A program made the position numbers and the translations under genes. Positions 1-64,000 of a stretch of 64,000 bases of DNA are shown piece by piece (within the stretch, counting starts at the first letter, position 1; the number at the start of each line of letters is the position of its first letter). The notes under the pieces were generated by a model. That model saw nothing but the letters and a program-made list of their open reading frames with translations, had not been told where the DNA came from and did not search any database. This DNA is from Pseudomonas sp. L5B5 (GTDB lineage: Bacteria; Pseudomonadota; Gammaproteobacteria; Pseudomonadales; Pseudomonadaceae). The stretch spans positions 2,666,001 to 2,730,000 of the forward strand of contig NZ_CP084742.1 of assembly GCF_020520285.1 (NCBI RefSeq), in the 5' to 3' direction.

Positions 1-87
1 GACTTTTGAGCCTTCTTGCGGGCTCGTTGAAGTGCCGGGCACAGGCAAGGGCGCCCGGGGAACTGGCAAATGCAGGAAGAACGACGG

Positions 88-1263
88 TCAGAGCGGCTTG
101 AGCCAGCTTTCCACCAGGGCTCCCCAGTAGGCCGCGCCGGTGAGCAGGATGTCGTCGTTGAAGTCATAGGCCGGGTTATGCACCATCGGCTGCCCTATAC
201 CGTTGCCAATGAACAGGTAGCTACCGGGGCAGCGTTGCAGCATCCAGCCGAAGTCCTCGCTGCCCATCAGCTTGGGCGTATTGCCGTCCACCGCGTCCGC
301 GCCCACCAGTTCGACGGCCACCTGCCGGGCGAACTCGGTCTCGGCCGGGCTGTTGACCAGCACCGGATACGCCGGGCGATGGAGGATGCTGGCGGTGCAG
401 CCGAAGCTTTCGGCCTGGGTCTGGATGATCGCCCTGACCCGCTCCAGTACCTGCGAGCGCACCGGAGCATCGAGGGCCCGCAGGCTCAGGCGCAACAGGG
501 CCTGTTGGGGAATCACGTTGGCGGCCTCGCCCGCCTGCAGGGCGCCAACGGTGACCACGGCCGCCTGCTGGGCATCGATATTGCGCGCGACCACTGTCTG
601 CAAGGCCATGACCATGCTCGCCGCGGCGACCAGCGGGTCCACTGCCAGGTGTGGCATGGAGCCGTGACCGCCAATGCCTTCGACCACCACTTCGAGCAGA
701 TCCTGGGAGGCCATCATCGGCCCCTGGCGAAACCCCAGGTGCCCGGCCGGCAACCCTGGCATGTTGTGCAGGCCGAACAGGGCATCACAGGGAAAACGCT
801 CCAGCAGGCCGTCGGCAAGCATGGCCTCGGCGCCACCTTGGCCCTCCTCCGCCGGCTGGAAGATCAGGTTCAGGGTGCCGTCGAACTGCCGGGTGGCCGC
901 CAGGTAGCGGGCAGCACCCAGCAGGATGGTGGTGTGGCCATCATGGCCACAGGCGTGCATGCACCCGGGGTGGCGGCTGCTGTAGGGCGTCTCGCCGGTC
1001 TCGACGATCGGCAGGGCGTCCATGTCCGCCCGCAGGCCCAGGGTGCGCGGGCTGCCGCCATTGCGCAGGACGCCCACGACCCCGGTACAGCCGATGCCCC
1101 GGTGCACCTCGAACCCCCAGTCTTCGAGACAGTTGGCAACCAGTGCCGCCGTGCGATTTTCCTGGAATCCCAGTTCGGGATGGGCATGGATGTCCTGGCG
1201 AATCGCCCGCAAGTCGCCGGCGACGTCGTCGAGCCAGGCGAGGATGTGCTGGTGTCGAGTCAT
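88..1263 (-). CDS. M20 family metallo-amidohydrolase (hippurate hydrolase-like)
   Basis: This 391-aa protein is a cytoplasmic M20D-type amidohydrolase expected to cleave N-acyl amino acids or related amides with a two-metal centre. Family motifs are in order: LRADMDALP near residues 77-85, HACGHDGH near 103-110, PAEEGQGG near 137-144, and MGSEDFGWML near the C-terminus, which supply metal ligands and the catalytic glutamate. A longer reading frame reaches 1365, but the ATG at 1263 has a clear GGAGGA ribosome site about 8 nt upstream and starts at the usual place for the family (MTRHQHILAWLDD), so I chose it. It is the last gene of a minus-strand series, and its true substrate cannot be read from sequence. 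The first 87 bases of the window downstream of its stop show nothing I can name. Confidence 0.88.
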   Translation of the reverse strand: MTRHQHILAWLDDVAGDLRAIRQDIHAHPELGFQENRTAALVANCLEDWGFEVHRGIGCTGVVGVLRNGGSPRTLGLRADMDALPIVETGETPYSSRHPGCMHACGHDGHTTILLGAARYLAATRQFDGTLNLIFQPAEEGQGGAEAMLADGLLERFPCDALFGLHNMPGLPAGHLGFRQGPMMASQDLLEVVVEGIGGHGSMPHLAVDPLVAAASMVMALQTVVARNIDAQQAAVVTVGALQAGEAANVIPQQALLRLSLRALDAPVRSQVLERVRAIIQTQAESFGCTASILHRPAYPVLVNSPAETEFARQVAVELVGADAVDGNTPKLMGSEDFGWMLQRCPGSYLFIGNGIGQPMVHNPAYDFNDDILLTGAAYWGALVESWLKPL

Positions 1264-1386
1264 GGTGTCTGTCCTCCGAGCCGGGTGGGTTCCCGTTCTT
1301 GTTGTGCACGGTTCGCAGGTAGCTAACCGCGAGCCGGCGCGGGGGACAATCGAATGTGGTTCCACTGGGTGGAACAGCTGGCGGAC

Positions 1387-1716
1387 TCAGGGATCCAGGC
1401 GACAGCCCTCGCGTGCTCCCTGCCAGGCGGCGCTGTGGGTGCGCCCCAGGGCACTGGCACTGACGCGTCGCAAAGCGGGCTCATCGACCAGGCTGCTGAT
1501 GGGCAGGTACTGGCGCACGTAGCCACGGCAGTAGTCGGCCGGTTGCTGCATCACGTAACGGCAGGAGCAGTATTCCTTGGCGGTGTAGGCACCGAGGATA
1601 TCCGGGAACGCCTGCAGCGCCTCGCGCTGCTGCCAGGCCCAGACCAGCAGCGCCAGCAGGCCGGCCAGCAGCAGGCAGAGCATGGGATGGCGCAGGACAA
1701 AGGCACGCCGGGTCAT
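1387..1716 (-). CDS. small single-pass membrane protein, unknown function
   Basis: A 109-aa protein with a basic N-terminus and one hydrophobic segment at about residues 11-29, followed by a soluble part with four cysteines (CSC near residues 50-52, C63 region, and one near the end). Its ATG overlaps the stop of the preceding serine hydrolase gene as ATGA, so the two are probably translationally coupled and work together. I do not recognise the family. The single N-terminal helix and cysteine-bearing tail suggest an inner-membrane-anchored periplasmic protein, which is an inference. Confidence 0.7.
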   Translation of the reverse strand: MTRRAFVLRHPMLCLLLAGLLALLVWAWQQREALQAFPDILGAYTAKEYCSCRYVMQQPADYCRGYVRQYLPISSLVDEPALRRVSASALGRTHSAAWQGAREGCRLDP

Positions 1717-2810
1717 GGCTGCTCCGGTGTCGGGAATGCCGCCAGCACCCGCTTGAGCAACTCGTTGTGCTGATAACTGCCGTCGCGATCATCGCCGTAA
1801 CGCACGATCACCAGGCGCTGCTGCGGCACGATATACAGCGCCTGGCCCCAGTGCCCCAGGGCGGCGTAGGTCTCCTGCGGCGCATCCGGCCAGGGCCTGG
1901 GTGCACCGTCCACGGCGCGGTTGAGCCACCAGTGCCCACCCGCCACCGCGACATCCTGGCCCGCCCGGTAGCCGGCGAACGGTGTGCGACAGAACTCGAC
2001 CCAGGCCCTGGGCAGCAATTGCCGGTCGCGCCAGCGCCCCTCGCGCTGCATCAGCAAGCCAACACGGGCCAGGCCCTGGGCAGTCATGTACAGGTAGGAG
2101 GACGCCACGAAGGTCCCGGCGGCATCCCGTTCCCAGACTGCCTGGCTGATGCCAAGGGGCTCGAACAGGGCCTGCCAGGGATAGTCGGCGTATGGCTGCG
2201 CGCCCAACATGCCCCGCAGGCTGGCCGCCAACAGGTTGCTGTCGCCGCTGGAGTAACGAAACGCCTGGCCGGGGGACGTGAAGGCCGCCCGCTGGGCAGC
2301 GAAGGCCGCCATGTCGCGATGGCCACGGGTGTAGAGCATGGCCACCACCGATGAATTGAGCGGCGCGTACTCATAGTCCTCTTGCCAGTCCAGGCCCGAG
2401 GCCCAGTGCAACAAGTCGGCCAGGGTAATGTCCGGATGGTGCTTGAGAGGCGGATAGAACTTCGATGCAGAATCTTGCAGGGCAAAACGCCCTTCGCCAA
2501 ACGCAACCCCCATGACCACCGCCAGCAGGCTCTTGCTGGCGGACCAGATCAGGTGGGGGGTCCGAGGCCCGGTCTCGCCGGCGTAGCGCTCGTAGACCAG
2601 GCGCCCATCGCGCACCACCAGCAGGGCGTCGGTACGCACGCCCTGGCGCGACCCATCGTCGCGAGGCACGAAGGCATAGTCCTCCAATGCCTGGAGCGCC
2701 GGCCCCCGGGGCTCGGGGTCACGACTCCACTGCTCGGCCGGCCAGTCCTCGGCCTGGACCGGGAGGCTGAGCAAGGCAAGCAGCACCAGCAGGATCGGGC
2801 CTTTGGCCAT
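1713..2810 (-). CDS. secreted serine hydrolase, beta-lactamase/class C fold
   Basis: A 365-aa beta-lactamase-family serine hydrolase. The ATG at 2810 begins a typical Sec signal peptide (about residues 1-20, ending PVQA), so the longer upstream reading frame is rejected. The catalytic SxxK tetrad is SASK at residues 90-93, and a YSS motif (RYSSGDSN) fits the second motif YxN/YxS. Family members include esterases, D-aminopeptidases and PBP-like enzymes, and the substrate here is unknown. The gene overlaps the following 109-aa membrane protein gene by 4 nt. It could act on peptidoglycan fragments or esters in the periplasm. Confidence 0.85.
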   Translation of the reverse strand: MAKGPILLVLLALLSLPVQAEDWPAEQWSRDPEPRGPALQALEDYAFVPRDDGSRQGVRTDALLVVRDGRLVYERYAGETGPRTPHLIWSASKSLLAVVMGVAFGEGRFALQDSASKFYPPLKHHPDITLADLLHWASGLDWQEDYEYAPLNSSVVAMLYTRGHRDMAAFAAQRAAFTSPGQAFRYSSGDSNLLAASLRGMLGAQPYADYPWQALFEPLGISQAVWERDAAGTFVASSYLYMTAQGLARVGLLMQREGRWRDRQLLPRAWVEFCRTPFAGYRAGQDVAVAGGHWWLNRAVDGAPRPWPDAPQETYAALGHWGQALYIVPQQRLVIVRYGDDRDGSYQHNELLKRVLAAFPTPEQP

Positions 2811-2880
2811 GGGCGACTCTCGAGAAAACCGATGACCGAGCCTAATCAAGGCTGATGACAGTTTTGCTGCAACCGTGGCG

Positions 2881-3777
2881 TCAATGCCCCACCGTCGACT
2901 GCAAAGCCGCCAGGGCCTTGGCCAGGCGCTTGGCACGGGCGCCGGCAGCCAGCTCGAGCAGGGCCTGGTCCCGAGTCCACTGCTCGCGCCAGAACTGCGG
3001 CCCCTGGGCGAACGCCATGGCGATCTCCGGCTTGAGCGCCTCGAACTGCACGAACAGCCCGCCCAGTAGAACGTGTCCACTGTCCTGGGTCGGGTTCTGC
3101 CGGCTGGCCTCGGCACAGCCGGCCAGCAAGCCCAGCAGTTGCAGGAGCAGGGGCTGCGGCCAGTGACTGTCCCGGCCGACGCCGTAGAGCCAGGCCGCCA
3201 TGGCACTCAGGACGTAGATGTCCTCCAGGGTGCGGAACGGCTTGACGTAGGCGTCCCAGCCATCGCCGGCCAGCAGCTCGCAGGCGGCATTGTCCAGGAC
3301 CAGGCAGCCGTGGCTGATTTCCGGCATCAGGGCGATGGCCGGCAGGGCCTGGACCTTGACCCCTGCCTCCCCCGGATAGACCACCGTCAGGCGCAGCGCC
3401 GCCCGCTCCCCAGGAGCCTCGCTGCGAGCCGCCACCAGCAGCCAGTCGGCGGCATCGCCAGCGGTGACGAAATCCTTGCGCCCATGCAGGCGCAGATCCT
3501 GCAGGCGAGTCTGCATGTCTGCCGGACGCAAGCTGCGACGTTCAGTCGCGCACAAGGCACCCAGGCTCAGGGGCGCACTGGGCCACAACATGCGCAATGC
3601 CGCCTGGTAACCCACCAGGAACGCCAGGCCGGGTGTCGCCATCAAGCGCCCGCCCAGCACCGCCAATTCGAAGGGCGTGACGTTGCCCAGATGGGCCAGC
3701 AAAACACCGTAACCCTCCGCCAGATCGGGGTTGGCGGGCAGTCGTTGATGGCTCTCGAGCAGGGCTTGCCAGGGCAT
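2881..3777 (-). CDS. acyl-CoA dehydrogenase-like protein (short)
   Basis: A 298-aa protein resembling the acyl-CoA dehydrogenase fold: an N-terminal helical region, a central beta-rich part (residues about 95-165), and a C-terminal helical domain with paired basic and hydrophobic helices. It is about 80-90 residues shorter than the usual 380-aa dehydrogenase, and I could not identify the catalytic glutamate with confidence, so activity is uncertain. It is divergent from olsB across a 141-bp gap. From memory, a homologue often sits next to olsBA in Pseudomonas, suggesting a link with acyl-chain metabolism, but that link is inferred. Confidence 0.6.
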
Positions 3778-3795
3778 TTCGATGGTCCTCAGGGG

Positions 3796-3813
3796 CTGTC
3801 ACATAAGCATCAC
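3796..3813 (+). promoter_or_regulatory. possible Pho box upstream of olsB
   Basis: CTGTCAC, spacer ATAA, then GCATCAC. The first half fits the PhoB half-site CTGTCAT at 6 of 7 positions and the A/T spacer fits, but the second half fits poorly. Ornithine-lipid synthesis is induced by phosphate limitation in pseudomonads, so the position is sensible. Weak by itself. Confidence 0.3.
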
Positions 3814-3918
3814 CAAAGGTTCATGGCGATGACACCGCGGCTACATAGCCTGACTTTGCACAACAAAGTCGACTGGCTGCAACCCAAGGCGGGTCGCTGG
3901 CCCGCACGGAGATTCACG

Positions 3919-4674
3919 ATGACTCAGATCGCCCGCATCAACGACACCGGCACTGAACGCCGCCTGCAAGCCGAACGCCTGATCGGCGCCCAGGCCCTGC
4001 AGGAAGCCCAGGCCCTGCGTTTCAACGTTTTCAGCGGCGAATTCAACGCCAAGCTCAAGGGCGCGGAACTGGGTCTGGACATGGATGACTACGACGTCCA
4101 CTGCAGCCACATCGGAGTACGCGACCTGAACAGCGGGCGCCTGGTAGCCACTACCCGCCTGCTTGATCACCAGGCCGCCAGCAGCCTGGGACGCTTCTAC
4201 AGCGAAGAGGAATTCAGCCTGCACGGCCTGGTGCAGCTCAAGGGGCCGATCCTGGAGATCGGCCGCACCTGCGTCGACCCGGCCTACCGCAACGGCGGCA
4301 CCATCGCCGTGCTCTGGGGCGAGCTGGCCGAAGTGCTCAACGAAGGTGGCTACAGCTACCTGATGGGTTGCGCCAGCATTCCCATGCAGGACGGCGGCGT
4401 GCAGGCCCACGCGATCATGCAGCGCCTGCGCGACCGCTACCTGAGCACCGAGCACCTGCGAGCCGAACCCAAGCACCCGCTGCCGAGCCTGGACCTGCCC
4501 GGCAACGTCATCGCCGAGATGCCGCCGCTGCTCAAGGCCTACATGCGCCTGGGCGCGAAGATCTGTGGCGAACCCTGCTGGGACCAGGACTTCCAGGTGG
4601 CCGACGTATTCATCCTGCTCAAGCGCGATGAGCTGTGCCCGCGCTACGCCCGGCACTTCAAGGCGGCCGTGTGA
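3919..4674 (+). CDS. olsB: L-ornithine N(alpha)-acyltransferase OlsB
   Basis: A 251-aa GNAT-type acyltransferase that transfers a 3-hydroxyacyl group from acyl-ACP to the alpha-amino group of ornithine, the first step in ornithine lipid synthesis. It has the family core [15 protein letters not shown] and the N-terminal [19 protein letters not shown] region. The ATG at 3919 gives the standard length, and the longer upstream frame is only a GC-rich extension. Its stop overlaps the olsA start as TGATG, indicating a coupled olsB-olsA operon. Ornithine lipids replace phospholipids when phosphate is limiting. Confidence 0.93.
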
Positions 4675-5468
4675 TGCGCCGGCTACGGGTCTACGGGCGC
4701 ATCGCCCGGGTGCTGCTGGTGGTGGCGCTGGGCCTGGGCATGGCCAGTGTCTTTGGCGTGCTGGAGCGCATGAACATCAGCAACTCCATGGTCCGCCGCC
4801 AGCGCTGGTCGCGCTTCTTCATGGCGCGCCTGGCCAACGCCCTGCCCTTCCAGGTGACGGTGCATGGGCAGATGCCACGCCAACCGATGCTTTGGGTCAG
4901 CAATCACGTGTCCTGGACCGACATCCCGCTGCTGGGCATGCTCACCCCGCTGTCGTTCCTGTCCAAGGCCGAAGTGCGCACCTGGCCGGTGGCCGGATGG
5001 CTGGCCGCCAAGGCCGGCAGCCTGTTCATCCGCCGCGGCGCCGGGGACAGCCAGTTGATCCGCAAGCAGATGACCCGGCATTTGCAGGAACAGCATCCGC
5101 TGCTGCTGTTTCCCGAAGGCACCACCACCGACGGTCGTGGCCTGCGCACCTTCCACGGACGCTTGCTGGCCAGCGCCATCGAGGCCGAGGTCTGCCTGCA
5201 ACCCGTGGCGATCCGCTACCTGCGCGACGGCCAGGTCGACAACCTGGCACCCTTTGTGGGCGACGACGACCTGCTGTCTCATCTGCTGCGGCTGTTCGCC
5301 AACGATCAAGGCCAGGTGGAGATTCACCTGCTCAAGCCGATTCCCTGCCTGGGTCAGGAACGCGCGGCGCTGGCCTTCCAGGCCCAGCAGGCAGTGCACA
5401 AAGCCCTGTTCGATGATGTATTGCAGCCAGCCGAACCGCGCCGCAGCGGCGAACTGGTCGCCGCCTGA
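4674..5468 (+). CDS. olsA: lyso-ornithine lipid O-acyltransferase OlsA
   Basis: A 264-aa membrane-associated acyltransferase of the PlsC family that adds the second acyl chain to lyso-ornithine lipid. There is an N-terminal hydrophobic helix at about residues 9-27, the catalytic HX4D motif within NHVSWTD, and the acceptor-binding motif LLFPEGTTTDG. The start overlaps the olsB stop by one base. The stop lies only 7 bp from the stop of the convergent acpH gene. PlsC itself is the alternative, but the direct coupling to olsB makes OlsA the better call. Confidence 0.92.
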   Translation: MRRLRVYGRIARVLLVVALGLGMASVFGVLERMNISNSMVRRQRWSRFFMARLANALPFQVTVHGQMPRQPMLWVSNHVSWTDIPLLGMLTPLSFLSKAEVRTWPVAGWLAAKAGSLFIRRGAGDSQLIRKQMTRHLQEQHPLLLFPEGTTTDGRGLRTFHGRLLASAIEAEVCLQPVAIRYLRDGQVDNLAPFVGDDDLLSHLLRLFANDQGQVEIHLLKPIPCLGQERAALAFQAQQAVHKALFDDVLQPAEPRRSGELVAA

Positions 5469-5475
5469 AAGGGTT

Positions 5476-6066
5476 TCAGCGCCCCGGCGACGGGGCCGTG
5501 TACTGCGCGGCGAAAGCCTGCAGCTGCGGGTAGAACTCGCGAAAATCCTCGCTCAAGGGCTGGTACAGCCGCTCCAGCTCGCCCATCGCCGCGGTCAGTT
5601 CCTCTGGCCGCGACAGGCGTCGGGCAATGCCCCTCAAGACCTGTTCCAGCACCTGGAAATCCCGATAGGACCCCAGCCAGTCATCGGCCGCCATGTAGGG
5701 CGCGATCTGTGCCAGGCGCCCTGGTAACTGCGGCTCGGCGGCCAATACCTGGTACACGTTGGCCGTGAACGACTGCAGTGGGTGATCGGCGTACTGGACC
5801 CAGTCCCGGGCCAGGCAGTGATCGAAGAACACGTCGATGACGATGCCGGCGTAACGCCGCCGGGTCAGGGAAAAACGTCCCAGCGCCGCCGTCACCAGCG
5901 CATGGCTGTCGGTGTAGGTGTCGATGCGCCGATGCAGCTGGATCGCCGCCTCGACCTCCGGGGCGAACTCCCCTTGCAGGCGGCCTTTGACGAAGTCGCC
6001 GTAGAGGCTGCCAAGTAATTGACCCGGGCGCTGGCCGCCAAGGTGCAGATGTGCGAGATAATTCAT
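5476..6066 (-). CDS. acpH: acyl carrier protein phosphodiesterase AcpH
   Basis: A 196-aa AcpH (DUF479) protein that removes the 4'-phosphopantetheine group from holo-ACP. Recognisable segments are the start MNYLAHLHL, GSLYGDFVKG, LHRRIDTYTDSH and VFFDHCLARDW, with the His/Asp residues expected for the metal-dependent HD-like active site. Length is normal. It is convergent with olsA and divergent from the ArsR-type gene, sharing the intergenic region that carries repeated operator-like sequences. Confidence 0.9.
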   Translation of the reverse strand: MNYLAHLHLGGQRPGQLLGSLYGDFVKGRLQGEFAPEVEAAIQLHRRIDTYTDSHALVTAALGRFSLTRRRYAGIVIDVFFDHCLARDWVQYADHPLQSFTANVYQVLAAEPQLPGRLAQIAPYMAADDWLGSYRDFQVLEQVLRGIARRLSRPEELTAAMGELERLYQPLSEDFREFYPQLQAFAAQYTAPSPGR

Positions 6067-6094
6067 TTGCGCAGCTTAGCACCGCGCCCACCAT

Positions 6095-6197
6095 ATCGTT
6101 ATAACCCGATATACCGATAAATGCTTGAGTAAGATCAAAATCATATTGGTATATCGCGAAATAACGATTTAAATTTCGCCTCATCGCGATACAACGT
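6095..6197. promoter_or_regulatory. triple operator-like repeat upstream of the ArsR-type gene
   Basis: Three related AT-rich copies are visible. Copy 1 (6095-6115, plus) and copy 2 (6148-6168, minus) share ATCGTTAT at one end and CGATATACC at the other, differing only in the middle four bases. Copy 3 (6183-6197, minus) is a partial match ending TCGCGAT. Copy 1 itself contains the inverted arms ATATCG and CGATAT. The block fills the acpH-arsR intergenic region and is the obvious candidate operator for the regulator encoded next door. Confidence 0.65.
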
Positions 6198-6220
6198 TTC
6201 ATGGAAAAGCGAGCAACGCC

Positions 6221-6523
6221 ATGTCCATCGACCTCGACGAAATAATAAAAGCCCTGGCGCACCCGGTTCGCAGGGAAATCCTGCACTGGCTGAAAGACCC
6301 GACAGTCGAATTCCCTGACCAGGCCCACAGCAACGAGCACGGTGTCTGCGCCGGGCAGATCGATCAGCGCTGCGGCCTTTCGCAGTCGACCGTATCCGCC
6401 CATCTGGCCACGCTGCAACGCGCCGGGCTGGTCAGTAGCCGCAAAGTCGGCCAGTGGCATTTTTTCAAACGCAACGAGGACACCATCCAGCAGTTCCTCA
6501 CGCAAATGAGCCAACAGCTCTGA
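6221..6523 (+). CDS. ArsR-family winged-helix transcriptional regulator
   Basis: A 100-aa regulator with one winged helix-turn-helix domain: ALAHPVRREILHWL at the N-terminus, recognition helix region CGLSQSTVSAHLATLQRAG, and wing VSSRKVGQWHFFKRNED. The metal-binding ELCVC motif of classic ArsR/SmtB sensors is absent; a single cysteine (VCAGQI) and a second (RCGLS) flank the recognition region, so it may sense a small organic ligand or redox state instead. It stands 18 bp upstream of an MFS exporter and a XenB-like reductase and probably represses them through the upstream repeats. Confidence 0.85.
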   Translation: MSIDLDEIIKALAHPVRREILHWLKDPTVEFPDQAHSNEHGVCAGQIDQRCGLSQSTVSAHLATLQRAGLVSSRKVGQWHFFKRNEDTIQQFLTQMSQQL

Positions 6524-6541
6524 TCTGACAAGGACCCGATA

Positions 6542-7708
6542 ATGCCCCTTTCACTTCTCATCCTGGCCTTGAGTGCCTTCGCCATCGGCACCACCGAGTT
6601 CGTCATCATGGGCCTGTTGCCCGATGTGGCGGCTGACCTCGGGGTGTCGATTCCCGGCGCCGGCTGGCTGGTGACCGGCTACGCCCTGGGCGTGGCCATC
6701 GGCGCGCCGTTCATGGCCCTGGCCACTGCCCGACTGCCGCGCAAGGCGGCGCTGGTAGCGCTGATGGGGATCTTCATTGTCGGCAACCTGCTGTGTGCAC
6801 TGGCCAGTGATTACAACGTGCTGATGTTCGCCCGTGTCATCACCGCGCTGTGCCACGGCGCCTTCTTCGGTATCGGTTCAGTGGTGGCCGCGGGCCTGGT
6901 GCCAGCCAACAAGCGCGCCTCGGCCGTGGCCCTGATGTTCACCGGCCTGACCCTGGCCAATGTGCTCGGTGTCCCGCTGGGCACCGCGCTGGGCCAGGTT
7001 GCCGGGTGGCGCTCGACCTTCTGGGTGGTGACCGTGATCGGGGTGTTGGCGCTGTTCGGCCTGCTGCGTTTCCTGCCGGCCAAGCGAGACGAGGAGAAGC
7101 TCGACATGCGTGCGGAACTGGCGGCCCTCAAGGGTGCCGGGATCTGGTTGTCCCTGAGCATGACCGCATTGTTCGCAGCCTCGATGTTCACCCTGTTCAC
7201 CTATGTCGCGCCTCTGCTGGGCGATGTGACCGGAGTGTCGCCCCGGGGCGTGACCTGGACACTGCTGTTGATCGGCCTGGGCCTGACCCTGGGCAACATC
7301 CTCGGCGGCAAGATGGCGGACAAGCGCCTGGGCGCCACCCTGCTGGGAGTATTCGCCGCCATGGCCGTGATCTCCACCGTGCTGACCTGGACCAGCGTCG
7401 CGCTGATCCCCACGGAGATCACCCTGTTCCTCTGGGCTACCGCCTCCTTCGCCGCGGTCCCGGCCCTGCAGGTCAACGTGGTGACCTTCGGCAAGGCCGC
7501 GCCCAACCTGGTTTCGACCCTGAACATCGGCGCCTTCAACATCGGCAACGCCCTGGGCGCCTGGGTCGGCGGCAGCGTGATCGCCCACGGTTTCGGCCTC
7601 ACCAGCGTGCCGCTGGCGGCTGCTGCCCTGGCGATCCTGGCCCTGCTGGTAACGCTGATCACCTTTCGCCAGGGCGGCAACGCCGAACTGGCCCCTGCGA
7701 CGCCCTGA
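6542..7708 (+). CDS. MFS transporter, AraJ/drug exporter type
   Basis: A 388-aa DHA1-family major facilitator with twelve predicted hydrophobic segments. The N-terminus ALSAFAIGTTEFVIMGLLP is typical of the arabinose-efflux/chloramphenicol-exporter group, and the loop 2-3 region reads MALATARLPRKAA. It sits between the ArsR-type regulator and the ene-reductase, with short gaps (18 and 34 bp), which indicates one operon. The gene set suggests export and reduction of the same electrophilic or xenobiotic compound, which is an inference. Confidence 0.88.
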   Translation: MPLSLLILALSAFAIGTTEFVIMGLLPDVAADLGVSIPGAGWLVTGYALGVAIGAPFMALATARLPRKAALVALMGIFIVGNLLCALASDYNVLMFARVITALCHGAFFGIGSVVAAGLVPANKRASAVALMFTGLTLANVLGVPLGTALGQVAGWRSTFWVVTVIGVLALFGLLRFLPAKRDEEKLDMRAELAALKGAGIWLSLSMTALFAASMFTLFTYVAPLLGDVTGVSPRGVTWTLLLIGLGLTLGNILGGKMADKRLGATLLGVFAAMAVISTVLTWTSVALIPTEITLFLWATASFAAVPALQVNVVTFGKAAPNLVSTLNIGAFNIGNALGAWVGGSVIAHGFGLTSVPLAAAALAILALLVTLITFRQGGNAELAPATP

Positions 7709-7742
7709 TAGCTTCCCTACCCCTTGAAGAAGGCTGTATCCC

Positions 7743-8792
7743 ATGACGACTCTTTTTGATCCGATCAAGCTCGGCGACCTCGAACTGCCCAACCGCATCA
7801 TCATGGCGCCACTGACCCGCTGCCGCGCCGACGCCGGCCGGGTGCCCAACGCCCTGATGGCCGAGTACTACGTGCAGCGGGCCTCGGCCGGGCTGATTCT
7901 CAGCGAAGCCACTTCGGTGACTCCGATGGGCGTCGGTTACCCGGATACCCCTGGCATCTGGTCCAACGACCAGGTCCGCGGCTGGGCTAACGTGACCAAG
8001 GCCGTGCACGGTGCTGGCGGCAAGATCTTCCTGCAACTGTGGCACGTGGGGCGAATTTCCCATCCGTCCTACCTGGACGGCGAGACGCCCGTAGGTCCCA
8101 GCGCCATCCAGCCCAAGGGCCACGTCAGCCTGGTGCGCCCTCTGGCCGACTACCCGACGCCGCGAGCGTTGGAAACCGCTGAAATCGCCGACGTGATCGA
8201 GACCTACCGGGTCGGAGCGGAAAATGCCAAGGCTGCCGGTTTTGACGGCGTGGAAATCCACGGCGCCAACGGCTACCTGCTGGATCAGTTCCTGCAAAGC
8301 AGCACCAACCAACGCACCGACCAGTACGGCGGCTCCCTGGAAAACCGTGCCCGCCTGTTGCTGGAAGTCACCGACGCTGCGATCGAAATCTGGGGCGCCG
8401 GCCGGGTGGGTGTACACCTGGCACCGCGTGCCGACGCCCATGACATGGGCGACGCCAACGTGGCGGAAACCTTCACCTACGTGGCCCGTGAACTGGGCAA
8501 GCGCGGCATCGCGTTTATCTGCTCCCGCGAGAAAGAAGGCGCGGACAGCCTCGGCCCGCAATTGAAAGAAGCCTTCGGCGGCCCCTACATCGCAAACGAA
8601 CGCTTCACCAAGGACAGCGCCAACGCCTGGCTGGCCGAGGGCAAGGCCGACGCCGTGGCCTTCGGCATACCCTTCATCGCCAACCCGGACCTGCCCGCTC
8701 GCCTGAAAACCGATGCGCCATTGAACGAACCGCATCCGGAAACCTTCTACGCCAAGGGCCCGGTCGGCTACATCGACTATCCGATGTTGTAA
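7743..8792 (+). CDS. xenB: Old Yellow Enzyme family ene-reductase, XenB-like
   Basis: A 349-aa FMN-dependent NAD(P)H ene-reductase. It has the OYE start (LFDPIKLGDLELPNRIIMAPLTR), the active-site segment FDGVEIHGANGYLLDQFL, and SSTNQRTDQYGGSLENR. The sequence closely resembles what I recall of xenobiotic reductase B of P. fluorescens (reduces nitroglycerin and nitroaromatics), which has the same length; NemA is the Escherichia coli counterpart. A GAAGAAGG ribosome site precedes the ATG. It is the last gene of the ArsR-MFS-reductase operon and is followed by a strong terminator. Confidence 0.9.
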   Translation: MTTLFDPIKLGDLELPNRIIMAPLTRCRADAGRVPNALMAEYYVQRASAGLILSEATSVTPMGVGYPDTPGIWSNDQVRGWANVTKAVHGAGGKIFLQLWHVGRISHPSYLDGETPVGPSAIQPKGHVSLVRPLADYPTPRALETAEIADVIETYRVGAENAKAAGFDGVEIHGANGYLLDQFLQSSTNQRTDQYGGSLENRARLLLEVTDAAIEIWGAGRVGVHLAPRADAHDMGDANVAETFTYVARELGKRGIAFICSREKEGADSLGPQLKEAFGGPYIANERFTKDSANAWLAEGKADAVAFGIPFIANPDLPARLKTDAPLNEPHPETFYAKGPVGYIDYPML

Positions 8793-8803
8793 GCATCAGC
8801 CAT

Positions 8804-8839
8804 GAAAAAGCCCCGGTTCACCAGAGCCGGGGCTTTTTC
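8804..8839. terminator. bidirectional intrinsic terminator
   Basis: A GC stem (AGCCCCGG / CCGGGGCT) bordered by AAAAA on the left and TTTTT on the right, placed between convergent genes so it can serve both. Confidence 0.88.
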
Positions 8840-8864
8840 ATGCCTGCTTACTATGCAGCCAGGA

Positions 8865-9749
8865 TCAGCGCTTGCGCTGGGTCCAGGCCACTGCCAGGCC
8901 GCTGAGGCAGATCACCGCGATGCCCACCAGGCCGTAGCTGTCCGGGGTATGACCGAAGATCAGGTAGCCGTACATGCCGGCAAACAGGATCTGCCCATAA
9001 CTGAAAGGCGCCAGCATGGCCGGGGCGGCATGGCGGAACGCCTGGGTCAGCAGCAGGTGGCCAAACATGCCGCAAGCGCCCAGGCCGATCATGAACAGGC
9101 CATGGACCAGGCTCGGAGTGCTCCAGAAAAACGGCAACAGCGCGCTCATGATCAGGCTGTTGATGATCCCGATGAGGAAGTTGCTGGTGGTCGGGCTATC
9201 GACACCGCTGAGCTTGCGGGTCAGCAACTGATAGAAACCGAAGCACAGCGCCGACCCCAGGGGCAAGAGAATGGCCGGGGTGAACAGCGATCCACCGGGA
9301 CGTACCACGATCAGTACCCCGACGAACCCGACCAGCACCGCCAACCATTGGGCACGGCTGACACGCTCCCCCAGGAACGGGACGGACAAGGCAGTGACCA
9401 GCAGCGGCGCCAGGAAGTTGACCGCGGTGGCTTCGGCCAGGGGGATATAGCGCAGGCCGGTGGTGAACAGCAGGCTGGTGCCGATCATGCACAGGGCCCG
9501 GAGCAATTGCAGGCCGGGACGCTTGGTCCGTACCACTGCGGAAAATCCGCTGCGCGGTACGAACACCACCAGCATCAGCAGGGTGTGCACCACATAGCGT
9601 GCCCAGACCACCATCACGATCGGGTAGAAGGCCGAGAGGTACTTGGAGAGTGTGTCGTGGCTGGCAAAGAGCAGGACCGCCAGGCAGATCAGGACGATGC
9701 CCTTCAGGGGATGGTCCGCACCGCCGAAGGGTGAAGGGCTCACACTCAT
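8865..9749 (-). CDS. DMT superfamily (EamA) transporter
   Basis: A 294-aa inner-membrane protein with ten predicted hydrophobic helices and the two-fold EamA repeat: LLFASHDTLSKYLSAFYP in the first half and LPLGSALCFGFYQLLTRKLSG at the start of the second. Members of this family export small metabolites or amino acids. There is no associated gene that indicates a substrate. It is convergent with xenB. The 164 bp upstream towards ttgR contain no gene. Confidence 0.88.
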   Translation of the reverse strand: MSVSPSPFGGADHPLKGIVLICLAVLLFASHDTLSKYLSAFYPIVMVVWARYVVHTLLMLVVFVPRSGFSAVVRTKRPGLQLLRALCMIGTSLLFTTGLRYIPLAEATAVNFLAPLLVTALSVPFLGERVSRAQWLAVLVGFVGVLIVVRPGGSLFTPAILLPLGSALCFGFYQLLTRKLSGVDSPTTSNFLIGIINSLIMSALLPFFWSTPSLVHGLFMIGLGACGMFGHLLLTQAFRHAAPAMLAPFSYGQILFAGMYGYLIFGHTPDSYGLVGIAVICLSGLAVAWTQRKR

Positions 9750-9913
9750 TCACATACCCGCAACAAATTGCCTACAAAATACATAGCTCGCTATCTGTCA
9801 AGACAGGGCCGGTCCGGTATATAAAAGCACCCCGTCGTGACCCAGCGGTCCAGGAGGCCAAAGGCATCTTGCCGCAGATCTTGACACAAGCGGATTCAAT
9901 TACGCATTTTGTC

Positions 9914-10546
9914 TTAATGACGAAGGTTCGGGCTCAGGCGCAACATGTCCAGTCCGATATCGACCCAGCGCTGCGCCTCGGTATGCAGGACAAAACTTTC
10001 CGGGTCCAGCAACCACTGGTAGAGAAGCCCATCGACAAAGGCCCGCATGCTGATAGCTGCCCGCCTAGTATCGAGATTGGCGGGCAGTTGCCCACGATTC
10101 ACCGCGTTGCTCAATGTCAGCTCGATATGCAGGTTGCACTCCAGGCTGGCGGCGCGACGCTGACGACGCAGATCGCACATCTCATCGGTGAACTCGCACT
10201 TATGGAACAGAATTTCATTGATGCGTCGGGTTTTCGGGTCCAGGGCAACTTGATGAAACAAGTGAACGAGCAGTTTGCGCGTCCAGCCCAAGGGGTCCAC
10301 TTCATCTACATCTTCGCTGGCAGCCGCCATCTCTCCCAGGGGTTCGCGCAGACTGTCGAGCATGGCCTGCACCAGGTCGGCCTTGTTGCTGAAGTGCCAG
10401 TAGATCGCCCCACGCGTGACTCCCGCCAGCGTCGCGATGTCGGCCAGGGTGGTCCGCGCCACGCCACGCTCGTAAAAGGCCTTTTCGGCCGCCTCGAGTA
10501 TCTGGGCGCGGGTTTCTTGAGCTTCCTCTTTGGTACGACGGACCAT
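9914..10546 (-). CDS. ttgR: TetR-family repressor of the RND pump (TtgR/EmhR)
   Basis: A 210-aa TetR-family repressor. The N-terminal helix-turn-helix ([18 protein letters not shown]) and the rest of the protein match the TtgR/EmhR/ArpR group that senses flavonoids, antibiotics and solvents. I chose ATG 10546, which gives [17 protein letters not shown] and the family length of 210 aa; the extra 23 codons upstream read into the promoter. It is divergent from ttgABC and the intergenic region carries the known TtgR-type operator. Confidence 0.93.
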
Positions 10547-10690
10547 GGCAGTACAACCTCGATCAGGATCTTTCAGCGATGCGCAAAGACCTTCTGAATA
10601 AATATGGAACGACATCTCGAGTGCCGTTTACCCGACCTACAATTCAACACTTGCGGGAGCTTTTGTAACCGGATGGGTACGCCACCAAGG

Positions 10691-10722
10691 TATTTACAAA
10701 CAGCCATGTACGTAAGTATATT
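10691..10722. promoter_or_regulatory. TtgR/EmhR operator
   Basis: TATTTACAAACAGCCATG followed by TACGTAAGTATATTCC. This nearly repeats the described Pseudomonas putida TtgR operator (TTACAAACAACCATGAATG-type core with GTAAG on the right). It lies between the divergent ttgR and ttgA starts, so one site probably controls both. Confidence 0.85.
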
Positions 10723-10811
10723 CCTTAGCAAGCTACTTATCCACTCAGCCAATTCTTTTTACCCTTCCACTTTTCTTGTACGCATCTCGCGTGCCTGACC
10801 CGAGGATCTTC

Positions 10812-11969
10812 ATGCAACTCAAGCCAGCTGTTACCGCTCTGGTCACTGCCGTCGCCCTGGCATCGCTGCTCAGCGGATGTAAAAAGGAAGAGGCGGCGCC
10901 CGCCCCTCAAGCCCCTCAGGTCGGCGTCGTTACCCTGCAACCACAAGCCTTTACCTTGACTTCAGAACTCCCGGGCCGGACCACCGCGTTCCGCATCGCC
11001 GAAGTTCGCCCGCAGGTAAACGGGATCATCCTCAAGCGCCTGTTCAAGGAAGGTGGAGATGTGAAGGAAGGGCAGCAGCTTTATCAGATCGACCCGTCGA
11101 TCTATGAAGCCACGCTCAAGAGCGCCGAGGCGAACCTGCAATCGACCCGGTCGATCTCCGATCGCTACAAGCAACTGGTCAACGAACAGGCCGTAAGCCG
11201 CCAGGAATACGACACCGCCGTGGCCAACCGCCTGCAATCCGAGGCATCGCTGCAAAACGCCCAGATCAATCTGCGCTACACCAAGGTGCTGTCACCGCTG
11301 ACTGGCCGCATCGGCCGTTCCTCGGTAACCGAAGGCGCCCTAGTGAGCAATGGTCAAGCCACTGCCATGGCGGTGATCCAGCAGCTGGACCCGATCTACG
11401 TCGACGTCACCCAGTCCTCCGTGGAATTGCTGGAGCTGCGCCGCGAGCTGGATAGCGGTCGCCTGCAGAAAGTTGGCGACAATGCCGCCAAGGTCAAGCT
11501 GACCCTGGAAGACGGCAGCCAGTACAAGCTCGACGGCAAGCTGGAGTTCTCCGAAGTCTCGGTGGACGAAACCACCGGCTCGGTGACGCTGCGCGCCGTG
11601 TTCCCGAACCCCGATCACACCCTGCTGCCGGGCATGTTCGTCCACGCCCAGCTGCAGGCCGGGGTGAACAGCGCCGCGATCCTGGCGCCACAGCAAGGCG
11701 TGACCCGCGACCTCAAAGGTACTCCGACCGCCCTGGTGGTTGGCCCGGATAACAAGGTCGAACTGCGCCAGCTCAAGGCCAGTCGTACGGTCGGCAACCA
11801 GTGGCTGGTGGACGATGGCCTGAAAGCCGGCGACCGTCTGATCACCGAAGGCCTGCAATTCGTCAAGCCGGGCATTGAAGTCAAGGCCAGCGAGGCGACC
11901 AACGTTCCAGCGAAAAACCCGGCCCCTGCACAGGCAACTGACAAAGCTGCAGGCGGCAAAGGGGAGTAA
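10812..11969 (+). CDS. ttgA: RND efflux periplasmic adaptor lipoprotein (TtgA/EmhA/MexA type)
   Basis: A 385-aa membrane fusion protein linking the inner-membrane pump to the outer-membrane channel. It has a lipoprotein signal ending LLSGC with the lipidated cysteine at residue 23, a split lipoyl/barrel-sandwich domain (RTTAFRIAEVRPQVNGIILK), a helical hairpin (about residues 95-150), and beta-barrel and membrane-proximal domains. The ATG at 10812 follows the GAGGATCTTC region; the longer frame upstream is not needed. It is 3 bp from ttgB. The same pump is called emhABC in P. fluorescens and mexAB-oprM in P. aeruginosa. Confidence 0.94.
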   Translation: MQLKPAVTALVTAVALASLLSGCKKEEAAPAPQAPQVGVVTLQPQAFTLTSELPGRTTAFRIAEVRPQVNGIILKRLFKEGGDVKEGQQLYQIDPSIYEATLKSAEANLQSTRSISDRYKQLVNEQAVSRQEYDTAVANRLQSEASLQNAQINLRYTKVLSPLTGRIGRSSVTEGALVSNGQATAMAVIQQLDPIYVDVTQSSVELLELRRELDSGRLQKVGDNAAKVKLTLEDGSQYKLDGKLEFSEVSVDETTGSVTLRAVFPNPDHTLLPGMFVHAQLQAGVNSAAILAPQQGVTRDLKGTPTALVVGPDNKVELRQLKASRTVGNQWLVDDGLKAGDRLITEGLQFVKPGIEVKASEATNVPAKNPAPAQATDKAAGGKGE

Positions 11970-11972
11970 ACC

Positions 11973-14900
11973 ATGTCGAAATTTTTTATCGACCGTCCGA
12001 TCTTCGCCTGGGTAATCGCCCTGGTGATCATGCTGGTCGGGGCTCTATCGATCCTCAAATTGCCGATCAACCAGTACCCGAGCATCGCCCCACCGGCGAT
12101 CGCCATCTCCGTGACCTACCCAGGTGCTTCCGCACAGACCGTGCAGGACACCGTGGTCCAGGTGATCGAGCAACAGCTCAACGGTATCGACAACCTGCGT
12201 TATGTGTCCTCGGAAAGTAACTCCGACGGCAGCATGACTATCACTGCGACCTTCGAGCAGGGCACCAACTCGGACACCGCGCAGGTCCAGGTGCAGAACA
12301 AACTCAACCTGGCCACCCCGCTGCTGCCTCAAGAGGTGCAGCAACAGGGTATTCGCGTGACCAAGGCCGTGAAGAACTTCCTGCTGGTGATCGGCGTGGT
12401 ATCCGAGGACGGCAGCATGTCCAAGGACGACCTGTCGAACTACATCGTGTCGAACATGCAAGACCCGATCTCGCGGACCGCGGGTGTCGGTGACTTCCAG
12501 GTGTTCGGTGCCCAGTACGCCATGCGCATCTGGCTCGACCCGGCCAAGCTCAACAACTTCAACCTGACCCCGGTGGACGTGAAGACCGCGGTTGCCGCGC
12601 AGAACGTCCAGGTATCGTCCGGCCAGCTCGGCGGCCTGCCTGCCCTGCCCGGCCAGCAGCTCAACGCCACCATCATCGGCAAGACCCGCCTGCAGACTGC
12701 CGAGCAGTTCAAGGCGATCCTGCTGAAGGTCAACAAGGACGGCTCGCAGGTGCGCCTGGGTGACGTCGCGGACGTGGCGCTTGGCGGCGAGAACTACGCC
12801 ATCAGCGCCCAGTTCAACGGCAGCCCGGCTTCCGGTCTGGCGGTGAAGCTGGCCAACGGCGCCAACGCCCTGGACACCGCCAAGGCGCTGCGCAAGACCA
12901 TCAGCGACCTGGAGCCCTTCTTCCCGCAGGGCATGAAGGTCGTGTTCCCCTATGACACCACCCCAGTGGTGACCGAATCCATCAAGGGCGTGGTTGAAAC
13001 CCTGGTGGAAGCGATCGTCCTGGTGTTCCTGGTGATGTTCCTGTTCCTGCAGAACTTCCGCGCCACGGTGATCACCACCATGACGGTGCCGGTGGTATTG
13101 CTGGGGACCTTCGGCATCCTCGCGGCGGCCGGGTTCAGCATCAACACCCTGACCATGTTCGGCATGGTACTGGCCATCGGATTGCTGGTGGACGACGCCA
13201 TCGTTGTGGTGGAGAACGTCGAGCGGGTGATGCACGAGGAAGGGCTGTCGCCCAAGGAAGCCACGAAGAAGTCCATGGGCCAGATCCAGGGAGCCCTGGT
13301 GGGGATCGCCCTGGTACTGTCCGCGGTACTGCTGCCGATGGCCTTCTTCAGCGGCTCCACGGGCGTGATCTACAAGCAGTTCTCGATCACCGTGGTTTCG
13401 GCCATGGCCCTGTCGGTACTGGTGGCCCTGATCTTTACCCCGGCCCTGTGCGCCACCATGCTCAAGGCCGTGCAGCAAGGCGAGCACGCCGCCGAGAAGC
13501 GTGGTTTCTTCGGCTGGTTCAACCGCACCTTCGATCGCAGCGTGAAAAGCTACGAGCGCGGCGTCGGCAACATGCTGCGCCACAAGATCCCGTACCTGCT
13601 GGCCTATGCGCTGATCGTCGTGGGCATGATCTGGCTGTTCACCCGCATCCCGACCGCGTTCCTGCCGGAAGAAGACCAGGGCGTACTGTTCGCCCAGGTA
13701 CAGACTCCAGCCGGTTCCAGTGCCGAACGGACCCAGGTGGTGGTGGACGAGATGCGCACCTACCTGCTGGACAAGGAAAAGGACACCGTGGCTTCGGTGT
13801 TCACCGTGAACGGCTTCAACTTCGCCGGTCGCGGCCAGAGCTCGGGCATGGCCTTCATCATGCTCAAGCCCTGGGACGAGCGCTCCACGGAAAACAGCGT
13901 GTTCAACCTGGCGAACCGCGCCCAGCAGCATTTCTTCAGCTTCCGCGATGCGATGGTGTTCGCCTTCGCCCCTCCGGCGGTACTGGAGCTGGGTAACGCC
14001 ACCGGTTTCGACGTGTTCCTCCAGGACCGCGCCGGTATCGGTCACGAGAAACTCATGGCGGCCCGCAACCAGTTCCTCGGCATGGCGGCCCAGAGCAAGG
14101 TGCTGTCCCAGGTGCGTCCGAACGGCCTGAACGATGAACCGCAGTACCAGTTGACCATCGATGACGAGCGCGCCAGTGCCCTGGGCGTGACCCTCACCGA
14201 CATCAACAACACCCTGTCGATCGCCCTGGGCAGTAGCTATGTCAACGACTTCATCGACCGTGGTCGGGTGAAGAAGGTGTACATCCAGGGCCAGGCCGGT
14301 GCGCGCATGAGCCCCGAAGACCTGAAGAAATGGTACGTACGCAACAGTGCCGGGACCATGGTGCCGTTCTCTTCCTTCGCCAAGGGCGAATGGATCTACG
14401 GTTCGCCGAAACTGGCCCGCTACAACGGCGTGGAAGCCATGGAAGTCCTCGGTGCCCCGGCCCCTGGCTACAGTACCGGTGAGGCCATGGCGGAAGTCGA
14501 AGCCATTGCCGCCAAGCTGCCACCGGGTGTCGGTATCTCCTGGACCGGACTGTCCTATGAGGAACGTCTGTCGGGCTCCCAGGCACCTGCGCTGTATGCC
14601 TTGTCCCTGCTGATGGTGTTCCTGTGTCTGGCGGCGCTGTATGAAAGCTGGTCGATTCCGATCGCGGTCATGCTGGTCGTGCCCCTGGGGATCATCGGTG
14701 CCCTGATGGCCACCAGCCTGCGCGGCCTGTCCAACGACGTGTACTTCCAGGTGGGGCTGTTGGTGACTATCGGCCTGGCGGCGAAGAACGCCATCCTGAT
14801 CGTCGAGTTCGCCAAGGAACTGCACGAACAGGGTCGCTCCCTGGTGGATGCTGCGGTGGAAGCCTGCCGCATGCGCCTGCGGCCGATCATCATGACCTCC

Positions 14901-15119
14901 CTGGCCTTCGTCCTCGGGGTCGTGCCACTGGCCATCTCCACCGGCGCCGGCTCGGGCAGCCAGCATGCGATCGGTACCGGCGTGATTGGCGGTATGCTAA
15001 CCGCGACGATCCTGGCGATCTTCTGGGTCCCGCTATTCTTCGTCGTCGTATCGTCCATGGGCCGCAGGAAAGCGGACCAATCAGAAACCACTGCACCTTC
15101 TAATGAGGCTGGCCAATGA
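11973..15119 (+). CDS. ttgB: RND multidrug efflux pump inner-membrane transporter (TtgB/EmhB/MexB type)
   Basis: A 1048-aa HAE1-family proton/drug antiporter of full length. The start [19 protein letters not shown] is the family signature. The TM4 proton-relay aspartates are in [18 protein letters not shown], and the TM10 lysine is in [17 protein letters not shown]. Two large periplasmic loops between TM1-TM2 and TM7-TM8 form the drug-binding porter domain. It lies in an operon with ttgA and ttgC and is expected to export antibiotics, aromatic hydrocarbons and solvents. Confidence 0.95.
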
Positions 15120-16579
15120 GCAAGTCGCTACTCTCCCTGGCAATCACCGCCATCGCGCTAAGTGGTTGCTCGCTGATACCGGATTATCAGCGCCCGGAAG
15201 CGCCGGTGGCGGCGCAATTCCCCCAAGGCCCCGCCTATTCACCACAGGAGGCCGCCAACGTGGCGGCCGCCGAACAAGGCTGGCGGCAGTTCTTCCATGA
15301 CCCTGCGCTGCAGCAGCTGATCCAGGTTTCCCTGGAAAACAACCGCGATCTCAAGGTCGCGGCGCTGAACATCGACGCCTATGCCGCGCAGTACCAGATC
15401 CAGCGGGCTGACCTGTTCCCCGCGATATCGGCCAACCTCAACAGCCAGCGCCAACGCACGCCGGCCCGGGTAAACGGGACCGGGGATGACCGGATCACCG
15501 GCCAGCACTCGGCCACCGTGGGCATCAGCTCTTATGAACTGGACCTGTTCGGTCGCGTTCGCAGTCTGAGCGAGCAAGCCCTGCAGACGTACTTCTCCAC
15601 TGAAGAGGCGCGTCGCAGCACCCAGATCAGCCTGGTGGCCAGCGTGGCCAATGCCTACATCACCTGGCAGGCCGACAAGGAACTGCTGAAGCTGACCCAG
15701 GAAACCCTGGCGACCTACGAAGAAAGCTACCGCCTGACGTCCCGCAGCAACGAGGTCGGGGTCGCCTCGGCCCTGGACCTGAGCCAGTCGCGCACCTCCG
15801 TGGAAAACGCCCGGGTACAACTGGCGCGCTACACCCGCCAGGTGGCCCAGGATGAGAACAGCCTGACCCTGCTGCTGGGCACCGCGATCCCGGCCAATCT
15901 GCCAGCGGCCCAGCCGCTGTCGGCCGACCTGCTGAGCGAACTGCCTTCCGGCCTGCCGTCGGAGCTGCTGCAACGGCGTCCGGACATCCTCGAGGCCGAG
16001 TACAAGCTCAAGGCAGCCAATGCCAATATCGGCGCGGCGCGGGCGGCATTCTTCCCGCGCATCAGCCTGACGGCCAACGCCGGCAGCCTGAGCCCGGATC
16101 TCTCCGGCCTGTTCAAGGGCGGCTCGGGCACCTGGCTGTTCCAGCCGCAGATCAACCTGCCGATCTTCAACGCCGGCAGCCTGCGCGCCAGCCTGGACTA
16201 CTCGAAAATCCAGAAAGACATCACCGTCGCGCAGTACGAGAAATCCATCCAGACCGCCTTCCAGGAAGTCTCCGATGGCCTTGCCTCACGCCAGACCTAC
16301 AACCAACAGTTGCAGGCCCAGCGTGATTTCGTCAGCGCCAACCAGGACTACTACCGTCTGGCCGAGCGCCGCTACCGCATCGGGGTCGACAGCAACCTGA
16401 CCTTCCTCGATGCCCAGCGGTCGCTGTTCAGTGCCCAGCAAGCGCTGATTACCGATCGCCTGTCGCAGCTGACCAGTGAGGTCAACCTGTACAAGGCACT
16501 CGGCGGCGGCTGGAACGAGCAGACCGCGAAGAACGAAGCGACGGCGGAAAAGAAAGCCCCCGAACTGCACCTGTTCTGA
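15116..16579 (+). CDS. ttgC: outer-membrane efflux channel lipoprotein (TtgC/EmhC/OprM type)
   Basis: A 487-aa TolC-family outer-membrane factor with a lipoprotein signal (ALSGC, cysteine 18) followed by [14 protein letters not shown]. The two internal OEP repeats are visible as similar helix-rich halves, the second containing [19 protein letters not shown] and [19 protein letters not shown]. The ATG overlaps the ttgB stop as ATGA. An intrinsic terminator follows. The three genes form a complete tripartite pump. Confidence 0.94.
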
Positions 16580-16597
16580 AGCGTGACCTGGCTGCAT

Positions 16598-16625
16598 GAA
16601 AAACCCACCTGACGGTGGGTTTTTC
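16598..16625. terminator. intrinsic terminator after ttgC / pcaC
   Basis: AAAAACCCACC-TGAC-GGTGGGTTTTT, with A and T runs on both sides, between convergent ttgC and pcaC, so probably bidirectional. Confidence 0.88.
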
Positions 16626-16665
16626 GTTTGTAGCGCACGACCAGAATCGACCTAGCCGCCTTCGC

Positions 16666-17064
16666 CTAAGGCGCCTGGCGTGACTCGACTCCCAGTTCAT
16701 CCCACACCGACTCGGCCAGGTGGAAAGTGGCATTGGCCGCAGGGATCCCACAGTAGATCGCGCTCTGCATGATCACCTCCTTGATTTCGCCACGGCTCAC
16801 GCCGTTGTTGGCCGCCGCGCGCAGATGCAGCTTGAGCTCCTCGTTGCGGTTCATCCCAATCAGCATGGCGATGGTGATCAGGCTGCGGGTATGGCGGGAC
16901 AGGCCCGGACGGGTCCAGATATCCCCCCAGGCATGACGAGTGATCATGTCCTGGAACTCCGAGTTGAACTCGTTCAGGGCCGCCAGGCTGCGCTCGACAT
17001 GGGCCTCGCCCAGCACCGCGCGGCGAACCTGCAGGCCCTCGGCATAACGTTGTTTTTCGTCCAC
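16666..17064 (-). CDS. pcaC: 4-carboxymuconolactone decarboxylase PcaC
   Basis: A 132-aa carboxymuconolactone decarboxylase that converts gamma-carboxymuconolactone to 3-oxoadipate enol-lactone in the protocatechuate branch. The core reads HAWGDIWTRPGLSRHTRSL and LRAAANNGVSRGEIKEVI, with the AhpD-like helices. I chose the GTG at 17064 because an AAGGAG ribosome site lies 8 nt upstream and it gives the normal length; the reading frame further upstream overlaps pcaD. Last gene of the pca operon. Confidence 0.92.
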   Translation of the reverse strand: MDEKQRYAEGLQVRRAVLGEAHVERSLAALNEFNSEFQDMITRHAWGDIWTRPGLSRHTRSLITIAMLIGMNRNEELKLHLRAAANNGVSRGEIKEVIMQSAIYCGIPAANATFHLAESVWDELGVESRQAP

Positions 17065-17086
17065 GAATGGCTCCTTGAATCGACTC

Positions 17087-17875
17087 TCAGGCCAGCAGGA
17101 AGTCCACGACCCGAGCGCTGAAGGCATCGCCGGCCTGGACATTGGACAAATGCGCGGCATAGAACTCGGCATACTCCGCGCCCGCCACCTGCTGCTGGAT
17201 GAAGTGCCCGCCGGACGGTGGTGTCACGGCGTCTTCAGTGCCGGCAATCACCAGGGTCGGCACCTTGATCGCCCCCAGCTGTTCACGAAAATCCGCATCC
17301 CGCACCGCCGCGCAGTTGGCCGCATAGCCTTGCGGCGGGGTGGCCGCGAGCATGTCGGTGATCTGCTTGGCCTGGTCAGGGTGAGCTTCGGCAAAATCGC
17401 TGGTGAACCAGCGGGCGATGGAGGCATCGCGCAGCGCCACCATGGCAGCCTGGCCGTCACGTAGCACGGTCTCGATCCGCGGGTTCCATACGGACGGGTC
17501 GCCGATTTTCGCCGCGGTGTTGCACACCACCAGCTTGCCCAGGCGCTCGCCGGCATGAATCCCCAGCCACTGCCCGATCAGCCCGCCCATGGACAAGCCG
17601 CAGAAATGTGCACGCTGGATATCCAGGGTATCCAGCAGCGCCAGTACATCACGTCCCAGTTGCTCGATGCTGTAGGGCCCCTCGGTGACCAGGGACTGGC
17701 CATGGCCGCGAGTGTCCATGCGCAGCACCTGCAAGTGCTGGCTGAAGACCGGCATCTGCTTGTCCCACATGTGCAGGTTGGTGCCCAGGGAGTTGGACAG
17801 TACCAGCACCGGCGCCTGCGCCGGCCCCTCCAGTTGATAGTGCAGTTCGCCCCCGGCGAGTTTCACGAATCCCAC
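17087..17875 (-). CDS. pcaD: 3-oxoadipate enol-lactonase PcaD
   Basis: A 262-aa alpha/beta hydrolase that opens beta-ketoadipate enol-lactone to beta-ketoadipate. The nucleophile elbow is GLSMGG, the acid aspartate lies in GTEDAVTPP, and the catalytic histidine is near the C-terminus (AAHLSNVQ). The gene is placed 11 bp after pcaB and 22 bp before the pcaC start, consistent with a single transcript. The enzyme is cytoplasmic. Confidence 0.93.
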   Translation of the reverse strand: MGFVKLAGGELHYQLEGPAQAPVLVLSNSLGTNLHMWDKQMPVFSQHLQVLRMDTRGHGQSLVTEGPYSIEQLGRDVLALLDTLDIQRAHFCGLSMGGLIGQWLGIHAGERLGKLVVCNTAAKIGDPSVWNPRIETVLRDGQAAMVALRDASIARWFTSDFAEAHPDQAKQITDMLAATPPQGYAANCAAVRDADFREQLGAIKVPTLVIAGTEDAVTPPSGGHFIQQQVAGAEYAEFYAAHLSNVQAGDAFSARVVDFLLA

Positions 17876-17886
17876 GGCAATCTCCT

Positions 17887-19251
17887 TCAGGCCTTCAAGG
17901 CAAAATGTTCAGCCACGGCACGCTCGACCCAGGCCTGCGCCTGGCCCAGGTAATGCGCCGGGTCCAGCAGACGATCCAGTTCGGTCGCCGACAGCTCGGC
18001 ATTGACCTGTGCATCGTCGCCCAATACTTCACGCAAATGACGTTGCTCGGCCACCGCGCGCTTGCAGCATTGCTCCAGCAGGTGGTGGGCCGTTTCGCGC
18101 CCCAGGCGCTGGGCCAGAACCACGCTCACCGCCTCGGCCAGCACCAGCCCCTGAGTCAGGTCGAGGTTGTGCGCCATGCGCTGTTCGTCCACCTCCAGGC
18201 CAGCAGCCAGCGCCAGCGCCTGCTGCAGGGCACCGGACACCAGGCAGCAGATCTGCGGCAGGGTTTCCCATTCGGCATGCCACAACCCCAGGCTGCGCTC
18301 GTGCTCCTGGGGCATGGCGGCGAACAGTGTCGCCAACAGGCCCGGCACCCGGGTCGCGGCGCTGATCAACACCGCTGCGCCCACCGGGTTGCGCTTGTGG
18401 GGCATGGTGGACGAGCCGCCCTTGCCTGCCGCCGCAGGTTCGAAAACCTCTGCGACCTCGGTCTGCATCAGCAGGCTGATATCCCGGCCCAGCTTGCCCA
18501 GGCTGCCAGCCAGCAAGCCCAGCATCGAGGCGAACTCCACCAGGCGATCGCGCTGGGTATGCCAGGGTTGCTCCGGCAGCTCCAGGCACAGCTCCTCGGC
18601 CAGGGCCCGGGCCACGGGCAACGCCTGTTCGCCCAGGGCCGCCAGGGTTCCGCTAGCCCCGCCGAACTGCAGCACCAGCAACCGCGGCTTGAGCTGTTGC
18701 AGGCGCTCGCGACTGCGGGTCACGGCTCCCAGCCAGCCGGCGATCTTCATGCCCAGGGTCACCGGAGTGGCATGTTGCAGCCAGGTCCGGCCCGCCAGGG
18801 GCAAGCCGCCATGACGCTGGGCCTGGGCGGCCAGGCGTTCGCCCAACCGTTGCAGGTCCTGCTCCAGCAGCAGCACGGCGCTGCGCAATTGCAATACCAG
18901 GCCGCTGTCCATCACATCCTGGCTGGTGGCACCCAGGTGCACATGACGCTCAGCCTCGGGGGCATTCCCGGCCACCTGCCTGCCCAGGGCCCTGACCAGG
19001 GGAATGGCCGGGTTGCCCGCCGTGACGATGGCCTCGCCCAACGCCTGCACGTCATACAGCCCGGCCTGGCACGCGGCCTCGATCGGGGCGACGGCGCTGG
19101 CCGGGATCAATCCGACCCGGGCTTCGGCCCGGGCCAGGGCCGCTTCGAAGTCGAGCATTGCCTGGATTCGCCCCTGGTCGCAGAACACGTCACGCATCGA
19201 CCGGGCAGTGAAATAGGCATCGAACAGCTGATTGCTCGCATCTAGGGTCAT
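17887..19251 (-). CDS. pcaB: 3-carboxy-cis,cis-muconate cycloisomerase PcaB
   Basis: A 454-aa member of the fumarase/aspartase superfamily that cyclises 3-carboxy-cis,cis-muconate to gamma-carboxymuconolactone. The superfamily signature GGSSTMPHKRNP is present in the middle, along with HLGATSQDVMDSG, which carries conserved active-site residues. Length is typical for the bacterial enzyme. It lies between pcaT and pcaD in the pca operon, with a 45-bp gap to pcaT. Confidence 0.94.
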   Translation of the reverse strand: MTLDASNQLFDAYFTARSMRDVFCDQGRIQAMLDFEAALARAEARVGLIPASAVAPIEAACQAGLYDVQALGEAIVTAGNPAIPLVRALGRQVAGNAPEAERHVHLGATSQDVMDSGLVLQLRSAVLLLEQDLQRLGERLAAQAQRHGGLPLAGRTWLQHATPVTLGMKIAGWLGAVTRSRERLQQLKPRLLVLQFGGASGTLAALGEQALPVARALAEELCLELPEQPWHTQRDRLVEFASMLGLLAGSLGKLGRDISLLMQTEVAEVFEPAAAGKGGSSTMPHKRNPVGAAVLISAATRVPGLLATLFAAMPQEHERSLGLWHAEWETLPQICCLVSGALQQALALAAGLEVDEQRMAHNLDLTQGLVLAEAVSVVLAQRLGRETAHHLLEQCCKRAVAEQRHLREVLGDDAQVNAELSATELDRLLDPAHYLGQAQAWVERAVAEHFALKA

Positions 19252-19296
19252 AAAGGGTCCTTGGCTGCCTGCCCTACCAGGGGGCAGGCTCGTGGG

Positions 19297-20592
19297 TCAA
19301 AGATCGTGGTGCAAGTACGCCGCCTGCTTCGGCAACCGCAGGCTGAACAGGAACGCGATCGCCATCATTGCCGTAACGTACCAGTAGAAGGTGTTTTCCA
19401 TGCCCATGTTCTTGAAGTTCAGGGCCACCCATTCCGCCGAACCGCCGAAGATCGCGTTGGCCACGGCGTAGGCCAGGCCCACGCCCAGCGCCCGCACCTG
19501 AGGCGGGAACATCTCGGCCTTCACCAGGCCGCTGATGGAGGTGTAGAAACTGACGATGGCCAGGGCCAGGGTGATCAGCACGAACGCCAGCAGCGGGCTG
19601 CTGACCGTTTTCAGCGCCAGCAGGATCGGCACCGTGAACAGCGTGCCCAGGGCGCCGAACCAGAGCATCGAATTGCGCCGGCCGATGCGGTCCGCCAGCA
19701 TGCCGAACAGCGGCTGCATGCACATGTACAGGAACAGCGCACCGGTCATGACATAGCTGGCTGTCTTGGCGTGCATGCCGGCGGTGTTCACCAGGTACTT
19801 CTGCATGTAGGTGGTGAAGGTGTAGAAGATCAGCGAGCCGCCGGCGGTGTAGCCCAGCACCGTAATGAAGGCCGCCGAATGATGCTTGAACAGGGCTGCG
19901 ACGCTGCCGGCATCCTTGTCCTCGCGCAGCTCCTTGCTCGTGGTTTCCTTCAGCGAGCGGCGCAACAGCAACGAGATCAGCGCCGCGATGGCCCCGATCA
20001 CGAACGGGATGCGCCAGCCCCAGGCCTTGAGTTGCGCCTCGTCGAGAAACTGCTGGAGGATCACCACCACCAGCACCGCCAGCAACTGCCCGCCGATCAG
20101 CGTCACATACTGGAACGAGGCGAAGAAACCGCGCTGGCCCTTGAGCGCCACTTCACTCATGTAAGTGGCGGTGGTGCCGTACTCGCCTCCCACCGACAAG
20201 CCCTGGAACAACCGCGCCACCAACAACATGAACGGTGCCCAGGCACCAATGCTGGCGTAGGTCGGCAGGAAGGCGATGACCAGGGAACCGGCGCACATCA
20301 TCAGCACCGAGATCATCATCGAATTCTTGCGCCCATGGCGGTCGGCGACCCGGCCGAACAGCCAGCCGCCAATCGGACGCATCAGGAATCCGGCAGCGAA
20401 CACCCCGGCCGTGTTGAGCAACTGCACCGTTGGGTCGTCCGAGGGAAAGAAGGCTGGGGCAAAGTAGATGGCACAGAAGGCATAGACATAGAAGTCGAAC
20501 CATTCCACAAGGTTGCCGGACGAAGCACCGACAATGGCAAAGATCCTTTTGCTGCGTTCCTCTCCGGTGTAGTGACTGGTCGTTGTAGTCAT
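19297..20592 (-). CDS. pcaT: MFS dicarboxylate/beta-ketoadipate transporter PcaT
   Basis: A 431-aa metabolite:H+ symporter-type MFS protein with twelve hydrophobic segments. It starts with [18 protein letters not shown] and contains [13 protein letters not shown] and [17 protein letters not shown], which are signatures of the KgtP/PcaT/ShiA group. In P. putida PcaT is needed for growth on beta-ketoadipate, and its location between pcaF and pcaB here supports the same role. The 115 bp between it and pcaF contain no gene. Confidence 0.9.
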
Positions 20593-20707
20593 TTTTTTGC
20601 ACTCATGGGGGACAGTGTCAGTCTAGACATACTTGGCAACACTCCCGTTCCGCATTCTCCATGACAACCGCTGCCGCAGCCGCTCCCGCAGCTGCCGGCA
20701 ACAGGCG

Positions 20708-21910
20708 TCAGATCCGCTCGATGGCCAGGGCCAGGCCTTGGCCGACCCCCACGCACAAGGTGGCCAGGCCTTTCCTGCCACCGGTCAGCTCAAGCTGGCG
20801 CAGGGCCGTCAGCACCAGCCGTGCACCGCTCATGCCCAACGGATGCCCCAGGGCGATGGCGCCACCATTGGGATTGACCTGGGGGGCGTCGTCCGCCAGC
20901 CCCAGCTCGCGCAGCACGGCCAGGGCCTGGCTGGCGAACGCCTCGTTGAGTTCGATCACATCGAAATCGCCGACCGCCAGGCCCAGGCGCTCGGTGAGTT
21001 TGCGCACCGCCGGCACCGGCCCGATGCCCATGACCCGTGGCGCCACGCCAGCGCTGGCCATGCCCAGTACCCGCGCCCGGGGCGTCAAGCCATGGCGCTG
21101 CACTGCCGCAGCCGAAGCCAGGATCAACGCCGCGGCGCCATCGTTGACCCCGGAGGCATTGCCGGCGGTGACGGTCTTGTCCGCACCGTTGACCGGCTTG
21201 AGCTTGCCCAGCGCTTGCAGGCTGGTATCGGCCCGCGGATGTTCGTCCTGTTCCACCAGGGTCTCGCCCTTCTTGTGGGCGATGCGCACCGGGACGATTT
21301 CCCCGGCGAAGAACCCCGCCGCCTGGGCCGCGGCAGTGCGCTGCTGGCTGCGCAGGGCAAAAGCGTCCTGGTCGGCGCGGGACACGCCGTGCTCGTCCGC
21401 CACGTTGTCGGCGGTCTGGGGCATGGCATCCACGCCGTACTGGGCGGTCATCAAGGGGTTGATGAAGCGCCAGCCGATGGTGGTGTCCTCCAGCTTCATG
21501 TTGCGTGAAAAGGCGCTGTCGGCCTTGCCCATGACGAAGGGCGCGCGGGACATCGACTCGACGCCACCCGCAATGGCCAACTCCATTTCGCCGCTGGCGA
21601 TGGCGCGAAATGCTGTGCCGATGGCCTCCATGCCCGAGGCGCAAAGACGATTGAGGGTAACCCCCGGCACGCTGTCGGGCAGGCCTGCCAGCAACAGCGC
21701 CATGCGCGCCACATTGCGGTTGTCTTCGCCCGCCTGGTTGGCACAGCCGAGGAACACCTCGTCCACGGCGCTCCAGTCCACCTGGGGGTTGCGCTCCATC
21801 AGGGCCTTGATCGGCAGCGCCGCCAGGTCATCGGCCCGCACGGTCGCCAGGCCGCCGCCAAAACGACCGATGGGGGTACGAATGGCATCGCAGATGAATA
21901 CGTCGCGCAT
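20708..21910 (-). CDS. pcaF: beta-ketoadipyl-CoA thiolase PcaF
   Basis: A 400-aa thiolase that cleaves beta-ketoadipyl-CoA to succinyl-CoA and acetyl-CoA, the last step of the pathway. The acylated cysteine is in [15 protein letters not shown], the histidine in [10 protein letters not shown], and the second cysteine in [15 protein letters not shown]. The start [19 protein letters not shown] is the family standard. Its ATG overlaps the pcaJ stop by one base (TGATG). Confidence 0.95.
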
Positions 21911-22689
21911 CAGGCTTCTCCCGGAGTCTGGCCATGGGCCGTGGCGGTACGCGCTTCAAGTTCGCGCAGGGCTGTCAGCTCAAGCGCGGTGGGCGCGCTG
22001 GTCTCGGCCACCTGCTCGGCAAAACGAATAGCCCAGCCCGTGGCCTCCACCACCTGCTCGCGGGTCACGCCCGGGTGCAGGGAGGTGACGATGAACTCAT
22101 TGCTGCCAGCTTCCGGCTCCATGATGCACAGGTCGGTGATGATCCCCACCGGACCGGCGCCCGGCAGGCCCAGGCGCTTGCGTGAATCACCGCCCTCGCC
22201 ATGGCCGACCGAGGTCATGAAGTCCAGCTTGTCGACGAAGGAACGGGCGGACTGCTTGAGGATGATCAGTACGCTCTTGGCCGAGCCGGCGATTTCCGGC
22301 GCACCTCCGGCCCCCGGCAGACGCACCTTGGGCTGGTGGTAGTCGCCGACCACCGTGGTGTTGATATTGCCGAAGCGGTCAACCTGGGCCGCGCCCAGGA
22401 AACCCACGTCGATCCGCCCGCCCTGCAGCCAGTAGCGGAAGATTTCCCCGGTGGGCACCACGGTATCGGCGGTTTCCGCCAGTTCACCGTCGCCAATGGA
22501 TAGCGGCAGGACGCTGGGCTTGGCACCGATCGGACCGGACTCGTAGATCAGCACCACATCGGGCGACGAAGTCAGGCGTGCCAGGTTGGCGGCCTTGGAT
22601 GGCAGGCCGATGCCGACGAAGCACACCGAACCGTTGCGCAGGCGCCGGGCAGCGGCCACGGTCATCATTTCACTGGTGGAGTAAGTCAT
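21910..22689 (-). CDS. pcaJ: 3-oxoadipate CoA-transferase subunit B PcaJ
   Basis: A 259-aa beta subunit of the succinyl-CoA:3-oxoadipate CoA-transferase. The catalytic glutamate lies in the segment [12 protein letters not shown], which corresponds to the SENG-type motif of the family. It overlaps both neighbours: ATGA with pcaI upstream and TGATG with pcaF downstream. This gives strict pcaI-pcaJ-pcaF coupling, so the activation and thiolysis steps are co-expressed. Confidence 0.94.
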
Positions 22690-23546
22690 TGCCGGGCCTC
22701 ACGGGTAGCGGCCAGCTTGGCCTGGAATTCACTGAAGTCGGCACTGCCGAGGATGTAGTGGTCGATCCACGCAGTGAAGGTCTCGCGATCGCGGGCGATG
22801 GAGTCCCAGGCCTGGTAGAAGCGGTTGTCGCGCTCGGAGTAGCCGTGGGCGTAGGACGGATGGGCACCGCCAGGCACATGGCACACCGCGCTCAGAGCCC
22901 AGGTCGGCAGTACGCAGGCGTTCATCGGCGCGTTCAGGTCATCGACGATCTCCTCGACGGTGACGATGCAACGCTTGGCGGCCAGCGCCGCCTCCTTCTG
23001 TACCCCGAGGATGCCCCACAACAGCACGTTGCCCTGGCGATCGGCCTTCTGGGCGTGGATCACCGTGACGTCGGGACGTACCGAAGGCACCGCCGCCAGC
23101 ACTTCACCCGTGAAGGGGCAAGTCACGGTCTTGATCAGCGGGTTGACCTTGGGCAAGTCGGAGCCGGCGTACGCACGCAGCACGGCGAACGGCAGGCCTG
23201 AAGCACCGGCGACGTAGGCATTGGCCAGGTCCGCATGGCTGTGCTCCTCGATCTCCAGCGGCCCAGGCCAGTGTTTTTCCACGGCATCGCGCAGGCGATG
23301 CAGGGAACCCACCCCCGGATTGCCACCCCAGGAAAAGATCAGCTTGCGGGCACAACCGGCGCCAATCAGCTGGTCATAGATCAGGTCCGGGGTCATCCGC
23401 ACAAGGGTCAGGTCCTGCTTGCCCTGGCGGATGATTTCATGGCCGGCGGCCGTGGGAATCAGGTGAGTGAAACCTTCGAGCGCGACGGTGTCGCCGTCGT
23501 TGATGAACTGCTTCACGGCCTCATGCAGCGAGAGGATTGCAGCCAT
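22686..23546 (-). CDS. pcaI: 3-oxoadipate CoA-transferase subunit A PcaI
   Basis: A 286-aa alpha subunit of the CoA-transferase that activates beta-ketoadipate with CoA from succinyl-CoA. Recognisable parts are DGDTVALEGFTHLIPTAAGH at the N-terminus and FSWGGNPGVGSLHRLRDAV. I chose the ATG at 23546 (MAAILSLHEAVKQF), preceded by a GGGAG-type ribosome site; the longer frame runs into the promoter and the pcaK remnant. Two PcaR-type boxes lie 100-130 bp upstream. Confidence 0.94.
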   Translation of the reverse strand: MAAILSLHEAVKQFINDGDTVALEGFTHLIPTAAGHEIIRQGKQDLTLVRMTPDLIYDQLIGAGCARKLIFSWGGNPGVGSLHRLRDAVEKHWPGPLEIEEHSHADLANAYVAGASGLPFAVLRAYAGSDLPKVNPLIKTVTCPFTGEVLAAVPSVRPDVTVIHAQKADRQGNVLLWGILGVQKEAALAAKRCIVTVEEIVDDLNAPMNACVLPTWALSAVCHVPGGAHPSYAHGYSERDNRFYQAWDSIARDRETFTAWIDHYILGSADFSEFQAKLAATREARQ

Positions 23547-23644
23547 GGAGGGAGTCTCCCGGTAGATGTCCAGCGACTGGAGAAGAGGCGCTCTGGGTGC
23601 GCCGCGGTGCCTGAAGATTAAGCCGGGGAAAAACCGCAAGACAA

Positions 23645-23677
23645 TCCGATAATCGACTAAGTGTTCGATTATCGAAC
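23645..23677 (-). promoter_or_regulatory. PcaR operator pair upstream of pcaI
   Basis: On the minus strand 23677-23663 reads GTTCGATAATCGAAC, 14 of 15 matches to the described PcaR consensus GTTCGATAATCGCAC. A second core, CGATAATCG at 23647-23655, lies with its centre 19 bp away. PcaR activates pcaIJF in response to beta-ketoadipate, and this is the expected site for the long pcaIJFTBDC transcript. Confidence 0.82.
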
Positions 23678-23683
23678 CAATTG

Positions 23684-24438
23684 TTACCAAGCTATCGATT
23701 GCCCCGCTCCAGCCCCGAGACTTCCCGCCTCGCTCTTGCCGTGCGCATAGAGGGGGTTCGACGCCAAGGCCTTGCGTACCTTGGCGGTGCCACGGTTGCG
23801 TACCACCAGGTAACGCGCCGACTCCGGCAACCAGACCAGCAAGACCGGCGCCAGCAGCAACGGCAGGATGCCGCCGATCAGCAACAGGCTGTGCCAGCCA
23901 AAGGCGGGGATCAGCTTGGCGGAGATGAACCCACCTGCGGACATGCCCAGGTTGAAACCACAGAACATGCCGGTCACCAGCAGCGACTTGTGGCTTCTGG
24001 GGTGTATTCGGAGAGTAGCGTGGTGGCATTGCGCATGCCCGCCCCGAGTCACAGGCCAGTGAGGAGCCGCAGGACCAGCAACTGCTCGACGCTGGTGCGG
24101 TAGGCCGATACCAGGCTGAAAGAGCCGAACAACAGCACGGCGCCCACCAATACCCACTTGCGTCCGAAACGGTCGGCCAGCGGCCCGGACCCCAGGGCTC
24201 CGAAGACCATGCCAATCAGCGCCGCACTCATCACCGGGCCGAGGCTGGCGCGATCGATGCTCCAGTCCCGGGACAGGGCCGGGGCAATGAAGCCCATGGC
24301 CGCAGTATCCAGGCCATCGAGAAAGACCATCAGGAAACACAGGACCACCACCCGCCACTGGTAGAGCGACAAGGGTCGGGCGTTGATCAGGGACTGCACG
24401 TCAAGACAGTTCCCTGCCGTGGATCGCGATAGGTGCAT
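23684..24438 (-). pseudogene. pcaK: pcaK remnant (4-hydroxybenzoate/protocatechuate MFS transporter)
   Basis: The reading starts MHLSRSTAGNCLDVQSLI and continues into the aromatic-acid:H+ symporter motif FLDGLDTAAMGFIAPAL and GPLADRFGRKWV. Reading stops at a TGA at 24051-24049, where LTGL-stop-LGAG replaces the LTGLGLGA-type family sequence (GGA to TGA). Near 23995 the CCAGAACGCCAC expected for PERH has lost one C, and the frame moves. The new frame continues as HKSLLVTGMFCGFNLGMSAG through LPESARYLVV to a stop at 23684. Only about the first half (six membrane segments) of a roughly 448-aa carrier remains. Three independent lesions make it non-functional. It sits where pcaK is in related pca clusters. 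Confidence 0.9.
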
Positions 24439-24705
24439 GGCTTTTGTATCCATGCACAATCCCCGGCGGGCGCCTGTGCCAGGGTTGGCCAGGTCACAGC
24501 AGGAACGAGGGAGTCAGGCCTATTGCCTGGGGCGGCGAGAACGGTCGCGGCAACGACGCGCAGGGAACGTGCTCATGGGACAGGCCTCTTCTTTATTATT
24601 GGCGTGGGACGGTGCATGCAGCCGATGACACTCCCACGGCATCAATGATGCCAAGGTAAAAAGCGTCAATTCGTCGAGGGCGGTTCTGTGCGTTTATCGA
24701 ACGAC
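24439..24705 (-). promoter_or_regulatory. relic pcaK promoter region with a PcaR-type box
   Basis: This 267-bp gap separates pcaR from the pcaK remnant and holds no convincing gene. On the minus strand 24702-24688 reads GTTCGATAAACGCAC, one mismatch from the PcaR consensus, followed by a TTGACG element. No second core is seen at the 19-bp spacing found in the other two operators. It probably once drove pcaK and now drives nothing useful. Confidence 0.6.
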
Positions 24706-25548
24706 TCAAGCGAACAGCTGGGCACTGAGTTCGCGGCTGGCAACCAACAGACCGGGCAGGAATCGCTGCTCCAACTCGGTGCAGCTGACCCGACCGGCAT
24801 GGGTACTGACATTGAGCGCCGCCAGCACCTGGCCGGAAGCGTCGTAGACCGGCACGGCGATCGAACGCAATCCCTGCTCCAGCTCCTGGTCGACAATGCA
24901 CCAGCCCTGCTGGCGTACCTGCTGCAGGCACTCCAGCAACGCCTGGGGGGTATGCAGGGTGCGGCTGGTCTTGGCTTGCAGGTCGGCATGTTCCAGATAC
25001 TCGCGCAACGAGGAGTCATCCAGCGCGGCCAGCAGGATCCGCCCCATGGACGTGCAGTAGGCGGGCAACCGCCCCCCTACCGAGAGATCGACGGAGATCA
25101 GCCGCTGGGTCGTGGCCGAACGGGCGATATAAAGGATGTCGTCGCCTTCCAGGGTGGCCATGTTGCAGGCCTCGCGCAGTTGCTCGCTCATGCGATCCAG
25201 GTAGGGTTGCGCCGACACGGCCAGGGGAGTCGACGACAAATAGGCATGCCCCAGGGTCAGGACCTTGGGCAGCAGCGAATAGGTACGCCCGTCGGTGGTG
25301 GCGTAACCCAGCTTGATCAGCGTGTGCAGGCAGCGGCGCACCGCAGCCCGGGGAATTTCCGTGCGATGGCTGATCTGGGCGATGGTCAGGTGCCGCTTGC
25401 GCTCCTGAAACGCCTGTATCACCGCCAGGCCCCGGGCCAGGGAGGTCATGAAGTCCGGGTCACCGGTGAATGCCTGGATTCTCTTCGCCGCAGATGCCAC
25501 GATCGGGGGCGCCATCGACGTGAAGGAGTTACGCATCTGATCGTTCAT
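24706..25548 (-). CDS. pcaR: PcaR, IclR-family regulator of the beta-ketoadipate pathway
   Basis: A 280-aa IclR-family activator that senses beta-ketoadipate. The winged helix-turn-helix is at about residues 35-95 (LTIAQISHRTEIPRAAVRRC), and the effector-binding domain includes GGRLPAYCTSMGRILLAAL and VDQELEQGLRSIAVPVYD, both strong IclR signatures. It is the first gene of the minus-strand pca block. A PcaR-type operator pair lies just upstream of it, indicating autoregulation. Confidence 0.93.
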   Translation of the reverse strand: MNDQMRNSFTSMAPPIVASAAKRIQAFTGDPDFMTSLARGLAVIQAFQERKRHLTIAQISHRTEIPRAAVRRCLHTLIKLGYATTDGRTYSLLPKVLTLGHAYLSSTPLAVSAQPYLDRMSEQLREACNMATLEGDDILYIARSATTQRLISVDLSVGGRLPAYCTSMGRILLAALDDSSLREYLEHADLQAKTSRTLHTPQALLECLQQVRQQGWCIVDQELEQGLRSIAVPVYDASGQVLAALNVSTHAGRVSCTELEQRFLPGLLVASRELSAQLFA

Positions 25549-25624
25549 TTCAGGCTCTCTGCGGGGAAGTTCTGCGCCATTGCAAGCTGTACTGTCACCC
25601 TACAGCAGGCGCAGGCAAGACCGG

Positions 25625-25653
25625 GCGATTATCGAACCGTCGATCGCTAATCG
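25625..25653 (-). promoter_or_regulatory. PcaR operator pair upstream of pcaR
   Basis: On the minus strand 25637-25625 reads GTTCGATAATCGC, identical to the first 13 bases of the PcaR consensus. A second core-like CGCTAATCG at 25645-25653 (8 of 9 to CGATAATCG) has its centre 19 bp away, the same spacing as at pcaI. It fits autoregulation of pcaR. Confidence 0.78.
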
Positions 25654-26185
25654 CAAATAACCCCTCAAGTCCCAACTACGAGCAGCACATTGATTCACCC
25701 AAGGTAACAATCATCCGGTAAAAATAGCTGCAAGCAGTGTCTCGCTCGCCAGAGTTGCGCCTGCAAAGTACCGGAACAGCCACCAGCATAAAAAATGAGT
25801 AGAACTTGTACGTAACAAAACACTCACACTGAAGTTGGCAGTTTTAAACTTTACGGTCATACAGTTATCCTTTACCGAAGCTATACTGCTCGAATGAGGA
25901 AGATGGGCGAAGGCCCTTTGCCCCTCATCCAGGTGATCTGCCGCTATAATCGATCACCTTCCGCAAACGCTTGACCCCAAAAGACTATTTGGTCAGTCCG
26001 TTTGCATTGGACGACGCTGTTGCTACGACAGTCGTTTTCATCCGGTGACGTGGCCGCATGCATTAAAGGGCTTGCTTGAAAGGATTGCGATTCAGAACCC
26101 AGAGCGGTGATGAGTCCGCTTTTCCGTAGGCGTCCTCCAGCCATGCGTTACACCGGAATGGCCCCTCACTCAATTAGGTAACACT
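25654..26185. other. 532-bp intergenic region with a TATAAT-spanning palindrome, no gene recognised
   Basis: No gene is supported here. The left third is AT-rich and upstream of pcaR. At 25931-25959 the arms AGGTGATC and GATCACCT flank 13 bases that contain TATAAT (25945-25950). Immediately before it GGGC/GCCC repeats (around 25902-25922) can form a small hairpin. Downstream of the TATAAT, segments such as GACT-ATTTGGTC-AGTC and ACGAC-N15-GTCGT can pair, so a structured leader or small RNA running towards the 66-aa gene is possible. None of the standard Pseudomonas RNAs (6S, tmRNA, SRP, RNase P, RsmX/Y/Z) matches. Confidence 0.4.
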
Positions 26186-26386
26186 GTGACGAAAGACGAA
26201 CTGCGCGCGGAACTTGAGCGCCAGGAGCAACGTTACAAGGACGTTTACGGTGGCGAAGTCACTCTTTATGCCGCCCAGCCGGAACCTGAACGCAAACCTT
26301 GGCGTAAACGCTCCAGCATTCGCGACCAGGCGTTCAACCAGGAACTGCAGAAGATGGAAAAGGAACTCAGGCCCGAGCAGGCATGA
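26186..26386 (+). CDS. 66-aa conserved small protein, unknown function
   Basis: A short, highly charged, probably helical soluble protein: [20 protein letters not shown], then a proline-rich stretch with PERKPWRKR, then a second charged helix with EKELRPEQ. It has no cysteines and no membrane segment. I recall similar small proteins in other Pseudomonas genomes but no function. The possible long leader upstream is unusual for such a small gene. Confidence 0.65.
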
Positions 26387-26712
26387 GTCCGGCGGCCAGG
26401 CCGATCATCGATATTTGCCACCCCGGGCCTTCAGTGCCTCGCCCTGCCCGGCCGAGGGACAACACCCGGCAAGACCTTTCGGTGAAATTTCATACAAAAG
26501 TTTTAACCCCCTTGAAACCAGGCCCGAACCCTCGCCCAATGAGCCATGACCTAGCAAAATCAGTGGGTTGAAAGCTCTGAGAGGAATCGGAGAAAACTCT
26601 GCTCCGGGTCAGTTTTTTCGTTGAAGAATGTTACCGGTGAGCAGCTTGTGCGTTGATTAGCAGGGTTTTCTGGCATAATCGCGCCCCCTTATGACCGGGT
26701 CAGAAAACCTTC
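26387..26712 (+). promoter_or_regulatory. intergenic region with the probable pitA promoter
   Basis: No gene is seen in these 326 bp. A CGGAG/CTCCG hairpin followed by a TTTTTT run (about 26588-26620) may terminate the small upstream gene. A sigma-70-like promoter is visible just before pitA: TTGATT near 26654 and CATAAT near 26675 with a slightly short spacer, leading to a short leader of about 30 nt. Confidence 0.45.
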
Positions 26713-28188
26713 ATGATCGATTTATTCAGCGGACTGGATGCTTGGGTGCTTGTGAGCCTCTTGCTCGCCCTGGCTTTTGTCCTCGCCTACGAGTTCATCA
26801 ACGGCTTTCATGACACCGCAAATGCGGTTGCCACTGTCATCTACACCAAAGCCATGCCGCCGCACCTGGCCGTGTTCTTCTCCGGTGTATTCAATTTCCT
26901 CGGCGTGCTCCTTGGCGGCGTCGGCGTGGCGTACGCCATCGTCCACCTGCTGCCGGTCGAGCTGCTGATCAATGTCAATACCGGCCACGGCCTGGCCATG
27001 GTCTTCTCCTTGCTGGCCGCAGCCATCGCCTGGAACCTGGGCACCTGGTACTTCGGCATCCCCGCTTCCAGCTCCCACACCCTGATCGGCTCGATCCTCG
27101 GCGTGGGCCTGGCCAACGCCCTGCTCAATGACATCCCCTTGGGCGATGGCGTGAACTGGCAGAAGGCGATCGATATCGGCGCGTCCCTGGTGGTCTCGCC
27201 CATGGCGGGCTTCATTATTGCAGCGCTGGTACTGATCGGCCTGAAATGGTGGCGCCCCATTTCGAAGATGCACAAGACCCCGGAACAGCGGCGCAAGGTC
27301 GACGACAAGAAACACCCACCGTTCTGGAACCGCCTGGTGCTGGTGATCTCGGCCATGGCCGTGAGCTTCGTGCACGGCTCCAACGATGGCCAGAAAGGCA
27401 TCGGCCTGATCATGCTGGTACTGATCGGCATCGTGCCCGCGCAGTTCGTGCTGGACCTCAACAGCACCACCTACCAGATCGAACGTACCCGCGACGCCAC
27501 CCTGCACCTGAGTCAGTTCTACCAGCGCAACCATGAATCCCTGGGCGAGTTCCTGGCCCTGGGCAAAAGCGTGAAGGATGATCTTCCCGGCAAGTTCCGT
27601 TGCAATCCGCAACAGACCGAACCGACCATCAGCGCCTTGCTGAGCAGCCTCAAGGGTGTTTCCGACTACCATTCGCTGTCCCCGGAAGACCGCATCGAAG
27701 TGCGCCGCTACCTGCTGTGCCTGGACGACACCGCCAAGAAAGTCGGCAAGCTGCCTGGCCTGGCCGCCCGTGAAAAGGCCGACCTGGACAAGCTGCGCAA
27801 GGATTTGACCGCCACCACCGAATACGCACCGTTCTGGGTGATCCTGGCCGTGGCCCTGGCCCTGGGCCTGGGCACCATGATCGGCTGGAAACGTGTGGTA
27901 CAGACCATCGGCGAGAAGATCGGCAAGCAGGGCATGACCTACGCCCAGGGGATGTCGGCCCAGATCACCGCGGCCGGCCTGATCGGCCTGGCCAACGTCT
28001 TCAGCCTGCCGGTTTCCACCACACACGTGCTCTCCTCCGGCGTGGCCGGGACCATGGTCGCCAACAAGAGCGGCCTGCAAAGCGGCACGGTGAAGACCAT
28101 CCTGATGGCCTGGGTCCTGACCCTGCCGGCTACCGTGGCCCTGTCGGCAGGCCTGTTCTGGGCTGCCTCCAAGGTCCTGGGCAGCTGA
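26713..28188 (+). CDS. pitA: low-affinity inorganic phosphate transporter PitA
   Basis: A 491-aa Pit-family metal-phosphate:H+ symporter. The duplicated signature is present in both halves: EFINGFHDTANAVATVIYT near the N-terminus and VSFVHGSNDGQKGIGLIM in the middle, with PASSSHTLIGSILG and PVSTTHVLSSGVAGTMV as paired substrate motifs. A large cytoplasmic loop of about 150 residues separates the last membrane helices. There is no phoU-like or regulatory gene adjacent, so it is probably expressed on its own. A strong terminator follows. Confidence 0.94.
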   Translation: MIDLFSGLDAWVLVSLLLALAFVLAYEFINGFHDTANAVATVIYTKAMPPHLAVFFSGVFNFLGVLLGGVGVAYAIVHLLPVELLINVNTGHGLAMVFSLLAAAIAWNLGTWYFGIPASSSHTLIGSILGVGLANALLNDIPLGDGVNWQKAIDIGASLVVSPMAGFIIAALVLIGLKWWRPISKMHKTPEQRRKVDDKKHPPFWNRLVLVISAMAVSFVHGSNDGQKGIGLIMLVLIGIVPAQFVLDLNSTTYQIERTRDATLHLSQFYQRNHESLGEFLALGKSVKDDLPGKFRCNPQQTEPTISALLSSLKGVSDYHSLSPEDRIEVRRYLLCLDDTAKKVGKLPGLAAREKADLDKLRKDLTATTEYAPFWVILAVALALGLGTMIGWKRVVQTIGEKIGKQGMTYAQGMSAQITAAGLIGLANVFSLPVSTTHVLSSGVAGTMVANKSGLQSGTVKTILMAWVLTLPATVALSAGLFWAASKVLGS

Positions 28189-28213
28189 CAAGCGCTTCGA
28201 GCAGCCAGACAAA

Positions 28214-28243
28214 AGGTGCGCCCCCAGGGGCGCACCTTTTTTT
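28214..28243 (+). terminator. intrinsic terminator after pitA
   Basis: AGGTGCGCCCC-CA-GGGGCGCACCT followed by TTTTTTT. Confidence 0.92.
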
Positions 28244-28280
28244 ATGCCTGGCCTTTCAAGTCAGGCACTTTCCTGCAGGC

Positions 28281-28306
28281 AAAAAAAAGGGCAACCGAAG
28301 TTGCCC
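28281..28306 (-). terminator. intrinsic terminator after ccoM
   Basis: On the minus strand GGGCAAC-TTCG-GTTGCCC with a UUCG loop followed by eight T residues; located 35 bp past the ccoM stop. Confidence 0.9.
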
Positions 28307-28340
28307 AAAATGCCTTGCGTGCTCGTTGCCCTGGAAAGGC

Positions 28341-28457
28341 TTAAGGTTTTTTACGCTTGTTTGCGTCTTTCCAGATGAAGAATCCAAAACCTGCGAAAAA
28401 CAGAACCATGAGGCCGACTGTCAGCACTCCGGCGAACACCACATTGTCGAAAAACAT
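28341..28457 (-). CDS. ccoM: CcoM, 38-aa subunit of cbb3 cytochrome c oxidase
   Basis: A 38-aa protein below common gene-calling length. It begins MFFDNVVFAGVLTVGLMVLF, has one transmembrane helix (about residues 7-28), then FIWKDANKRKKP. This matches my memory of CcoM, the single-helix fourth subunit found in the Pseudomonas stutzeri cbb3 oxidase structure and needed for its stability. A GGAGG ribosome site lies 6 nt before the ATG and a strong terminator follows, so it is an independent gene. As in other pseudomonads it is unlinked to ccoNOP. Confidence 0.78.
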   Translation of the reverse strand: MFFDNVVFAGVLTVGLMVLFFAGFGFFIWKDANKRKKP

Positions 28458-28601
28458 GACCAGCCTCCTGCTCGTGCCTCGTTGCGATGGAGCTAAGGTA
28501 ACCAAAGAGGGGCAGGAGAAAATTGACCGGCGTCAATGACGCCATGGACGGAGGGCGAGGAAGGGGGAATAACTGACCTGTATCAACAGAAAACCGGCTG
28601 T

Positions 28602-28763
28602 TCAGCGCTTTTTCGGTTTGTTTTTTGGCTTTTTCTTGGTTTTGCCCAAAGGCATCGCCTGCTCGAAGGCCTGGCGCACTTCATTCAGGCGCTTTTCGTT
28701 GAGGTCGTGCACGCGCTTGGCGCGCTCAGCGTTGAGGTCGATCAACTTGACGTCTTGATTCAT
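28602..28763 (-). CDS. 53-aa basic protein, unknown function
   Basis: A small protein with a charged helix (VKLIDLNAERAKRVHDLNEK) and a lysine-proline-rich tail ending KTKKKPKNKPKKR. It has no membrane segment. The tail would bind nucleic acid or acidic surfaces non-specifically. Codon use looks like genuine Pseudomonas coding sequence and the reading frame fills the gap between ccoM and the LysR gene. I do not recognise a characterised relative. Confidence 0.6.
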   Translation of the reverse strand: MNQDVKLIDLNAERAKRVHDLNEKRLNEVRQAFEQAMPLGKTKKKPKNKPKKR

Positions 28764-28924
28764 GGCTTGGCTGCATCACGGAGGATCAATGGCGGATGGG
28801 GCAATAATGCGGCGTGACGTCGCCCCTGACCAGTCATCTGACCCGCATCCGGCGAATAAAATCGCTGCTGCGCCACTTTTTTATCCGCACAATTGGCCTT
28901 TGAACCGCCTCCGGGAAACCTGCC

Positions 28925-29821
28925 GTGGAAATGCCCAAGCACCTGCCGCCGCTGCTGGCCCTGCGCGCCTTCGAAGCCGTGGCCCGACACCTGAGCTTCA
29001 TCAAGGCAGCCCGGGAACTGTGCGTCAGCCAGAGTGCCATCAGCCATCAGGTGCACAAGCTCGAGGAGCACCTGGGACAGCCGTTGTTCATCCGACGCAC
29101 TCGGGCCATCGACCTGACCTGCACGGGCGATGCCTACTATCGACAGATCCGCCCCGCCCTGGAGCAGATCGCCCAGGCAACCCAGGAACTGCTGGCCGTT
29201 CCTGAACAGCGCGCCTTGCGCATCGGTCTTCTGGCCTCCTTCGCCACCCTCTGGCTGGCGCCGCGCCTGGCGGATTTCAGCCGACGCTACCCACATATCC
29301 AGCTGGAACTGCAACCGGCCATCGAGTTGGCGGACGTCGCCGGGGCCGAAGTCGACCTGGCCATCCGCTACGGCAAAGGCCACTGGCCCCGGGTCGACTC
29401 CACACTGCTGCTGGCTGAACAACTCTCGCCAGTCTGCAGTCCGCAGCTCAAGGCCACTGCCCTGGCCCACGCTCCACGCCTGATGGCGCGCTCCCACCAG
29501 CCCTTCGAGTGGCATGACTGGAGTGCGAGCCATGGCCTGGACCTCAGCCAGCACCCGCAAGTGATGCTGCACGACTACAACATCGTGGTGGAAGCCGCAG
29601 TGGCCGGCCAGGGTATCGCCATGGGTCGCCGCCAACTGATCCAACGCCATCTGGACCAGGGCAGCCTGGTGGATGCCTTCGACCTGCCGCCCCTGCACAG
29701 CGAGATCGGCTACTGGCTGGTGACCGCCAGGGCTGCGTCGAATCCTGCAGCGCAATGCTTTGCCCTGTGGTTGCAGGAACAGGTCGAGGCATCCATGAGA
29801 AATTCAGATACGTCGAATTAG
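28925..29821 (+). CDS. LysR-family regulator (GcvA-like)
   Basis: A LysR-type regulator of 298 aa from the GTG at 28925, or 296 aa from the ATG at 28931; neither has a strong ribosome site. The helix-turn-helix is SFIKAARELCVSQSAISHQV near residues 25-45, followed by LFIRRTRAIDLTCTGDAYY, typical of the GcvA/AmpR subgroup. The substrate-binding domain includes AEVDLAIRYGKGHWP. The RidA and class-V aminotransferase genes follow on the same strand and are likely targets. Confidence 0.88.
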   Translation: MEMPKHLPPLLALRAFEAVARHLSFIKAARELCVSQSAISHQVHKLEEHLGQPLFIRRTRAIDLTCTGDAYYRQIRPALEQIAQATQELLAVPEQRALRIGLLASFATLWLAPRLADFSRRYPHIQLELQPAIELADVAGAEVDLAIRYGKGHWPRVDSTLLLAEQLSPVCSPQLKATALAHAPRLMARSHQPFEWHDWSASHGLDLSQHPQVMLHDYNIVVEAAVAGQGIAMGRRQLIQRHLDQGSLVDAFDLPPLHSEIGYWLVTARAASNPAAQCFALWLQEQVEASMRNSDTSN

Positions 29822-29887
29822 ATCTATCCGTTTGTCGCCCCCCGGAGCGAAAGCCGATGCTGCTGGTCTTCCATCCGAGGGCTTGCC

Positions 29888-30358
29888 ATGAACCACTCCT
29901 TGAAACATCGCGTGCAGCAACTGGGCCTGGAACTGCCGGAGCCCGGCCAGCCAGCCGCCAACTACGTCAATCACGTGCGCAGCCAAAACCTGCTGTTCAT
30001 TTCCGGGCAGATCCCCCTGCACCACGGCCAACCTGCCCTGCTTGGCCGACTCGGCGAGAATTTGTCACCTGAACAGGGCGCCCAGGCCGCCGAGCTGGCC
30101 GCCCTGGGCCTGCTGGCCCAACTGAGCGCAGCCCTGGATGACGACCTGTCGCGATTGCAGCGCATCAGCCGGCTCAACGTGTTCATCGCCGCCAGCGGCG
30201 ATTTCCAGGGCCATAGCGGCGTCGCCAACGGTGCTTCCGACCTGGTCGTCAACGCCCTCGGCGACAAGGGCCGGCATGCCCGTACCGCCATCGGCGTGGC
30301 CAGCCTGCCTGCCGGTGTAGCCGTGGAGGTGGACGGGATTTTCGAGCTCCAGCCATGA
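29888..30358 (+). CDS. RidA/YjgF family protein
   Basis: A 156-aa Rid-family protein of the longer (YjgH/Rid-type) group. The segment NLLFISGQIPLHHGQP and the catalytic-arginine region KGRHARTAIGVASLPAGVAVEVDGIFEL agree with enamine/imine deaminases. It overlaps the next gene (ATGA), a PLP-dependent class-V enzyme. Because PLP enzymes release reactive enamines, the pairing suggests that it detoxifies or completes hydrolysis of the intermediate from its neighbour. Confidence 0.87.
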   Translation: MNHSLKHRVQQLGLELPEPGQPAANYVNHVRSQNLLFISGQIPLHHGQPALLGRLGENLSPEQGAQAAELAALGLLAQLSAALDDDLSRLQRISRLNVFIAASGDFQGHSGVANGASDLVVNALGDKGRHARTAIGVASLPAGVAVEVDGIFELQP

Positions 30359-31560
30359 CCAGCCTGGGCCCGGAACACGTTGCTCGCCTGCGCCAGGCCA
30401 CCCCGGGTTGCGCTCGCGTGTGCCACTTCAACCATGCCGGTGCATCGCTGCCCAGCCAGGGAACCCTGGATGCCATGCTTGGGCAGCTGCATCGCGAAGC
30501 CACCGAAGGGCCGATGGAGGCTGCACTGGATGCGGCTTGGCCAGAGCGGGCCCGCCAGGCCGCCGCCCGCCTGCTCAATACCTCGAGCGAGGCGATCGCC
30601 TTCGCCAGCAGCGGGTCGGCGGCCTGGGGCAGCGCCTTCAGCGCACTGCCCCGCTGGCAGCCAGGCGACCGTATTCTGGTGGGACGTCATGAATGGGGCG
30701 GCAACCTGGCCTGCATGGCTCCGGCCTTGGCGGCGGGCGCGCGCCTGGAAATCATTCCCTGCGACAGCCACGGTGCCGTATCGGTCCAAGCCCTTGAATC
30801 CATGCTCGATGCCCGGGTGCGCCTGATCGCCCTGACCTGGCTGCCGGCCAACGGCGGCCTGATCAACCCCGTCGCCGCCATCGGCCGCCTGGCGCGCCAG
30901 TGGCACATCCCCTATTTCATCGATGCCGGCCAGGCGCTTGGCCAACTGCCCTGCGATGTCCAGGCCCTGGGCTGCGATGTGCTCAAGGCTGCGGGGCGCA
31001 AATACCTGCGGGGGCCTCGAGGTACGGCATTGCTGTACATAAGGCCCGGCTTTATCGAACAGTTGCAGCCCTTGCCACGGGATGTGCTGTCGGCGCCCTG
31101 GGACGGCCGAGGCTTCGGCCTGCGTGGAGATGCCCGGCGTTTCGAAACCAGCGAGATGTCGCTGGTCCTGCTCGTCGGGCTGGCCAATGCCCTGCAGGAG
31201 CTCAACGAAATCGGCAGCGAGACCATCGAACAACACATCAGGCACCTGAGCGACCCTCTGCGCCAAGCCCTGGACCGCATACCCGGCCTGCAACGCCAAG
31301 ACCTGGGCGAACCGGGGAAGCAATCGGGCCTGATCGCCTTCACCCTCGCAGGCTGGGACAGCTTTGCCCTCAAGGCCCGCCTGGCGCGCCAGGGCATCAA
31401 TATTGGCGCCAATGGCGTGGCCTACACCCCGCTGGACATGCAGGCTCGAGGCCTGGACAGCGTCGCGCGGATCGCCCTGAGCCATCTGAATACCGAAAAG
31501 GAAATCGAACGCCTGCTGCAGGCGCTCAGGACACTGGCCGGATCAGGCCCGGCGGGCTAG
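30355..31560 (+). CDS. class V aminotransferase fold PLP enzyme
   Basis: A 401-aa PLP-dependent enzyme of the cysteine desulfurase/isopenicillin-N epimerase/kynureninase group. Key segments are VCHFNHAGASLPSQGTLDAM, PYFIDAGQALGQLPCDVQ with the PLP-ring aspartate, and the PLP lysine in LKAAGRKYLRGPRGT. The active-site cysteine loop of NifS/IscS-type desulfurases is not apparent, so a lyase or epimerase role on an amino acid is as likely as desulfuration. It is coupled to the RidA gene. Its TAG stop is shared, on the other strand, with the stop of the next gene. Confidence 0.85.
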   Translation: MTSLGPEHVARLRQATPGCARVCHFNHAGASLPSQGTLDAMLGQLHREATEGPMEAALDAAWPERARQAAARLLNTSSEAIAFASSGSAAWGSAFSALPRWQPGDRILVGRHEWGGNLACMAPALAAGARLEIIPCDSHGAVSVQALESMLDARVRLIALTWLPANGGLINPVAAIGRLARQWHIPYFIDAGQALGQLPCDVQALGCDVLKAAGRKYLRGPRGTALLYIRPGFIEQLQPLPRDVLSAPWDGRGFGLRGDARRFETSEMSLVLLVGLANALQELNEIGSETIEQHIRHLSDPLRQALDRIPGLQRQDLGEPGKQSGLIAFTLAGWDSFALKARLARQGINIGANGVAYTPLDMQARGLDSVARIALSHLNTEKEIERLLQALRTLAGSGPAG

Positions 31561-31898
31561 ACCTGCACGTCTACCCACAAGCCCTGGCGCGGGGCATCTT
31601 CGATCAGCGGCGCCACCGGCACCGTGTTGTCGGCGTTCAACTCGTCACCGGGCACCGCCAGGTGCTGCTCCGGATCGTCCTGGTCTTCACGCTGGCGCCG
31701 TTGCCGTTCCTGCTGGCGCTGCTGTTCCTCGCGCAGGAGCAGGGCCGACTGCTCGGCATCGCGTTTTTGCAGGTCGATGGTGCTTTCATTGGAGCTTTCC
31801 TGCACCGGTACCACAGGCGGGATGTCCGGTCGCGGGCGGATCGGGTCCTGCTGGGAGGTGACGGGCACGGCGCTCAAGGGGAGCATCGGTGGCAGCAT
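31557..31898 (-). CDS. 113-aa proline/glutamine-rich disordered protein
   Basis: A low-complexity protein starting MLPPMLPLSAVPVTSQQDP and then a proline-rich N-terminal part, a charged Q/R/E-rich coiled segment (LREEQQRQQERQRRQREDQD), and an acidic C-terminus. The ATG at 31898 has an AGGAGA site 8 nt upstream. From memory, similar Pseudomonas proteins exist and are sometimes mis-named aspartate-semialdehyde dehydrogenase; there is no such domain here. The function is unknown. Confidence 0.7.
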   Translation of the reverse strand: MLPPMLPLSAVPVTSQQDPIRPRPDIPPVVPVQESSNESTIDLQKRDAEQSALLLREEQQRQQERQRRQREDQDDPEQHLAVPGDELNADNTVPVAPLIEDAPRQGLWVDVQV

Positions 31899-32114
31899 GT
31901 TATTGGTCTCCTGTCGGCAGGCTGTCGGCCGCGGCATGGGCGACTTGAGCCATCGGTCGCAAAACTGTGACCCAGTCGTCAGCCGATAGTGCCCGCTGCA
32001 CTGACGAACACACTGCCTACGCTACTTTTTATACAGGGGTTTTATCAGAGTTCTTTGGACTGCAAGCAGGTTCCGTTAAGATAGTCGGCTTTTTCAAAGC
32101 GGGAGTCAGGCAGC

Positions 32115-34964
32115 ATGGCGCAGCAGTATCAACCGGGGCAACGCTGGATCAGTGACAGCGAAGCCGAGCTAGGTCTAGGCACCGTTCTGGCACAGGACGG
32201 CCGCTTGCTGACCGTGCTCTATCCGGCCACTGGCGACACCCGCCAGTATGCGCTACGGAATGCGCCCCTCACTCGCGTGAGATTTTCGCCGGGTGACAGC
32301 ATCACCCACTTCGAAGGTTGGAAAATGACCGTCCAGGAAGTCGAGGACGTCGACGGCCTGCTGGTCTACCACGGCCTCAACGGGCAGAACGAGCCCGTCA
32401 TCCTGCCGGAAACCCAACTGTCGAACTTCATCCAGTTCCGCCTGGCCAGCGACCGCTTGTTCGCCGGCCAGATCGATCCGCTGGCCTGGTTCTCGCTGCG
32501 CTACCACACCCTGGAACACACCAGCCGCCAGCTGCAGTCCCCGCTCTGGGGCCTGGGCGGCGTGCGCGCCCAGCCCATCGCCCACCAACTGCACATTGCC
32601 CGTGAGGTCGCCGACCGCATCGCGCCACGGGTGCTGCTGGCGGACGAAGTGGGCCTGGGCAAGACCATCGAAGCCGGCCTGGTGATTCATCGCCAGCTGC
32701 TTTCGGGGCGTGCCAGCCGGGTGCTGATCCTGGTTCCGGAAAACCTCCAGCACCAGTGGCTGGTGGAGATGCGCCGGCGCTTCAACCTGCAGGTGGCATT
32801 GTTTGACGAGGAACGCTTCATCGAAAGCGATGCCAGCAACCCGTTCGAAGACACTCAGCTGGCCCTGGTCGCCCTGGAATGGCTGGTGGACGACGAAAAG
32901 GCCCAGGACGCGCTGTTCGCCGCCGGCTGGGACCTGATGGTCGTGGACGAAGCCCACCACCTGGTCTGGCACGAAGAGCAGGCCAGCCCGCAATACACCC
33001 TGGTCGAGCAACTGGCAGAGACCATCCCCGGCGTGCTGCTGCTGACGGCGACCCCGGAACAGCTGGGCCAGGACAGCCACTTCGCCCGCCTGCGCCTGCT
33101 GGACCCGAACCGTTTCCACGACCTGGCGGCATTCCGTGCCGAGAGCGAGAACTACCGCCCAGTGGCCGAAGCCGTGCAGGAACTGCTGGACCAGGGACGC
33201 CTGTCTCCCCAAGCGCACAAGACCATCCAGGGTTTCCTCGGCGACGAGGGCGAAGCCCTGCTGAGCGCCGTCAATGATGGCGACAGTGAAGCCAGTGCAC
33301 GCCTGGTGCGCGAACTGCTGGACCGCCACGGCACCGGCCGCGTGCTGTTTCGCAATACCCGCGCCGCCGTCCAGGGTTTCCCGGAGCGCAAGCTGCACGC
33401 CTACCCGCTGCCGTGCCCGGACGAGTACCTGGAACTGCCCCTGGGCGAACATGCCGAGCTGTACCCGGAAGTCAGCTTCCAGGCCCAGCCCGAGGCCAGC
33501 GATGAAGAACAGCGCTGGTGGAAGTTCGACCCACGGGTCGAGTGGCTGATCGACCAGCTGAAGATGCTCAAGCGCACCAAGGTCCTGGTGATCTGCGCCC
33601 ACGCCGAGACCGCCATGGACCTGGAGGACGCCCTGCGCGTGCGCTCCGGCATCCCGGCCACGGTCTTCCACGAAGGCATGAACATTCTCGAGCGCGACCG
33701 CGCCGCCGCCTATTTCGCTGATGAAGAGTTCGGCGCCCAGGTGCTGATCTGCTCGGAAATCGGCAGTGAAGGCCGCAACTTCCAGTTCGCCCATCATCTG
33801 GTGATGTTCGACCTCCCGGCGCACCCGGACCTGCTGGAGCAGCGCATCGGCCGACTGGACCGGATCGGCCAGAAGCACGTGATCGAACTGCACATCCCGT
33901 ACCTGGAGACCAGCCCGCAAGAGCGCCTGTTCCAGTGGTACCACGAAGCGCTGAACGCCTTCCTCAACACCTGCCCGACAGGCAACGCCCTACAGCACCA
34001 GTTCGGCCCGCGCCTGCTGCCGCTGCTGGAAAACGCCGACGACGGCGAATGGCAAGCGCTGATCGACGAAGCCCGCGCCGAGCGTGAGCGCCTGGAAGCG
34101 GAGCTGCACACCGGCCGCGACCGCCTGCTGGAGCTGAACTCCGGCGGTGCCGGCGAAGGCGATGCGCTGGTGGAAGCGATCCTCGAACAAGACGACCAGT
34201 TCGCCCTGCCGATCTACATGGAAACCCTGTTCGACGCCTTCGGCATCGACAGCGAGGACCACTCGGACAATGCCCTGATCCTCAAGCCCAGCGAGAAGAT
34301 GCTCGACGCCAGCTTCCCCCTGGGCGACGACGAAGGCGTGACCATCACCTACGACCGTGGCCAGGCGCTGTCCCGCGAGGACATGCAGTTCATCACCTGG
34401 GAACACCCGATGGTACAGGGCGGCATGGACCTGGTGCTGTCCGGCTCCATGGGCAACACCGCCGTGGCGCTGATCAAGAACAAGGCACTCAAGCCCGGTA
34501 CCGTGCTGCTGGAGCTGCTGTATGTCAGCGAAGTGGTCGCCCCTCGCTCGCTGCAGCTGGGTCGCTACCTGCCACCGGCCGCCCTGCGCTGCCTGCTGGA
34601 CGCCAATGGCAATGACCTGTCGCCACGGGTGGCCTTCGAGACCCTGAACGACCAGCTGGAAAGCGTACCCAAGGCCAGTGCCAACAAGTTCATCCAGGCC
34701 CAGCGCGACCAGCTGGCGCCGAAGATCAACGCTGGCGAAGCCAAGATCGCCCCCCGTCACGCCGAGCGCGTGGCCGAGGCCCAACGCCGCCTGGCTGCCG
34801 ATACCGAAGAAGAGCTGGCACGCCTGACCGCGTTGCAGGCGGTCAACCCGACTGTTCGTGACAGCGAACTGGTAGCCCTGCGCAAGCAGCGCGAACAAGG
34901 CCTGGCCATGCTCGAGAAAGCGGCGCTGCGCCTGGAAGCGATCCGGGTCCTGGTAGCCGGCTGA
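32115..34964 (+). CDS. rapA: RNA polymerase-associated ATPase RapA (HepA)
   Basis: A 949-aa Swi2/Snf2-type ATPase that recycles RNA polymerase after transcription. Length equals that of other Pseudomonas RapA proteins. There is an N-terminal Tudor-like region ([16 protein letters not shown]), Walker [14 protein letters not shown] near residues 176-188, a DEAH box near 278 ([10 protein letters not shown]), LTATPEQLG motif III, and the helicase C domain ending in [13 protein letters not shown] (motif VI). A monocistronic gene with its own terminator. Confidence 0.96.
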
Positions 34965-34983
34965 AGTCGTCTCCCGCCCCACG

Positions 34984-35012
34984 AAAAAGCCCGCGCAATG
35001 CGGGCTTTTTTT
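34984..35012 (+). terminator. intrinsic terminator after rapA
   Basis: AAAAAGCCCGC-GCAAT-GCGGGCTTTTTTT. Confidence 0.92.
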
Positions 35013-35022
35013 ATCGTCGTCC

Positions 35023-35113
35023 GTAGGAGCGAGGCTTGCCCGCGACCAGCGATCAGCGATCAGCGATGCGTCAGACACAACGCGTTGTTCCTATCGCGGG
35101 CAAGCCTCGCTCC
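35023..35113. repeat. REP doublet (inverted pair of Pseudomonas REP sequences)
   Basis: The left arm at 35023-35045 begins GTAGGAGCGAGGCTTGCCCG and the right arm at 35094-35113 is its inverse (TCGCGGGCAAGCCTCGCTCC). Such REP doublets (REPINs) are common non-autonomous mobile repeats in P. fluorescens-group genomes. The loop holds three perfect tandem copies of the 7-mer CAGCGAT at 35047-35067. It lies between the rapA terminator and the convergent MFS gene. Confidence 0.88.
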
Positions 35114-35129
35114 GACAACAGCCGAGCCA

Positions 35130-36476
35130 TCAGGCCGTGGCTGCCGCGCCCACCGGCTCGCCCGGCGCCAGCCCGTCGCGCATCCGCTGTGCATCCCGCA
35201 CAAAGCAGCGTGAGGCCATGAACAGAAACACCAGGGTCAACAACAACGCCACCGGGATCAGGTACATCGCATCGTGCAGGCCGATGGCCTTGAAGGCCTC
35301 GGTCATCTGCCCGGCCCCAGCGGCATACATCGCCGAATGGGCGAAATGATCGGACAACGCGCCCACCACCACTGGCCCCAGGCCGCCCCCCAACAGGTAC
35401 AAGCCGGCAAAAAACAGCGCCATGGCAGTGGCCCGCAACCGAGGTTCCACCACATCCTGGATCGCGGTGTAGACACAGGTATAGAAGTTGTAGGCAAACA
35501 GCCAGCCGAGGCTGAACACCGCGACGAATACCCCGATCTCGATCCGTCCGGCGTGCAGGGCCCAGGCGGTGCACAGGGTGGAGACCAGCAGGCTGGCGGC
35601 AGCGAACAGCAACCGGCCGTTGGCCACTCGCTGGTGGATCTTGTCGGCGACCCAGCCCCCCAGGGTCAAGCCGATCAGGCCGGTCACGCCGACGATCACC
35701 CCGGTGGCTACCGCGGCCTCCTGCAAGGGCATCAGGAAGTAGCGCTGCAGCATCGGCACCAGGAACGAGTTGCAGGCATACGTGGCGAAGTTGAAGGTCA
35801 GGCCGGCCAGGGTCAGCCAGAGAAAGGTCGGGATCGCCAGCACCCGACGGATCGGCCGTTCGATCCGTTCCTGGGACACCTTGGTCGCCTCGGCCGCTCC
35901 GCGCTTGGGCTCCTTGATGAAGAACATGAACACCGCCAGCAGCAAGCCCGGCACGGCAGCGATGAAGAACGGCGCGCGCCAGCTGTCGAACGCCTTGACC
36001 ATGGCCCCGATGGTGAAGAACGCCAACAGCAGGCCCAGGGGCAAACCCAGCATGAAGATGCCCATGGCCCGGCCCCGGCGATGGGCCGGGAACAGGTCGC
36101 CGATCAGCGAGTTGGCCGCCGGCGCGTAACTGGCCTCGCCAATCCCGACGCCCATGCGCACCAGCAAAAAGCTCCAGAAACTGCCGACCATGCCATTGAC
36201 GGCGGTGAGCCCGCTCCAGACCGCCAGGCCCCAGCCCATCAGTTTACTGCGCGAGCCGGTATCGGCCATCCGTCCCAGGGGCAGGCCGGCAATGGCATAG
36301 ACGATGGTGAAGGCGGTACCGATGATCCCCAGCTGGAAATCGCTCAGGTGCCATTCCATGCGGATCGGCTCGATGATGATCGCGGGAATGGTGCGGTCGA
36401 AGAAGTTGAACAGGTTTGCCAAAAACAACAGGAACAGAATGCGCCAGGCATTTGCCGCTTGAGTCGAGTTATCCAT
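35130..36476 (-). CDS. MFS transporter, spinster-like
   Basis: A 448-aa MFS carrier with twelve hydrophobic segments. N-terminal FLLFLANLFNFFDRTIPAII and GLPLGRMADTGSRSKLM are typical of the Spns/ExuT-like branch often annotated as sphingolipid or organic-anion transporters. MGVGIGEASYAPAANSLIGD is the conserved motif in TM5. No neighbouring gene suggests its substrate. Confidence 0.87.
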   Translation of the reverse strand: MDNSTQAANAWRILFLLFLANLFNFFDRTIPAIIIEPIRMEWHLSDFQLGIIGTAFTIVYAIAGLPLGRMADTGSRSKLMGWGLAVWSGLTAVNGMVGSFWSFLLVRMGVGIGEASYAPAANSLIGDLFPAHRRGRAMGIFMLGLPLGLLLAFFTIGAMVKAFDSWRAPFFIAAVPGLLLAVFMFFIKEPKRGAAEATKVSQERIERPIRRVLAIPTFLWLTLAGLTFNFATYACNSFLVPMLQRYFLMPLQEAAVATGVIVGVTGLIGLTLGGWVADKIHQRVANGRLLFAAASLLVSTLCTAWALHAGRIEIGVFVAVFSLGWLFAYNFYTCVYTAIQDVVEPRLRATAMALFFAGLYLLGGGLGPVVVGALSDHFAHSAMYAAGAGQMTEAFKAIGLHDAMYLIPVALLLTLVFLFMASRCFVRDAQRMRDGLAPGEPVGAAATA

Positions 36477-36798
36477 GGGTCGATCTCTTTTATTGTTATT
36501 CGGCCAGACGCGAGCCTGGAGAGTGCAATCTAGTCAGGCGCGCCGCAACTGTCTGTGATCATTCGCCAGCCTGATACCAGAGCATCGCAGGCCGACCTGG
36601 CAGGCCTGGGCACGGATGGCCCCAAGAGGCTCGGCGACTTGGCCACAGCCCCCGTAACCCGGGGCTTGAGCAAGATTTTCAAGGGCTTGGCCAAGGTTGA
36701 AAAAATACCTTGTGCCCCCCCTTCCCAAGGCCGATGCGAAGCCTAGAATAGCCGCCTTGCCTCCCCCCTTCCCCACCCCTTCCCCGTTGAATACGCCT
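36477..36798. other. 322-bp divergent intergenic region, no clear gene
   Basis: This gap separates the divergent MFS and YkgJ-type genes. I find short open frames only (for example 36555-36746), without ribosome sites or recognisable sequence. A polypyrimidine stretch (CCTTGTGCCCCCCTTCCC and CCCCCCTTCCCCACCCC near 36707-36785) precedes the YkgJ-type gene and no obvious promoter hexamers were seen. Confidence 0.4.
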
Positions 36799-37167
36799 AT
36801 GTCCGAAGCCAGTCCGTGTCTGAATTGCGGTGCCTGCTGTTCACACTTTCGTGTGTCTTTTTTCTGGGGCGAATGCGCTTCGTCCGGCGGAACGGTCCCC
36901 GACGAGCTGGTGCTGAGCATCAGCCCCAGCCGGGTGGCGATGCTCGGCACCGACTGCAAGTCGCCGCGCTGCGTCGCCCTGCAAGGTGAGGTCGGCCAGG
37001 GCGTGAGCTGCTCAATCTATGCCCAGCGCGCCAGCCCTTGCCGGGAGTTCGAGGCGTCCTGGGTCGATGGGCTGCACAACAGCGCCTGCGACGCCGCCCG
37101 TGCCGCCTTCGGGCTTGCGCCCCTTGAGCCGGCGAACGACGAGCCCTGGTACGAGGAAAGCGCTTAG
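36799..37167 (+). CDS. YkgJ-family cysteine cluster (Fe/Zn-binding) protein
   Basis: A 122-aa CxxCxxCC protein (UPF0153/YkgJ family). The cluster CLNCGACC is at residues 7-14, with additional cysteines at CASSGG, DCKSPRC, VSCSIYAQRASPC and SACDAA, enough to bind one or more metal ions. I chose ATG 36799; the in-frame upstream extension is pyrimidine-rich non-coding sequence. The function of the family is not well defined. Confidence 0.88.
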   Translation: MSEASPCLNCGACCSHFRVSFFWGECASSGGTVPDELVLSISPSRVAMLGTDCKSPRCVALQGEVGQGVSCSIYAQRASPCREFEASWVDGLHNSACDAARAAFGLAPLEPANDEPWYEESA

Positions 37168-37308
37168 CGCGATTGGCGATAGAAGCCATAAGCAAATCAT
37201 TAGAGCCAAACTGCCACTGCCCATTGCAGCCACCGGGTGCCCTCTATACTCCAAGCACTCGTTGGCGCTGAACCGCCGACGCCAGATGACCAATAAAATG
37301 GGCACGCT

Positions 37309-39588
37309 ATGGATTGGCTGGGTCTGCATTTCATTACCGAGCTTCCGGACAGCGGGCAAGTGGTCCTCCATTGCACCCACAATCCGGTTCTGGTGCTGCT
37401 GGCTTACCTGGTGGCCTGCGCCGCCAGCTTCGCTACCCTGGACATGGCCGAACGCGTCAGCCATGTCGAGCATCCGACCAGCCAGCGCCTGTGGCGCTGG
37501 TTCGGCGCCTGCTGCCTGGCCGGCGGCATCTGGTCCATGCACTTCATCGCCATGCTGGCGTTCGAGGCACCGCTGGAAATCCGGTACGACCTACCGCTGA
37601 CCCTGCTGTCGCTGTTCATCGCCCTGATCGCCGCCTGGCTGGCGATGAACACCCTGAGCCACCTGCAATTGCCACTCTGGCGCTATGGCCTGGCGTCGGT
37701 GTGGATCGGCCTGGGGATCAGCACCATGCATTACGTGGGCATGGCGGCCATGCGCTCCAGCGCGACCCTGTACTACGACCCCTGGCTCATGGGGCTGTCA
37801 CTGCTGGTGGCCATCGCCTGCAGCCTGGCGGCCCTGCTGCTGTCACGGCACCTGCGTGAAGGCAGCGGGATGTTCCATCAACTGCTCAAGTACACCAGCA
37901 GCCTGGTACTGGGCGGCGCCATCGTCCTCATGCATTTCACCGGCATGTGGTCCATGACCCTGGCCCTGCCCGCCGGGGCCCTGCCCATCTCGGTGGCGCC
38001 CGATGGCCACCTGCAACTGGCGCTGGCTGTCTGCGCGATCGTGCTGCTGGTCATCGGCAGTGGTATCAGCGCGGCCCTGGCGGACAAGAAGCTACAGCAC
38101 AAGGAGCGAGACCTGCGGCGGGTCAACGCCCTGCTCTCGCAGCTGGACCAGGCCCGGGCCTCCCTGCAGCACGTGGCCCACTACGATGCCCTGACCAACC
38201 TGATCAACCGACGCGGCTTCAACCAGATGTTCGCCGAAAAGCTGATGGAAAAGAGCACGTTCGGCGGCATGCTGGCGGTGATGTTCCTCGACATCGACCA
38301 TTTCAAGCGCATCAACGACAGCCTCGGCCACGATGCCGGCGATGAGCTGCTCAAGGTCATCGCCGGGCACATCAAGAGTTCCACCCGCAGCCACGAGGAC
38401 GTGGTGGCCCGCCTGGGCGGCGACGAGTTCTGCATCCTCATCAACCTGTACGAGCGCGAAGAGGCACGCAACATGGCCCAGCGCATCATGCAGAAGATGA
38501 AGCAGCCGATCGAACTGGGTGGACGGCGCATGGTGATGACCACCAGCATCGGCATCAGCCTCTATCCCGATGACGGCAAGACCTGCGAGGAACTGCTGAA
38601 GAACGCCGACCTGGCCCTCTACCAGTCCAAGGACTCGGGACGCAACAGCCTGCATTTCTTCAGTTCCAACCTCAAGACCCGGGCCACCCTGGAGCTGCAA
38701 CTGGAGGAAGAACTGCGCAATGCCCTGCGCGACGACCAGGGCTTGCTGCTGTACTACCAGCCGATCTATGACCTCAAGAGCGCCCGGGTCACCAAGCTCG
38801 AGGCCCTGGTGCGCTGGCAGCACCCACACCACGGCCTGCTGAGCCCGGAGCGCTTCATCAGCATTGCCGAAGCCAACGGCATGATCGCCGAGCTGGACAA
38901 CTGGGTGCTGCGCAAGGCCTGCCAGGACCTCGCCCATCTTTCACGCCATGGCCGTGGGGAACTGAAGATTGCGGTCAACTGTTCGGCACTGAACCTGACC
39001 CGCGAGGAACTGGCCGGGGAAATCGAGAGCGCCCTGCGCAGTGCCCAAGTGGCGCCCCAGCGACTTGAACTGGAAGTCACGGAAAACGCCCTGATGGGCA
39101 ACATCGCCAGCACCCTGGCGCTGCTCAAGCAGATTCGCGGCCTGGGGGTATCATTGTCGATCGACGACTTCGGCACCGGCTACTCCTCCCTGGCCTATCT
39201 CAAGCGCCTGCCTCTCAATACCCTGAAGATCGACCGTTCGTTCATCCAGGACATCCCCAAGTCGACCCAGGACATGGAGATCGTCCAGGCGATCATCGTC
39301 ATGGCCCATACCCTGCATTTGCAGGTGGTCACCGAAGGCGTCGAGACCCTGGAGCAGCAACAACTGCTGAAGCACTACGGCTGCGACTACCTGCAGGGCT
39401 ACCTGCTCAGCCGGCCAGTGCCACTGCATGAATTGCGCGAGGTGCTGGACGAACTCGACAGCCGCCATGCCGGCGACCTCACTCCCCGGTTGGCGGGTCC
39501 CGATAGAGATGAACCAGCGTCGCTGGATCTTTTTCCAGATAGCCTTGCCCACCATGCAGACGCATCAACTGCGCAGCTAACCCGCTGA
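37309..39588 (+). CDS. membrane c-di-GMP enzyme, MHYT-GGDEF-EAL (MucR-like)
   Basis: A 759-aa protein. The N-terminal seven-helix MHYT sensor has three copies of its motif: MHFIAM, MHYVGM and MHFTGM, thought to bind a metal and sense oxygen, CO or NO. A GGDEF domain follows (GGDEF intact near residues 370-374) and then an EAL domain (KLEALVRW near 497-504, with DDFGTGYSSLAYLKRLP). Both catalytic signatures are intact, so it may have dual activity. The inhibitory I-site RxxD reads SHED, so product inhibition is probably lost. P. aeruginosa MucR and NbdA share this architecture. The 3' end runs 110 bp over the convergent gene. Confidence 0.92.
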   Translation: MDWLGLHFITELPDSGQVVLHCTHNPVLVLLAYLVACAASFATLDMAERVSHVEHPTSQRLWRWFGACCLAGGIWSMHFIAMLAFEAPLEIRYDLPLTLLSLFIALIAAWLAMNTLSHLQLPLWRYGLASVWIGLGISTMHYVGMAAMRSSATLYYDPWLMGLSLLVAIACSLAALLLSRHLREGSGMFHQLLKYTSSLVLGGAIVLMHFTGMWSMTLALPAGALPISVAPDGHLQLALAVCAIVLLVIGSGISAALADKKLQHKERDLRRVNALLSQLDQARASLQHVAHYDALTNLINRRGFNQMFAEKLMEKSTFGGMLAVMFLDIDHFKRINDSLGHDAGDELLKVIAGHIKSSTRSHEDVVARLGGDEFCILINLYEREEARNMAQRIMQKMKQPIELGGRRMVMTTSIGISLYPDDGKTCEELLKNADLALYQSKDSGRNSLHFFSSNLKTRATLELQLEEELRNALRDDQGLLLYYQPIYDLKSARVTKLEALVRWQHPHHGLLSPERFISIAEANGMIAELDNWVLRKACQDLAHLSRHGRGELKIAVNCSALNLTREELAGEIESALRSAQVAPQRLELEVTENALMGNIASTLALLKQIRGLGVSLSIDDFGTGYSSLAYLKRLPLNTLKIDRSFIQDIPKSTQDMEIVQAIIVMAHTLHLQVVTEGVETLEQQQLLKHYGCDYLQGYLLSRPVPLHELREVLDELDSRHAGDLTPRLAGPDRDEPASLDLFPDSLAHHADASTAQLTR

Positions 39589-40375
39589 TCGGCGTCGCGG
39601 CGCCCTGTTCCCGGGAGAGTTTCACCGCGCCATCCAGGTCCTTGAGCAGGGTCCGCACATGCCATTTCACCGGCTCGAAACGGCTCTCGGCCATCTGCGG
39701 AGCCAGAATCTGCAGCGGCCGTGAATCGGCGAAGCCCCCGGCCAGGGCCTCGGCCAGCAACCGCGCATCGACTCCGGACCGCTCGGCCAGGGCCACGACC
39801 TCGGCAATCACCAGGGCATTGCAGGCGACGATCATCTGGTTGCAGGCCTTGGTCACCTGGCCCGCCCCCACTGCTCCCATATGCGTGACCCGCTGCCCCA
39901 TGGCCAGCAGCACCGGTCGCACGCGTTCGACATCCGCCACCTCGCCACCGACCATGATCGCCAGGCTACCGGCCTCGGCGCCCTGGGTGCCGCCGGACAC
40001 CGGGGCGTCGACCCAGCCCATGCCAGTATCACGAGCCAGCGTGGCAGCCATTTCCCGGGTCGCGCCCGGCTCCAGGCTGGACAGGTCTAGCAGCAACTGG
40101 CCGGGCCGGGCGCCCTCGGCAATCCCTCCAGGACCAAAGACCACCTCGCGCACCACCTCGGTATTGGCCAGGCACAACAGCACCAGGTCGGCCTGCTGAC
40201 AGAGCTGCGATGGCGCGGCAACTTGTCGCGCCCCGGCGGCCACCAGGGCAGCGCACTTCTGCGGATTGCGGTTCCACACCGCCACCGGATAGCCCGCAGC
40301 CAGCAGGCGCTGGCACATTGGCAATCCCATCAGGCCGATCCCGGCAAAACCGAGTGAAGGTAACGCTGACATCAT
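39479..40375 (-). CDS. beta-hydroxyacid dehydrogenase family NAD(P)-dependent oxidoreductase
   Basis: A 298-aa protein of the 3-hydroxyisobutyrate dehydrogenase/tartronate semialdehyde reductase family. N-terminal Rossmann motif LGFAGIGLMGLPMCQRLLAA, substrate-binding motif DAPVSGGTQGAEAGSLAIMV, and catalytic lysine in VTKACNQMIVACN are all present. The physiological substrate is not evident. Convergent with the GGDEF-EAL gene, whose 3' end overlaps this one by 110 bp. Confidence 0.9.
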   Translation of the reverse strand: MMSALPSLGFAGIGLMGLPMCQRLLAAGYPVAVWNRNPQKCAALVAAGARQVAAPSQLCQQADLVLLCLANTEVVREVVFGPGGIAEGARPGQLLLDLSSLEPGATREMAATLARDTGMGWVDAPVSGGTQGAEAGSLAIMVGGEVADVERVRPVLLAMGQRVTHMGAVGAGQVTKACNQMIVACNALVIAEVVALAERSGVDARLLAEALAGGFADSRPLQILAPQMAESRFEPVKWHVRTLLKDLDGAVKLSREQGAATPISGLAAQLMRLHGGQGYLEKDPATLVHLYRDPPTGE

Positions 40376-40573
40376 ATTGCCCTCATTTGATTAAAGATCA
40401 GTGAATACTGGCCGATTCATCTTGATTCAGGAAAGGACTCCCCCGAGCGTCGCTCAGAAAAAACCCTGACACCTTGGGTAAAATTCGCGCTCCACGCAGC
40501 AGCGAGGTCCCACTCCGTGATGGCTCGCCGACACCTCGTCCCCGAGCCAACCTGACCAGGCATATGGCGCACA
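40376..40573. promoter_or_regulatory. divergent promoter region before the tubulin-like gene
   Basis: 198 bp without a gene, between divergent starts. TTGGGTAAAATT-type AT-rich elements near 40475-40486 are the best candidate promoter sequence for the tubulin-like gene. No strong ribosome site is seen next to its first ATG. Confidence 0.3.
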
Positions 40574-42754
40574 ATGACTTCTAAAAATGATCCTGCCAAC
40601 GCAGTCTCCGAGATGACGCTGACCTCCTCCAAACCAAGCCACTCGGATACGAAGCCATTGTCCAGTTCACGCCCCCTGTCGACCCAGCAGTACCTGTACT
40701 TCACCGAAACCAATACCGACCGCATCCTCGATAACCTCGATGGCCTGCGTGACATGGTGTTCCCGCGCCCGGTGCATCTGGAAGACGAGCAGGAAAACCG
40801 CCGCGAGCAGGAGTTCCCGTCGGTATGCCTGATCGGCCTCGGCCGCTGCGGCTCCAACATCGCCCTGGACGTGGCGGAGCTGGTGTACAACGCGCGCAAG
40901 TTCTACCTCAACGAATTCAACAACGAAGACAAGGCCTACGAAGGCGCCTACAGCCCTGGCCAGTGGATTCGGCAGAATCTGCGCCTGGGCCAGAACAAGG
41001 CCAGCAAGCCCGTGTTCCTGGTGGAGCCGCTGGTGATGCTGGGCGACCTGGACAAGGACATCGCCGGGCGCATCCGCTTCTCGCGCAAGGGCGAAAAGAG
41101 CGGGTTCATCCGCGACTACAGCAAGATGAAGATCATGGACCTCTCGGAAGTCCACGCCGGTGGCGCCGGTAACGCGCCGATCCTCGGCCAGTACCTGGCC
41201 AAGATCATCCTCAACAAGGACACCCAGCGCTTCTCCAGCCCCGACTGGAAAATGATCCACTCGTACCTGATCGATTCCTGCGGGATCAAGGCCAACCAGT
41301 CGCGCCTGTACTTCTCGATCTTCAGCGCCGGCGGCGGTACCGGCTCGGGCATGGCCTCGGAATTCGGCCTGGCCCAGCAGTATTCGTACATGAACAAGAC
41401 CTTCGACACCAAGCCGATGGACGAGCACGACAGCAAGAGCGGGCACTCCTTCGTCTTCGAGCCGATCTTCACCAGCGGCATCTGCGTGCTGCCCAACATT
41501 TCCGACCACCGCAGCGAGATGTCCGAGGCGTTGCACATCAACGCCGGCCGCCTGCTGTGCAAATACCTGTCGGAAGAGTGGGACTTCTCCTACAACTTCG
41601 ATAACGAAGACAGCAGTGAAGCCAGCGTCATGGGCCGGATCCGCCCATGGAACGCAATGATGCTGATCTCCAACGACATCATGCGTTATGCCGAAGAAAG
41701 CGATGACGGCAACATCCAGAACATTGACGTCAACGCCATGGAGAAGCACGCCAACCAGTACATCTCCCAGCAGATCTTCAACATCCTCACGGCCCAGGCG
41801 GTGACCACCGACTACGACCAGAACTACTTCCGTCGTGCCGGCATCGACATCGGCGAAACCATCCGCCTGGACGCCAACGACCTGTTCATGAGCCTGGCCG
41901 GTCCCGTGGCGATCGCCTACGCCGAATCCGTGGTGCCGGAGCAGCCGGTGCCGACCGGCGACAAGTTCAAGGTGTTCGAGAAGGAGCCACAGCGCCTGAA
42001 CATCGACGACCTGTTCTTCCGCTCCATCGACCTGCCGCACTTCAACAAGCAGACCCAGGCCATCGAAGGGATCAGCCTGCTGCCAATCGAGTCCAAGCGC
42101 TATCGCGCGGCGCTGGAGCAGTACAAGGCCTCGGGGTTCGACGCCGCGGCACTGCACGACCTGCACTTCTTCAAGAACTGCTCGTCGGTGGTGTCCATCG
42201 TGTCGCTGCCCAAGGACTACAAGCTGTCCTACATGGACCTGAACCGGCTCAAGACCCACCTCAACAGCCTGTTCCCCAATACCACCCTCAAGCGTTATGC
42301 GCTGGTGATCGGCGCTTCGGCCAACCTGTCGCTGACCACCCTGATCGCCAAGAGCCCGTGCCTGTCGGATGACTTCCTGACCCTGATCGTGGCCTTCATC
42401 AAGCGCTGCTTCGCGCGCAATCCGTACCGTTTCGACGACACCCTGGACAACTCGGTGCTGGACTTCATCACCAGCGACCACTTCGACGAAAATCACATCG
42501 ACGATCTGCTCAACGAATTCGAGAACCCGGCGAAAATCCTCGACACCAACTGGTACGCGATCAAGCCGATGTACGAGAAGAAATACCGCGAGCTGATCAA
42601 CGACAAGGACAAGTTCGTCTCGATCAACGACATCCGCCTGTCCCGGGATTGCGTGAAGAAAGCCATCAAGTACCTGCGGGAAATCTACCGTCACCGCATC
42701 GGCAAGACCCGGGTCATCTCCCTCAATCAGCACACCGGCAAGACTGCCTACTGA
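40574..42754 (+). CDS. tubulin/FtsZ-superfamily GTPase-like protein, uncharacterised
   Basis: A 726-aa protein with the tubulin/FtsZ nucleotide-binding loops in order: T1 CLIGLGRCGSN (85-95), T3 HAGGAGNAPILG (194-205), T4 signature GGGTGSG (253-259), T5 region CVLPNISDHRSEMSEAL (304-320), T6 LISNDIM (364-370), and T7 RLDANDLFMSLAG (431-443), where the aspartates align with NxDFxD of FtsZ (asparagine replaced by arginine). The first 80 residues are Ser/Thr-rich and probably disordered; about 280 residues follow T7, much longer than FtsZ. It is monocistronic, with no FtsA-like partner nearby. Polymerisation and GTPase activity are inferred. Tubulin_2-like or FtsZ-like families are the nearest known ones. 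An ATG 13 codons downstream is an alternative start. Confidence 0.8.
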   Translation: MTSKNDPANAVSEMTLTSSKPSHSDTKPLSSSRPLSTQQYLYFTETNTDRILDNLDGLRDMVFPRPVHLEDEQENRREQEFPSVCLIGLGRCGSNIALDVAELVYNARKFYLNEFNNEDKAYEGAYSPGQWIRQNLRLGQNKASKPVFLVEPLVMLGDLDKDIAGRIRFSRKGEKSGFIRDYSKMKIMDLSEVHAGGAGNAPILGQYLAKIILNKDTQRFSSPDWKMIHSYLIDSCGIKANQSRLYFSIFSAGGGTGSGMASEFGLAQQYSYMNKTFDTKPMDEHDSKSGHSFVFEPIFTSGICVLPNISDHRSEMSEALHINAGRLLCKYLSEEWDFSYNFDNEDSSEASVMGRIRPWNAMMLISNDIMRYAEESDDGNIQNIDVNAMEKHANQYISQQIFNILTAQAVTTDYDQNYFRRAGIDIGETIRLDANDLFMSLAGPVAIAYAESVVPEQPVPTGDKFKVFEKEPQRLNIDDLFFRSIDLPHFNKQTQAIEGISLLPIESKRYRAALEQYKASGFDAAALHDLHFFKNCSSVVSIVSLPKDYKLSYMDLNRLKTHLNSLFPNTTLKRYALVIGASANLSLTTLIAKSPCLSDDFLTLIVAFIKRCFARNPYRFDDTLDNSVLDFITSDHFDENHIDDLLNEFENPAKILDTNWYAIKPMYEKKYRELINDKDKFVSINDIRLSRDCVKKAIKYLREIYRHRIGKTRVISLNQHTGKTAY

Positions 42755-43040
42755 TCATTCGCCCGCCGGCTGCGGCACGGACAGACAACGGATCTGTCGT
42801 GCCGCCACCGGCCGCAGATCAGACCAGGCAAGAGAGGTGGACCGACAGGTCCACCCAGTGCCGTGGAACACTTGAACAGCTCGTCGGACGAGCTTGAAAC
42901 TGTTCCCCTTCCGTGAACGTCACCTTGGGCAAATCGGGCTGTGGGGCCTTTCTCTACGGCAAGGTGCCATCACTGGATTCACGGTTACTCGGCTACACAC
43001 TTTTGTCCGACAAAAAACCGCACCACTTCGGCGCACGCCA
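42755..43040. other. 286-bp convergent intergenic region with two hairpins
   Basis: No gene is recognised. Two perfect inverted repeats are visible: GGTGGACC-GACA-GGTCCACC at 42836-42855 and AGCTCGTC-G-GACGAGCT at 42878-42894. Neither is followed by a T-run, so they are not typical intrinsic terminators; they could slow transcription from both sides or end it with Rho. Confidence 0.45.
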
Positions 43041-43346
43041 TCAGCGCGATGCCCTTTCCTGGACCAGGATCCAGGGCGACACCACCACCGCCCATAACGT
43101 CGGATCACGCTCCTGCAGATCGGACGCCCGCGTTGCAGACAGCTTTTCAACGGTCCCCTCGGCCAGCCAGGCCGCCACTTTGTCCGCCTGGTTCTCGGCC
43201 ACGGCCTGGGCCGCTTCGATCAGATCCAGGTCGGCATCGACCCACAATAGGGCACCCTTGGCAAAGAACCGCTCCAGTTCCTTCCAGCTGATGGATGCGG
43301 TCTCGCCAAGCAGCTTGGCATAGAGGGTGCTAGGTTCTTGAGTCAT
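43041..43346 (-). CDS. DUF2288 family protein
   Basis: A 101-aa soluble acidic protein starting MTQEPSTLYAKLLGETASISWKELE, matching the DUF2288 family as I know it from pseudomonads and cyanobacteria. It is predicted to be alpha-helical, without cysteines or membrane segments. I chose ATG 43346; the extra 54 codons upstream run into the braC promoter region. The function is unknown. Confidence 0.82.
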   Translation of the reverse strand: MTQEPSTLYAKLLGETASISWKELERFFAKGALLWVDADLDLIEAAQAVAENQADKVAAWLAEGTVEKLSATRASDLQERDPTLWAVVVSPWILVQERASR

Positions 43347-43570
43347 GGGACTGTCCAGAAAAGAAATCGGCGCAATCATAACGTCGGTGCCCTGGCAGAA
43401 AAACCCGGTAGCAAAAGCGTCATCGATCGAGAAGCTCAGAAGCGCCAGGGATTGACGCCGAATCGCGCGAAAAACCACGCCGCAAATCTGTCTTTTTCTT
43501 TCAACCAAGCGACACTCCGCGTTTTTGCCCCCAGCAGCCAGCTTTTCAAGCGAACGACCGGCGCACTACA

Positions 43571-43620
43571 CTGTACCGGTACAGTTGCCAGGGGCATTTC
43601 CGACGGATATTCGCGATATC
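43571..43620. promoter_or_regulatory. two palindromes in the braC promoter region
   Basis: CTGTACCGGTACAG (43571-43584) is a perfect 14-bp palindrome, and GATAT-TCGCG-ATATC (43606-43620) is an inverted repeat. Both lie 65-115 bp upstream of the braC ATG within the 338-bp gap after the DUF2288 gene. They look like operator sites for a dimeric regulator, whose identity I cannot tell. Confidence 0.5.
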
Positions 43621-43684
43621 GGTTCGGTTCTGCGACTCAAGGCCGCCGGAACTATAAAAATTACAACAGCAAGAGTGGAGCACT

Positions 43685-44812
43685 ATGAATAAGGCTACTA
43701 AGCAGATTTCCAAACTGTTTGCCGCTATGGTCCTGGCCGGGGTTGCCAGCCATTCGTTCGCAGCTGACACCATCAAGATCGGTATCGCCGGCCCCAAAAC
43801 CGGCCCTGTAGCACAGTACGGAGACATGCAGTTCAGTGGTGCCAAGATGGCCATTGAACAGATCAACGCCAAGGGCGGCGTCAACGGCAAGAAACTCGAA
43901 GCCGTCGAATACGACGACGCCTGCGATCCCAAGCAGGCCGTGGCAGTCGCCAACAAGGTGGTCAACGATGGCGTCAAGTATGTCGTCGGCCATCTCTGCT
44001 CCAGCTCCACTCAACCGGCCTCCGACATCTATGAAGATGAAGGCGTGGTGATGATCACCCCCGCCGCCACCAGCCCGGACATCACCGCCCGGGGCTACAA
44101 GATGGTGTTCCGCACCATTGGCCTGGACAGCGCCCAGGGCCCGGCCGCCGGCAACTACATCGCCGATCACGTGAAACCGAAGATCGTCGCCGTGCTCCAC
44201 GACAAGCAGCAGTACGGTGAAGGCATCGCCACCGCCGTGAAGCAGACCCTGGAGAAGAAAGGCACCAAGGTCGGCCTGTTCGAAGGCATCAACGCCGGCG
44301 ACAAGGACTTCTCGTCGCTGATCGCCAAGCTCAAGCAGGCCAACGTCGATTTCGTCTACTACGGCGGCTACCACCCGGAACTGGGCCTGATCCTGCGCCA
44401 GGCACAGGAAAAAGGCCTGAAGGCCAAGTTCATGGGCCCGGAAGGCGTGGGTAACGACTCCATTTCGCAGATTGCCAAGGACGCTTCCGAAGGCCTGCTG
44501 GTGACCCTGCCCAAGTCCTTCGACCAGGACCCGGCCAACGTCGCCCTGGCTGACGCGTTCAAGGCCAAGAAAGAAGACCCGAGCGGTCCTTTCGTATTCC
44601 CTTCCTACTCCGCAGTTGAAGTCATCGCCGGCGCCATCACCAACGCCAAGAGCGAAGACGCGGCCAAGGTGGCCGAAGCCATCCACGCCGGTACCTTCAA
44701 GACCCCGACCGGCGACCTGAGCTTCGATGCCAAGGGCGACTTGAAAGACTTCAAGTTCGTGGTCTACGAGTGGCACTTCGGCAAGCCAAAAACCGAAGTT
44801 TCGCCTCAGTAA
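43685..44812 (+). CDS. braC: branched-chain amino acid ABC transporter substrate-binding protein BraC
   Basis: A 375-aa periplasmic Leu/Ile/Val/Ala-binding protein. A signal peptide (residues 1-26, ending SHSFA) is followed by ADTIKIGIAGPKTGPVAQYG, the LIVBP signature. Also present are the disulfide cysteines in DDACDPKQA and GHLCSSSTQP. The GGAGCACT region before the ATG is the ribosome site. It is followed by a terminator-like hairpin that would lower expression of the membrane components relative to the binding protein. Confidence 0.95.
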   Translation: MNKATKQISKLFAAMVLAGVASHSFAADTIKIGIAGPKTGPVAQYGDMQFSGAKMAIEQINAKGGVNGKKLEAVEYDDACDPKQAVAVANKVVNDGVKYVVGHLCSSSTQPASDIYEDEGVVMITPAATSPDITARGYKMVFRTIGLDSAQGPAAGNYIADHVKPKIVAVLHDKQQYGEGIATAVKQTLEKKGTKVGLFEGINAGDKDFSSLIAKLKQANVDFVYYGGYHPELGLILRQAQEKGLKAKFMGPEGVGNDSISQIAKDASEGLLVTLPKSFDQDPANVALADAFKAKKEDPSGPFVFPSYSAVEVIAGAITNAKSEDAAKVAEAIHAGTFKTPTGDLSFDAKGDLKDFKFVVYEWHFGKPKTEVSPQ

Positions 44813-44835
44813 GGCTGCCCTGACTGACTGCCGAT

Positions 44836-44865
44836 AAAGCCCACGGCTTGCCGTGGGCTTTGTTT
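44836..44865 (+). terminator. attenuating terminator between braC and braD
   Basis: AAAGCCCACGGC-TT-GCCGTGGGCTTT followed by GTTTT. Partial read-through to braDEFG is the usual arrangement in ABC operons. Confidence 0.85.
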
Positions 44866-45041
44866 TACGAATGTATGGGCCGTGCTTCCGTGATCCGGGA
44901 GCCTGCCCACCTGAAAATCTCAAAACCGTCATCAGCGGTTCGCTGGCAAAGTCCAGCCCGAAGTGGGTGCAGACCTACGGGGCATGGCCGGGAAAATGAC
45001 TCCACCAGTGAAATGCGTATCAGGTTTTTAGGAGCGTTGTA

Positions 45042-45965
45042 ATGCCTGACATCTATCACTTTTTCCAACAGCTGGTTAACGGTCTCACCGTTGGCAGCAC
45101 GTATGCCTTGATCGCCATCGGCTATACGATGGTCTACGGCATCATTGGAATGATCAACTTCGCCCACGGCGAGGTCTACATGATCGGATCCTACGTGGCG
45201 TTCATCGCCATCGCGGGCCTGGCCATGATGGGACTCGACAGTGTCCCGCTTCTGATGACCGCAGCCTTCATCGCGAGCATCGTCGTCACCAGTGCCTATG
45301 GCTACAGCATCGAACGGATCGCCTACCGCCCCTTGCGTGGCAGTAACCGCCTGATCCCGCTGATCTCTGCCATCGGCATGTCGATCTTCCTGCAGAACAC
45401 CGTGCTGCTGGCGCAGGACTCCAAGGACAAGTCCATCCCCAACCTGATCCCGGGGAACTTCTCCATCGGGCCAGGTGGTGCACATGAAGTGCTGATTTCC
45501 TACATGCAGATCGTGGTATTCGTGGTGACCCTCATCGCCATGCTCGGCCTGACGCTGTTCATCTCCCGCTCTCGCCTGGGTCGCGCTTGCCGTGCCTGTG
45601 CCGAGGACATCAGGATGGCCAACCTGCTGGGCATCAATACCAACAACATCATCGCCCTGACCTTCGTGATCGGCGCTGCGCTGGCGGCCATCGCCGCCGT
45701 GCTGCTGAGCATGCAATACGGTGTGATCAACCCCAACGCCGGTTTCCTGGTGGGCCTGAAGGCCTTCACCGCAGCGGTCTTGGGCGGCATCGGCAGTATC
45801 CCGGGCGCGATGCTCGGCGGGCTGGTGCTGGGGGTGGCTGAAGCCTTTGGCGCCGACGTGTTCGGCGACCAGTACAAGGATGTCGTGGCGTTCGGCCTGT
45901 TGGTTCTGGTGCTGTTGTTCCGGCCGACCGGCATTCTGGGCCGTCCGGAGGTTGAGAAAGTATGA
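45042..45965 (+). CDS. braD: branched-chain amino acid ABC transporter permease BraD (LivH)
   Basis: A 307-aa inner-membrane permease with about eight hydrophobic helices: [21 protein letters not shown] at the N-terminus and [20 protein letters not shown] near the C-terminus are LivH signatures. An AGGAGCG ribosome site precedes the ATG. Its stop overlaps the braE start by 4 nt. In the 229 bp upstream, after the terminator, no gene is seen. Confidence 0.95.
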
Positions 45966-47218
45966 CTAGGAATCTTAAATCGGCGCTGTTCAGCGCCTTG
46001 TTGGTCTGGGCAGTAGCCTACCCGGTACTGGGCCTGAAACTGACCATCGTCGGCATCAACCTGGAAGTCCACAACACCAGCCCGACCATCCTTGCCACCA
46101 TCGCGGTGTGTTCGGTGCTGATGTTCCTGCGGGTGCTGTTCCACTCCCAGATCAGCGCAGCCTGGAAGTCCTCTCCCAGCATGCCGTTGATCCCGGCCAA
46201 GGCCAGCAACTTCCTGACCCTGCCCGGCACTCAGCGCTGGATCATCCTGGCGTTGATCCTCGGCGCCCTGGTCTGGCCGTTCTTCGGCTCGCGCGGGGCG
46301 GTGGACATTGCCACGCTGATCCTGATCTACGTGATGCTCGGCCTTGGCCTGAACATCGTCGTCGGTCTGGCCGGCCTGCTGGACCTGGGTTACGTGGGGT
46401 TCTACGCCGTGGGCGCCTACAGCTACGCGCTGCTGTCGCACTACTTCGGCCTGAGCTTCTGGATCTGCCTGCCCATCGCCGGCCTGATGGCGGCCACCTT
46501 CGGCTTCCTGCTGGGCTTCCCGGTGCTGCGCCTGCGGGGTGACTACCTGGCGATCGTGACCCTGGGCTTCGGTGAAATCATCCGCCTGCTGCTGCGCAAC
46601 ATGACCGACCTGACCGGCGGCCCCAACGGCATCAGCAACATCGAGAAACCGACCTTCTTCGGCCTGACCTTCGAACGCAAGGCCGCAGAAGGCATGCAGA
46701 CCTTCCACGAGTTCTTCGGCCTGCAATACAACTCGATCAACAAGGTGATCTTCCTCTACCTGGTGGCCCTGCTGCTGGCACTGGCGGCCCTGTTCGTCAT
46801 CAACCGCCTGCTGCGCATGCCGATCGGCCGTGCCTGGGAAGCCTTGCGTGAAGACGAGATCGCCTGCCGCGCCCTGGGCTTGAACCCCACTGTGATCAAG
46901 CTCTCGGCCTTCACCCTGGGTGCCGCGTTCGCCGGTTTCGCCGGCAGCTTCTTCGCTGCACGCCAGGGCCTTGTGACCCCGGAGTCCTTCACCTTCATCG
47001 AGTCGGCGATCATTCTCGCCATCGTCGTGCTCGGCGGCATGGGCTCGCAACTGGGGGTCATCCTCGCGGCAATCGTGATGATCCTGCTGCCCGAAATGAT
47101 GCGTGAATTCAGCGAATACCGGATGTTGATGTTCGGCGCCATGATGGTGCTGATGATGATCTGGCGTCCTCAAGGTCTGCTGCCCATGCAACGTCCTCAC
47201 ATGGAGCTGCGCAAATGA
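45962..47218 (+). CDS. braE: branched-chain amino acid ABC transporter permease BraE (LivM)
   Basis: A 418-aa inner-membrane permease with an N-terminal extension compared with LivH. Conserved blocks are [40 protein letters not shown] and [20 protein letters not shown], with the EAA-like loop [15 protein letters not shown] that contacts the ATPases. Overlaps braD and braF by 4 nt on each side. Confidence 0.95.
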
Positions 47219-47982
47219 GCCGTGAGATCCTGAAAGTAACCGGCCTGTCCATGCGCTTCGGCGGCCTGCTGGCGGTCAACAGCGTGGCCCTGACCGTCAA
47301 GGAAAAACAAGTGGTGGCGCTGATCGGCCCGAACGGCGCCGGCAAGACCACGGTATTCAACTGCCTCACCGGCTTCTACCAACCAAGCGCCGGCACCATC
47401 CTGCTGGACGGCGAGCCGATCCAGGGCCTGCCCGGCCACAAGATCGCCCGCAAGGGCGTGGTGCGGACCTTCCAGAACGTGCGGCTGTTCAAGGACATGA
47501 CCGCGGTCGAGAACCTGTTGATCGCCCAGCATCGTCACCTGAACACCAACTTCCTGTCCGGGCTGTTCAAGACCCCGGCGTTTCGCAAGAGCGAGCACGA
47601 GGCCATGGAGTACGCCGGCTACTGGCTGGACAAGGTCAACCTGCGCGAGTTTGCCAACCGTCCCGCCGGTACCCTGGCCTATGGTCAGCAACGGCGCCTG
47701 GAAATCGCCCGCTGCATGATGACCCGACCGCGGATCCTCATGCTCGACGAGCCTGCCGCCGGCCTGAACCCGAGGGAAACCGAGGATCTCAAGGCGCTGA
47801 TCAGCGTGCTGCGTGAAGAGCACAACGTCACTGTGCTGCTGATCGAGCACGACATGAAGCTGGTCATGAGCATTTCCGACCACATCGTCGTGATCAACCA
47901 GGGCACGCCCTTGGCTGACGGTACGCCGGAGCAGATCCGCGACAATCCCGAAGTGATCAAAGCCTACCTGGGAGAAGCGTAA
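47215..47982 (+). CDS. braF: branched-chain amino acid ABC transporter ATPase BraF (LivG)
   Basis: A 255-aa ATPase. Walker [11 protein letters not shown]-loop RTFQNVRLF, signature segment [15 protein letters not shown] in place of the usual LSGGQ, Walker [13 protein letters not shown] and the H-loop [10 protein letters not shown] are all visible. This variant signature is normal for LivG. Overlaps braE by 4 nt and abuts braG directly. Confidence 0.95.
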
Positions 47983-48684
47983 ATGCTGCAGTTCGAGAAC
48001 GTTTCCACCTACTACGGCAAGATCCAGGCGCTGCACAGTGTCAACGTCGAGATCCGCCAGGGCGAGATCGTCACCCTGATCGGGGCCAACGGCGCTGGCA
48101 AGTCCACCCTGCTGATGACCCTGTGTGGCTCGCCCCAGGCCCACAGCGGCAGCATTCGCTACCTGGGCGAGGAGCTGGTGGGGCAGACCTCGGCGCAGAT
48201 CATGCGCAAGAGCATTGCCGTAGTGCCCGAGGGGCGCCGGGTGTTCGCCCGCCTGACAGTGGAGGAGAACCTGGCCATGGGCGGTTTCTTCACCGACAAG
48301 GGCGACTACCAGGAGCAGATGGACAAGGTCCTGCACCTGTTCCCGCGGCTCAAGGAGCGCTTCACCCAGCGTGGCGGCACCATGTCCGGGGGCGAACAGC
48401 AAATGCTCGCCATCGGCCGGGCGCTGATGAGCAAACCCAAGCTGCTGCTCCTGGACGAACCGTCCCTGGGCCTGGCGCCGATCATCATCCAGCAGATCTT
48501 CGACATCATCGAGCAACTGCGCCGCGACGGCGTGACGGTGTTCCTGGTGGAGCAGAACGCCAACCAGGCGCTGAAGATCGCTGACCGTGCCTATGTACTG
48601 GAAAACGGCCGGGTGGTGATGCAGGGCACCGGCGAAGCCTTGCTGACCGATCCCAAGGTCCGCGACGCCTACCTGGGCGGTTGA
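47983..48684 (+). CDS. braG: branched-chain amino acid ABC transporter ATPase BraG (LivF)
   Basis: A 233-aa ATPase, the second nucleotide-binding subunit. Walker A GANGAGKST, signature MSGGEQQMLAIGRALM, Walker B LLLLDEPSLGLAP and H-switch in the region VFLVEQNANQAL (glutamine in place of histidine, usual for LivF). The ATG follows the braF stop with no gap. A strong terminator ends the operon. Confidence 0.95.
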   Translation: MLQFENVSTYYGKIQALHSVNVEIRQGEIVTLIGANGAGKSTLLMTLCGSPQAHSGSIRYLGEELVGQTSAQIMRKSIAVVPEGRRVFARLTVEENLAMGGFFTDKGDYQEQMDKVLHLFPRLKERFTQRGGTMSGGEQQMLAIGRALMSKPKLLLLDEPSLGLAPIIIQQIFDIIEQLRRDGVTVFLVEQNANQALKIADRAYVLENGRVVMQGTGEALLTDPKVRDAYLGG

Positions 48685-48701
48685 GCGCAGGCAACAAACA
48701 G

Positions 48702-48724
48702 AACGGCCCTTCGGGGCCGTTTTT
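48702..48724 (+). terminator. intrinsic terminator after braG
   Basis: AACGGCCC-TTCG-GGGCCGTTTTT, a UUCG-looped stem followed by T residues. Confidence 0.92.
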
Positions 48725-48754
48725 CATTGACCTTGAAAATACTTGCCGGCCAGC

Positions 48755-48785
48755 TGTAACGAACCGCCCCGGTCCTTCTCTAGAG
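48755..48785 (+). promoter_or_regulatory. possible ECF-type promoter of the bufferin operon
   Basis: TGTAAC at 48755-48760 followed after 16 bp by TCTCTAG. TGTAAC-like -35 elements are typical of extracytoplasmic-function sigma factors, which are known to control bufferin-type operons in other proteobacteria. No ECF factor gene is in the window. Confidence 0.35.
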
Positions 48786-48838
48786 GAACAAGCAAGCACC
48801 AATGCTGCTTTTTCCAAACCCGATCCTGGAGAATCACC

Positions 48839-49141
48839 ATGAGCAACCCCCGCACCCTGTCCGCTACCGCCCTGGTCCTGGCCTTGGGGTCCGCCCTGAG
48901 CATCGCCGCCCTGCCCACCACCGCCCATGCCGCCGAGGACATGGAGAAATGCTTCGGCGTGGCCATGAAAGGCAAGAACGATTGCGCAGCCGGCGCCGGC
49001 ACCACCTGCGCCGGAACCTCAAAGCTCAATGACCAGGCCAATGCCTGGAAACTGGTGCCCAAGGGCACCTGCGAGAAAACCGCCAGCAGCACCTCGCCTA
49101 CCGGCTTCGGCCAGCTCCAGGCGTTCAAGGCCAAGTCCTGA
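48839..49141 (+). CDS. bufA: bufferin precursor peptide (DUF2282, BufA1-type)
   Basis: A 100-aa precursor of a bufferin RiPP. A Sec signal peptide occupies residues 1-31 (ending TAHA). The mature part keeps the four family cysteines at positions 38, 49, 57 and 78, in [22 protein letters not shown] and GTCEK. The DUF692 and DUF2063 genes downstream would modify cysteines to copper-binding heterocycles. Mature bufferins are reported to buffer copper in the periplasm. I chose ATG 48839 (CTGGAGAATCACC ribosome region); the longer frame is out of context. Confidence 0.9.
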
Positions 49142-49166
49142 CCCCTTGCCTGCCCGAGTGCCGACG

Positions 49167-50054
49167 ATGAATACCAGCCTGAACCAAGCGGCCCCTCCCG
49201 GCACTCCGGCAGCCCCAGGCCTGCCGTACCGGGCCGGCCTGGGACTCAAGACCGAGCACTTCAAGCCGGTGCTCGAGCAACGGCCCGACATTGGCTTCTT
49301 CGAAGTGCACGCCGAAAACTACATGGTGGCGGGTGGTCCATTCCATCATTACCTGGGCCTGATCCGCGAGCACTACCCGTTGTCGCTGCACGGTGTCGGC
49401 CTGTCCATCGGTGGTGAAGGCCCCCTGGACAGCCTCCACCTGGAGCGCCTGGCGATATTGGTCGAGCGCTATCAGCCCCAGTGCTTTTCCGAACACCTGG
49501 CCTGGTCCAGCCATGGCCCGGCCTTCCTCAATGATCTGCTGCCCCTGGCCTACGACGGGCCGACCCTGGCACGGGTCTGCGCGCACATCGACCAGGTGCA
49601 GAGCCGCCTGGGCCGGCAGATGTTGCTGGAGAATCCGGCGACCTATCTGCAGTTCCAGCATTCGACCCTGGATGAAACGGACTTCATCCGCGAGGTGATC
49701 CAGCGCAGTGGCTGCGGCCTGCTGCTGGACGTCAACAATCTCTACGTTTCCTGCATCAATCATCAGCGCGATCCCCTGGCTTACCTGCAGGCGCTGCCGC
49801 TGCATGCCGTGGGGGAAATCCACCTCGCAGGCTTTGCCGAGGACCGTGACGATAGCGGTGATCGGTTGCTGATCGACGACCACGGCGCGCCCGTCGATGC
49901 CGCGGTCTGGGCCCTCTATCGGCAGGTGCTGGAGTGCATCGGCCCGATGCCCACCCTGATCGAACGGGACAACCGCATCCCGCCCCTGGCCATCCTCCAG
50001 GCCGAGGCCGACAGGGCCGAAGCCTTGTTGCTCGGCGTCCGGTGGCCAACATGA
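49167..50054 (+). CDS. bufB: DUF692 multinuclear non-heme iron oxidase (MNIO), BufB-type
   Basis: A 295-aa TIM-barrel enzyme of the DUF692 (MNIO) family that installs thiazole-like or related rings on cysteines of the precursor. Candidate metal ligands are at the usual places: HAENY (48-52), HGVGLS (75-80), SEHLAWS (108-114), ENPATY (155-160), DVNNLY (188-193), EIHLAGF (217-223), and ERDN (266-269). The ATG at 49167 is preceded by CCGACG and lies 25 bp after bufA. Its stop overlaps bufC (ATGA). Confidence 0.92.
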
Positions 50055-50821
50055 GCAGCCAGAAAGACTTCGCCGATGCCCTGCTGGCCTCTTCCCCCCA
50101 GTGCCCCCCGGGCCTGTGCAGCAGCACGGGCAGCGACCCGGCGCGACGCTTCGCGGTTTATCGCAACAACGTCCGGGGCTCGCTGCTCAACGCCCTGGCA
50201 GACAGCTACCCGGTGGTCGCACAACTGGTGGGCGAGGAATTCTTCGAGGCCATGGGCCATGTCTACATCAGTGCCCATCCCCCTCGCAGCCCCTTGCTCA
50301 ACGACTATGGCCAGGACTTCGCCGACTTCATCCAGGGCTTCGCGCCCGCCGGTTCCCTGCCCTACCTGGGCGCCGTCGCCCGGCTGGAGCGGTTGCGAGT
50401 CGAGGCCTATCACGCTGCCGACGCCCAGCCCCTGGAACCATCCTGGCTGCTGGCGGCCATGAACCAGCCTGAGCACCTCGGCCAGTTGCAACTGCATCTG
50501 CACCCATCGCTGCGCAGCCTGCGCTCGAACTACGCCGTGGTGAGCCTGTGGGCCGCACACCAGGACGGCCGGCATTGGCCGTCGTTCTACCTGCATCGGG
50601 AACAGCATGCGCTGATTCTGCGCAACGGCCTTGAGGTGCAGGTGCTGACGGTGGATGCCGGCTGCCTGGTGTTCATCGACAGCCTGCGCAGCCAGCAGCC
50701 GCTGGCAATCGCCGCTGCCCACGCACTGGACGTCCAGGCCGACTTCGACCTGGGCCGCTGCCTGGGTCTGTTGCTCGGCCACGGCGCCCTCATTGACTTG
50801 CCACTTCAGAAAAAGAGCTGA
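50051..50821 (+). CDS. bufC: DUF2063 RiPP-recognition partner, BufC-type
   Basis: A 256-aa protein with the N-terminal DUF2063 helical domain ([20 protein letters not shown] and [18 protein letters not shown]) and a C-terminal beta-rich part. In bufferin systems this partner binds the precursor and the MNIO enzyme. Overlap with bufB by 4 nt and a 2-bp gap to the DoxX gene show a single operon. The active site is absent, as expected for a helper protein. Confidence 0.9.
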
Positions 50822-50823
50822 TC

Positions 50824-51315
50824 ATGCCTACCCAAAACCCCGTCATCACCCGGCTGTCGCGTCTGAACCAGAGTTTCGAGCGCATCCCCTACAGCCTGGT
50901 GGCCTTTATCGCGCGCTTCAGCATCGCCGCAGTGTTCTGGAAGTCCGGGCAGACCAAGATCGAGGGCCTGGCCATCGACCTGGTTTCCGGGACCTTCGAG
51001 CTCGGCTGGCCACGCCTGGCGGACTCGACCATCCCGCTGTTCCAGAGCGAATACCGCTTGCCGCTGCTGCCCCCGGAGCTGGCGGCGCACCTGGCAGCCC
51101 TTGCCGAGCACGGTTTCCCGTTGCTGATCCTGTTCGGACTGGCCACTCGTTTCAGCGCCCTGGCCTTGCTGGGCATGACCCTGGTGATCCAGTTGTTCGT
51201 CTACCCGGATGCCTACCCGACCCACGGCACCTGGATCGCCATCTTCCTGCTGTTGCTGGCCCGTGGGCCGGGCGCATTCTCCATCGACCACCTGCTTTGC
51301 CGCAGGCTGCGCTGA
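50824..51315 (+). CDS. DoxX-family membrane protein of the bufferin operon
   Basis: A 163-aa membrane protein with four hydrophobic segments and the DoxX core FIARFSIAAVFWKSGQTKIE and HGFPLLILFGLATRFSALAL. DoxX-type proteins commonly accompany DUF2282-DUF692 pairs, perhaps for redox or quinone-linked chemistry. The last codons (CRRLR) lie inside a repeat that recurs about 60 bp downstream, so the C-terminus has been shaped by that repeat. Confidence 0.88.
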   Translation: MPTQNPVITRLSRLNQSFERIPYSLVAFIARFSIAAVFWKSGQTKIEGLAIDLVSGTFELGWPRLADSTIPLFQSEYRLPLLPPELAAHLAALAEHGFPLLILFGLATRFSALALLGMTLVIQLFVYPDAYPTHGTWIAIFLLLLARGPGAFSIDHLLCRRLR

Positions 51316-51485
51316 AGCCCTGGAAGGTCCTGCGGACCCAGCTCGCTTCGTGTAGCGATGCCGCAGGCTGCGCACGGACGCGTAGCGGCCGCAGATCGTC
51401 CGGAGAATCAGCCTGGTCGGTCGAGCACCGGAAGGTCCTGCGGACCTTTTCGCAGCCTCGCTACGCTCGACAGCGGCTACAGGCC
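51298..51485. repeat. Pseudomonas dispersed repeat cluster
   Basis: Two families of direct repeats are interleaved: TGCCGCAGGCTGCGC at 51298-51312 and 51359-51373, and GGAAGGTCCTGCGGACC at 51322-51338 and 51430-51446. Following these are CGCAGCCTCGCTACGCTCGA and CAGCGGCTACAG, phrases I recognise from dispersed repeats of P. fluorescens-group intergenic regions. The first copy overlaps the DoxX stop region. No gene is seen up to 51520. Confidence 0.7.
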
Positions 51486-51520
51486 GTACGCCAACTCGTT
51501 TCGAGTGGTCGTGGCCGCCG

Positions 51521-52429
51521 TTACAAGCGGTCCAGGGCCTCGCCGCTGCGGCGAAACCAGTCGATCAGGTAATCGGCCAGGACCTGAGTGCGCCTGGGCA
51601 AGCCGCCCTGGTAAGGGTGAACCAGATACATCGGCATGCTTCGGGTTTGGTAGTCGCGCAACAGCCAGCGCAGGCGAGCGTCGGCCAGTTCAGCGTGCAA
51701 CACGTAGGACGGCAACCGGGCAATGCCCGCCCCCACCAGGGCCGCCTTTTTCAGCAGGTTGTAATGATTGCTGGCGAACGTCCCGGACACTCGCACCCGC
51801 AGCAACTCGTGGCGTTGGTGGTACAGCCATTCCTCGCGCCCGCTGTAGTGACTGTTGAGCAGGCAACGATGGCTGGCCAGCTCCATGGGGGTCTGCGGCT
51901 CACCGTACTGCTCCAGGTACGCCGGGCTGGCACAGGTCATCTCATGCCAGGCCAGCAGTGGCCGGGCCACCAGGCGCTGATCGCTGGCCACCTCGGAACG
52001 CACCGCCAGGTCGAAACCTTCCCGGGCCAGGTCGCGATAACCGTTGCTCAGGTCCAGCTCGATCTGGACCTGGGGATAGTGCCGGGAGAACTCCAGCAAC
52101 AAACCGTCGAAGAAGGTTTCCCCCAGGGACACCGGCACCGTCAAGCGTACCGGGCCGGCCACATCGTCCTTGAGCCGGGCCAGGGCCTGATGCGCACGCT
52201 CCACCTGGGCGACCAGCGCCTGGGCCTGGGGCAGCAGCGCGGCACCGGCGGCGGTCAGGTCCAGGCGACGAGTGGTGCGCTGCAACAGCACCACCGCAAA
52301 ACGGGCCTCCAGGGCACTGATGCGCTTGGACAACTGGCCCTTGCTGCAACCCAAGCGCTGGGCCGCCAGGGTGAAACTGCCGGCTTCCACCAGCACGGCG
52401 AAGGCTGCCAGGTCGTCCATTTCGCTCAT
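51521..52429 (-). CDS. LysR-family transcriptional regulator
   Basis: A 302-aa LysR-type regulator (start ATG 52429 with a GGAAA site upstream; an ATG at 52420 is the alternative). Helix-turn-helix FTLAAQRLGCSKGQLSKRIS near residues 22-41 followed by LEARFAVVLLQRTTRRLDLT is typical of the CrgA/DsdC-like group. It is divergent from the SDR gene and is likely to control it through the ATTA-N6-TAAT site between them. Confidence 0.9.
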   Translation of the reverse strand: MSEMDDLAAFAVLVEAGSFTLAAQRLGCSKGQLSKRISALEARFAVVLLQRTTRRLDLTAAGAALLPQAQALVAQVERAHQALARLKDDVAGPVRLTVPVSLGETFFDGLLLEFSRHYPQVQIELDLSNGYRDLAREGFDLAVRSEVASDQRLVARPLLAWHEMTCASPAYLEQYGEPQTPMELASHRCLLNSHYSGREEWLYHQRHELLRVRVSGTFASNHYNLLKKAALVGAGIARLPSYVLHAELADARLRWLLRDYQTRSMPMYLVHPYQGGLPRRTQVLADYLIDWFRRSGEALDRL

Positions 52430-52462
52430 GGATTGTTTCCACCAGAAAACCAAAGGTTGCCT

Positions 52463-52476
52463 ATTAGCGCGTTAAT
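52463..52476. promoter_or_regulatory. LysR-type operator between LysR and SDR genes
   Basis: ATTAGCGCGTTAAT, a near-perfect palindrome (12 of 14) of the T-N11-A class, in the 104-bp divergent intergenic region. Confidence 0.55.
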
Positions 52477-52533
52477 CCATAAAAAAAACCACTCTAGACT
52501 GCAACCTCGTCCCCTTCTCACGAGGAACCATCC

Positions 52534-53133
52534 ATGAAGATTCTCCTGATCGGTGCCAACGGCACCATTGGCTCGGCGGTCGACCGAGAACTGGCGCAAC
52601 GCCATGAAGTCATTCGCATCGGTCGCACCAGCGGCGACTACCAAGTGGATATCAGCGACAGCCAGTCGATCCGCGCCCTGTTCGAAAAGACCGGACGCTT
52701 CGATGCCCTGGTCTGCGCCGCCGGCAACGTCACCTTCGCCCCCCTGGCGGAAATGACCGCCCAGCACTTCGAACTGGGCCTGCAAGACAAACTGATGGGC
52801 CAGGTCAACCTGTTGCTGATCGGCCGCGAATACGCCAACGACGGCGGCTCCTTCACCTTCACCACCGGCGTGCTGAGCCACGACCCGATCCGCAGCGGCG
52901 CCTCGGCGGCCCTGGTCAACGGCGCCATCGACAGCTTCGTGCGGGCCGCCGCCATCGAGCTGCCTCGGGGCCTGCGGGTCAACTCCATCAGCCCCAACGT
53001 GCTGGTAGAGGCCATGGGCAGCTACGCCCCGTACTTCCGCGGCTACAAGCCGGTTCCGGCAGCAGACGTGGCACTGGCCTACGCCAAGAGTGTGGAAGGC
53101 CTGCAGACCGGCCAGACCTACCACGTCGGCTGA
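52534..53133 (+). CDS. atypical short-chain dehydrogenase/reductase
   Basis: A 199-aa Rossmann protein with the cofactor motif LLIGANGTIGSAVDREL at the N-terminus and the NAG-like CAAGN at about residue 70. The expected YxxxK catalytic pair is not found: the corresponding part reads TGVLSHDPIRSGASAALVNG, with Ala/Leu-Val-Asn at the tyrosine position. The fold and PG-like loop (RVNSISPNVL) are retained, so it may bind NAD(P) but use different chemistry. It is divergent from the LysR gene and presumably its target. Confidence 0.85.
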   Translation: MKILLIGANGTIGSAVDRELAQRHEVIRIGRTSGDYQVDISDSQSIRALFEKTGRFDALVCAAGNVTFAPLAEMTAQHFELGLQDKLMGQVNLLLIGREYANDGGSFTFTTGVLSHDPIRSGASAALVNGAIDSFVRAAAIELPRGLRVNSISPNVLVEAMGSYAPYFRGYKPVPAADVALAYAKSVEGLQTGQTYHVG

Positions 53134-53203
53134 CGGAAGAATCCGGGGTTGTGATCAACGGTCGGGCTGCGTAACGTGTCGGCTTCCGCCTGGAGGCCCC
53201 ATG

Positions 53204-53878
53204 ATGCGCACCGCCCGTTCCCTGCTTTGTTTCGCCCTGCTGCCGCTGTTCGCCGGCTGCCAGATGCTGCCGTTGTTCAATGACCAGCCCCAGGCTCCGT
53301 CCATGGCCGGGTTGGCCCGGGTACAGGGTGAGCTGAGCGTGGCGGAGGGCAAGTTGCTGTTCAAGCCCTGCACCGAGGACCGTCGCTACGTGGTCAACGA
53401 CGGCGGCGGCACCAGCGTGTTGCAGGAAGCGGCAACCCTGGCGGAAAAGCCGGGCAAGCTGTTCGCCGACCTGCGCGGCAAGCTGTCTGCCAGCGGTAGC
53501 GGCGACGGCCAGCTGGACCTGCGCCAGCTGTATCGGGTCGAGCGCTCCAACGCCTGTGGCGATCCCAACTTCCAGCGCCTGATCCTGCGGGCCAGCGGCA
53601 ACGGCCCGGCATGGAAGGTCGACGTCAATACCAAGGGCATGAAGATCGAGCGTGATGGCCAGCCCCCCCTGGCCCTGCCCTACCTGGAGGAACAACTGGG
53701 CGAAGGTCGCTTCAACCTCACCAGCGAAGCCAACAACCGGCGCGTCGAATTGTGGGTCGCCCCACAACGTTGCGTGGACAGCGTGACCGGCAGCGTCCAG
53801 CACCTGAGTGCCGAGCTGCGAGTGGACGGCCAGGTGCAACGCGGTTGCGGTTATTTCGGCGGCTCGCGCAGCGACTGA
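53204..53878 (+). CDS. COG3650-type envelope lipoprotein
   Basis: A 224-aa lipoprotein from ATG 53204 (225 aa from ATG 53201). The GGAGG ribosome site at 53192-53196 gives better spacing for the second ATG. The signal ends LFAGC with the lipidated cysteine at residue 19 or 20, depending on the start. The body contains paired regions (LLFKPCTEDRRYVVNDGG and LWVAPQRCVDSVTGSVQHL), which look like the repeat seen in the COG3650/META-like proteins that often carry copy-regulated or stress functions. The exact role is unknown. Confidence 0.75.
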   Translation: MRTARSLLCFALLPLFAGCQMLPLFNDQPQAPSMAGLARVQGELSVAEGKLLFKPCTEDRRYVVNDGGGTSVLQEAATLAEKPGKLFADLRGKLSASGSGDGQLDLRQLYRVERSNACGDPNFQRLILRASGNGPAWKVDVNTKGMKIERDGQPPLALPYLEEQLGEGRFNLTSEANNRRVELWVAPQRCVDSVTGSVQHLSAELRVDGQVQRGCGYFGGSRSD

Positions 53879-53990
53879 TTCGACGAGCAACCGTTTTAGC
53901 CTCACGGCTCGGATGGATTGCGGCTTATAATCGCCGGTTTGTGCAAAGCAAGCCGGCGCACTGTCGCGCACCGCCTACCCGGACCCCGTC

Positions 53991-55604
53991 ATGTTACGAA
54001 TCACCGAACTCAAGTTGCCGCTCGACCACCCCGATGAAGACCTGCGCACCGCCATCGTGCAGCGCCTGGGGATCGCCAGCGACGACCTGCTGGACTTCAC
54101 CCTGTTCAAGCGCAGCTACGACGCGCGCAAGAAGTCCTCGGAACTGTTGTTCATCTACACCATCGACCTCAACGTGCGCGACGAGGCGAGCCTGCTGCAG
54201 AAATTCGCCGACGACCGCAACATCAACCCGGCACCGGATGTCAGTTACAAGTACGTCGGCCAGGCCCCGGCGGGGCAACAGGAGCGGCCGATCGTGGTCG
54301 GCTTCGGCCCCTGCGGGATCTTCGCCGGCCTGCTGCTGGCGCAGATGGGCTTCAAGCCGATCGTGCTCGAGCGCGGCAAGGAAGTGCGCCAGCGCACCAA
54401 GGACACCTGGGGCCTGTGGCGCAAGAGCGTGCTCAACCCCGAGTCCAATGTGCAATTCGGCGAAGGCGGTGCCGGGACTTTCTCCGACGGCAAGCTGTAC
54501 AGCCAGATCAAGGACCCGCAGCACCACGGCCGCAAGGTCCTGGAAGAGTTCGTCAAGGCCGGTGCGCCGGACGAGATCCTCTACATCAACAAACCGCACA
54601 TCGGCACCTTCCGCCTGACCAGCATGGTCGAGAAGATGCGCGAGGAAATCATCGCCCTGGGCGGCGAGGTGCGCTTCGAGCAAAAAGTCACCGACCTGCT
54701 CACCGAGGGCGAGCAACTGACTGGCGTAGCCTTGGAAAGCGGCGAGCAGCTGGAATCGCGCCATGTGGTCCTGGCCCTGGGCCACAGCGCCCGCGACACC
54801 TTCCGCATGCTCCACGCCAAGGGCGTATTCATGGAAGCCAAGCCGTTCTCGGTGGGTTTTCGCATCGAACACCCGCAGTCGCTGATCGACAGCGCACGCC
54901 TGGGCAAGTACGCCGGCCATCCGAAACTCGGCGCCGCCGACTACAAGCTGGTGCATCACGCCAAGAACGGTCGTTCGGTCTACAGCTTCTGCATGTGCCC
55001 AGGCGGCACGGTAGTGGCAGCCACCTCCGAGCCGAACCGGGTGGTGACCAACGGCATGAGCCAGTACTCGCGCAACGAGCGCAATGCCAACTCCGGCATC
55101 GTGGTGGGCATCACCCCGGAAGTGGATTACCCGGGCGGCCCGCTGGCCGGCATCGAGCTGCAGGAACGCCTGGAGTCCCACGCGTTCATCCTCGGCGGCA
55201 GCAATTACCAGGCTCCGGCGCAGTTGGTGGGCGACTTCATCGCCGGCAAGCCCAGCACTGCCATCGGCAGTGTCGAGCCATCCTATAAACCCGGGGTGAA
55301 CCTGGGCGACCTGGCGCTCGCGCTCCCGGATTTCGCCATCGAGGCGATCCGCGAAGCCCTGCCGGCCTTCGATCGGCAGATCAAGGGCTACTCCCTGCAC
55401 GACGCCGTGCTGACCGGGATCGAGACCCGCACTTCGTCGCCACTGCGCATCACCCGCGACGCCTCGATGCAGAGCCTGAACCTCAAGGGCCTGTTCCCCG
55501 CAGGCGAAGGCGCCGGTTACGCCGGAGGCATCCTGTCCGCCGGTGTCGACGGTATTCGCATCGCTGAAGCCGTGGCCCGCGACATCCTCGGCCTCCAGGC
55601 CTGA
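53991..55604 (+). CDS. NAD(P)/FAD-dependent oxidoreductase, COG2509 type
   Basis: A 537-aa flavoprotein of the COG2509 family. The dinucleotide-binding motif is VVGFGPCGIFAGLLLAQMG near residues 101-119, followed by IVLERGKEVRQRTKD. The C-terminal motif GLFPAGEGAGYAGGILSAG binds the flavin ribityl part. The N-terminal 90 residues form the characteristic extra domain (LRTAIVQRLGIASDDLLDFT). No electron donor or partner gene is adjacent, so the substrate is unknown. Confidence 0.9.
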   Translation: MLRITELKLPLDHPDEDLRTAIVQRLGIASDDLLDFTLFKRSYDARKKSSELLFIYTIDLNVRDEASLLQKFADDRNINPAPDVSYKYVGQAPAGQQERPIVVGFGPCGIFAGLLLAQMGFKPIVLERGKEVRQRTKDTWGLWRKSVLNPESNVQFGEGGAGTFSDGKLYSQIKDPQHHGRKVLEEFVKAGAPDEILYINKPHIGTFRLTSMVEKMREEIIALGGEVRFEQKVTDLLTEGEQLTGVALESGEQLESRHVVLALGHSARDTFRMLHAKGVFMEAKPFSVGFRIEHPQSLIDSARLGKYAGHPKLGAADYKLVHHAKNGRSVYSFCMCPGGTVVAATSEPNRVVTNGMSQYSRNERNANSGIVVGITPEVDYPGGPLAGIELQERLESHAFILGGSNYQAPAQLVGDFIAGKPSTAIGSVEPSYKPGVNLGDLALALPDFAIEAIREALPAFDRQIKGYSLHDAVLTGIETRTSSPLRITRDASMQSLNLKGLFPAGEGAGYAGGILSAGVDGIRIAEAVARDILGLQA

Positions 55605-55611
55605 GGCAAGG

Positions 55612-55641
55612 ATGGGGGAGCCGCTGTGACGGCTCCCCCAT
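55612..55641. terminator. hairpin between convergent genes
   Basis: Perfect arms ATGGGGGAGCCG and CGGCTCCCCCAT around a 6-bp loop, between convergent genes whose stops are 40 bp apart. It lacks a long T run but is the only plausible transcription end point. Confidence 0.7.
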
Positions 55642-55645
55642 TGCT

Positions 55646-56740
55646 TCAGATGCCGGCGCGCAACACGCTGGTAGGCAAGGCGACACCCCGCTCGACGCTC
55701 GCAGCCACCGCCTCGATCAAGTCAACCAGTGCGTATCCCTGCTCCGCCAGCCACTGCTCATCGTAATAGGTGGTTGCATAGCGCTCGCCACCGTCACAGA
55801 GAATCGCCACGATCGAACCCGCTTCGCCAGCGGCGACCATCTGCTGGGCAGCCATCAGTGCACCGACCAGGTTGGTGCCACTGGAGCCGCCGACCCGCCG
55901 TCCGAGGCGCCGGGCCAGATAGTGCATGGCCGCCAGGGACAGGGCGTCCGGCACCTTGACCATCGCATCGATCACCTTGGGCAGGAACGAGGCCTCGACC
56001 CGCGGCCGGCCAATGCCCTCGATCCGCGAGCCACAGTCCAACCGCAGGCTGGCGTCACCGCTGTTGTAGTAGTCGAAGAACACCGAGCGCTCGGCGTCGG
56101 CGCATAGCACCCGGGTGCCGTGCTGGCGATAACGCACATAACGCCCCAGGGTCGCAGTGGTGCCACCCGTACCGGGGCTGGAGATCAGCCAGGCGGGCTC
56201 CGGATACCGTTCGAAGCGCAGTTGCTGGTAGATCGACTCGGCAATGTTGTTGTTGGCACGCCAGTCGGTGGCCCGTTCGGCATAGGTGAACTGGTCCATG
56301 AAGTGCCCGCCGCTCTCGCGAGCCAGTCGCTCGGACTCGGCATAGATCTGCGTCGGATCCTGCACCAGGTGGCTCTTGCCACCATAGAAGGCGATCTGGG
56401 CGATTTTTTCTTGGGACGTGGTGGCCGGCATGACCGCGATGAACGGCAATCCCAGGAGGCGGGCGAAATAGGCCTCGGAAATGGCCGTGGAACCGCTGGA
56501 TGCCTCGATCACCGGCGCCCCCGGCTTGAGCCAGCCATTGCACAGCGCATACAGGAACAGCGAACGGGCCAGGCGGTGCTTGAGACTGCCGGTCGGGTGG
56601 CTGGACTCATCCTTGAAATACAACTCGATGCCCGGATAACCGGCGAGGGGCAAGGGGATCAGGTGGGTATCGGCGCTGCGCTGAAAGTCGGCTTCGATGA
56701 TGCGGATGGCCTCGCGGGCCCACTGGCGGTTGTCGCTCAT
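55646..56740 (-). CDS. cysteine synthase-like PLP enzyme
   Basis: A 364-aa fold-type II PLP enzyme. The Schiff-base lysine is in [18 protein letters not shown], the phosphate-binding glycine loop in [15 protein letters not shown], and [20 protein letters not shown] corresponds to the substrate-binding loop. It departs from CysK/CysM in the loop (SSGST instead of TSGNT) and the C-terminus, so it may use another beta-substituted amino acid. The upstream region has AT-rich palindromes. Confidence 0.85.
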
Positions 56741-57062
56741 GTTCTATTCTCTTCGGATCGAACGCCATACCGGCGCAAGAAGATGAAATGCACCCTGCAT
56801 AGGTGATCCTGGTCCAACACGGCAGGCACTTTCCATCGAATGGAAAAGCGCTCGCGGCCGCTGTCGACAGTCATGTTAGGAAATAACTTGCAGCCCCGAC
56901 AGGTACAGCTGCGAAGCAATTGGAAACACAACTGCACACAGCATTTTTCAGCAGGCCGCTTGCCCTCTACATATAACAAAAAAGAATATAACTTTTGTTT
57001 TAACAACCAACTGTACGGGTTAGGGTGTGCCACCTTGTTTGCTTTTAGATGGAGAGCGCCCC
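56741..57062. promoter_or_regulatory. divergent regulatory region of the PLP enzyme and nhaA
   Basis: 322 bp with no gene. Inverted repeats seen: TTTCCAT-CGA-ATGGAAA (56830-56846) and AACAAAA-N10-TTTTGTT (about 56973-56997), the second covering a TATAAC -10-like box. The AT-rich right half probably carries the nhaA promoter. The left half can serve the PLP gene. Confidence 0.5.
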
Positions 57063-58250
57063 TTGCCTCTGCGTAGTACTTTTACCCGTTTCTTTGCCAT
57101 GGAGGCGGCCAGCGGCCTGTTGCTAATCGCTGCCGCCATCCTCGCACTGGTCATCAACAACTCGCCCCTGTCCTGGCTGTACAACGGCTTGCTGGAAACC
57201 CCGGTGGTGGCCCAGGTCGGCGCCCTGAAGATTGCCAAGCCGCTGCTGCTGTGGATCAACGACGGCCTGATGGCCTTGTTCTTCCTGCTGATCGGCCTGG
57301 AGGTCAAGCGTGAAGTCCTGGACGGCCAGCTGTCCAAGCCTTCGCAGGTGGTCCTGCCGGGTGCGGCAGCCATTGGCGGCATGCTGGTGCCGGCGCTGTT
57401 CTACTGGTTCCTCAACCGCGACAATCCACCAGCCCTCAACGGCTGGGCGATTCCCACCGCCACCGACATCGCCTTCGCCCTGGGAGTGCTGGCGCTGCAG
57501 GGCAAGCGGGTACCCACGTCGCTGAAGCTGTTCCTGATGACCCTGGCAATCATCGACGACCTGGGGGCGATCGTGATCATCGCGATCTTCTATTCCGGCA
57601 CCCTGTCGACCCTGTCCCTGATGCTGGCAGCGGCCTGCATCGCGGCGCTCGTGGCGATGAACCGCCTGGGGGTGGTCAAGCTCGGGCCCTACATGATCAT
57701 TGGACTGATCCTGTGGGTCTGCGTGCTCAAGAGTGGGGTTCATGCAACCCTGGCGGGCGTGACGCTTGCCTTCTGCATCCCCCTGCGTACCCGCAACGCC
57801 GAGCCTTCGCCGCTGCAGACGCTGGAGCACGCGCTGCATCCGTGGGTGTCGTTCGGCATCCTGCCGCTGTTCGCCTTTGCCAACGCAGGTCTGTCGCTGA
57901 GCGGCGTGACCGTCGAGAGCTTCACCCACGCCGTGCCAATGGGCATCGCCATCGGCCTGTTGCTGGGCAAGACGGTCGGGGTCTTCGGCTTGACCTGGCT
58001 GGCCGTCAAGACTGGCCTTGCGGCGCTACCGTCCGGCGCCAACTGGGGCCAGGTGTTCGGCGTGGCGATTCTCTGCGGGATCGGCTTCACCATGAGCCTG
58101 TTCGTCGGCTCCCTGGCCTTTGTACCGGGCAGCAGCGAATACGCCGGCATGGACCGCATGGGAATTCTCACCGGTTCGCTGTTCGCGGCCCTGATCGGTT
58201 ATGCCGTCACCGCTGCTGCAAGCCGCAAGCGCACGTCCCTGGCAACCTGA
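57063..58250 (+). CDS. nhaA: Na+/H+ antiporter NhaA
   Basis: A 395-aa NhaA-type antiporter that expels sodium at alkaline pH. The TTG start at 57063 is preferred because GGAG lies about 9 nt upstream and the protein then begins [11 protein letters not shown], as in other pseudomonads; an upstream GTG (57027) is the alternative. The ion-binding aspartates are in [12 protein letters not shown], and [15 protein letters not shown] carries the other conserved aspartate. About twelve hydrophobic helices are predicted. Confidence 0.93.
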
Positions 58251-58279
58251 TCGCACCCGATCGCGCGGCCTGAAAACAC

Positions 58280-58312
58280 AAAACCCCGACCAGTTGCCTG
58301 GCCGGGGTTTTG
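58280..58312. terminator. intrinsic terminator after nhaA and the glycine-zipper gene
   Basis: AAAACCCCG-CCAG / CTGG-CGGGGTTTTG-type stem with one A-C mismatch and a TTGC loop, A-rich on the left and T-rich on the right; between convergent genes. Confidence 0.85.
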
Positions 58313-58328
58313 TTTGGCTGATGAAAAA

Positions 58329-58793
58329 TCAGCGAGTCACGCGGCTGGTGCCGTTGACGGTCATGATGCGCACGCGGTCGCCAACACGGAACACTTCGTT
58401 CTCCTGAACCTGTTGCACATAGGCACGCATGCTGCCGTCGTCTTCGCGTACGGTGATTTCCACGCCCTGGGTACGGGTCAGGCCTTCCTCGGTAGCCGAG
58501 CCGAGCAGGCCGCCAGCCACGGCCCCGATGACCGCGGTGACGATGCTGCCACGGCCACCGCCGATGGCACTGCCGCCTACACCGCCGATCACTGCACCTG
58601 CAGCGCCGCCGATTGGGGTCTTGGTGCCTTCGATCTTCACTGGACGCAGGGATTCGATAGTGCCCAGACGCACGTTTTGCACACGACGCGCTTCATCACG
58701 GGAGTAGGAATCACCGGTCAGGTTGGAGGCGCAACCGCCCAGCAACATGGCCATCGCAGTGAAGGACGCAACCAGCAAAACAGACTTACGCAT
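58329..58793 (-). CDS. glycine-zipper 2TM outer-membrane lipoprotein (SlyB-like)
   Basis: A 154-aa lipoprotein. Signal ending LLGGC with lipidated cysteine 21; then the glycine-zipper segment PIGGAAGAVIGGVGGSAIGG and VIGAVAGGLLGSATEE, which forms paired helices in the outer membrane; then a C-terminal beta domain (GVEITVREDDGSMRAYVQQ). ATG 58793 is in the position of the signal peptide start. SlyB/Pcp family proteins help keep outer-membrane integrity. Confidence 0.9.
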   Translation of the reverse strand: MRKSVLLVASFTAMAMLLGGCASNLTGDSYSRDEARRVQNVRLGTIESLRPVKIEGTKTPIGGAAGAVIGGVGGSAIGGGRGSIVTAVIGAVAGGLLGSATEEGLTRTQGVEITVREDDGSMRAYVQQVQENEVFRVGDRVRIMTVNGTSRVTR

Positions 58794-58966
58794 AGGATCA
58801 ACTCCAAGGGACAATAAATCATTAGACTCCGCAGCTTGACACCTGTCACGGCGCCGCCCGGATAAAATTGCTTTCATTCAGCCAAAGTACAGGCTGCGTG
58901 GGCACCAGGCCTATCACCACGTTAGCCCCTGGCTCCAGCATAACGCCACCGAACAAGGGATTTTCC

Positions 58967-59203
58967 ATGGATTACTTCATCATCTTCGCGGTCACCGTGG
59001 CCGGACTGTATTTCCACTGGTGGCTGTATGTGCGCATCAAGCGCTGGACGGACCGGGACCTGGCGCTGTCGATGGCCGGCACCGATGCGCAGAAGAAGCA
59101 ATACATGCTGCAGCAACTGGCCGATGCCCAGCGCCAGAAAATAAAACGCCGGGACCTGCCGCAATGGCTGGAAGCCGCTGCGGCCGGTTACCCCGGCGAG
59201 TGA
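58967..59203 (+). CDS. 78-aa membrane-anchored small protein
   Basis: A small protein with one N-terminal transmembrane helix (MDYFIIFAVTVAGLYFHWWL) and a charged cytoplasmic tail (TDRDLALSMAGTDAQKKQY, then QKIKRRDLPQWLEAA). The AAGGGA region before ATG 58967 serves as the ribosome site. I recall conserved hypothetical proteins of this type in Pseudomonas but not a function. Its stop lies 10 bp from the convergent pdxH stop. Confidence 0.72.
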   Translation: MDYFIIFAVTVAGLYFHWWLYVRIKRWTDRDLALSMAGTDAQKKQYMLQQLADAQRQKIKRRDLPQWLEAAAAGYPGE

Positions 59204-59213
59204 TCTGGAGGAT

Positions 59214-59861
59214 TCAGGGGGCCAGGCGTTCGCGAACCCACTCCTGGGCTTGCAGACGATAGTTCAGGCGGTCATGCAGGCGGCTCGAGCGCCCTTGCCA
59301 GAACTCGATACGCTCGGGCAGCAGGCGATAACCGCCCCAGTGCTCAGGACAGTCGGGCTGGCTGTCGCTGAAACGCGCCTCGGTGGCCTTGAGCAGCGCC
59401 TGCAACTCGGCGCGATCAGCAATGACCCGACTCTGCGGTGATGCCCAGGCCCCCAAACGGCTGCCCAGGGGCCGTACCTGATAGTAGGCATCGGACTCCT
59501 CGGCAGAGACCTTGACCACCCGCCCCTCGATACGCACCTGGCGCTCCAGGGTCGGCCAGAAGAACGTCATGGCGGCAAAAGGCCGTGCGGCCAGTTGCTG
59601 CCCCTTGGCGCTCTCGTAGTTGGAGAAGAAGGTGAAACCCTGTTCATCCAACCCCTTGAGCAGCAGGATACGACAGTGGGGACGACCGTCGGCATCGACG
59701 GTCGCCAGGGTCATGGCGTTGGCCTCCACAGGGGCTTGCTCGGTCTTCACCGCCTCTGCGAACCACTGATGGAACAGCGCAAAGGGTTCGGTCGGAGCCT
59801 GGGCCTCGGACAAGCCGTCACGGGTGTAGTCGCGACGCATATCAGCCAGAGACTGGGTCAT
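59214..59861 (-). CDS. pdxH: pyridoxamine 5'-phosphate oxidase PdxH
   Basis: A 215-aa FMN enzyme that oxidises pyridoxine/pyridoxamine 5'-phosphate to PLP. It shows the FMN-binding segments [38 protein letters not shown] and [11 protein letters not shown], and the C-terminal [19 protein letters not shown], all highly conserved. Length and start are standard. It is separated by 25 bp from the upstream OmpA-type gene and may be co-transcribed with it. Confidence 0.95.
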
Positions 59862-59886
59862 GCCTGCTTTTCCTTATCCTTGAAGA

Positions 59887-61134
59887 TCAGTTCTTGGCCT
59901 GGGCAGCAGCCGTCGGGTTCTTGGCGGAGGCCACGGTTTTCTTGGCCGCTGCCTTCTTCGCTACCGGCTTCTTCGCTGCGGGTTTCTTGGCCGCTGCCTT
60001 CTTGCTGGCCGGAGCCGGAACCGGCGGCTTGGCATCCTGCACCGCGACCATCTCGGTTTCGGACGGCGTCGGCTGGTTGTACTTGCTCAGCAGGCCGAGC
60101 ATGGTGCTGCGCTGGGTCAGCATGATTTCCACCCGACGGTTCAGCGAGCGGCCCTGCGGGCTATCGTTGGCGGCGCGAGGCATCACGGCGCCCATGCCAC
60201 GCAGCATCAGGCGGTCCTGCTTCAGGCCGCTGAGGCTGAAGATCGCGGCAATGGACTGGGCACGGTCACGGCTCAGTTTCTGGTTGGCCAGGGTCGGGCC
60301 AGTGGCGTCGGCATGGCCGAGGATCAGTACGGCAGTCTTCGGATCTCCTTCCACGGCCTTGGCCACGCGAGTGAACGGGCCCAGGGTCACCGGCAGCAGC
60401 ATGGCTGGACGATCCGGGTTGAAGGAGGCATCGACCAGTGCGGTGACCACCAGCACGTTCTCACGACGCTCCACTTGCAGCTTGCTGTCCTTCACGGCTT
60501 CGCGCAGGCGCGGCTCGTAATCGTCCAGCCAGGCCTGGGTGATTTTTGGGTCAGGCATCGGGATATCTGCCACATTGACCTTGCTCAGGGGCTTGGGCTG
60601 GCTCTTGCCGAAAGGCCACCACCAGTTGGTATCGGAGTCGGCAGCCTTGGCCACGGCTGGAGCAGGCTCGGCCTTCTTGGCCTCGGCTACCGGCTTGTCG
60701 GATTCCTTGGAAGAGGAGAACGGCCACCACCAGTTGCCGCCGTCGGCCTTGGCAGAAACGGTCTCTGTCGCTGCTGCCGGGGCCGCTGCGACGGGAGCCG
60801 GAGCGGGTTCGGCAACCGGGCTGGCTGCAACAGCCGGCTTGGTTGCTGGGGCCTTGGCTGCTGGTGCGGCCTGCTTGGTCGAAGCCGTGGCCTTGCCTGC
60901 GGCGGCTGCGGGAGCGCCCTTGGCTGCAACAGCCGGCTTGGCCGCAGGAGCTGTTGGGGCAGCTTCGGCCGTGGCTGGTTTTTCCGGGGCAGGAGCAGGA
61001 GCCGATTCCTTACTGGCGGCCTTGTCGCCTCCGAACGACCACCAATGGCCGCCGTCCGCTTCATTTTGTGGGGTTTGTGCACAACCTGTGACGGTCAGGC
61101 AGATGGCCAAGGCTAGAGACTTGTTCGACGACAT
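59887..61134 (-). CDS. OmpA-family lipoprotein with tryptophan-rich repeats and histone-like tail
   Basis: A 415-aa protein. Lipoprotein signal ends VTGC at residue 18. Residues 35-180 are Ala/Pro/Lys-rich and contain three W-rich repeats, HWWSF (30-34), NWWWPF (134-139) and NWWWPF (170-175), each followed by GK/SK-type linkers. An OmpA peptidoglycan-binding domain (about residues 215-340: GHADATGPTLANQKLSRDRA, then GRSLNRRVEIML) comes next, with the canonical N-x-x-L and R residues. The last 40 residues are KKAAAKKPAAKKPVAKKAAAKK-like, similar to histone H1 or AlgP tails. A cell-wall-anchored outer-membrane lipoprotein is likely, with the tail free to bind LPS, DNA or alginate-like polymers. 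Confidence 0.85.
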   Translation of the reverse strand: MSSNKSLALAICLTVTGCAQTPQNEADGGHWWSFGGDKAASKESAPAPAPEKPATAEAAPTAPAAKPAVAAKGAPAAAAGKATASTKQAAPAAKAPATKPAVAASPVAEPAPAPVAAAPAAATETVSAKADGGNWWWPFSSSKESDKPVAEAKKAEPAPAVAKAADSDTNWWWPFGKSQPKPLSKVNVADIPMPDPKITQAWLDDYEPRLREAVKDSKLQVERRENVLVVTALVDASFNPDRPAMLLPVTLGPFTRVAKAVEGDPKTAVLILGHADATGPTLANQKLSRDRAQSIAAIFSLSGLKQDRLMLRGMGAVMPRAANDSPQGRSLNRRVEIMLTQRSTMLGLLSKYNQPTPSETEMVAVQDAKPPVPAPASKKAAAKKPAAKKPVAKKAAAKKTVASAKNPTAAAQAKN

Positions 61135-61274
61135 GGGATATCCACAAAATGAGATAAAAAGTTCGGTCTAAATAACCGCTACAAACAGACGCTTGGAAAT
61201 TATAAAAGCCACAGGGTTCCGTCCTGGGGCTTTTCAAGCATGTTTAAGCAAAAAAGTTCTTAACAGCAACCTTT

Positions 61275-62420
61275 TTACAGACAATCCGACAGAATTCGCA
61301 CCAGCTTCTGCGCTCGGGGATCCATCAATACATAGGGACCCAGGGTATTTGTCACGAAACCGAACGCCACGTCGTGCTCCGGATCGGCGAACCCGATGGA
61401 ACCCCCTGCCCCCGGATGACCGAATGCCCGCGGACCCAATCCAAAAGTGGCATTGGCCACCTCGGGCTGGTCGAGCATGCAACCCAGGCCGAAACGGGTC
61501 TGGGTCAGCAGGGTCTTGTCCATGCCCAGGCTGTGCTCCCGGGTCAATTCTTCGAGCATGTCGGCCTCCAGCAAGCGGCCATCAAGCAGGCCGCTGTAGA
61601 ACCCGGCGAGGCTGCGGGCATTGCCGTGACCATTGGCCGCCGGCTGCTGCATGCGCCGCCATTCAGGTTTGTTGGTGCTGGTCATGATAGACGGTGGATT
61701 GGTAAATGCCCGGGTCGTCATGGCCTCGGGCTCGCGCAGGGTCACTTGCAGCAGGCGCTGGGCCGCAGCATCGCCGACATTGCCCTTGCCCCGGGCGATA
61801 TGCGCCACGCGATGGAATTCTTCGTCAGCCAGGCCGATATGGAAATCCAGCCCGAGGGGCTTGGCCACCCGTGCCACTATCGACTCGCCAGGGCCACGGC
61901 CATCGGCCCGGCGGATCATCTCGCCCACCAGCCAGCCATAGGTAATGGCGGCATAGCCGTGCCCCTCCCCCGGTGTCCACCACGGTTGCTCGGCTGCCAG
62001 GGCGTCGACCATGGTCTGCCATTCGTACAAGGCCTCTGCCGGCATCAGCTGCCGCAAGGCCGGCAAGCCGGCCTGGTGGCACAAGAGTTGGCGCAGGGTA
62101 ATGCGCGCCTTGCCCGCAGCCGCGAATTCCGGCCAGTAGTCGGCCACTGGCGCATCCAGCTTGAGCTTGCCCTCGGCCACCAGTTGCAAGGCGGCCACGG
62201 CAGTAAAGGTCTTGGTGCAGGAAAACAGGTTGGCGATGGTGTCGCTGTGCCAGGCCTCGGCACCGTCCTTGTCGGCGGTACCGGCCCAGAGATCGACCAC
62301 GGTTTCTCCACCGACCTGGATGCACAGTGCGGCACCACGCTCCTGGGTATCCTCGAAAAGCGCCGCGAAAGCCTCGCGGACCGCCTCGAACTTAAGCTCG
62401 TAATGACCTTGAATCTGCAC
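61275..62420 (-). CDS. class VIII-type esterase / beta-lactamase-fold serine hydrolase
   Basis: A 381-aa cytoplasmic serine hydrolase starting VQIQGHYELKFEAVREAF at a GTG (62420) with GGGGAG 7 nt upstream. The SxxK motif is in LFSCTKTFTAVAAL, the YxN-type motif in YAAITYGWLVGEMI, and HPGAGGSIGFADPE stands for the third motif. Similar enzymes from Pseudomonas (EstA/EstB, EST2 group) hydrolyse short-chain esters and cephalosporin side groups. No signal peptide is present. Confidence 0.87.
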   Translation of the reverse strand: MQIQGHYELKFEAVREAFAALFEDTQERGAALCIQVGGETVVDLWAGTADKDGAEAWHSDTIANLFSCTKTFTAVAALQLVAEGKLKLDAPVADYWPEFAAAGKARITLRQLLCHQAGLPALRQLMPAEALYEWQTMVDALAAEQPWWTPGEGHGYAAITYGWLVGEMIRRADGRGPGESIVARVAKPLGLDFHIGLADEEFHRVAHIARGKGNVGDAAAQRLLQVTLREPEAMTTRAFTNPPSIMTSTNKPEWRRMQQPAANGHGNARSLAGFYSGLLDGRLLEADMLEELTREHSLGMDKTLLTQTRFGLGCMLDQPEVANATFGLGPRAFGHPGAGGSIGFADPEHDVAFGFVTNTLGPYVLMDPRAQKLVRILSDCL

Positions 62421-62529
62421 CCTTGACTCCCCCTGCAACACTACTCGGCAACGTGGCGCGCATTGTTTCAGCCCCGGGGGCATTTGGGAACAACCGGGGC
62501 CCGCTCAGCGAACCCGACCCCGCCCCCCC

Positions 62530-64000
62530 TCAGAGGCCATTGCCGGAGTGACCAGCGGCAGGCTCCACCTCGCCCGCCTTGCGCGCCACGCCCCGGTTTT
62601 CTACCGCAGGCGCGCTGGCAGCGGCCTTCTCGGCCAAGGCTCGCGCGCGCTGTGCAGCCTTGCCCAACTGCTCCAGCGCCAACAGGTTGCTCTTGCGCAC
62701 GCTGTCGACGAACCCCTGGAACGGCACATCGGTGATACCCACCAGGCCGAAGTGGCCATTTTCACCGTCCAGCAGGCGGCCGGTCACCGGCTGGTCCAGG
62801 TACTGGAACCAGTGCACGCCGACGATGGACGGTTCGCTCAACGCCTGCGTGAGGAAGCTGGCATAGGCCGGCCCCCGTTCCTCCTCGCGAGCCAGTTCGA
62901 TGGGCCCGCCCCAGAGCGGACCACGATCCCTGGAACCGAAACTGAACTCGGTGACCAGCACCGGTTTGTCGAGGCTGCGCAAGTGAGCGAAGTCCTGGCC
63001 ATCCTGGGGCTTGAGCGTGTACATGTTGAAGCTCAGTACATCGCAATACTGGGCACAGGAGGCCACGGCCTCGGGCGTGCTGACGGCAAAACGGCCACCC
63101 AGCAGCAGATGGTTGGGGGCATGCCACTTCAACGAATCGGCAATGGTCTTGAAGTAGGTATCGGCGAAGACCCTTTGGAAATAGCGATAATCGGCTTCGA
63201 TTTCCGGGTGTTCCGGGCTGGGCAGCGGTGCCTCGAAGCCCGGGTCCTCCATCAGTTCCCAAGCCGGCAGGTCGATGCCCCAGGCCTTGGACAAGCCTTG
63301 CTGGTTGCGATACTTGTCGCGCAGCTGCTTGAGGAAGGCCCGCTTGGCCGGAACGTCGGTGGTCAAGCGCAGGGTGCCGTAGGCCAGGGCATAACGCGCC
63401 TTCGGATCGTCCCCCGGGCCGGCCCAGGCCAGTTCGTTGTCGGCAAAATAGCCGATCAACCAGGGATCATCGCGATGATCGCGGGCGGCAATGGCCACGG
63501 CCCGCTCGGTGGCCATGGCGAAGCGCGGATCGAAGGGGTCGGGCATGCCGCCCCACCAGTCGCTGCCGGTGCTGATACTGGCATAGTCGCCCACGATCGA
63601 CAGCGGCAGGGTATAGGGCACCCGGTCGGCTAGCCCGAGGGCTGGCGCGCTCCAGTTGCCGATGGTGTTGAAACCCCAGGCCTGCAACCGATCCAGGGTG
63701 TGGCCGAGCCAGCGTTTTTCATCGAACCCTGTAGCGACGCAAGGGGCCGCCGTCTGGCCCGACTCCGTCGCGGCCGCCGCCGACTCAGGAGCGGCACATG
63801 GCGCGCCATGGGTGCGCTGCAGGTTGGCCCGATAGAAATCGTACCAATGTCCGGCGCTGTAGCCACGGCCCTGGTCGGCACCGTTGCCTCCACGGTTGTC
63901 GCCTTCGCCGTAATAGGCTGCCAGGGGCTCGCCTTGCTGGGGCAAAGCGTTGAACATCCACTCGCGCCCGGTGACATAGGTACGGCTGTTGTCCGACGCC
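62530..64000 (-). CDS. agarase-like glycoside hydrolase (5' end beyond the window)
   Basis: 489 residues of a large TIM-barrel glycoside hydrolase are visible; the frame continues past the right edge (TYVTGREWMFNALPQQ at the edge). Motifs of clan GH-A are IGYFADNELAWAG, with the candidate acid/base glutamate, and LVTEFSFGSRDRGP, with the candidate nucleophile. The phrases resemble beta-agarase and related GH50/GH86-like proteins, but a similar fold is used for beta-galactosidases. The C-terminal end is a basic/alanine-rich tail. The signal peptide cannot be judged because the N-terminus is missing. Confidence 0.75.
   Translation of the reverse strand, partial: ASDNSRTYVTGREWMFNALPQQGEPLAAYYGEGDNRGGNGADQGRGYSAGHWYDFYRANLQRTHGAPCAAPESAAAATESGQTAAPCVATGFDEKRWLGHTLDRLQAWGFNTIGNWSAPALGLADRVPYTLPLSIVGDYASISTGSDWWGGMPDPFDPRFAMATERAVAIAARDHRDDPWLIGYFADNELAWAGPGDDPKARYALAYGTLRLTTDVPAKRAFLKQLRDKYRNQQGLSKAWGIDLPAWELMEDPGFEAPLPSPEHPEIEADYRYFQRVFADTYFKTIADSLKWHAPNHLLLGGRFAVSTPEAVASCAQYCDVLSFNMYTLKPQDGQDFAHLRSLDKPVLVTEFSFGSRDRGPLWGGPIELAREEERGPAYASFLTQALSEPSIVGVHWFQYLDQPVTGRLLDGENGHFGLVGITDVPFQGFVDSVRKSNLLALEQLGKAAQRARALAEKAAASAPAVENRGVARKAGEVEPAAGHSGNGL

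Follow-up and report, generated by a model that had tools for sequence, protein, structure and literature searches.

The locus and its genes

The window, by which we mean the whole stretch of 64,000 nucleotides that was analysed, is part of a one-contig 6.8 Mb genome of Pseudomonas sp. L5B5, and it encodes a 726-aa protein, here called FtsZl2 after the family discussed below, whose ATG-initiated ORF has in the ORF list exactly the extent originally predicted (Table 1). Most named Pseudomonas loci have, in this order, MHYT-GGDEF-EAL, frequently a dehydrogenase gene on the minus strand, FtsZl2, a minus-strand DUF2288 gene, and livKHM. The MHYT-GGDEF-EAL membrane signalling protein of the window lies two genes upstream of FtsZl2 (37309-39588). 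The DUF2288 ORF (43041-43508, minus strand) is listed at 155 aa with PF10052 at residues 62-151, and several relatives have stop codons 5' of the domain, which points to a true start about 50 residues further in.

Several blocks upstream of FtsZl2 are conserved, as judged in 91 aligned upstream regions including that of the window. No clear Shine-Dalgarno sequence was seen before the main FtsZl2 ATG, and a six-codon upstream ORF (ATG GCG CAC AAT GAC TTC TAA; 40564-40584) overlaps the start of the gene. Of 100 Pseudomonas loci, 92 retain its ATG at position -10 and 60 match the six-codon ORF exactly, while several other lineages have a purine-rich stretch before the FtsZl2 start instead. Translational coupling between the upstream ORF and FtsZl2 is a possibility.

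Table 1. Features of the FtsZl2 gene and protein in the window. A3 is the alignment of the window protein with 105 of 273 retrieved relatives (106 rows).
Feature	Residues	Window positions	Strand	Basis and conservation
Upstream region, divergent dehydrogenase gene to start codon		40376..40573	+	several conserved blocks
FtsZl2 coding sequence		40574..42754	+	726 aa; ORF list, relatives, pN/pS
N-terminal tail, variable	1-41	40574..40696	+	0/41 columns invariant (A3); pLDDT ~26-33
N-terminal helix region, conserved (YFTE..ILxNLDxLR..VFP)	42-64	40697..40765	+
T1 loop GLGRCGSN	88-95	40835..40858	+	G88, G90, G93, N95 invariant 106/106
T3 loop GGAGNAPILG	196-205	41159..41188	+	profile alignment to FtsZ; A3
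T4 signature GGGTGSG	253-259	41330..41350	+	all seven invariant 106/106 (A3)
T6 ISND	365-368	41666..41677	+	N367 105/106, D368 106/106
H7 core helix	385-410	41726..41803	+	model helix 386-409; N394 106/106
T7 loop RLDANDLFM	431-439	41864..41890	+	R431, D433, N435, D436 invariant 106/106
C-terminal (activation) domain	445-600	41906..42373	+
C-terminal helical region	601-712	42374..42709	+	model; tubulin matches span region

A family described in 2010

The FtsZl2 family was described by Makarova and Koonin in 2010 from Proteobacteria, with PFL_1302 of Pseudomonas Pf-5 as type protein; its members have the T1, T4, T6 and T7 loops and H7, inserts between T1 and T4, a C-terminal region of about 300 aa that is alpha/beta, lacks a coiled-coil and had no similarity found to other proteins, PF00091 similarity below threshold, and no conserved neighbours (PMC2875224). 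The window protein has all of these loops and H7, the T1-T4 inserts, sub-threshold PF00091 similarity, neighbours that differ between the lineages examined, and, C-terminal of T7, 283 residues that are modelled as mixed strands and helices. Nothing contradicts its membership of the family, the type protein being known here by description. The window protein shares 98% identity with that of P. protegens FD6, and Pf-5 is a strain of the same species (formerly P. fluorescens).

The original prediction of a new filament of pseudomonads has therefore to be amended on two counts. The first is that the family was already published in 2010, with a type protein from Pseudomonas (PMC2875224), and the second that members are found outside the pseudomonads, among others in Rheinheimera, Arsukibacterium, Cellvibrio and Psychromonas. 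Literature searches found no experimental work on FtsZl2, and we know of no experiment showing GTPase activity or polymers; the string 'FtsZl2' in PMC7327170 stands for the FtsZ mutant L272E.

Protein searches with the window protein returned 666 relatives at E<=1e-3, and the 120 matches listed are 77-94% identical to it over 94-100% of the query; searches from two divergent members returned 687 and 622 relatives, of which 120 each were listed. The expectation that such genes would be labelled hypothetical is borne out, every source-given name in the three lists being 'hypothetical' or 'uncharacterized', and NCBIfam and PADLOC gave nothing for the window protein. The sole relative in these lists with a precomputed Pfam label (P0229; PF13809, Tubulin_2) scored 18.8 bits in our own scan, below the cut-off of 27. 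Another record (P0197), named Flavobacterium by its source, groups in sequence with the Rheinheimera and Cellvibrio types and is possibly mislabelled.

Relationship to tubulin and FtsZ

The window protein is a member of the tubulin superfamily, as originally claimed, and PF00091 matches, a profile comparison of the T3-T4 segment and structural matches past T6 bear this out. In Pfam, both Tubulin (PF00091, E 0.0028; 18.4 bits, cut-off 33) and Tubulin_2 (PF13809, E 0.018; 14.7 bits, cut-off 27) match the window protein below their curated cut-offs, so that neither profile assigns it to FtsZ or to FtsZl1. The PF00091 similarity is weak but real, as expected of FtsZl2, since in a 43-member alignment (A2) it is found in 43/43 members, all sub-threshold, with a best E of 3.1e-5; Tubulin_2 is matched by 41/43, again all sub-threshold (best E 0.0012), and in P0229, P0230 and P0232 its sub-threshold alignment starts at T1. 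The T3-T4 segment aligns to a profile of 26 FtsZ sequences with a score of 28.4, above 60/60 column shuffles (mean 14.9, sd 2.5), and places the FtsZl2 T3 loop against FtsZ GAGANPEVG. At the sequence level the similarity to the superfamily is thus beyond chance.

Other comparisons set bounds on this evidence. In an earlier profile comparison, in which eight unrelated neighbour families served as controls, FtsZ ranked best of nine with a score of 30.5, closely followed by the GGDEF-EAL control at 28.2, so that the sequence evidence alone is modest. Residues 345-600 scored 23.6 against the FtsZ profile, above 60 shuffles (15.4 +/- 2.5) but out of register, and neither residues 440-600 (34/60 shuffles as high) nor residues 440-726 (56/60) rose above shuffles. 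A PDB sequence search with the window protein gave no match, PDB sequences searched with A2 and A3 gave nothing beyond matches to ribosomal protein L23 at chance level (E >=0.24), PHROGs gave one chance match (E 0.4), and PF13809 had no match in 150 genomes of the phylum.

Loops and conservation

The loops T1, T3, T4, T6 and T7 stand in the order originally claimed (Table 1), with the surroundings of T7 reading LDANDLFMSLAG (residues 432-443). T3 residues G196, G197, G199, N200 and G205 are invariant in 106/106 rows of A3, and an exception to T4 is found outside that alignment, in a member of A2 (P0011) with R at position 259. The most conserved segment is H7-T7-H8 (residues 385-445; 42/61 columns invariant), compared with 118/295 columns in the G-domain (81-375), 56/156 in the C-domain (445-600) and 29/112 in the helical end (601-712). 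Of the predicted disordered N-terminal extension of 80 residues, about 41 variable residues and a variable linker remain, and between them lies a conserved helix region, residues 42-64, with a mean major-residue fraction of 0.70 in A3 and a model helix at 48-62.

The aspartates of T7, D433 and D436, are kept as predicted, and their conservation bears on whether the protein polymerises. One alternative to a filament is that FtsZl2 is a GTP-binding switch of tubulin fold that does not polymerise, or that it modulates FtsZ or some other filament. Such a protein could coexist with the FtsZ encoded in the same genome, and the long inserts of its GTPase half and its extra C-terminal helices could block stacking of subunits. 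Furthermore, R431 sits where the T7 loop of FtsZ, as in E. coli, has an asparagine, which suggests that the active site is not identical to that of FtsZ. However, a non-polymerising switch would need neither the T7 aspartates nor the H7-T7-H8 segment, which are the most conserved parts of the protein, and we consider this alternative unlikely, though worth keeping in mind.

Predicted structure of the C-terminal half

The AlphaFold model of the window protein (mean pLDDT 52.8, pTM 0.44) is usable past T6 only. Its GTPase half (residues ~67-317) has pLDDT mostly below 50, so the nucleotide pocket, and with it the placing of the GGGTGSG loop along its wall, is supported by motifs only, and a model built with 23 close relatives (alignment A1) was meaningless at pLDDT 30.5. 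A tubulin-type fold is accordingly predicted for the second half of the protein. In the structural comparison, of the kind that the original prediction had proposed, all 50 of the 50 Foldseek rows shown against PDB were tubulin-superfamily entries, and the TM-scores among these rows were 0.11-0.36; together with the pLDDT and pTM of the model, these scores make the fold match weak in absolute terms. In multi-protein structure entries the identity of the chain was taken from the entry title.

H7 and the C-terminal domain superpose on an FtsZ chain at 2.5 A over 129 residues in a structural alignment that begins at model residue 390 and FtsZ residue 181, and matches to tubulins extend over residues 601-712, judged from the first and last aligned residues. 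Because VIA-align reports only the ends of aligned ranges, a helix-to-helix match with the C-terminal helices of tubulin would be inferred. Given these tubulin-superfamily matches, the C-terminal region, which was left unplaced in the 2010 paper, is most likely a tubulin-type C-terminal domain followed by helices.

TubZ chains come first among the Foldseek rows, and this is the point in favour of a DNA-partitioning filament of the TubZ or PhuZ type. These systems are carried by plasmids or phages, and FtsZl2 was found in neither: searches of 72,556 plasmid records, 50,697 phage records and viral contigs, which may leave out records very near the window's genome, gave no match, and a plasmid or phage origin was rejected on these grounds. 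The viral structure library had no match at E<=0.001, its first-ranked entry being a phage 'cell division protein' (E 6.8e-3). A partitioning filament seems very improbable.

Distinction from FtsZ and FtsZl1

Among known systems, those closest to FtsZl2 also include alpha-, beta- and gamma-tubulin, BtubA, CetZ and TubZ. The likeness to FtsZ lies in the fold predicted for H7 and the C-terminal domain, in the T3-T4 sequence, and in the T7 aspartates. The canonical FtsZ of the same genome, encoded elsewhere and the only PF00091 match there at E<=0.001, is 397 aa in length as against 726 aa. FtsZ ends in a disordered tail with a peptide that binds FtsA and ZipA, whereas FtsZl2 ends in predicted C-terminal helices.

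FtsZl1, the Tubulin_2 family, has the GGGTGSG loop in common with FtsZl2. It differs in having a coiled-coil, which the window protein appears to lack (the longest helix of the model, from which this is judged, has 26 residues), and in having vWA, kinase, OmpA or GTPase neighbours, none of which was seen in the FtsZl2 loci examined. FtsZl1 has no recognisable T6-H7 (PMC2875224), and T6 to T7 are intact in the window protein. Membership of FtsZl1 was rejected on the PF13809 score and the neighbours.

Distribution, neighbourhood and possible transfer

FtsZl2 is patchily distributed in Gammaproteobacteria and single-copy where intact. It was matched in 28 of 57 relative genomes, 27 of 36 in the window's genus (own genome counted) and 1 of 21 in others; in 2 of 369 genomes of the class, own genome included; and by profile in 9 of 398 genomes of the phylum, a figure that includes the own genome and a decayed copy in genome G787. 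In the order to which G787 belongs, 31 of 394 genomes (12 of 115 genera) were matched, the decayed copies of G787 and G913 included. All matched genomes in these Pseudomonadota samples, which were what was searched, belong to the window's class, and wherever the copy is intact there is one match per genome. In GTDB contigs, 565 stretches encode a relative by patterns from the window protein, and the best 80 of the 565 are all Pseudomonas. The decayed gene of G787 (locus L147) consists of fragments with internal stops between an apparent sucD and pfkA, and that of G913 (C55) of small fragments.

Outside the Pseudomonas slot the surroundings of the gene vary. Pfam was applied to 25 genes near FtsZl2 in related loci (18 assigned) and to four window genes, and it identified Amt-GGDEF-EAL, GGDEF, MCP, selA, acyl-CoA dehydrogenase, CAAX protease, nucleoside transporter and other genes in other lineages, and a reading of first residues added ppx/rho, sucCD/pfkA, topA, GAPDH and ETF dehydrogenase. 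The calling of neighbour ORFs was automatic and in GC-rich loci (e.g. L106) at times picked the wrong strand, and one locus (L192) was listed in part. The gene does stand alone as predicted, with no FtsA- or ZipA-like neighbour and no conserved partner gene in the loci examined.

FtsZl2 is present or absent as a single-gene unit. In Pseudomonas without a detected FtsZl2, the DUF2288 gene is found in 13/13 and adjoins livKHM in 13/13, and in L220, L221 and L222 DUF2288 comes next after the EAL gene, the two matches lying 84-422 bases apart. Homology between L221 and the FtsZl2 locus L064 breaks off close to where the EAL gene ends and starts again about 15 bases past the FtsZl2 stop, with about 160 unmatched bases between the homology blocks, so that the unit gained or lost is the FtsZl2 gene with its own upstream region.

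In a tree of 62 rows, f204 (order Pseudomonadales) falls inside f222, which is of another order (100/99), Atopomonas, of the Pseudomonadaceae, groups with two f286 rows (100/99), and a Cellvibrionales MAG (L102) lies far from Cellvibrio. These positions fit horizontal transfer, although several rows have long branches and some are MAGs, so that single placements are unsure; in the tree test, starred branches are compatible with a single origin of the Pseudomonadaceae and of the Cellvibrio groups.

The neighbours also raise the possibility that FtsZl2 forms a filament that takes part in cyclic-di-GMP or chemotaxis signalling, in a switch between surface and motile life. A GGDEF gene lies within 2.5 kb in 8/40 loci (the Pseudomonas slot, counted four times, and L144, L146, L185 and L199), or 8 in 195,313 bases close to the gene as compared with 1 in 392,026 further out, and MCP genes adjoin FtsZl2 in L197, L199 and L204 with none further out. 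However, genes of the GGDEF class are abundant in general (1114 matches over 26 genomes, about 10.5 per Mb), and the MCP class was added only after it had been seen. In a later set of 25 loci, a GGDEF gene lies within 2.5 kb in 2, against about 1.3 expected, which is no excess in loci not used to form the idea. A cyclic-di-GMP partner was therefore rejected except as a lead, and we regard a role in such signalling as improbable.

Selection

FtsZl2 is under strong purifying selection, with a median pN/pS of 0.132 against 75 Pseudomonas loci. Over the same loci its neighbours range from 0.061-0.149 for livKHMGF through 0.114 for MFS and 0.182 for the dehydrogenase to 0.325 for GGDEF-EAL, the highest of nine genes compared. 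Because it is absent from healthy relatives, the gene is dispensable, though strongly kept where present.

Presence or absence of one gene, patchily and in neighbourhoods that differ by lineage, is also what a single-gene anti-phage defence or another mobile accessory factor might display. Evolution of FtsZl2 is nevertheless slow and uniform (the pN/pS given above, and pairwise identity of at least 53% within a 25-sequence set), unlike that of arms-race genes, and the PADLOC result and the plasmid, phage and viral searches likewise speak against defence, a role that appears decidedly improbable.

A proposed filament and its significance

Taken jointly, these observations are probably best explained if FtsZl2 is a dispensable protein, encoded on the chromosome, that forms GTP-driven filaments and has no dedicated partner genes. 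Loops T1 to T6 would bind GTP, as their sequence suggests, and D433 and D436 would project into the pocket of the adjoining subunit and set off hydrolysis there, which would make the assembly a dynamic head-to-tail filament. The conserved C-terminal helices, and not an FtsZ-type tail peptide, might contact a house-keeping cell component, and it is conceivable that FtsZl2 could for this reason work alone after transfer. The filament would serve a conditional, non-essential task in organising the cell, septation being unlikely because of the canonical FtsZ in the same genome. More tentatively, FtsZl2 may be a self-sufficient bacterial tubulin, that is, a one-gene cytoskeletal module that moves between Gammaproteobacteria, carries tubulin-like C-terminal helices on its outer face, has no dedicated adaptor genes and organises an undescribed cell structure; we regard this fuller picture as speculative.

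Sixteen years after the family was published, no experimental study of it was found in the literature searched. Several Pseudomonas that bear it are genetically tractable, and what an extra chromosomal tubulin does in a bacterium beside the canonical FtsZ could be addressed with a single deletion and a single purification. A C-terminal part of tubulin type, as predicted here, would account for the region left unplaced in 2010, and would sharpen the prediction that FtsZl2 polymerises.
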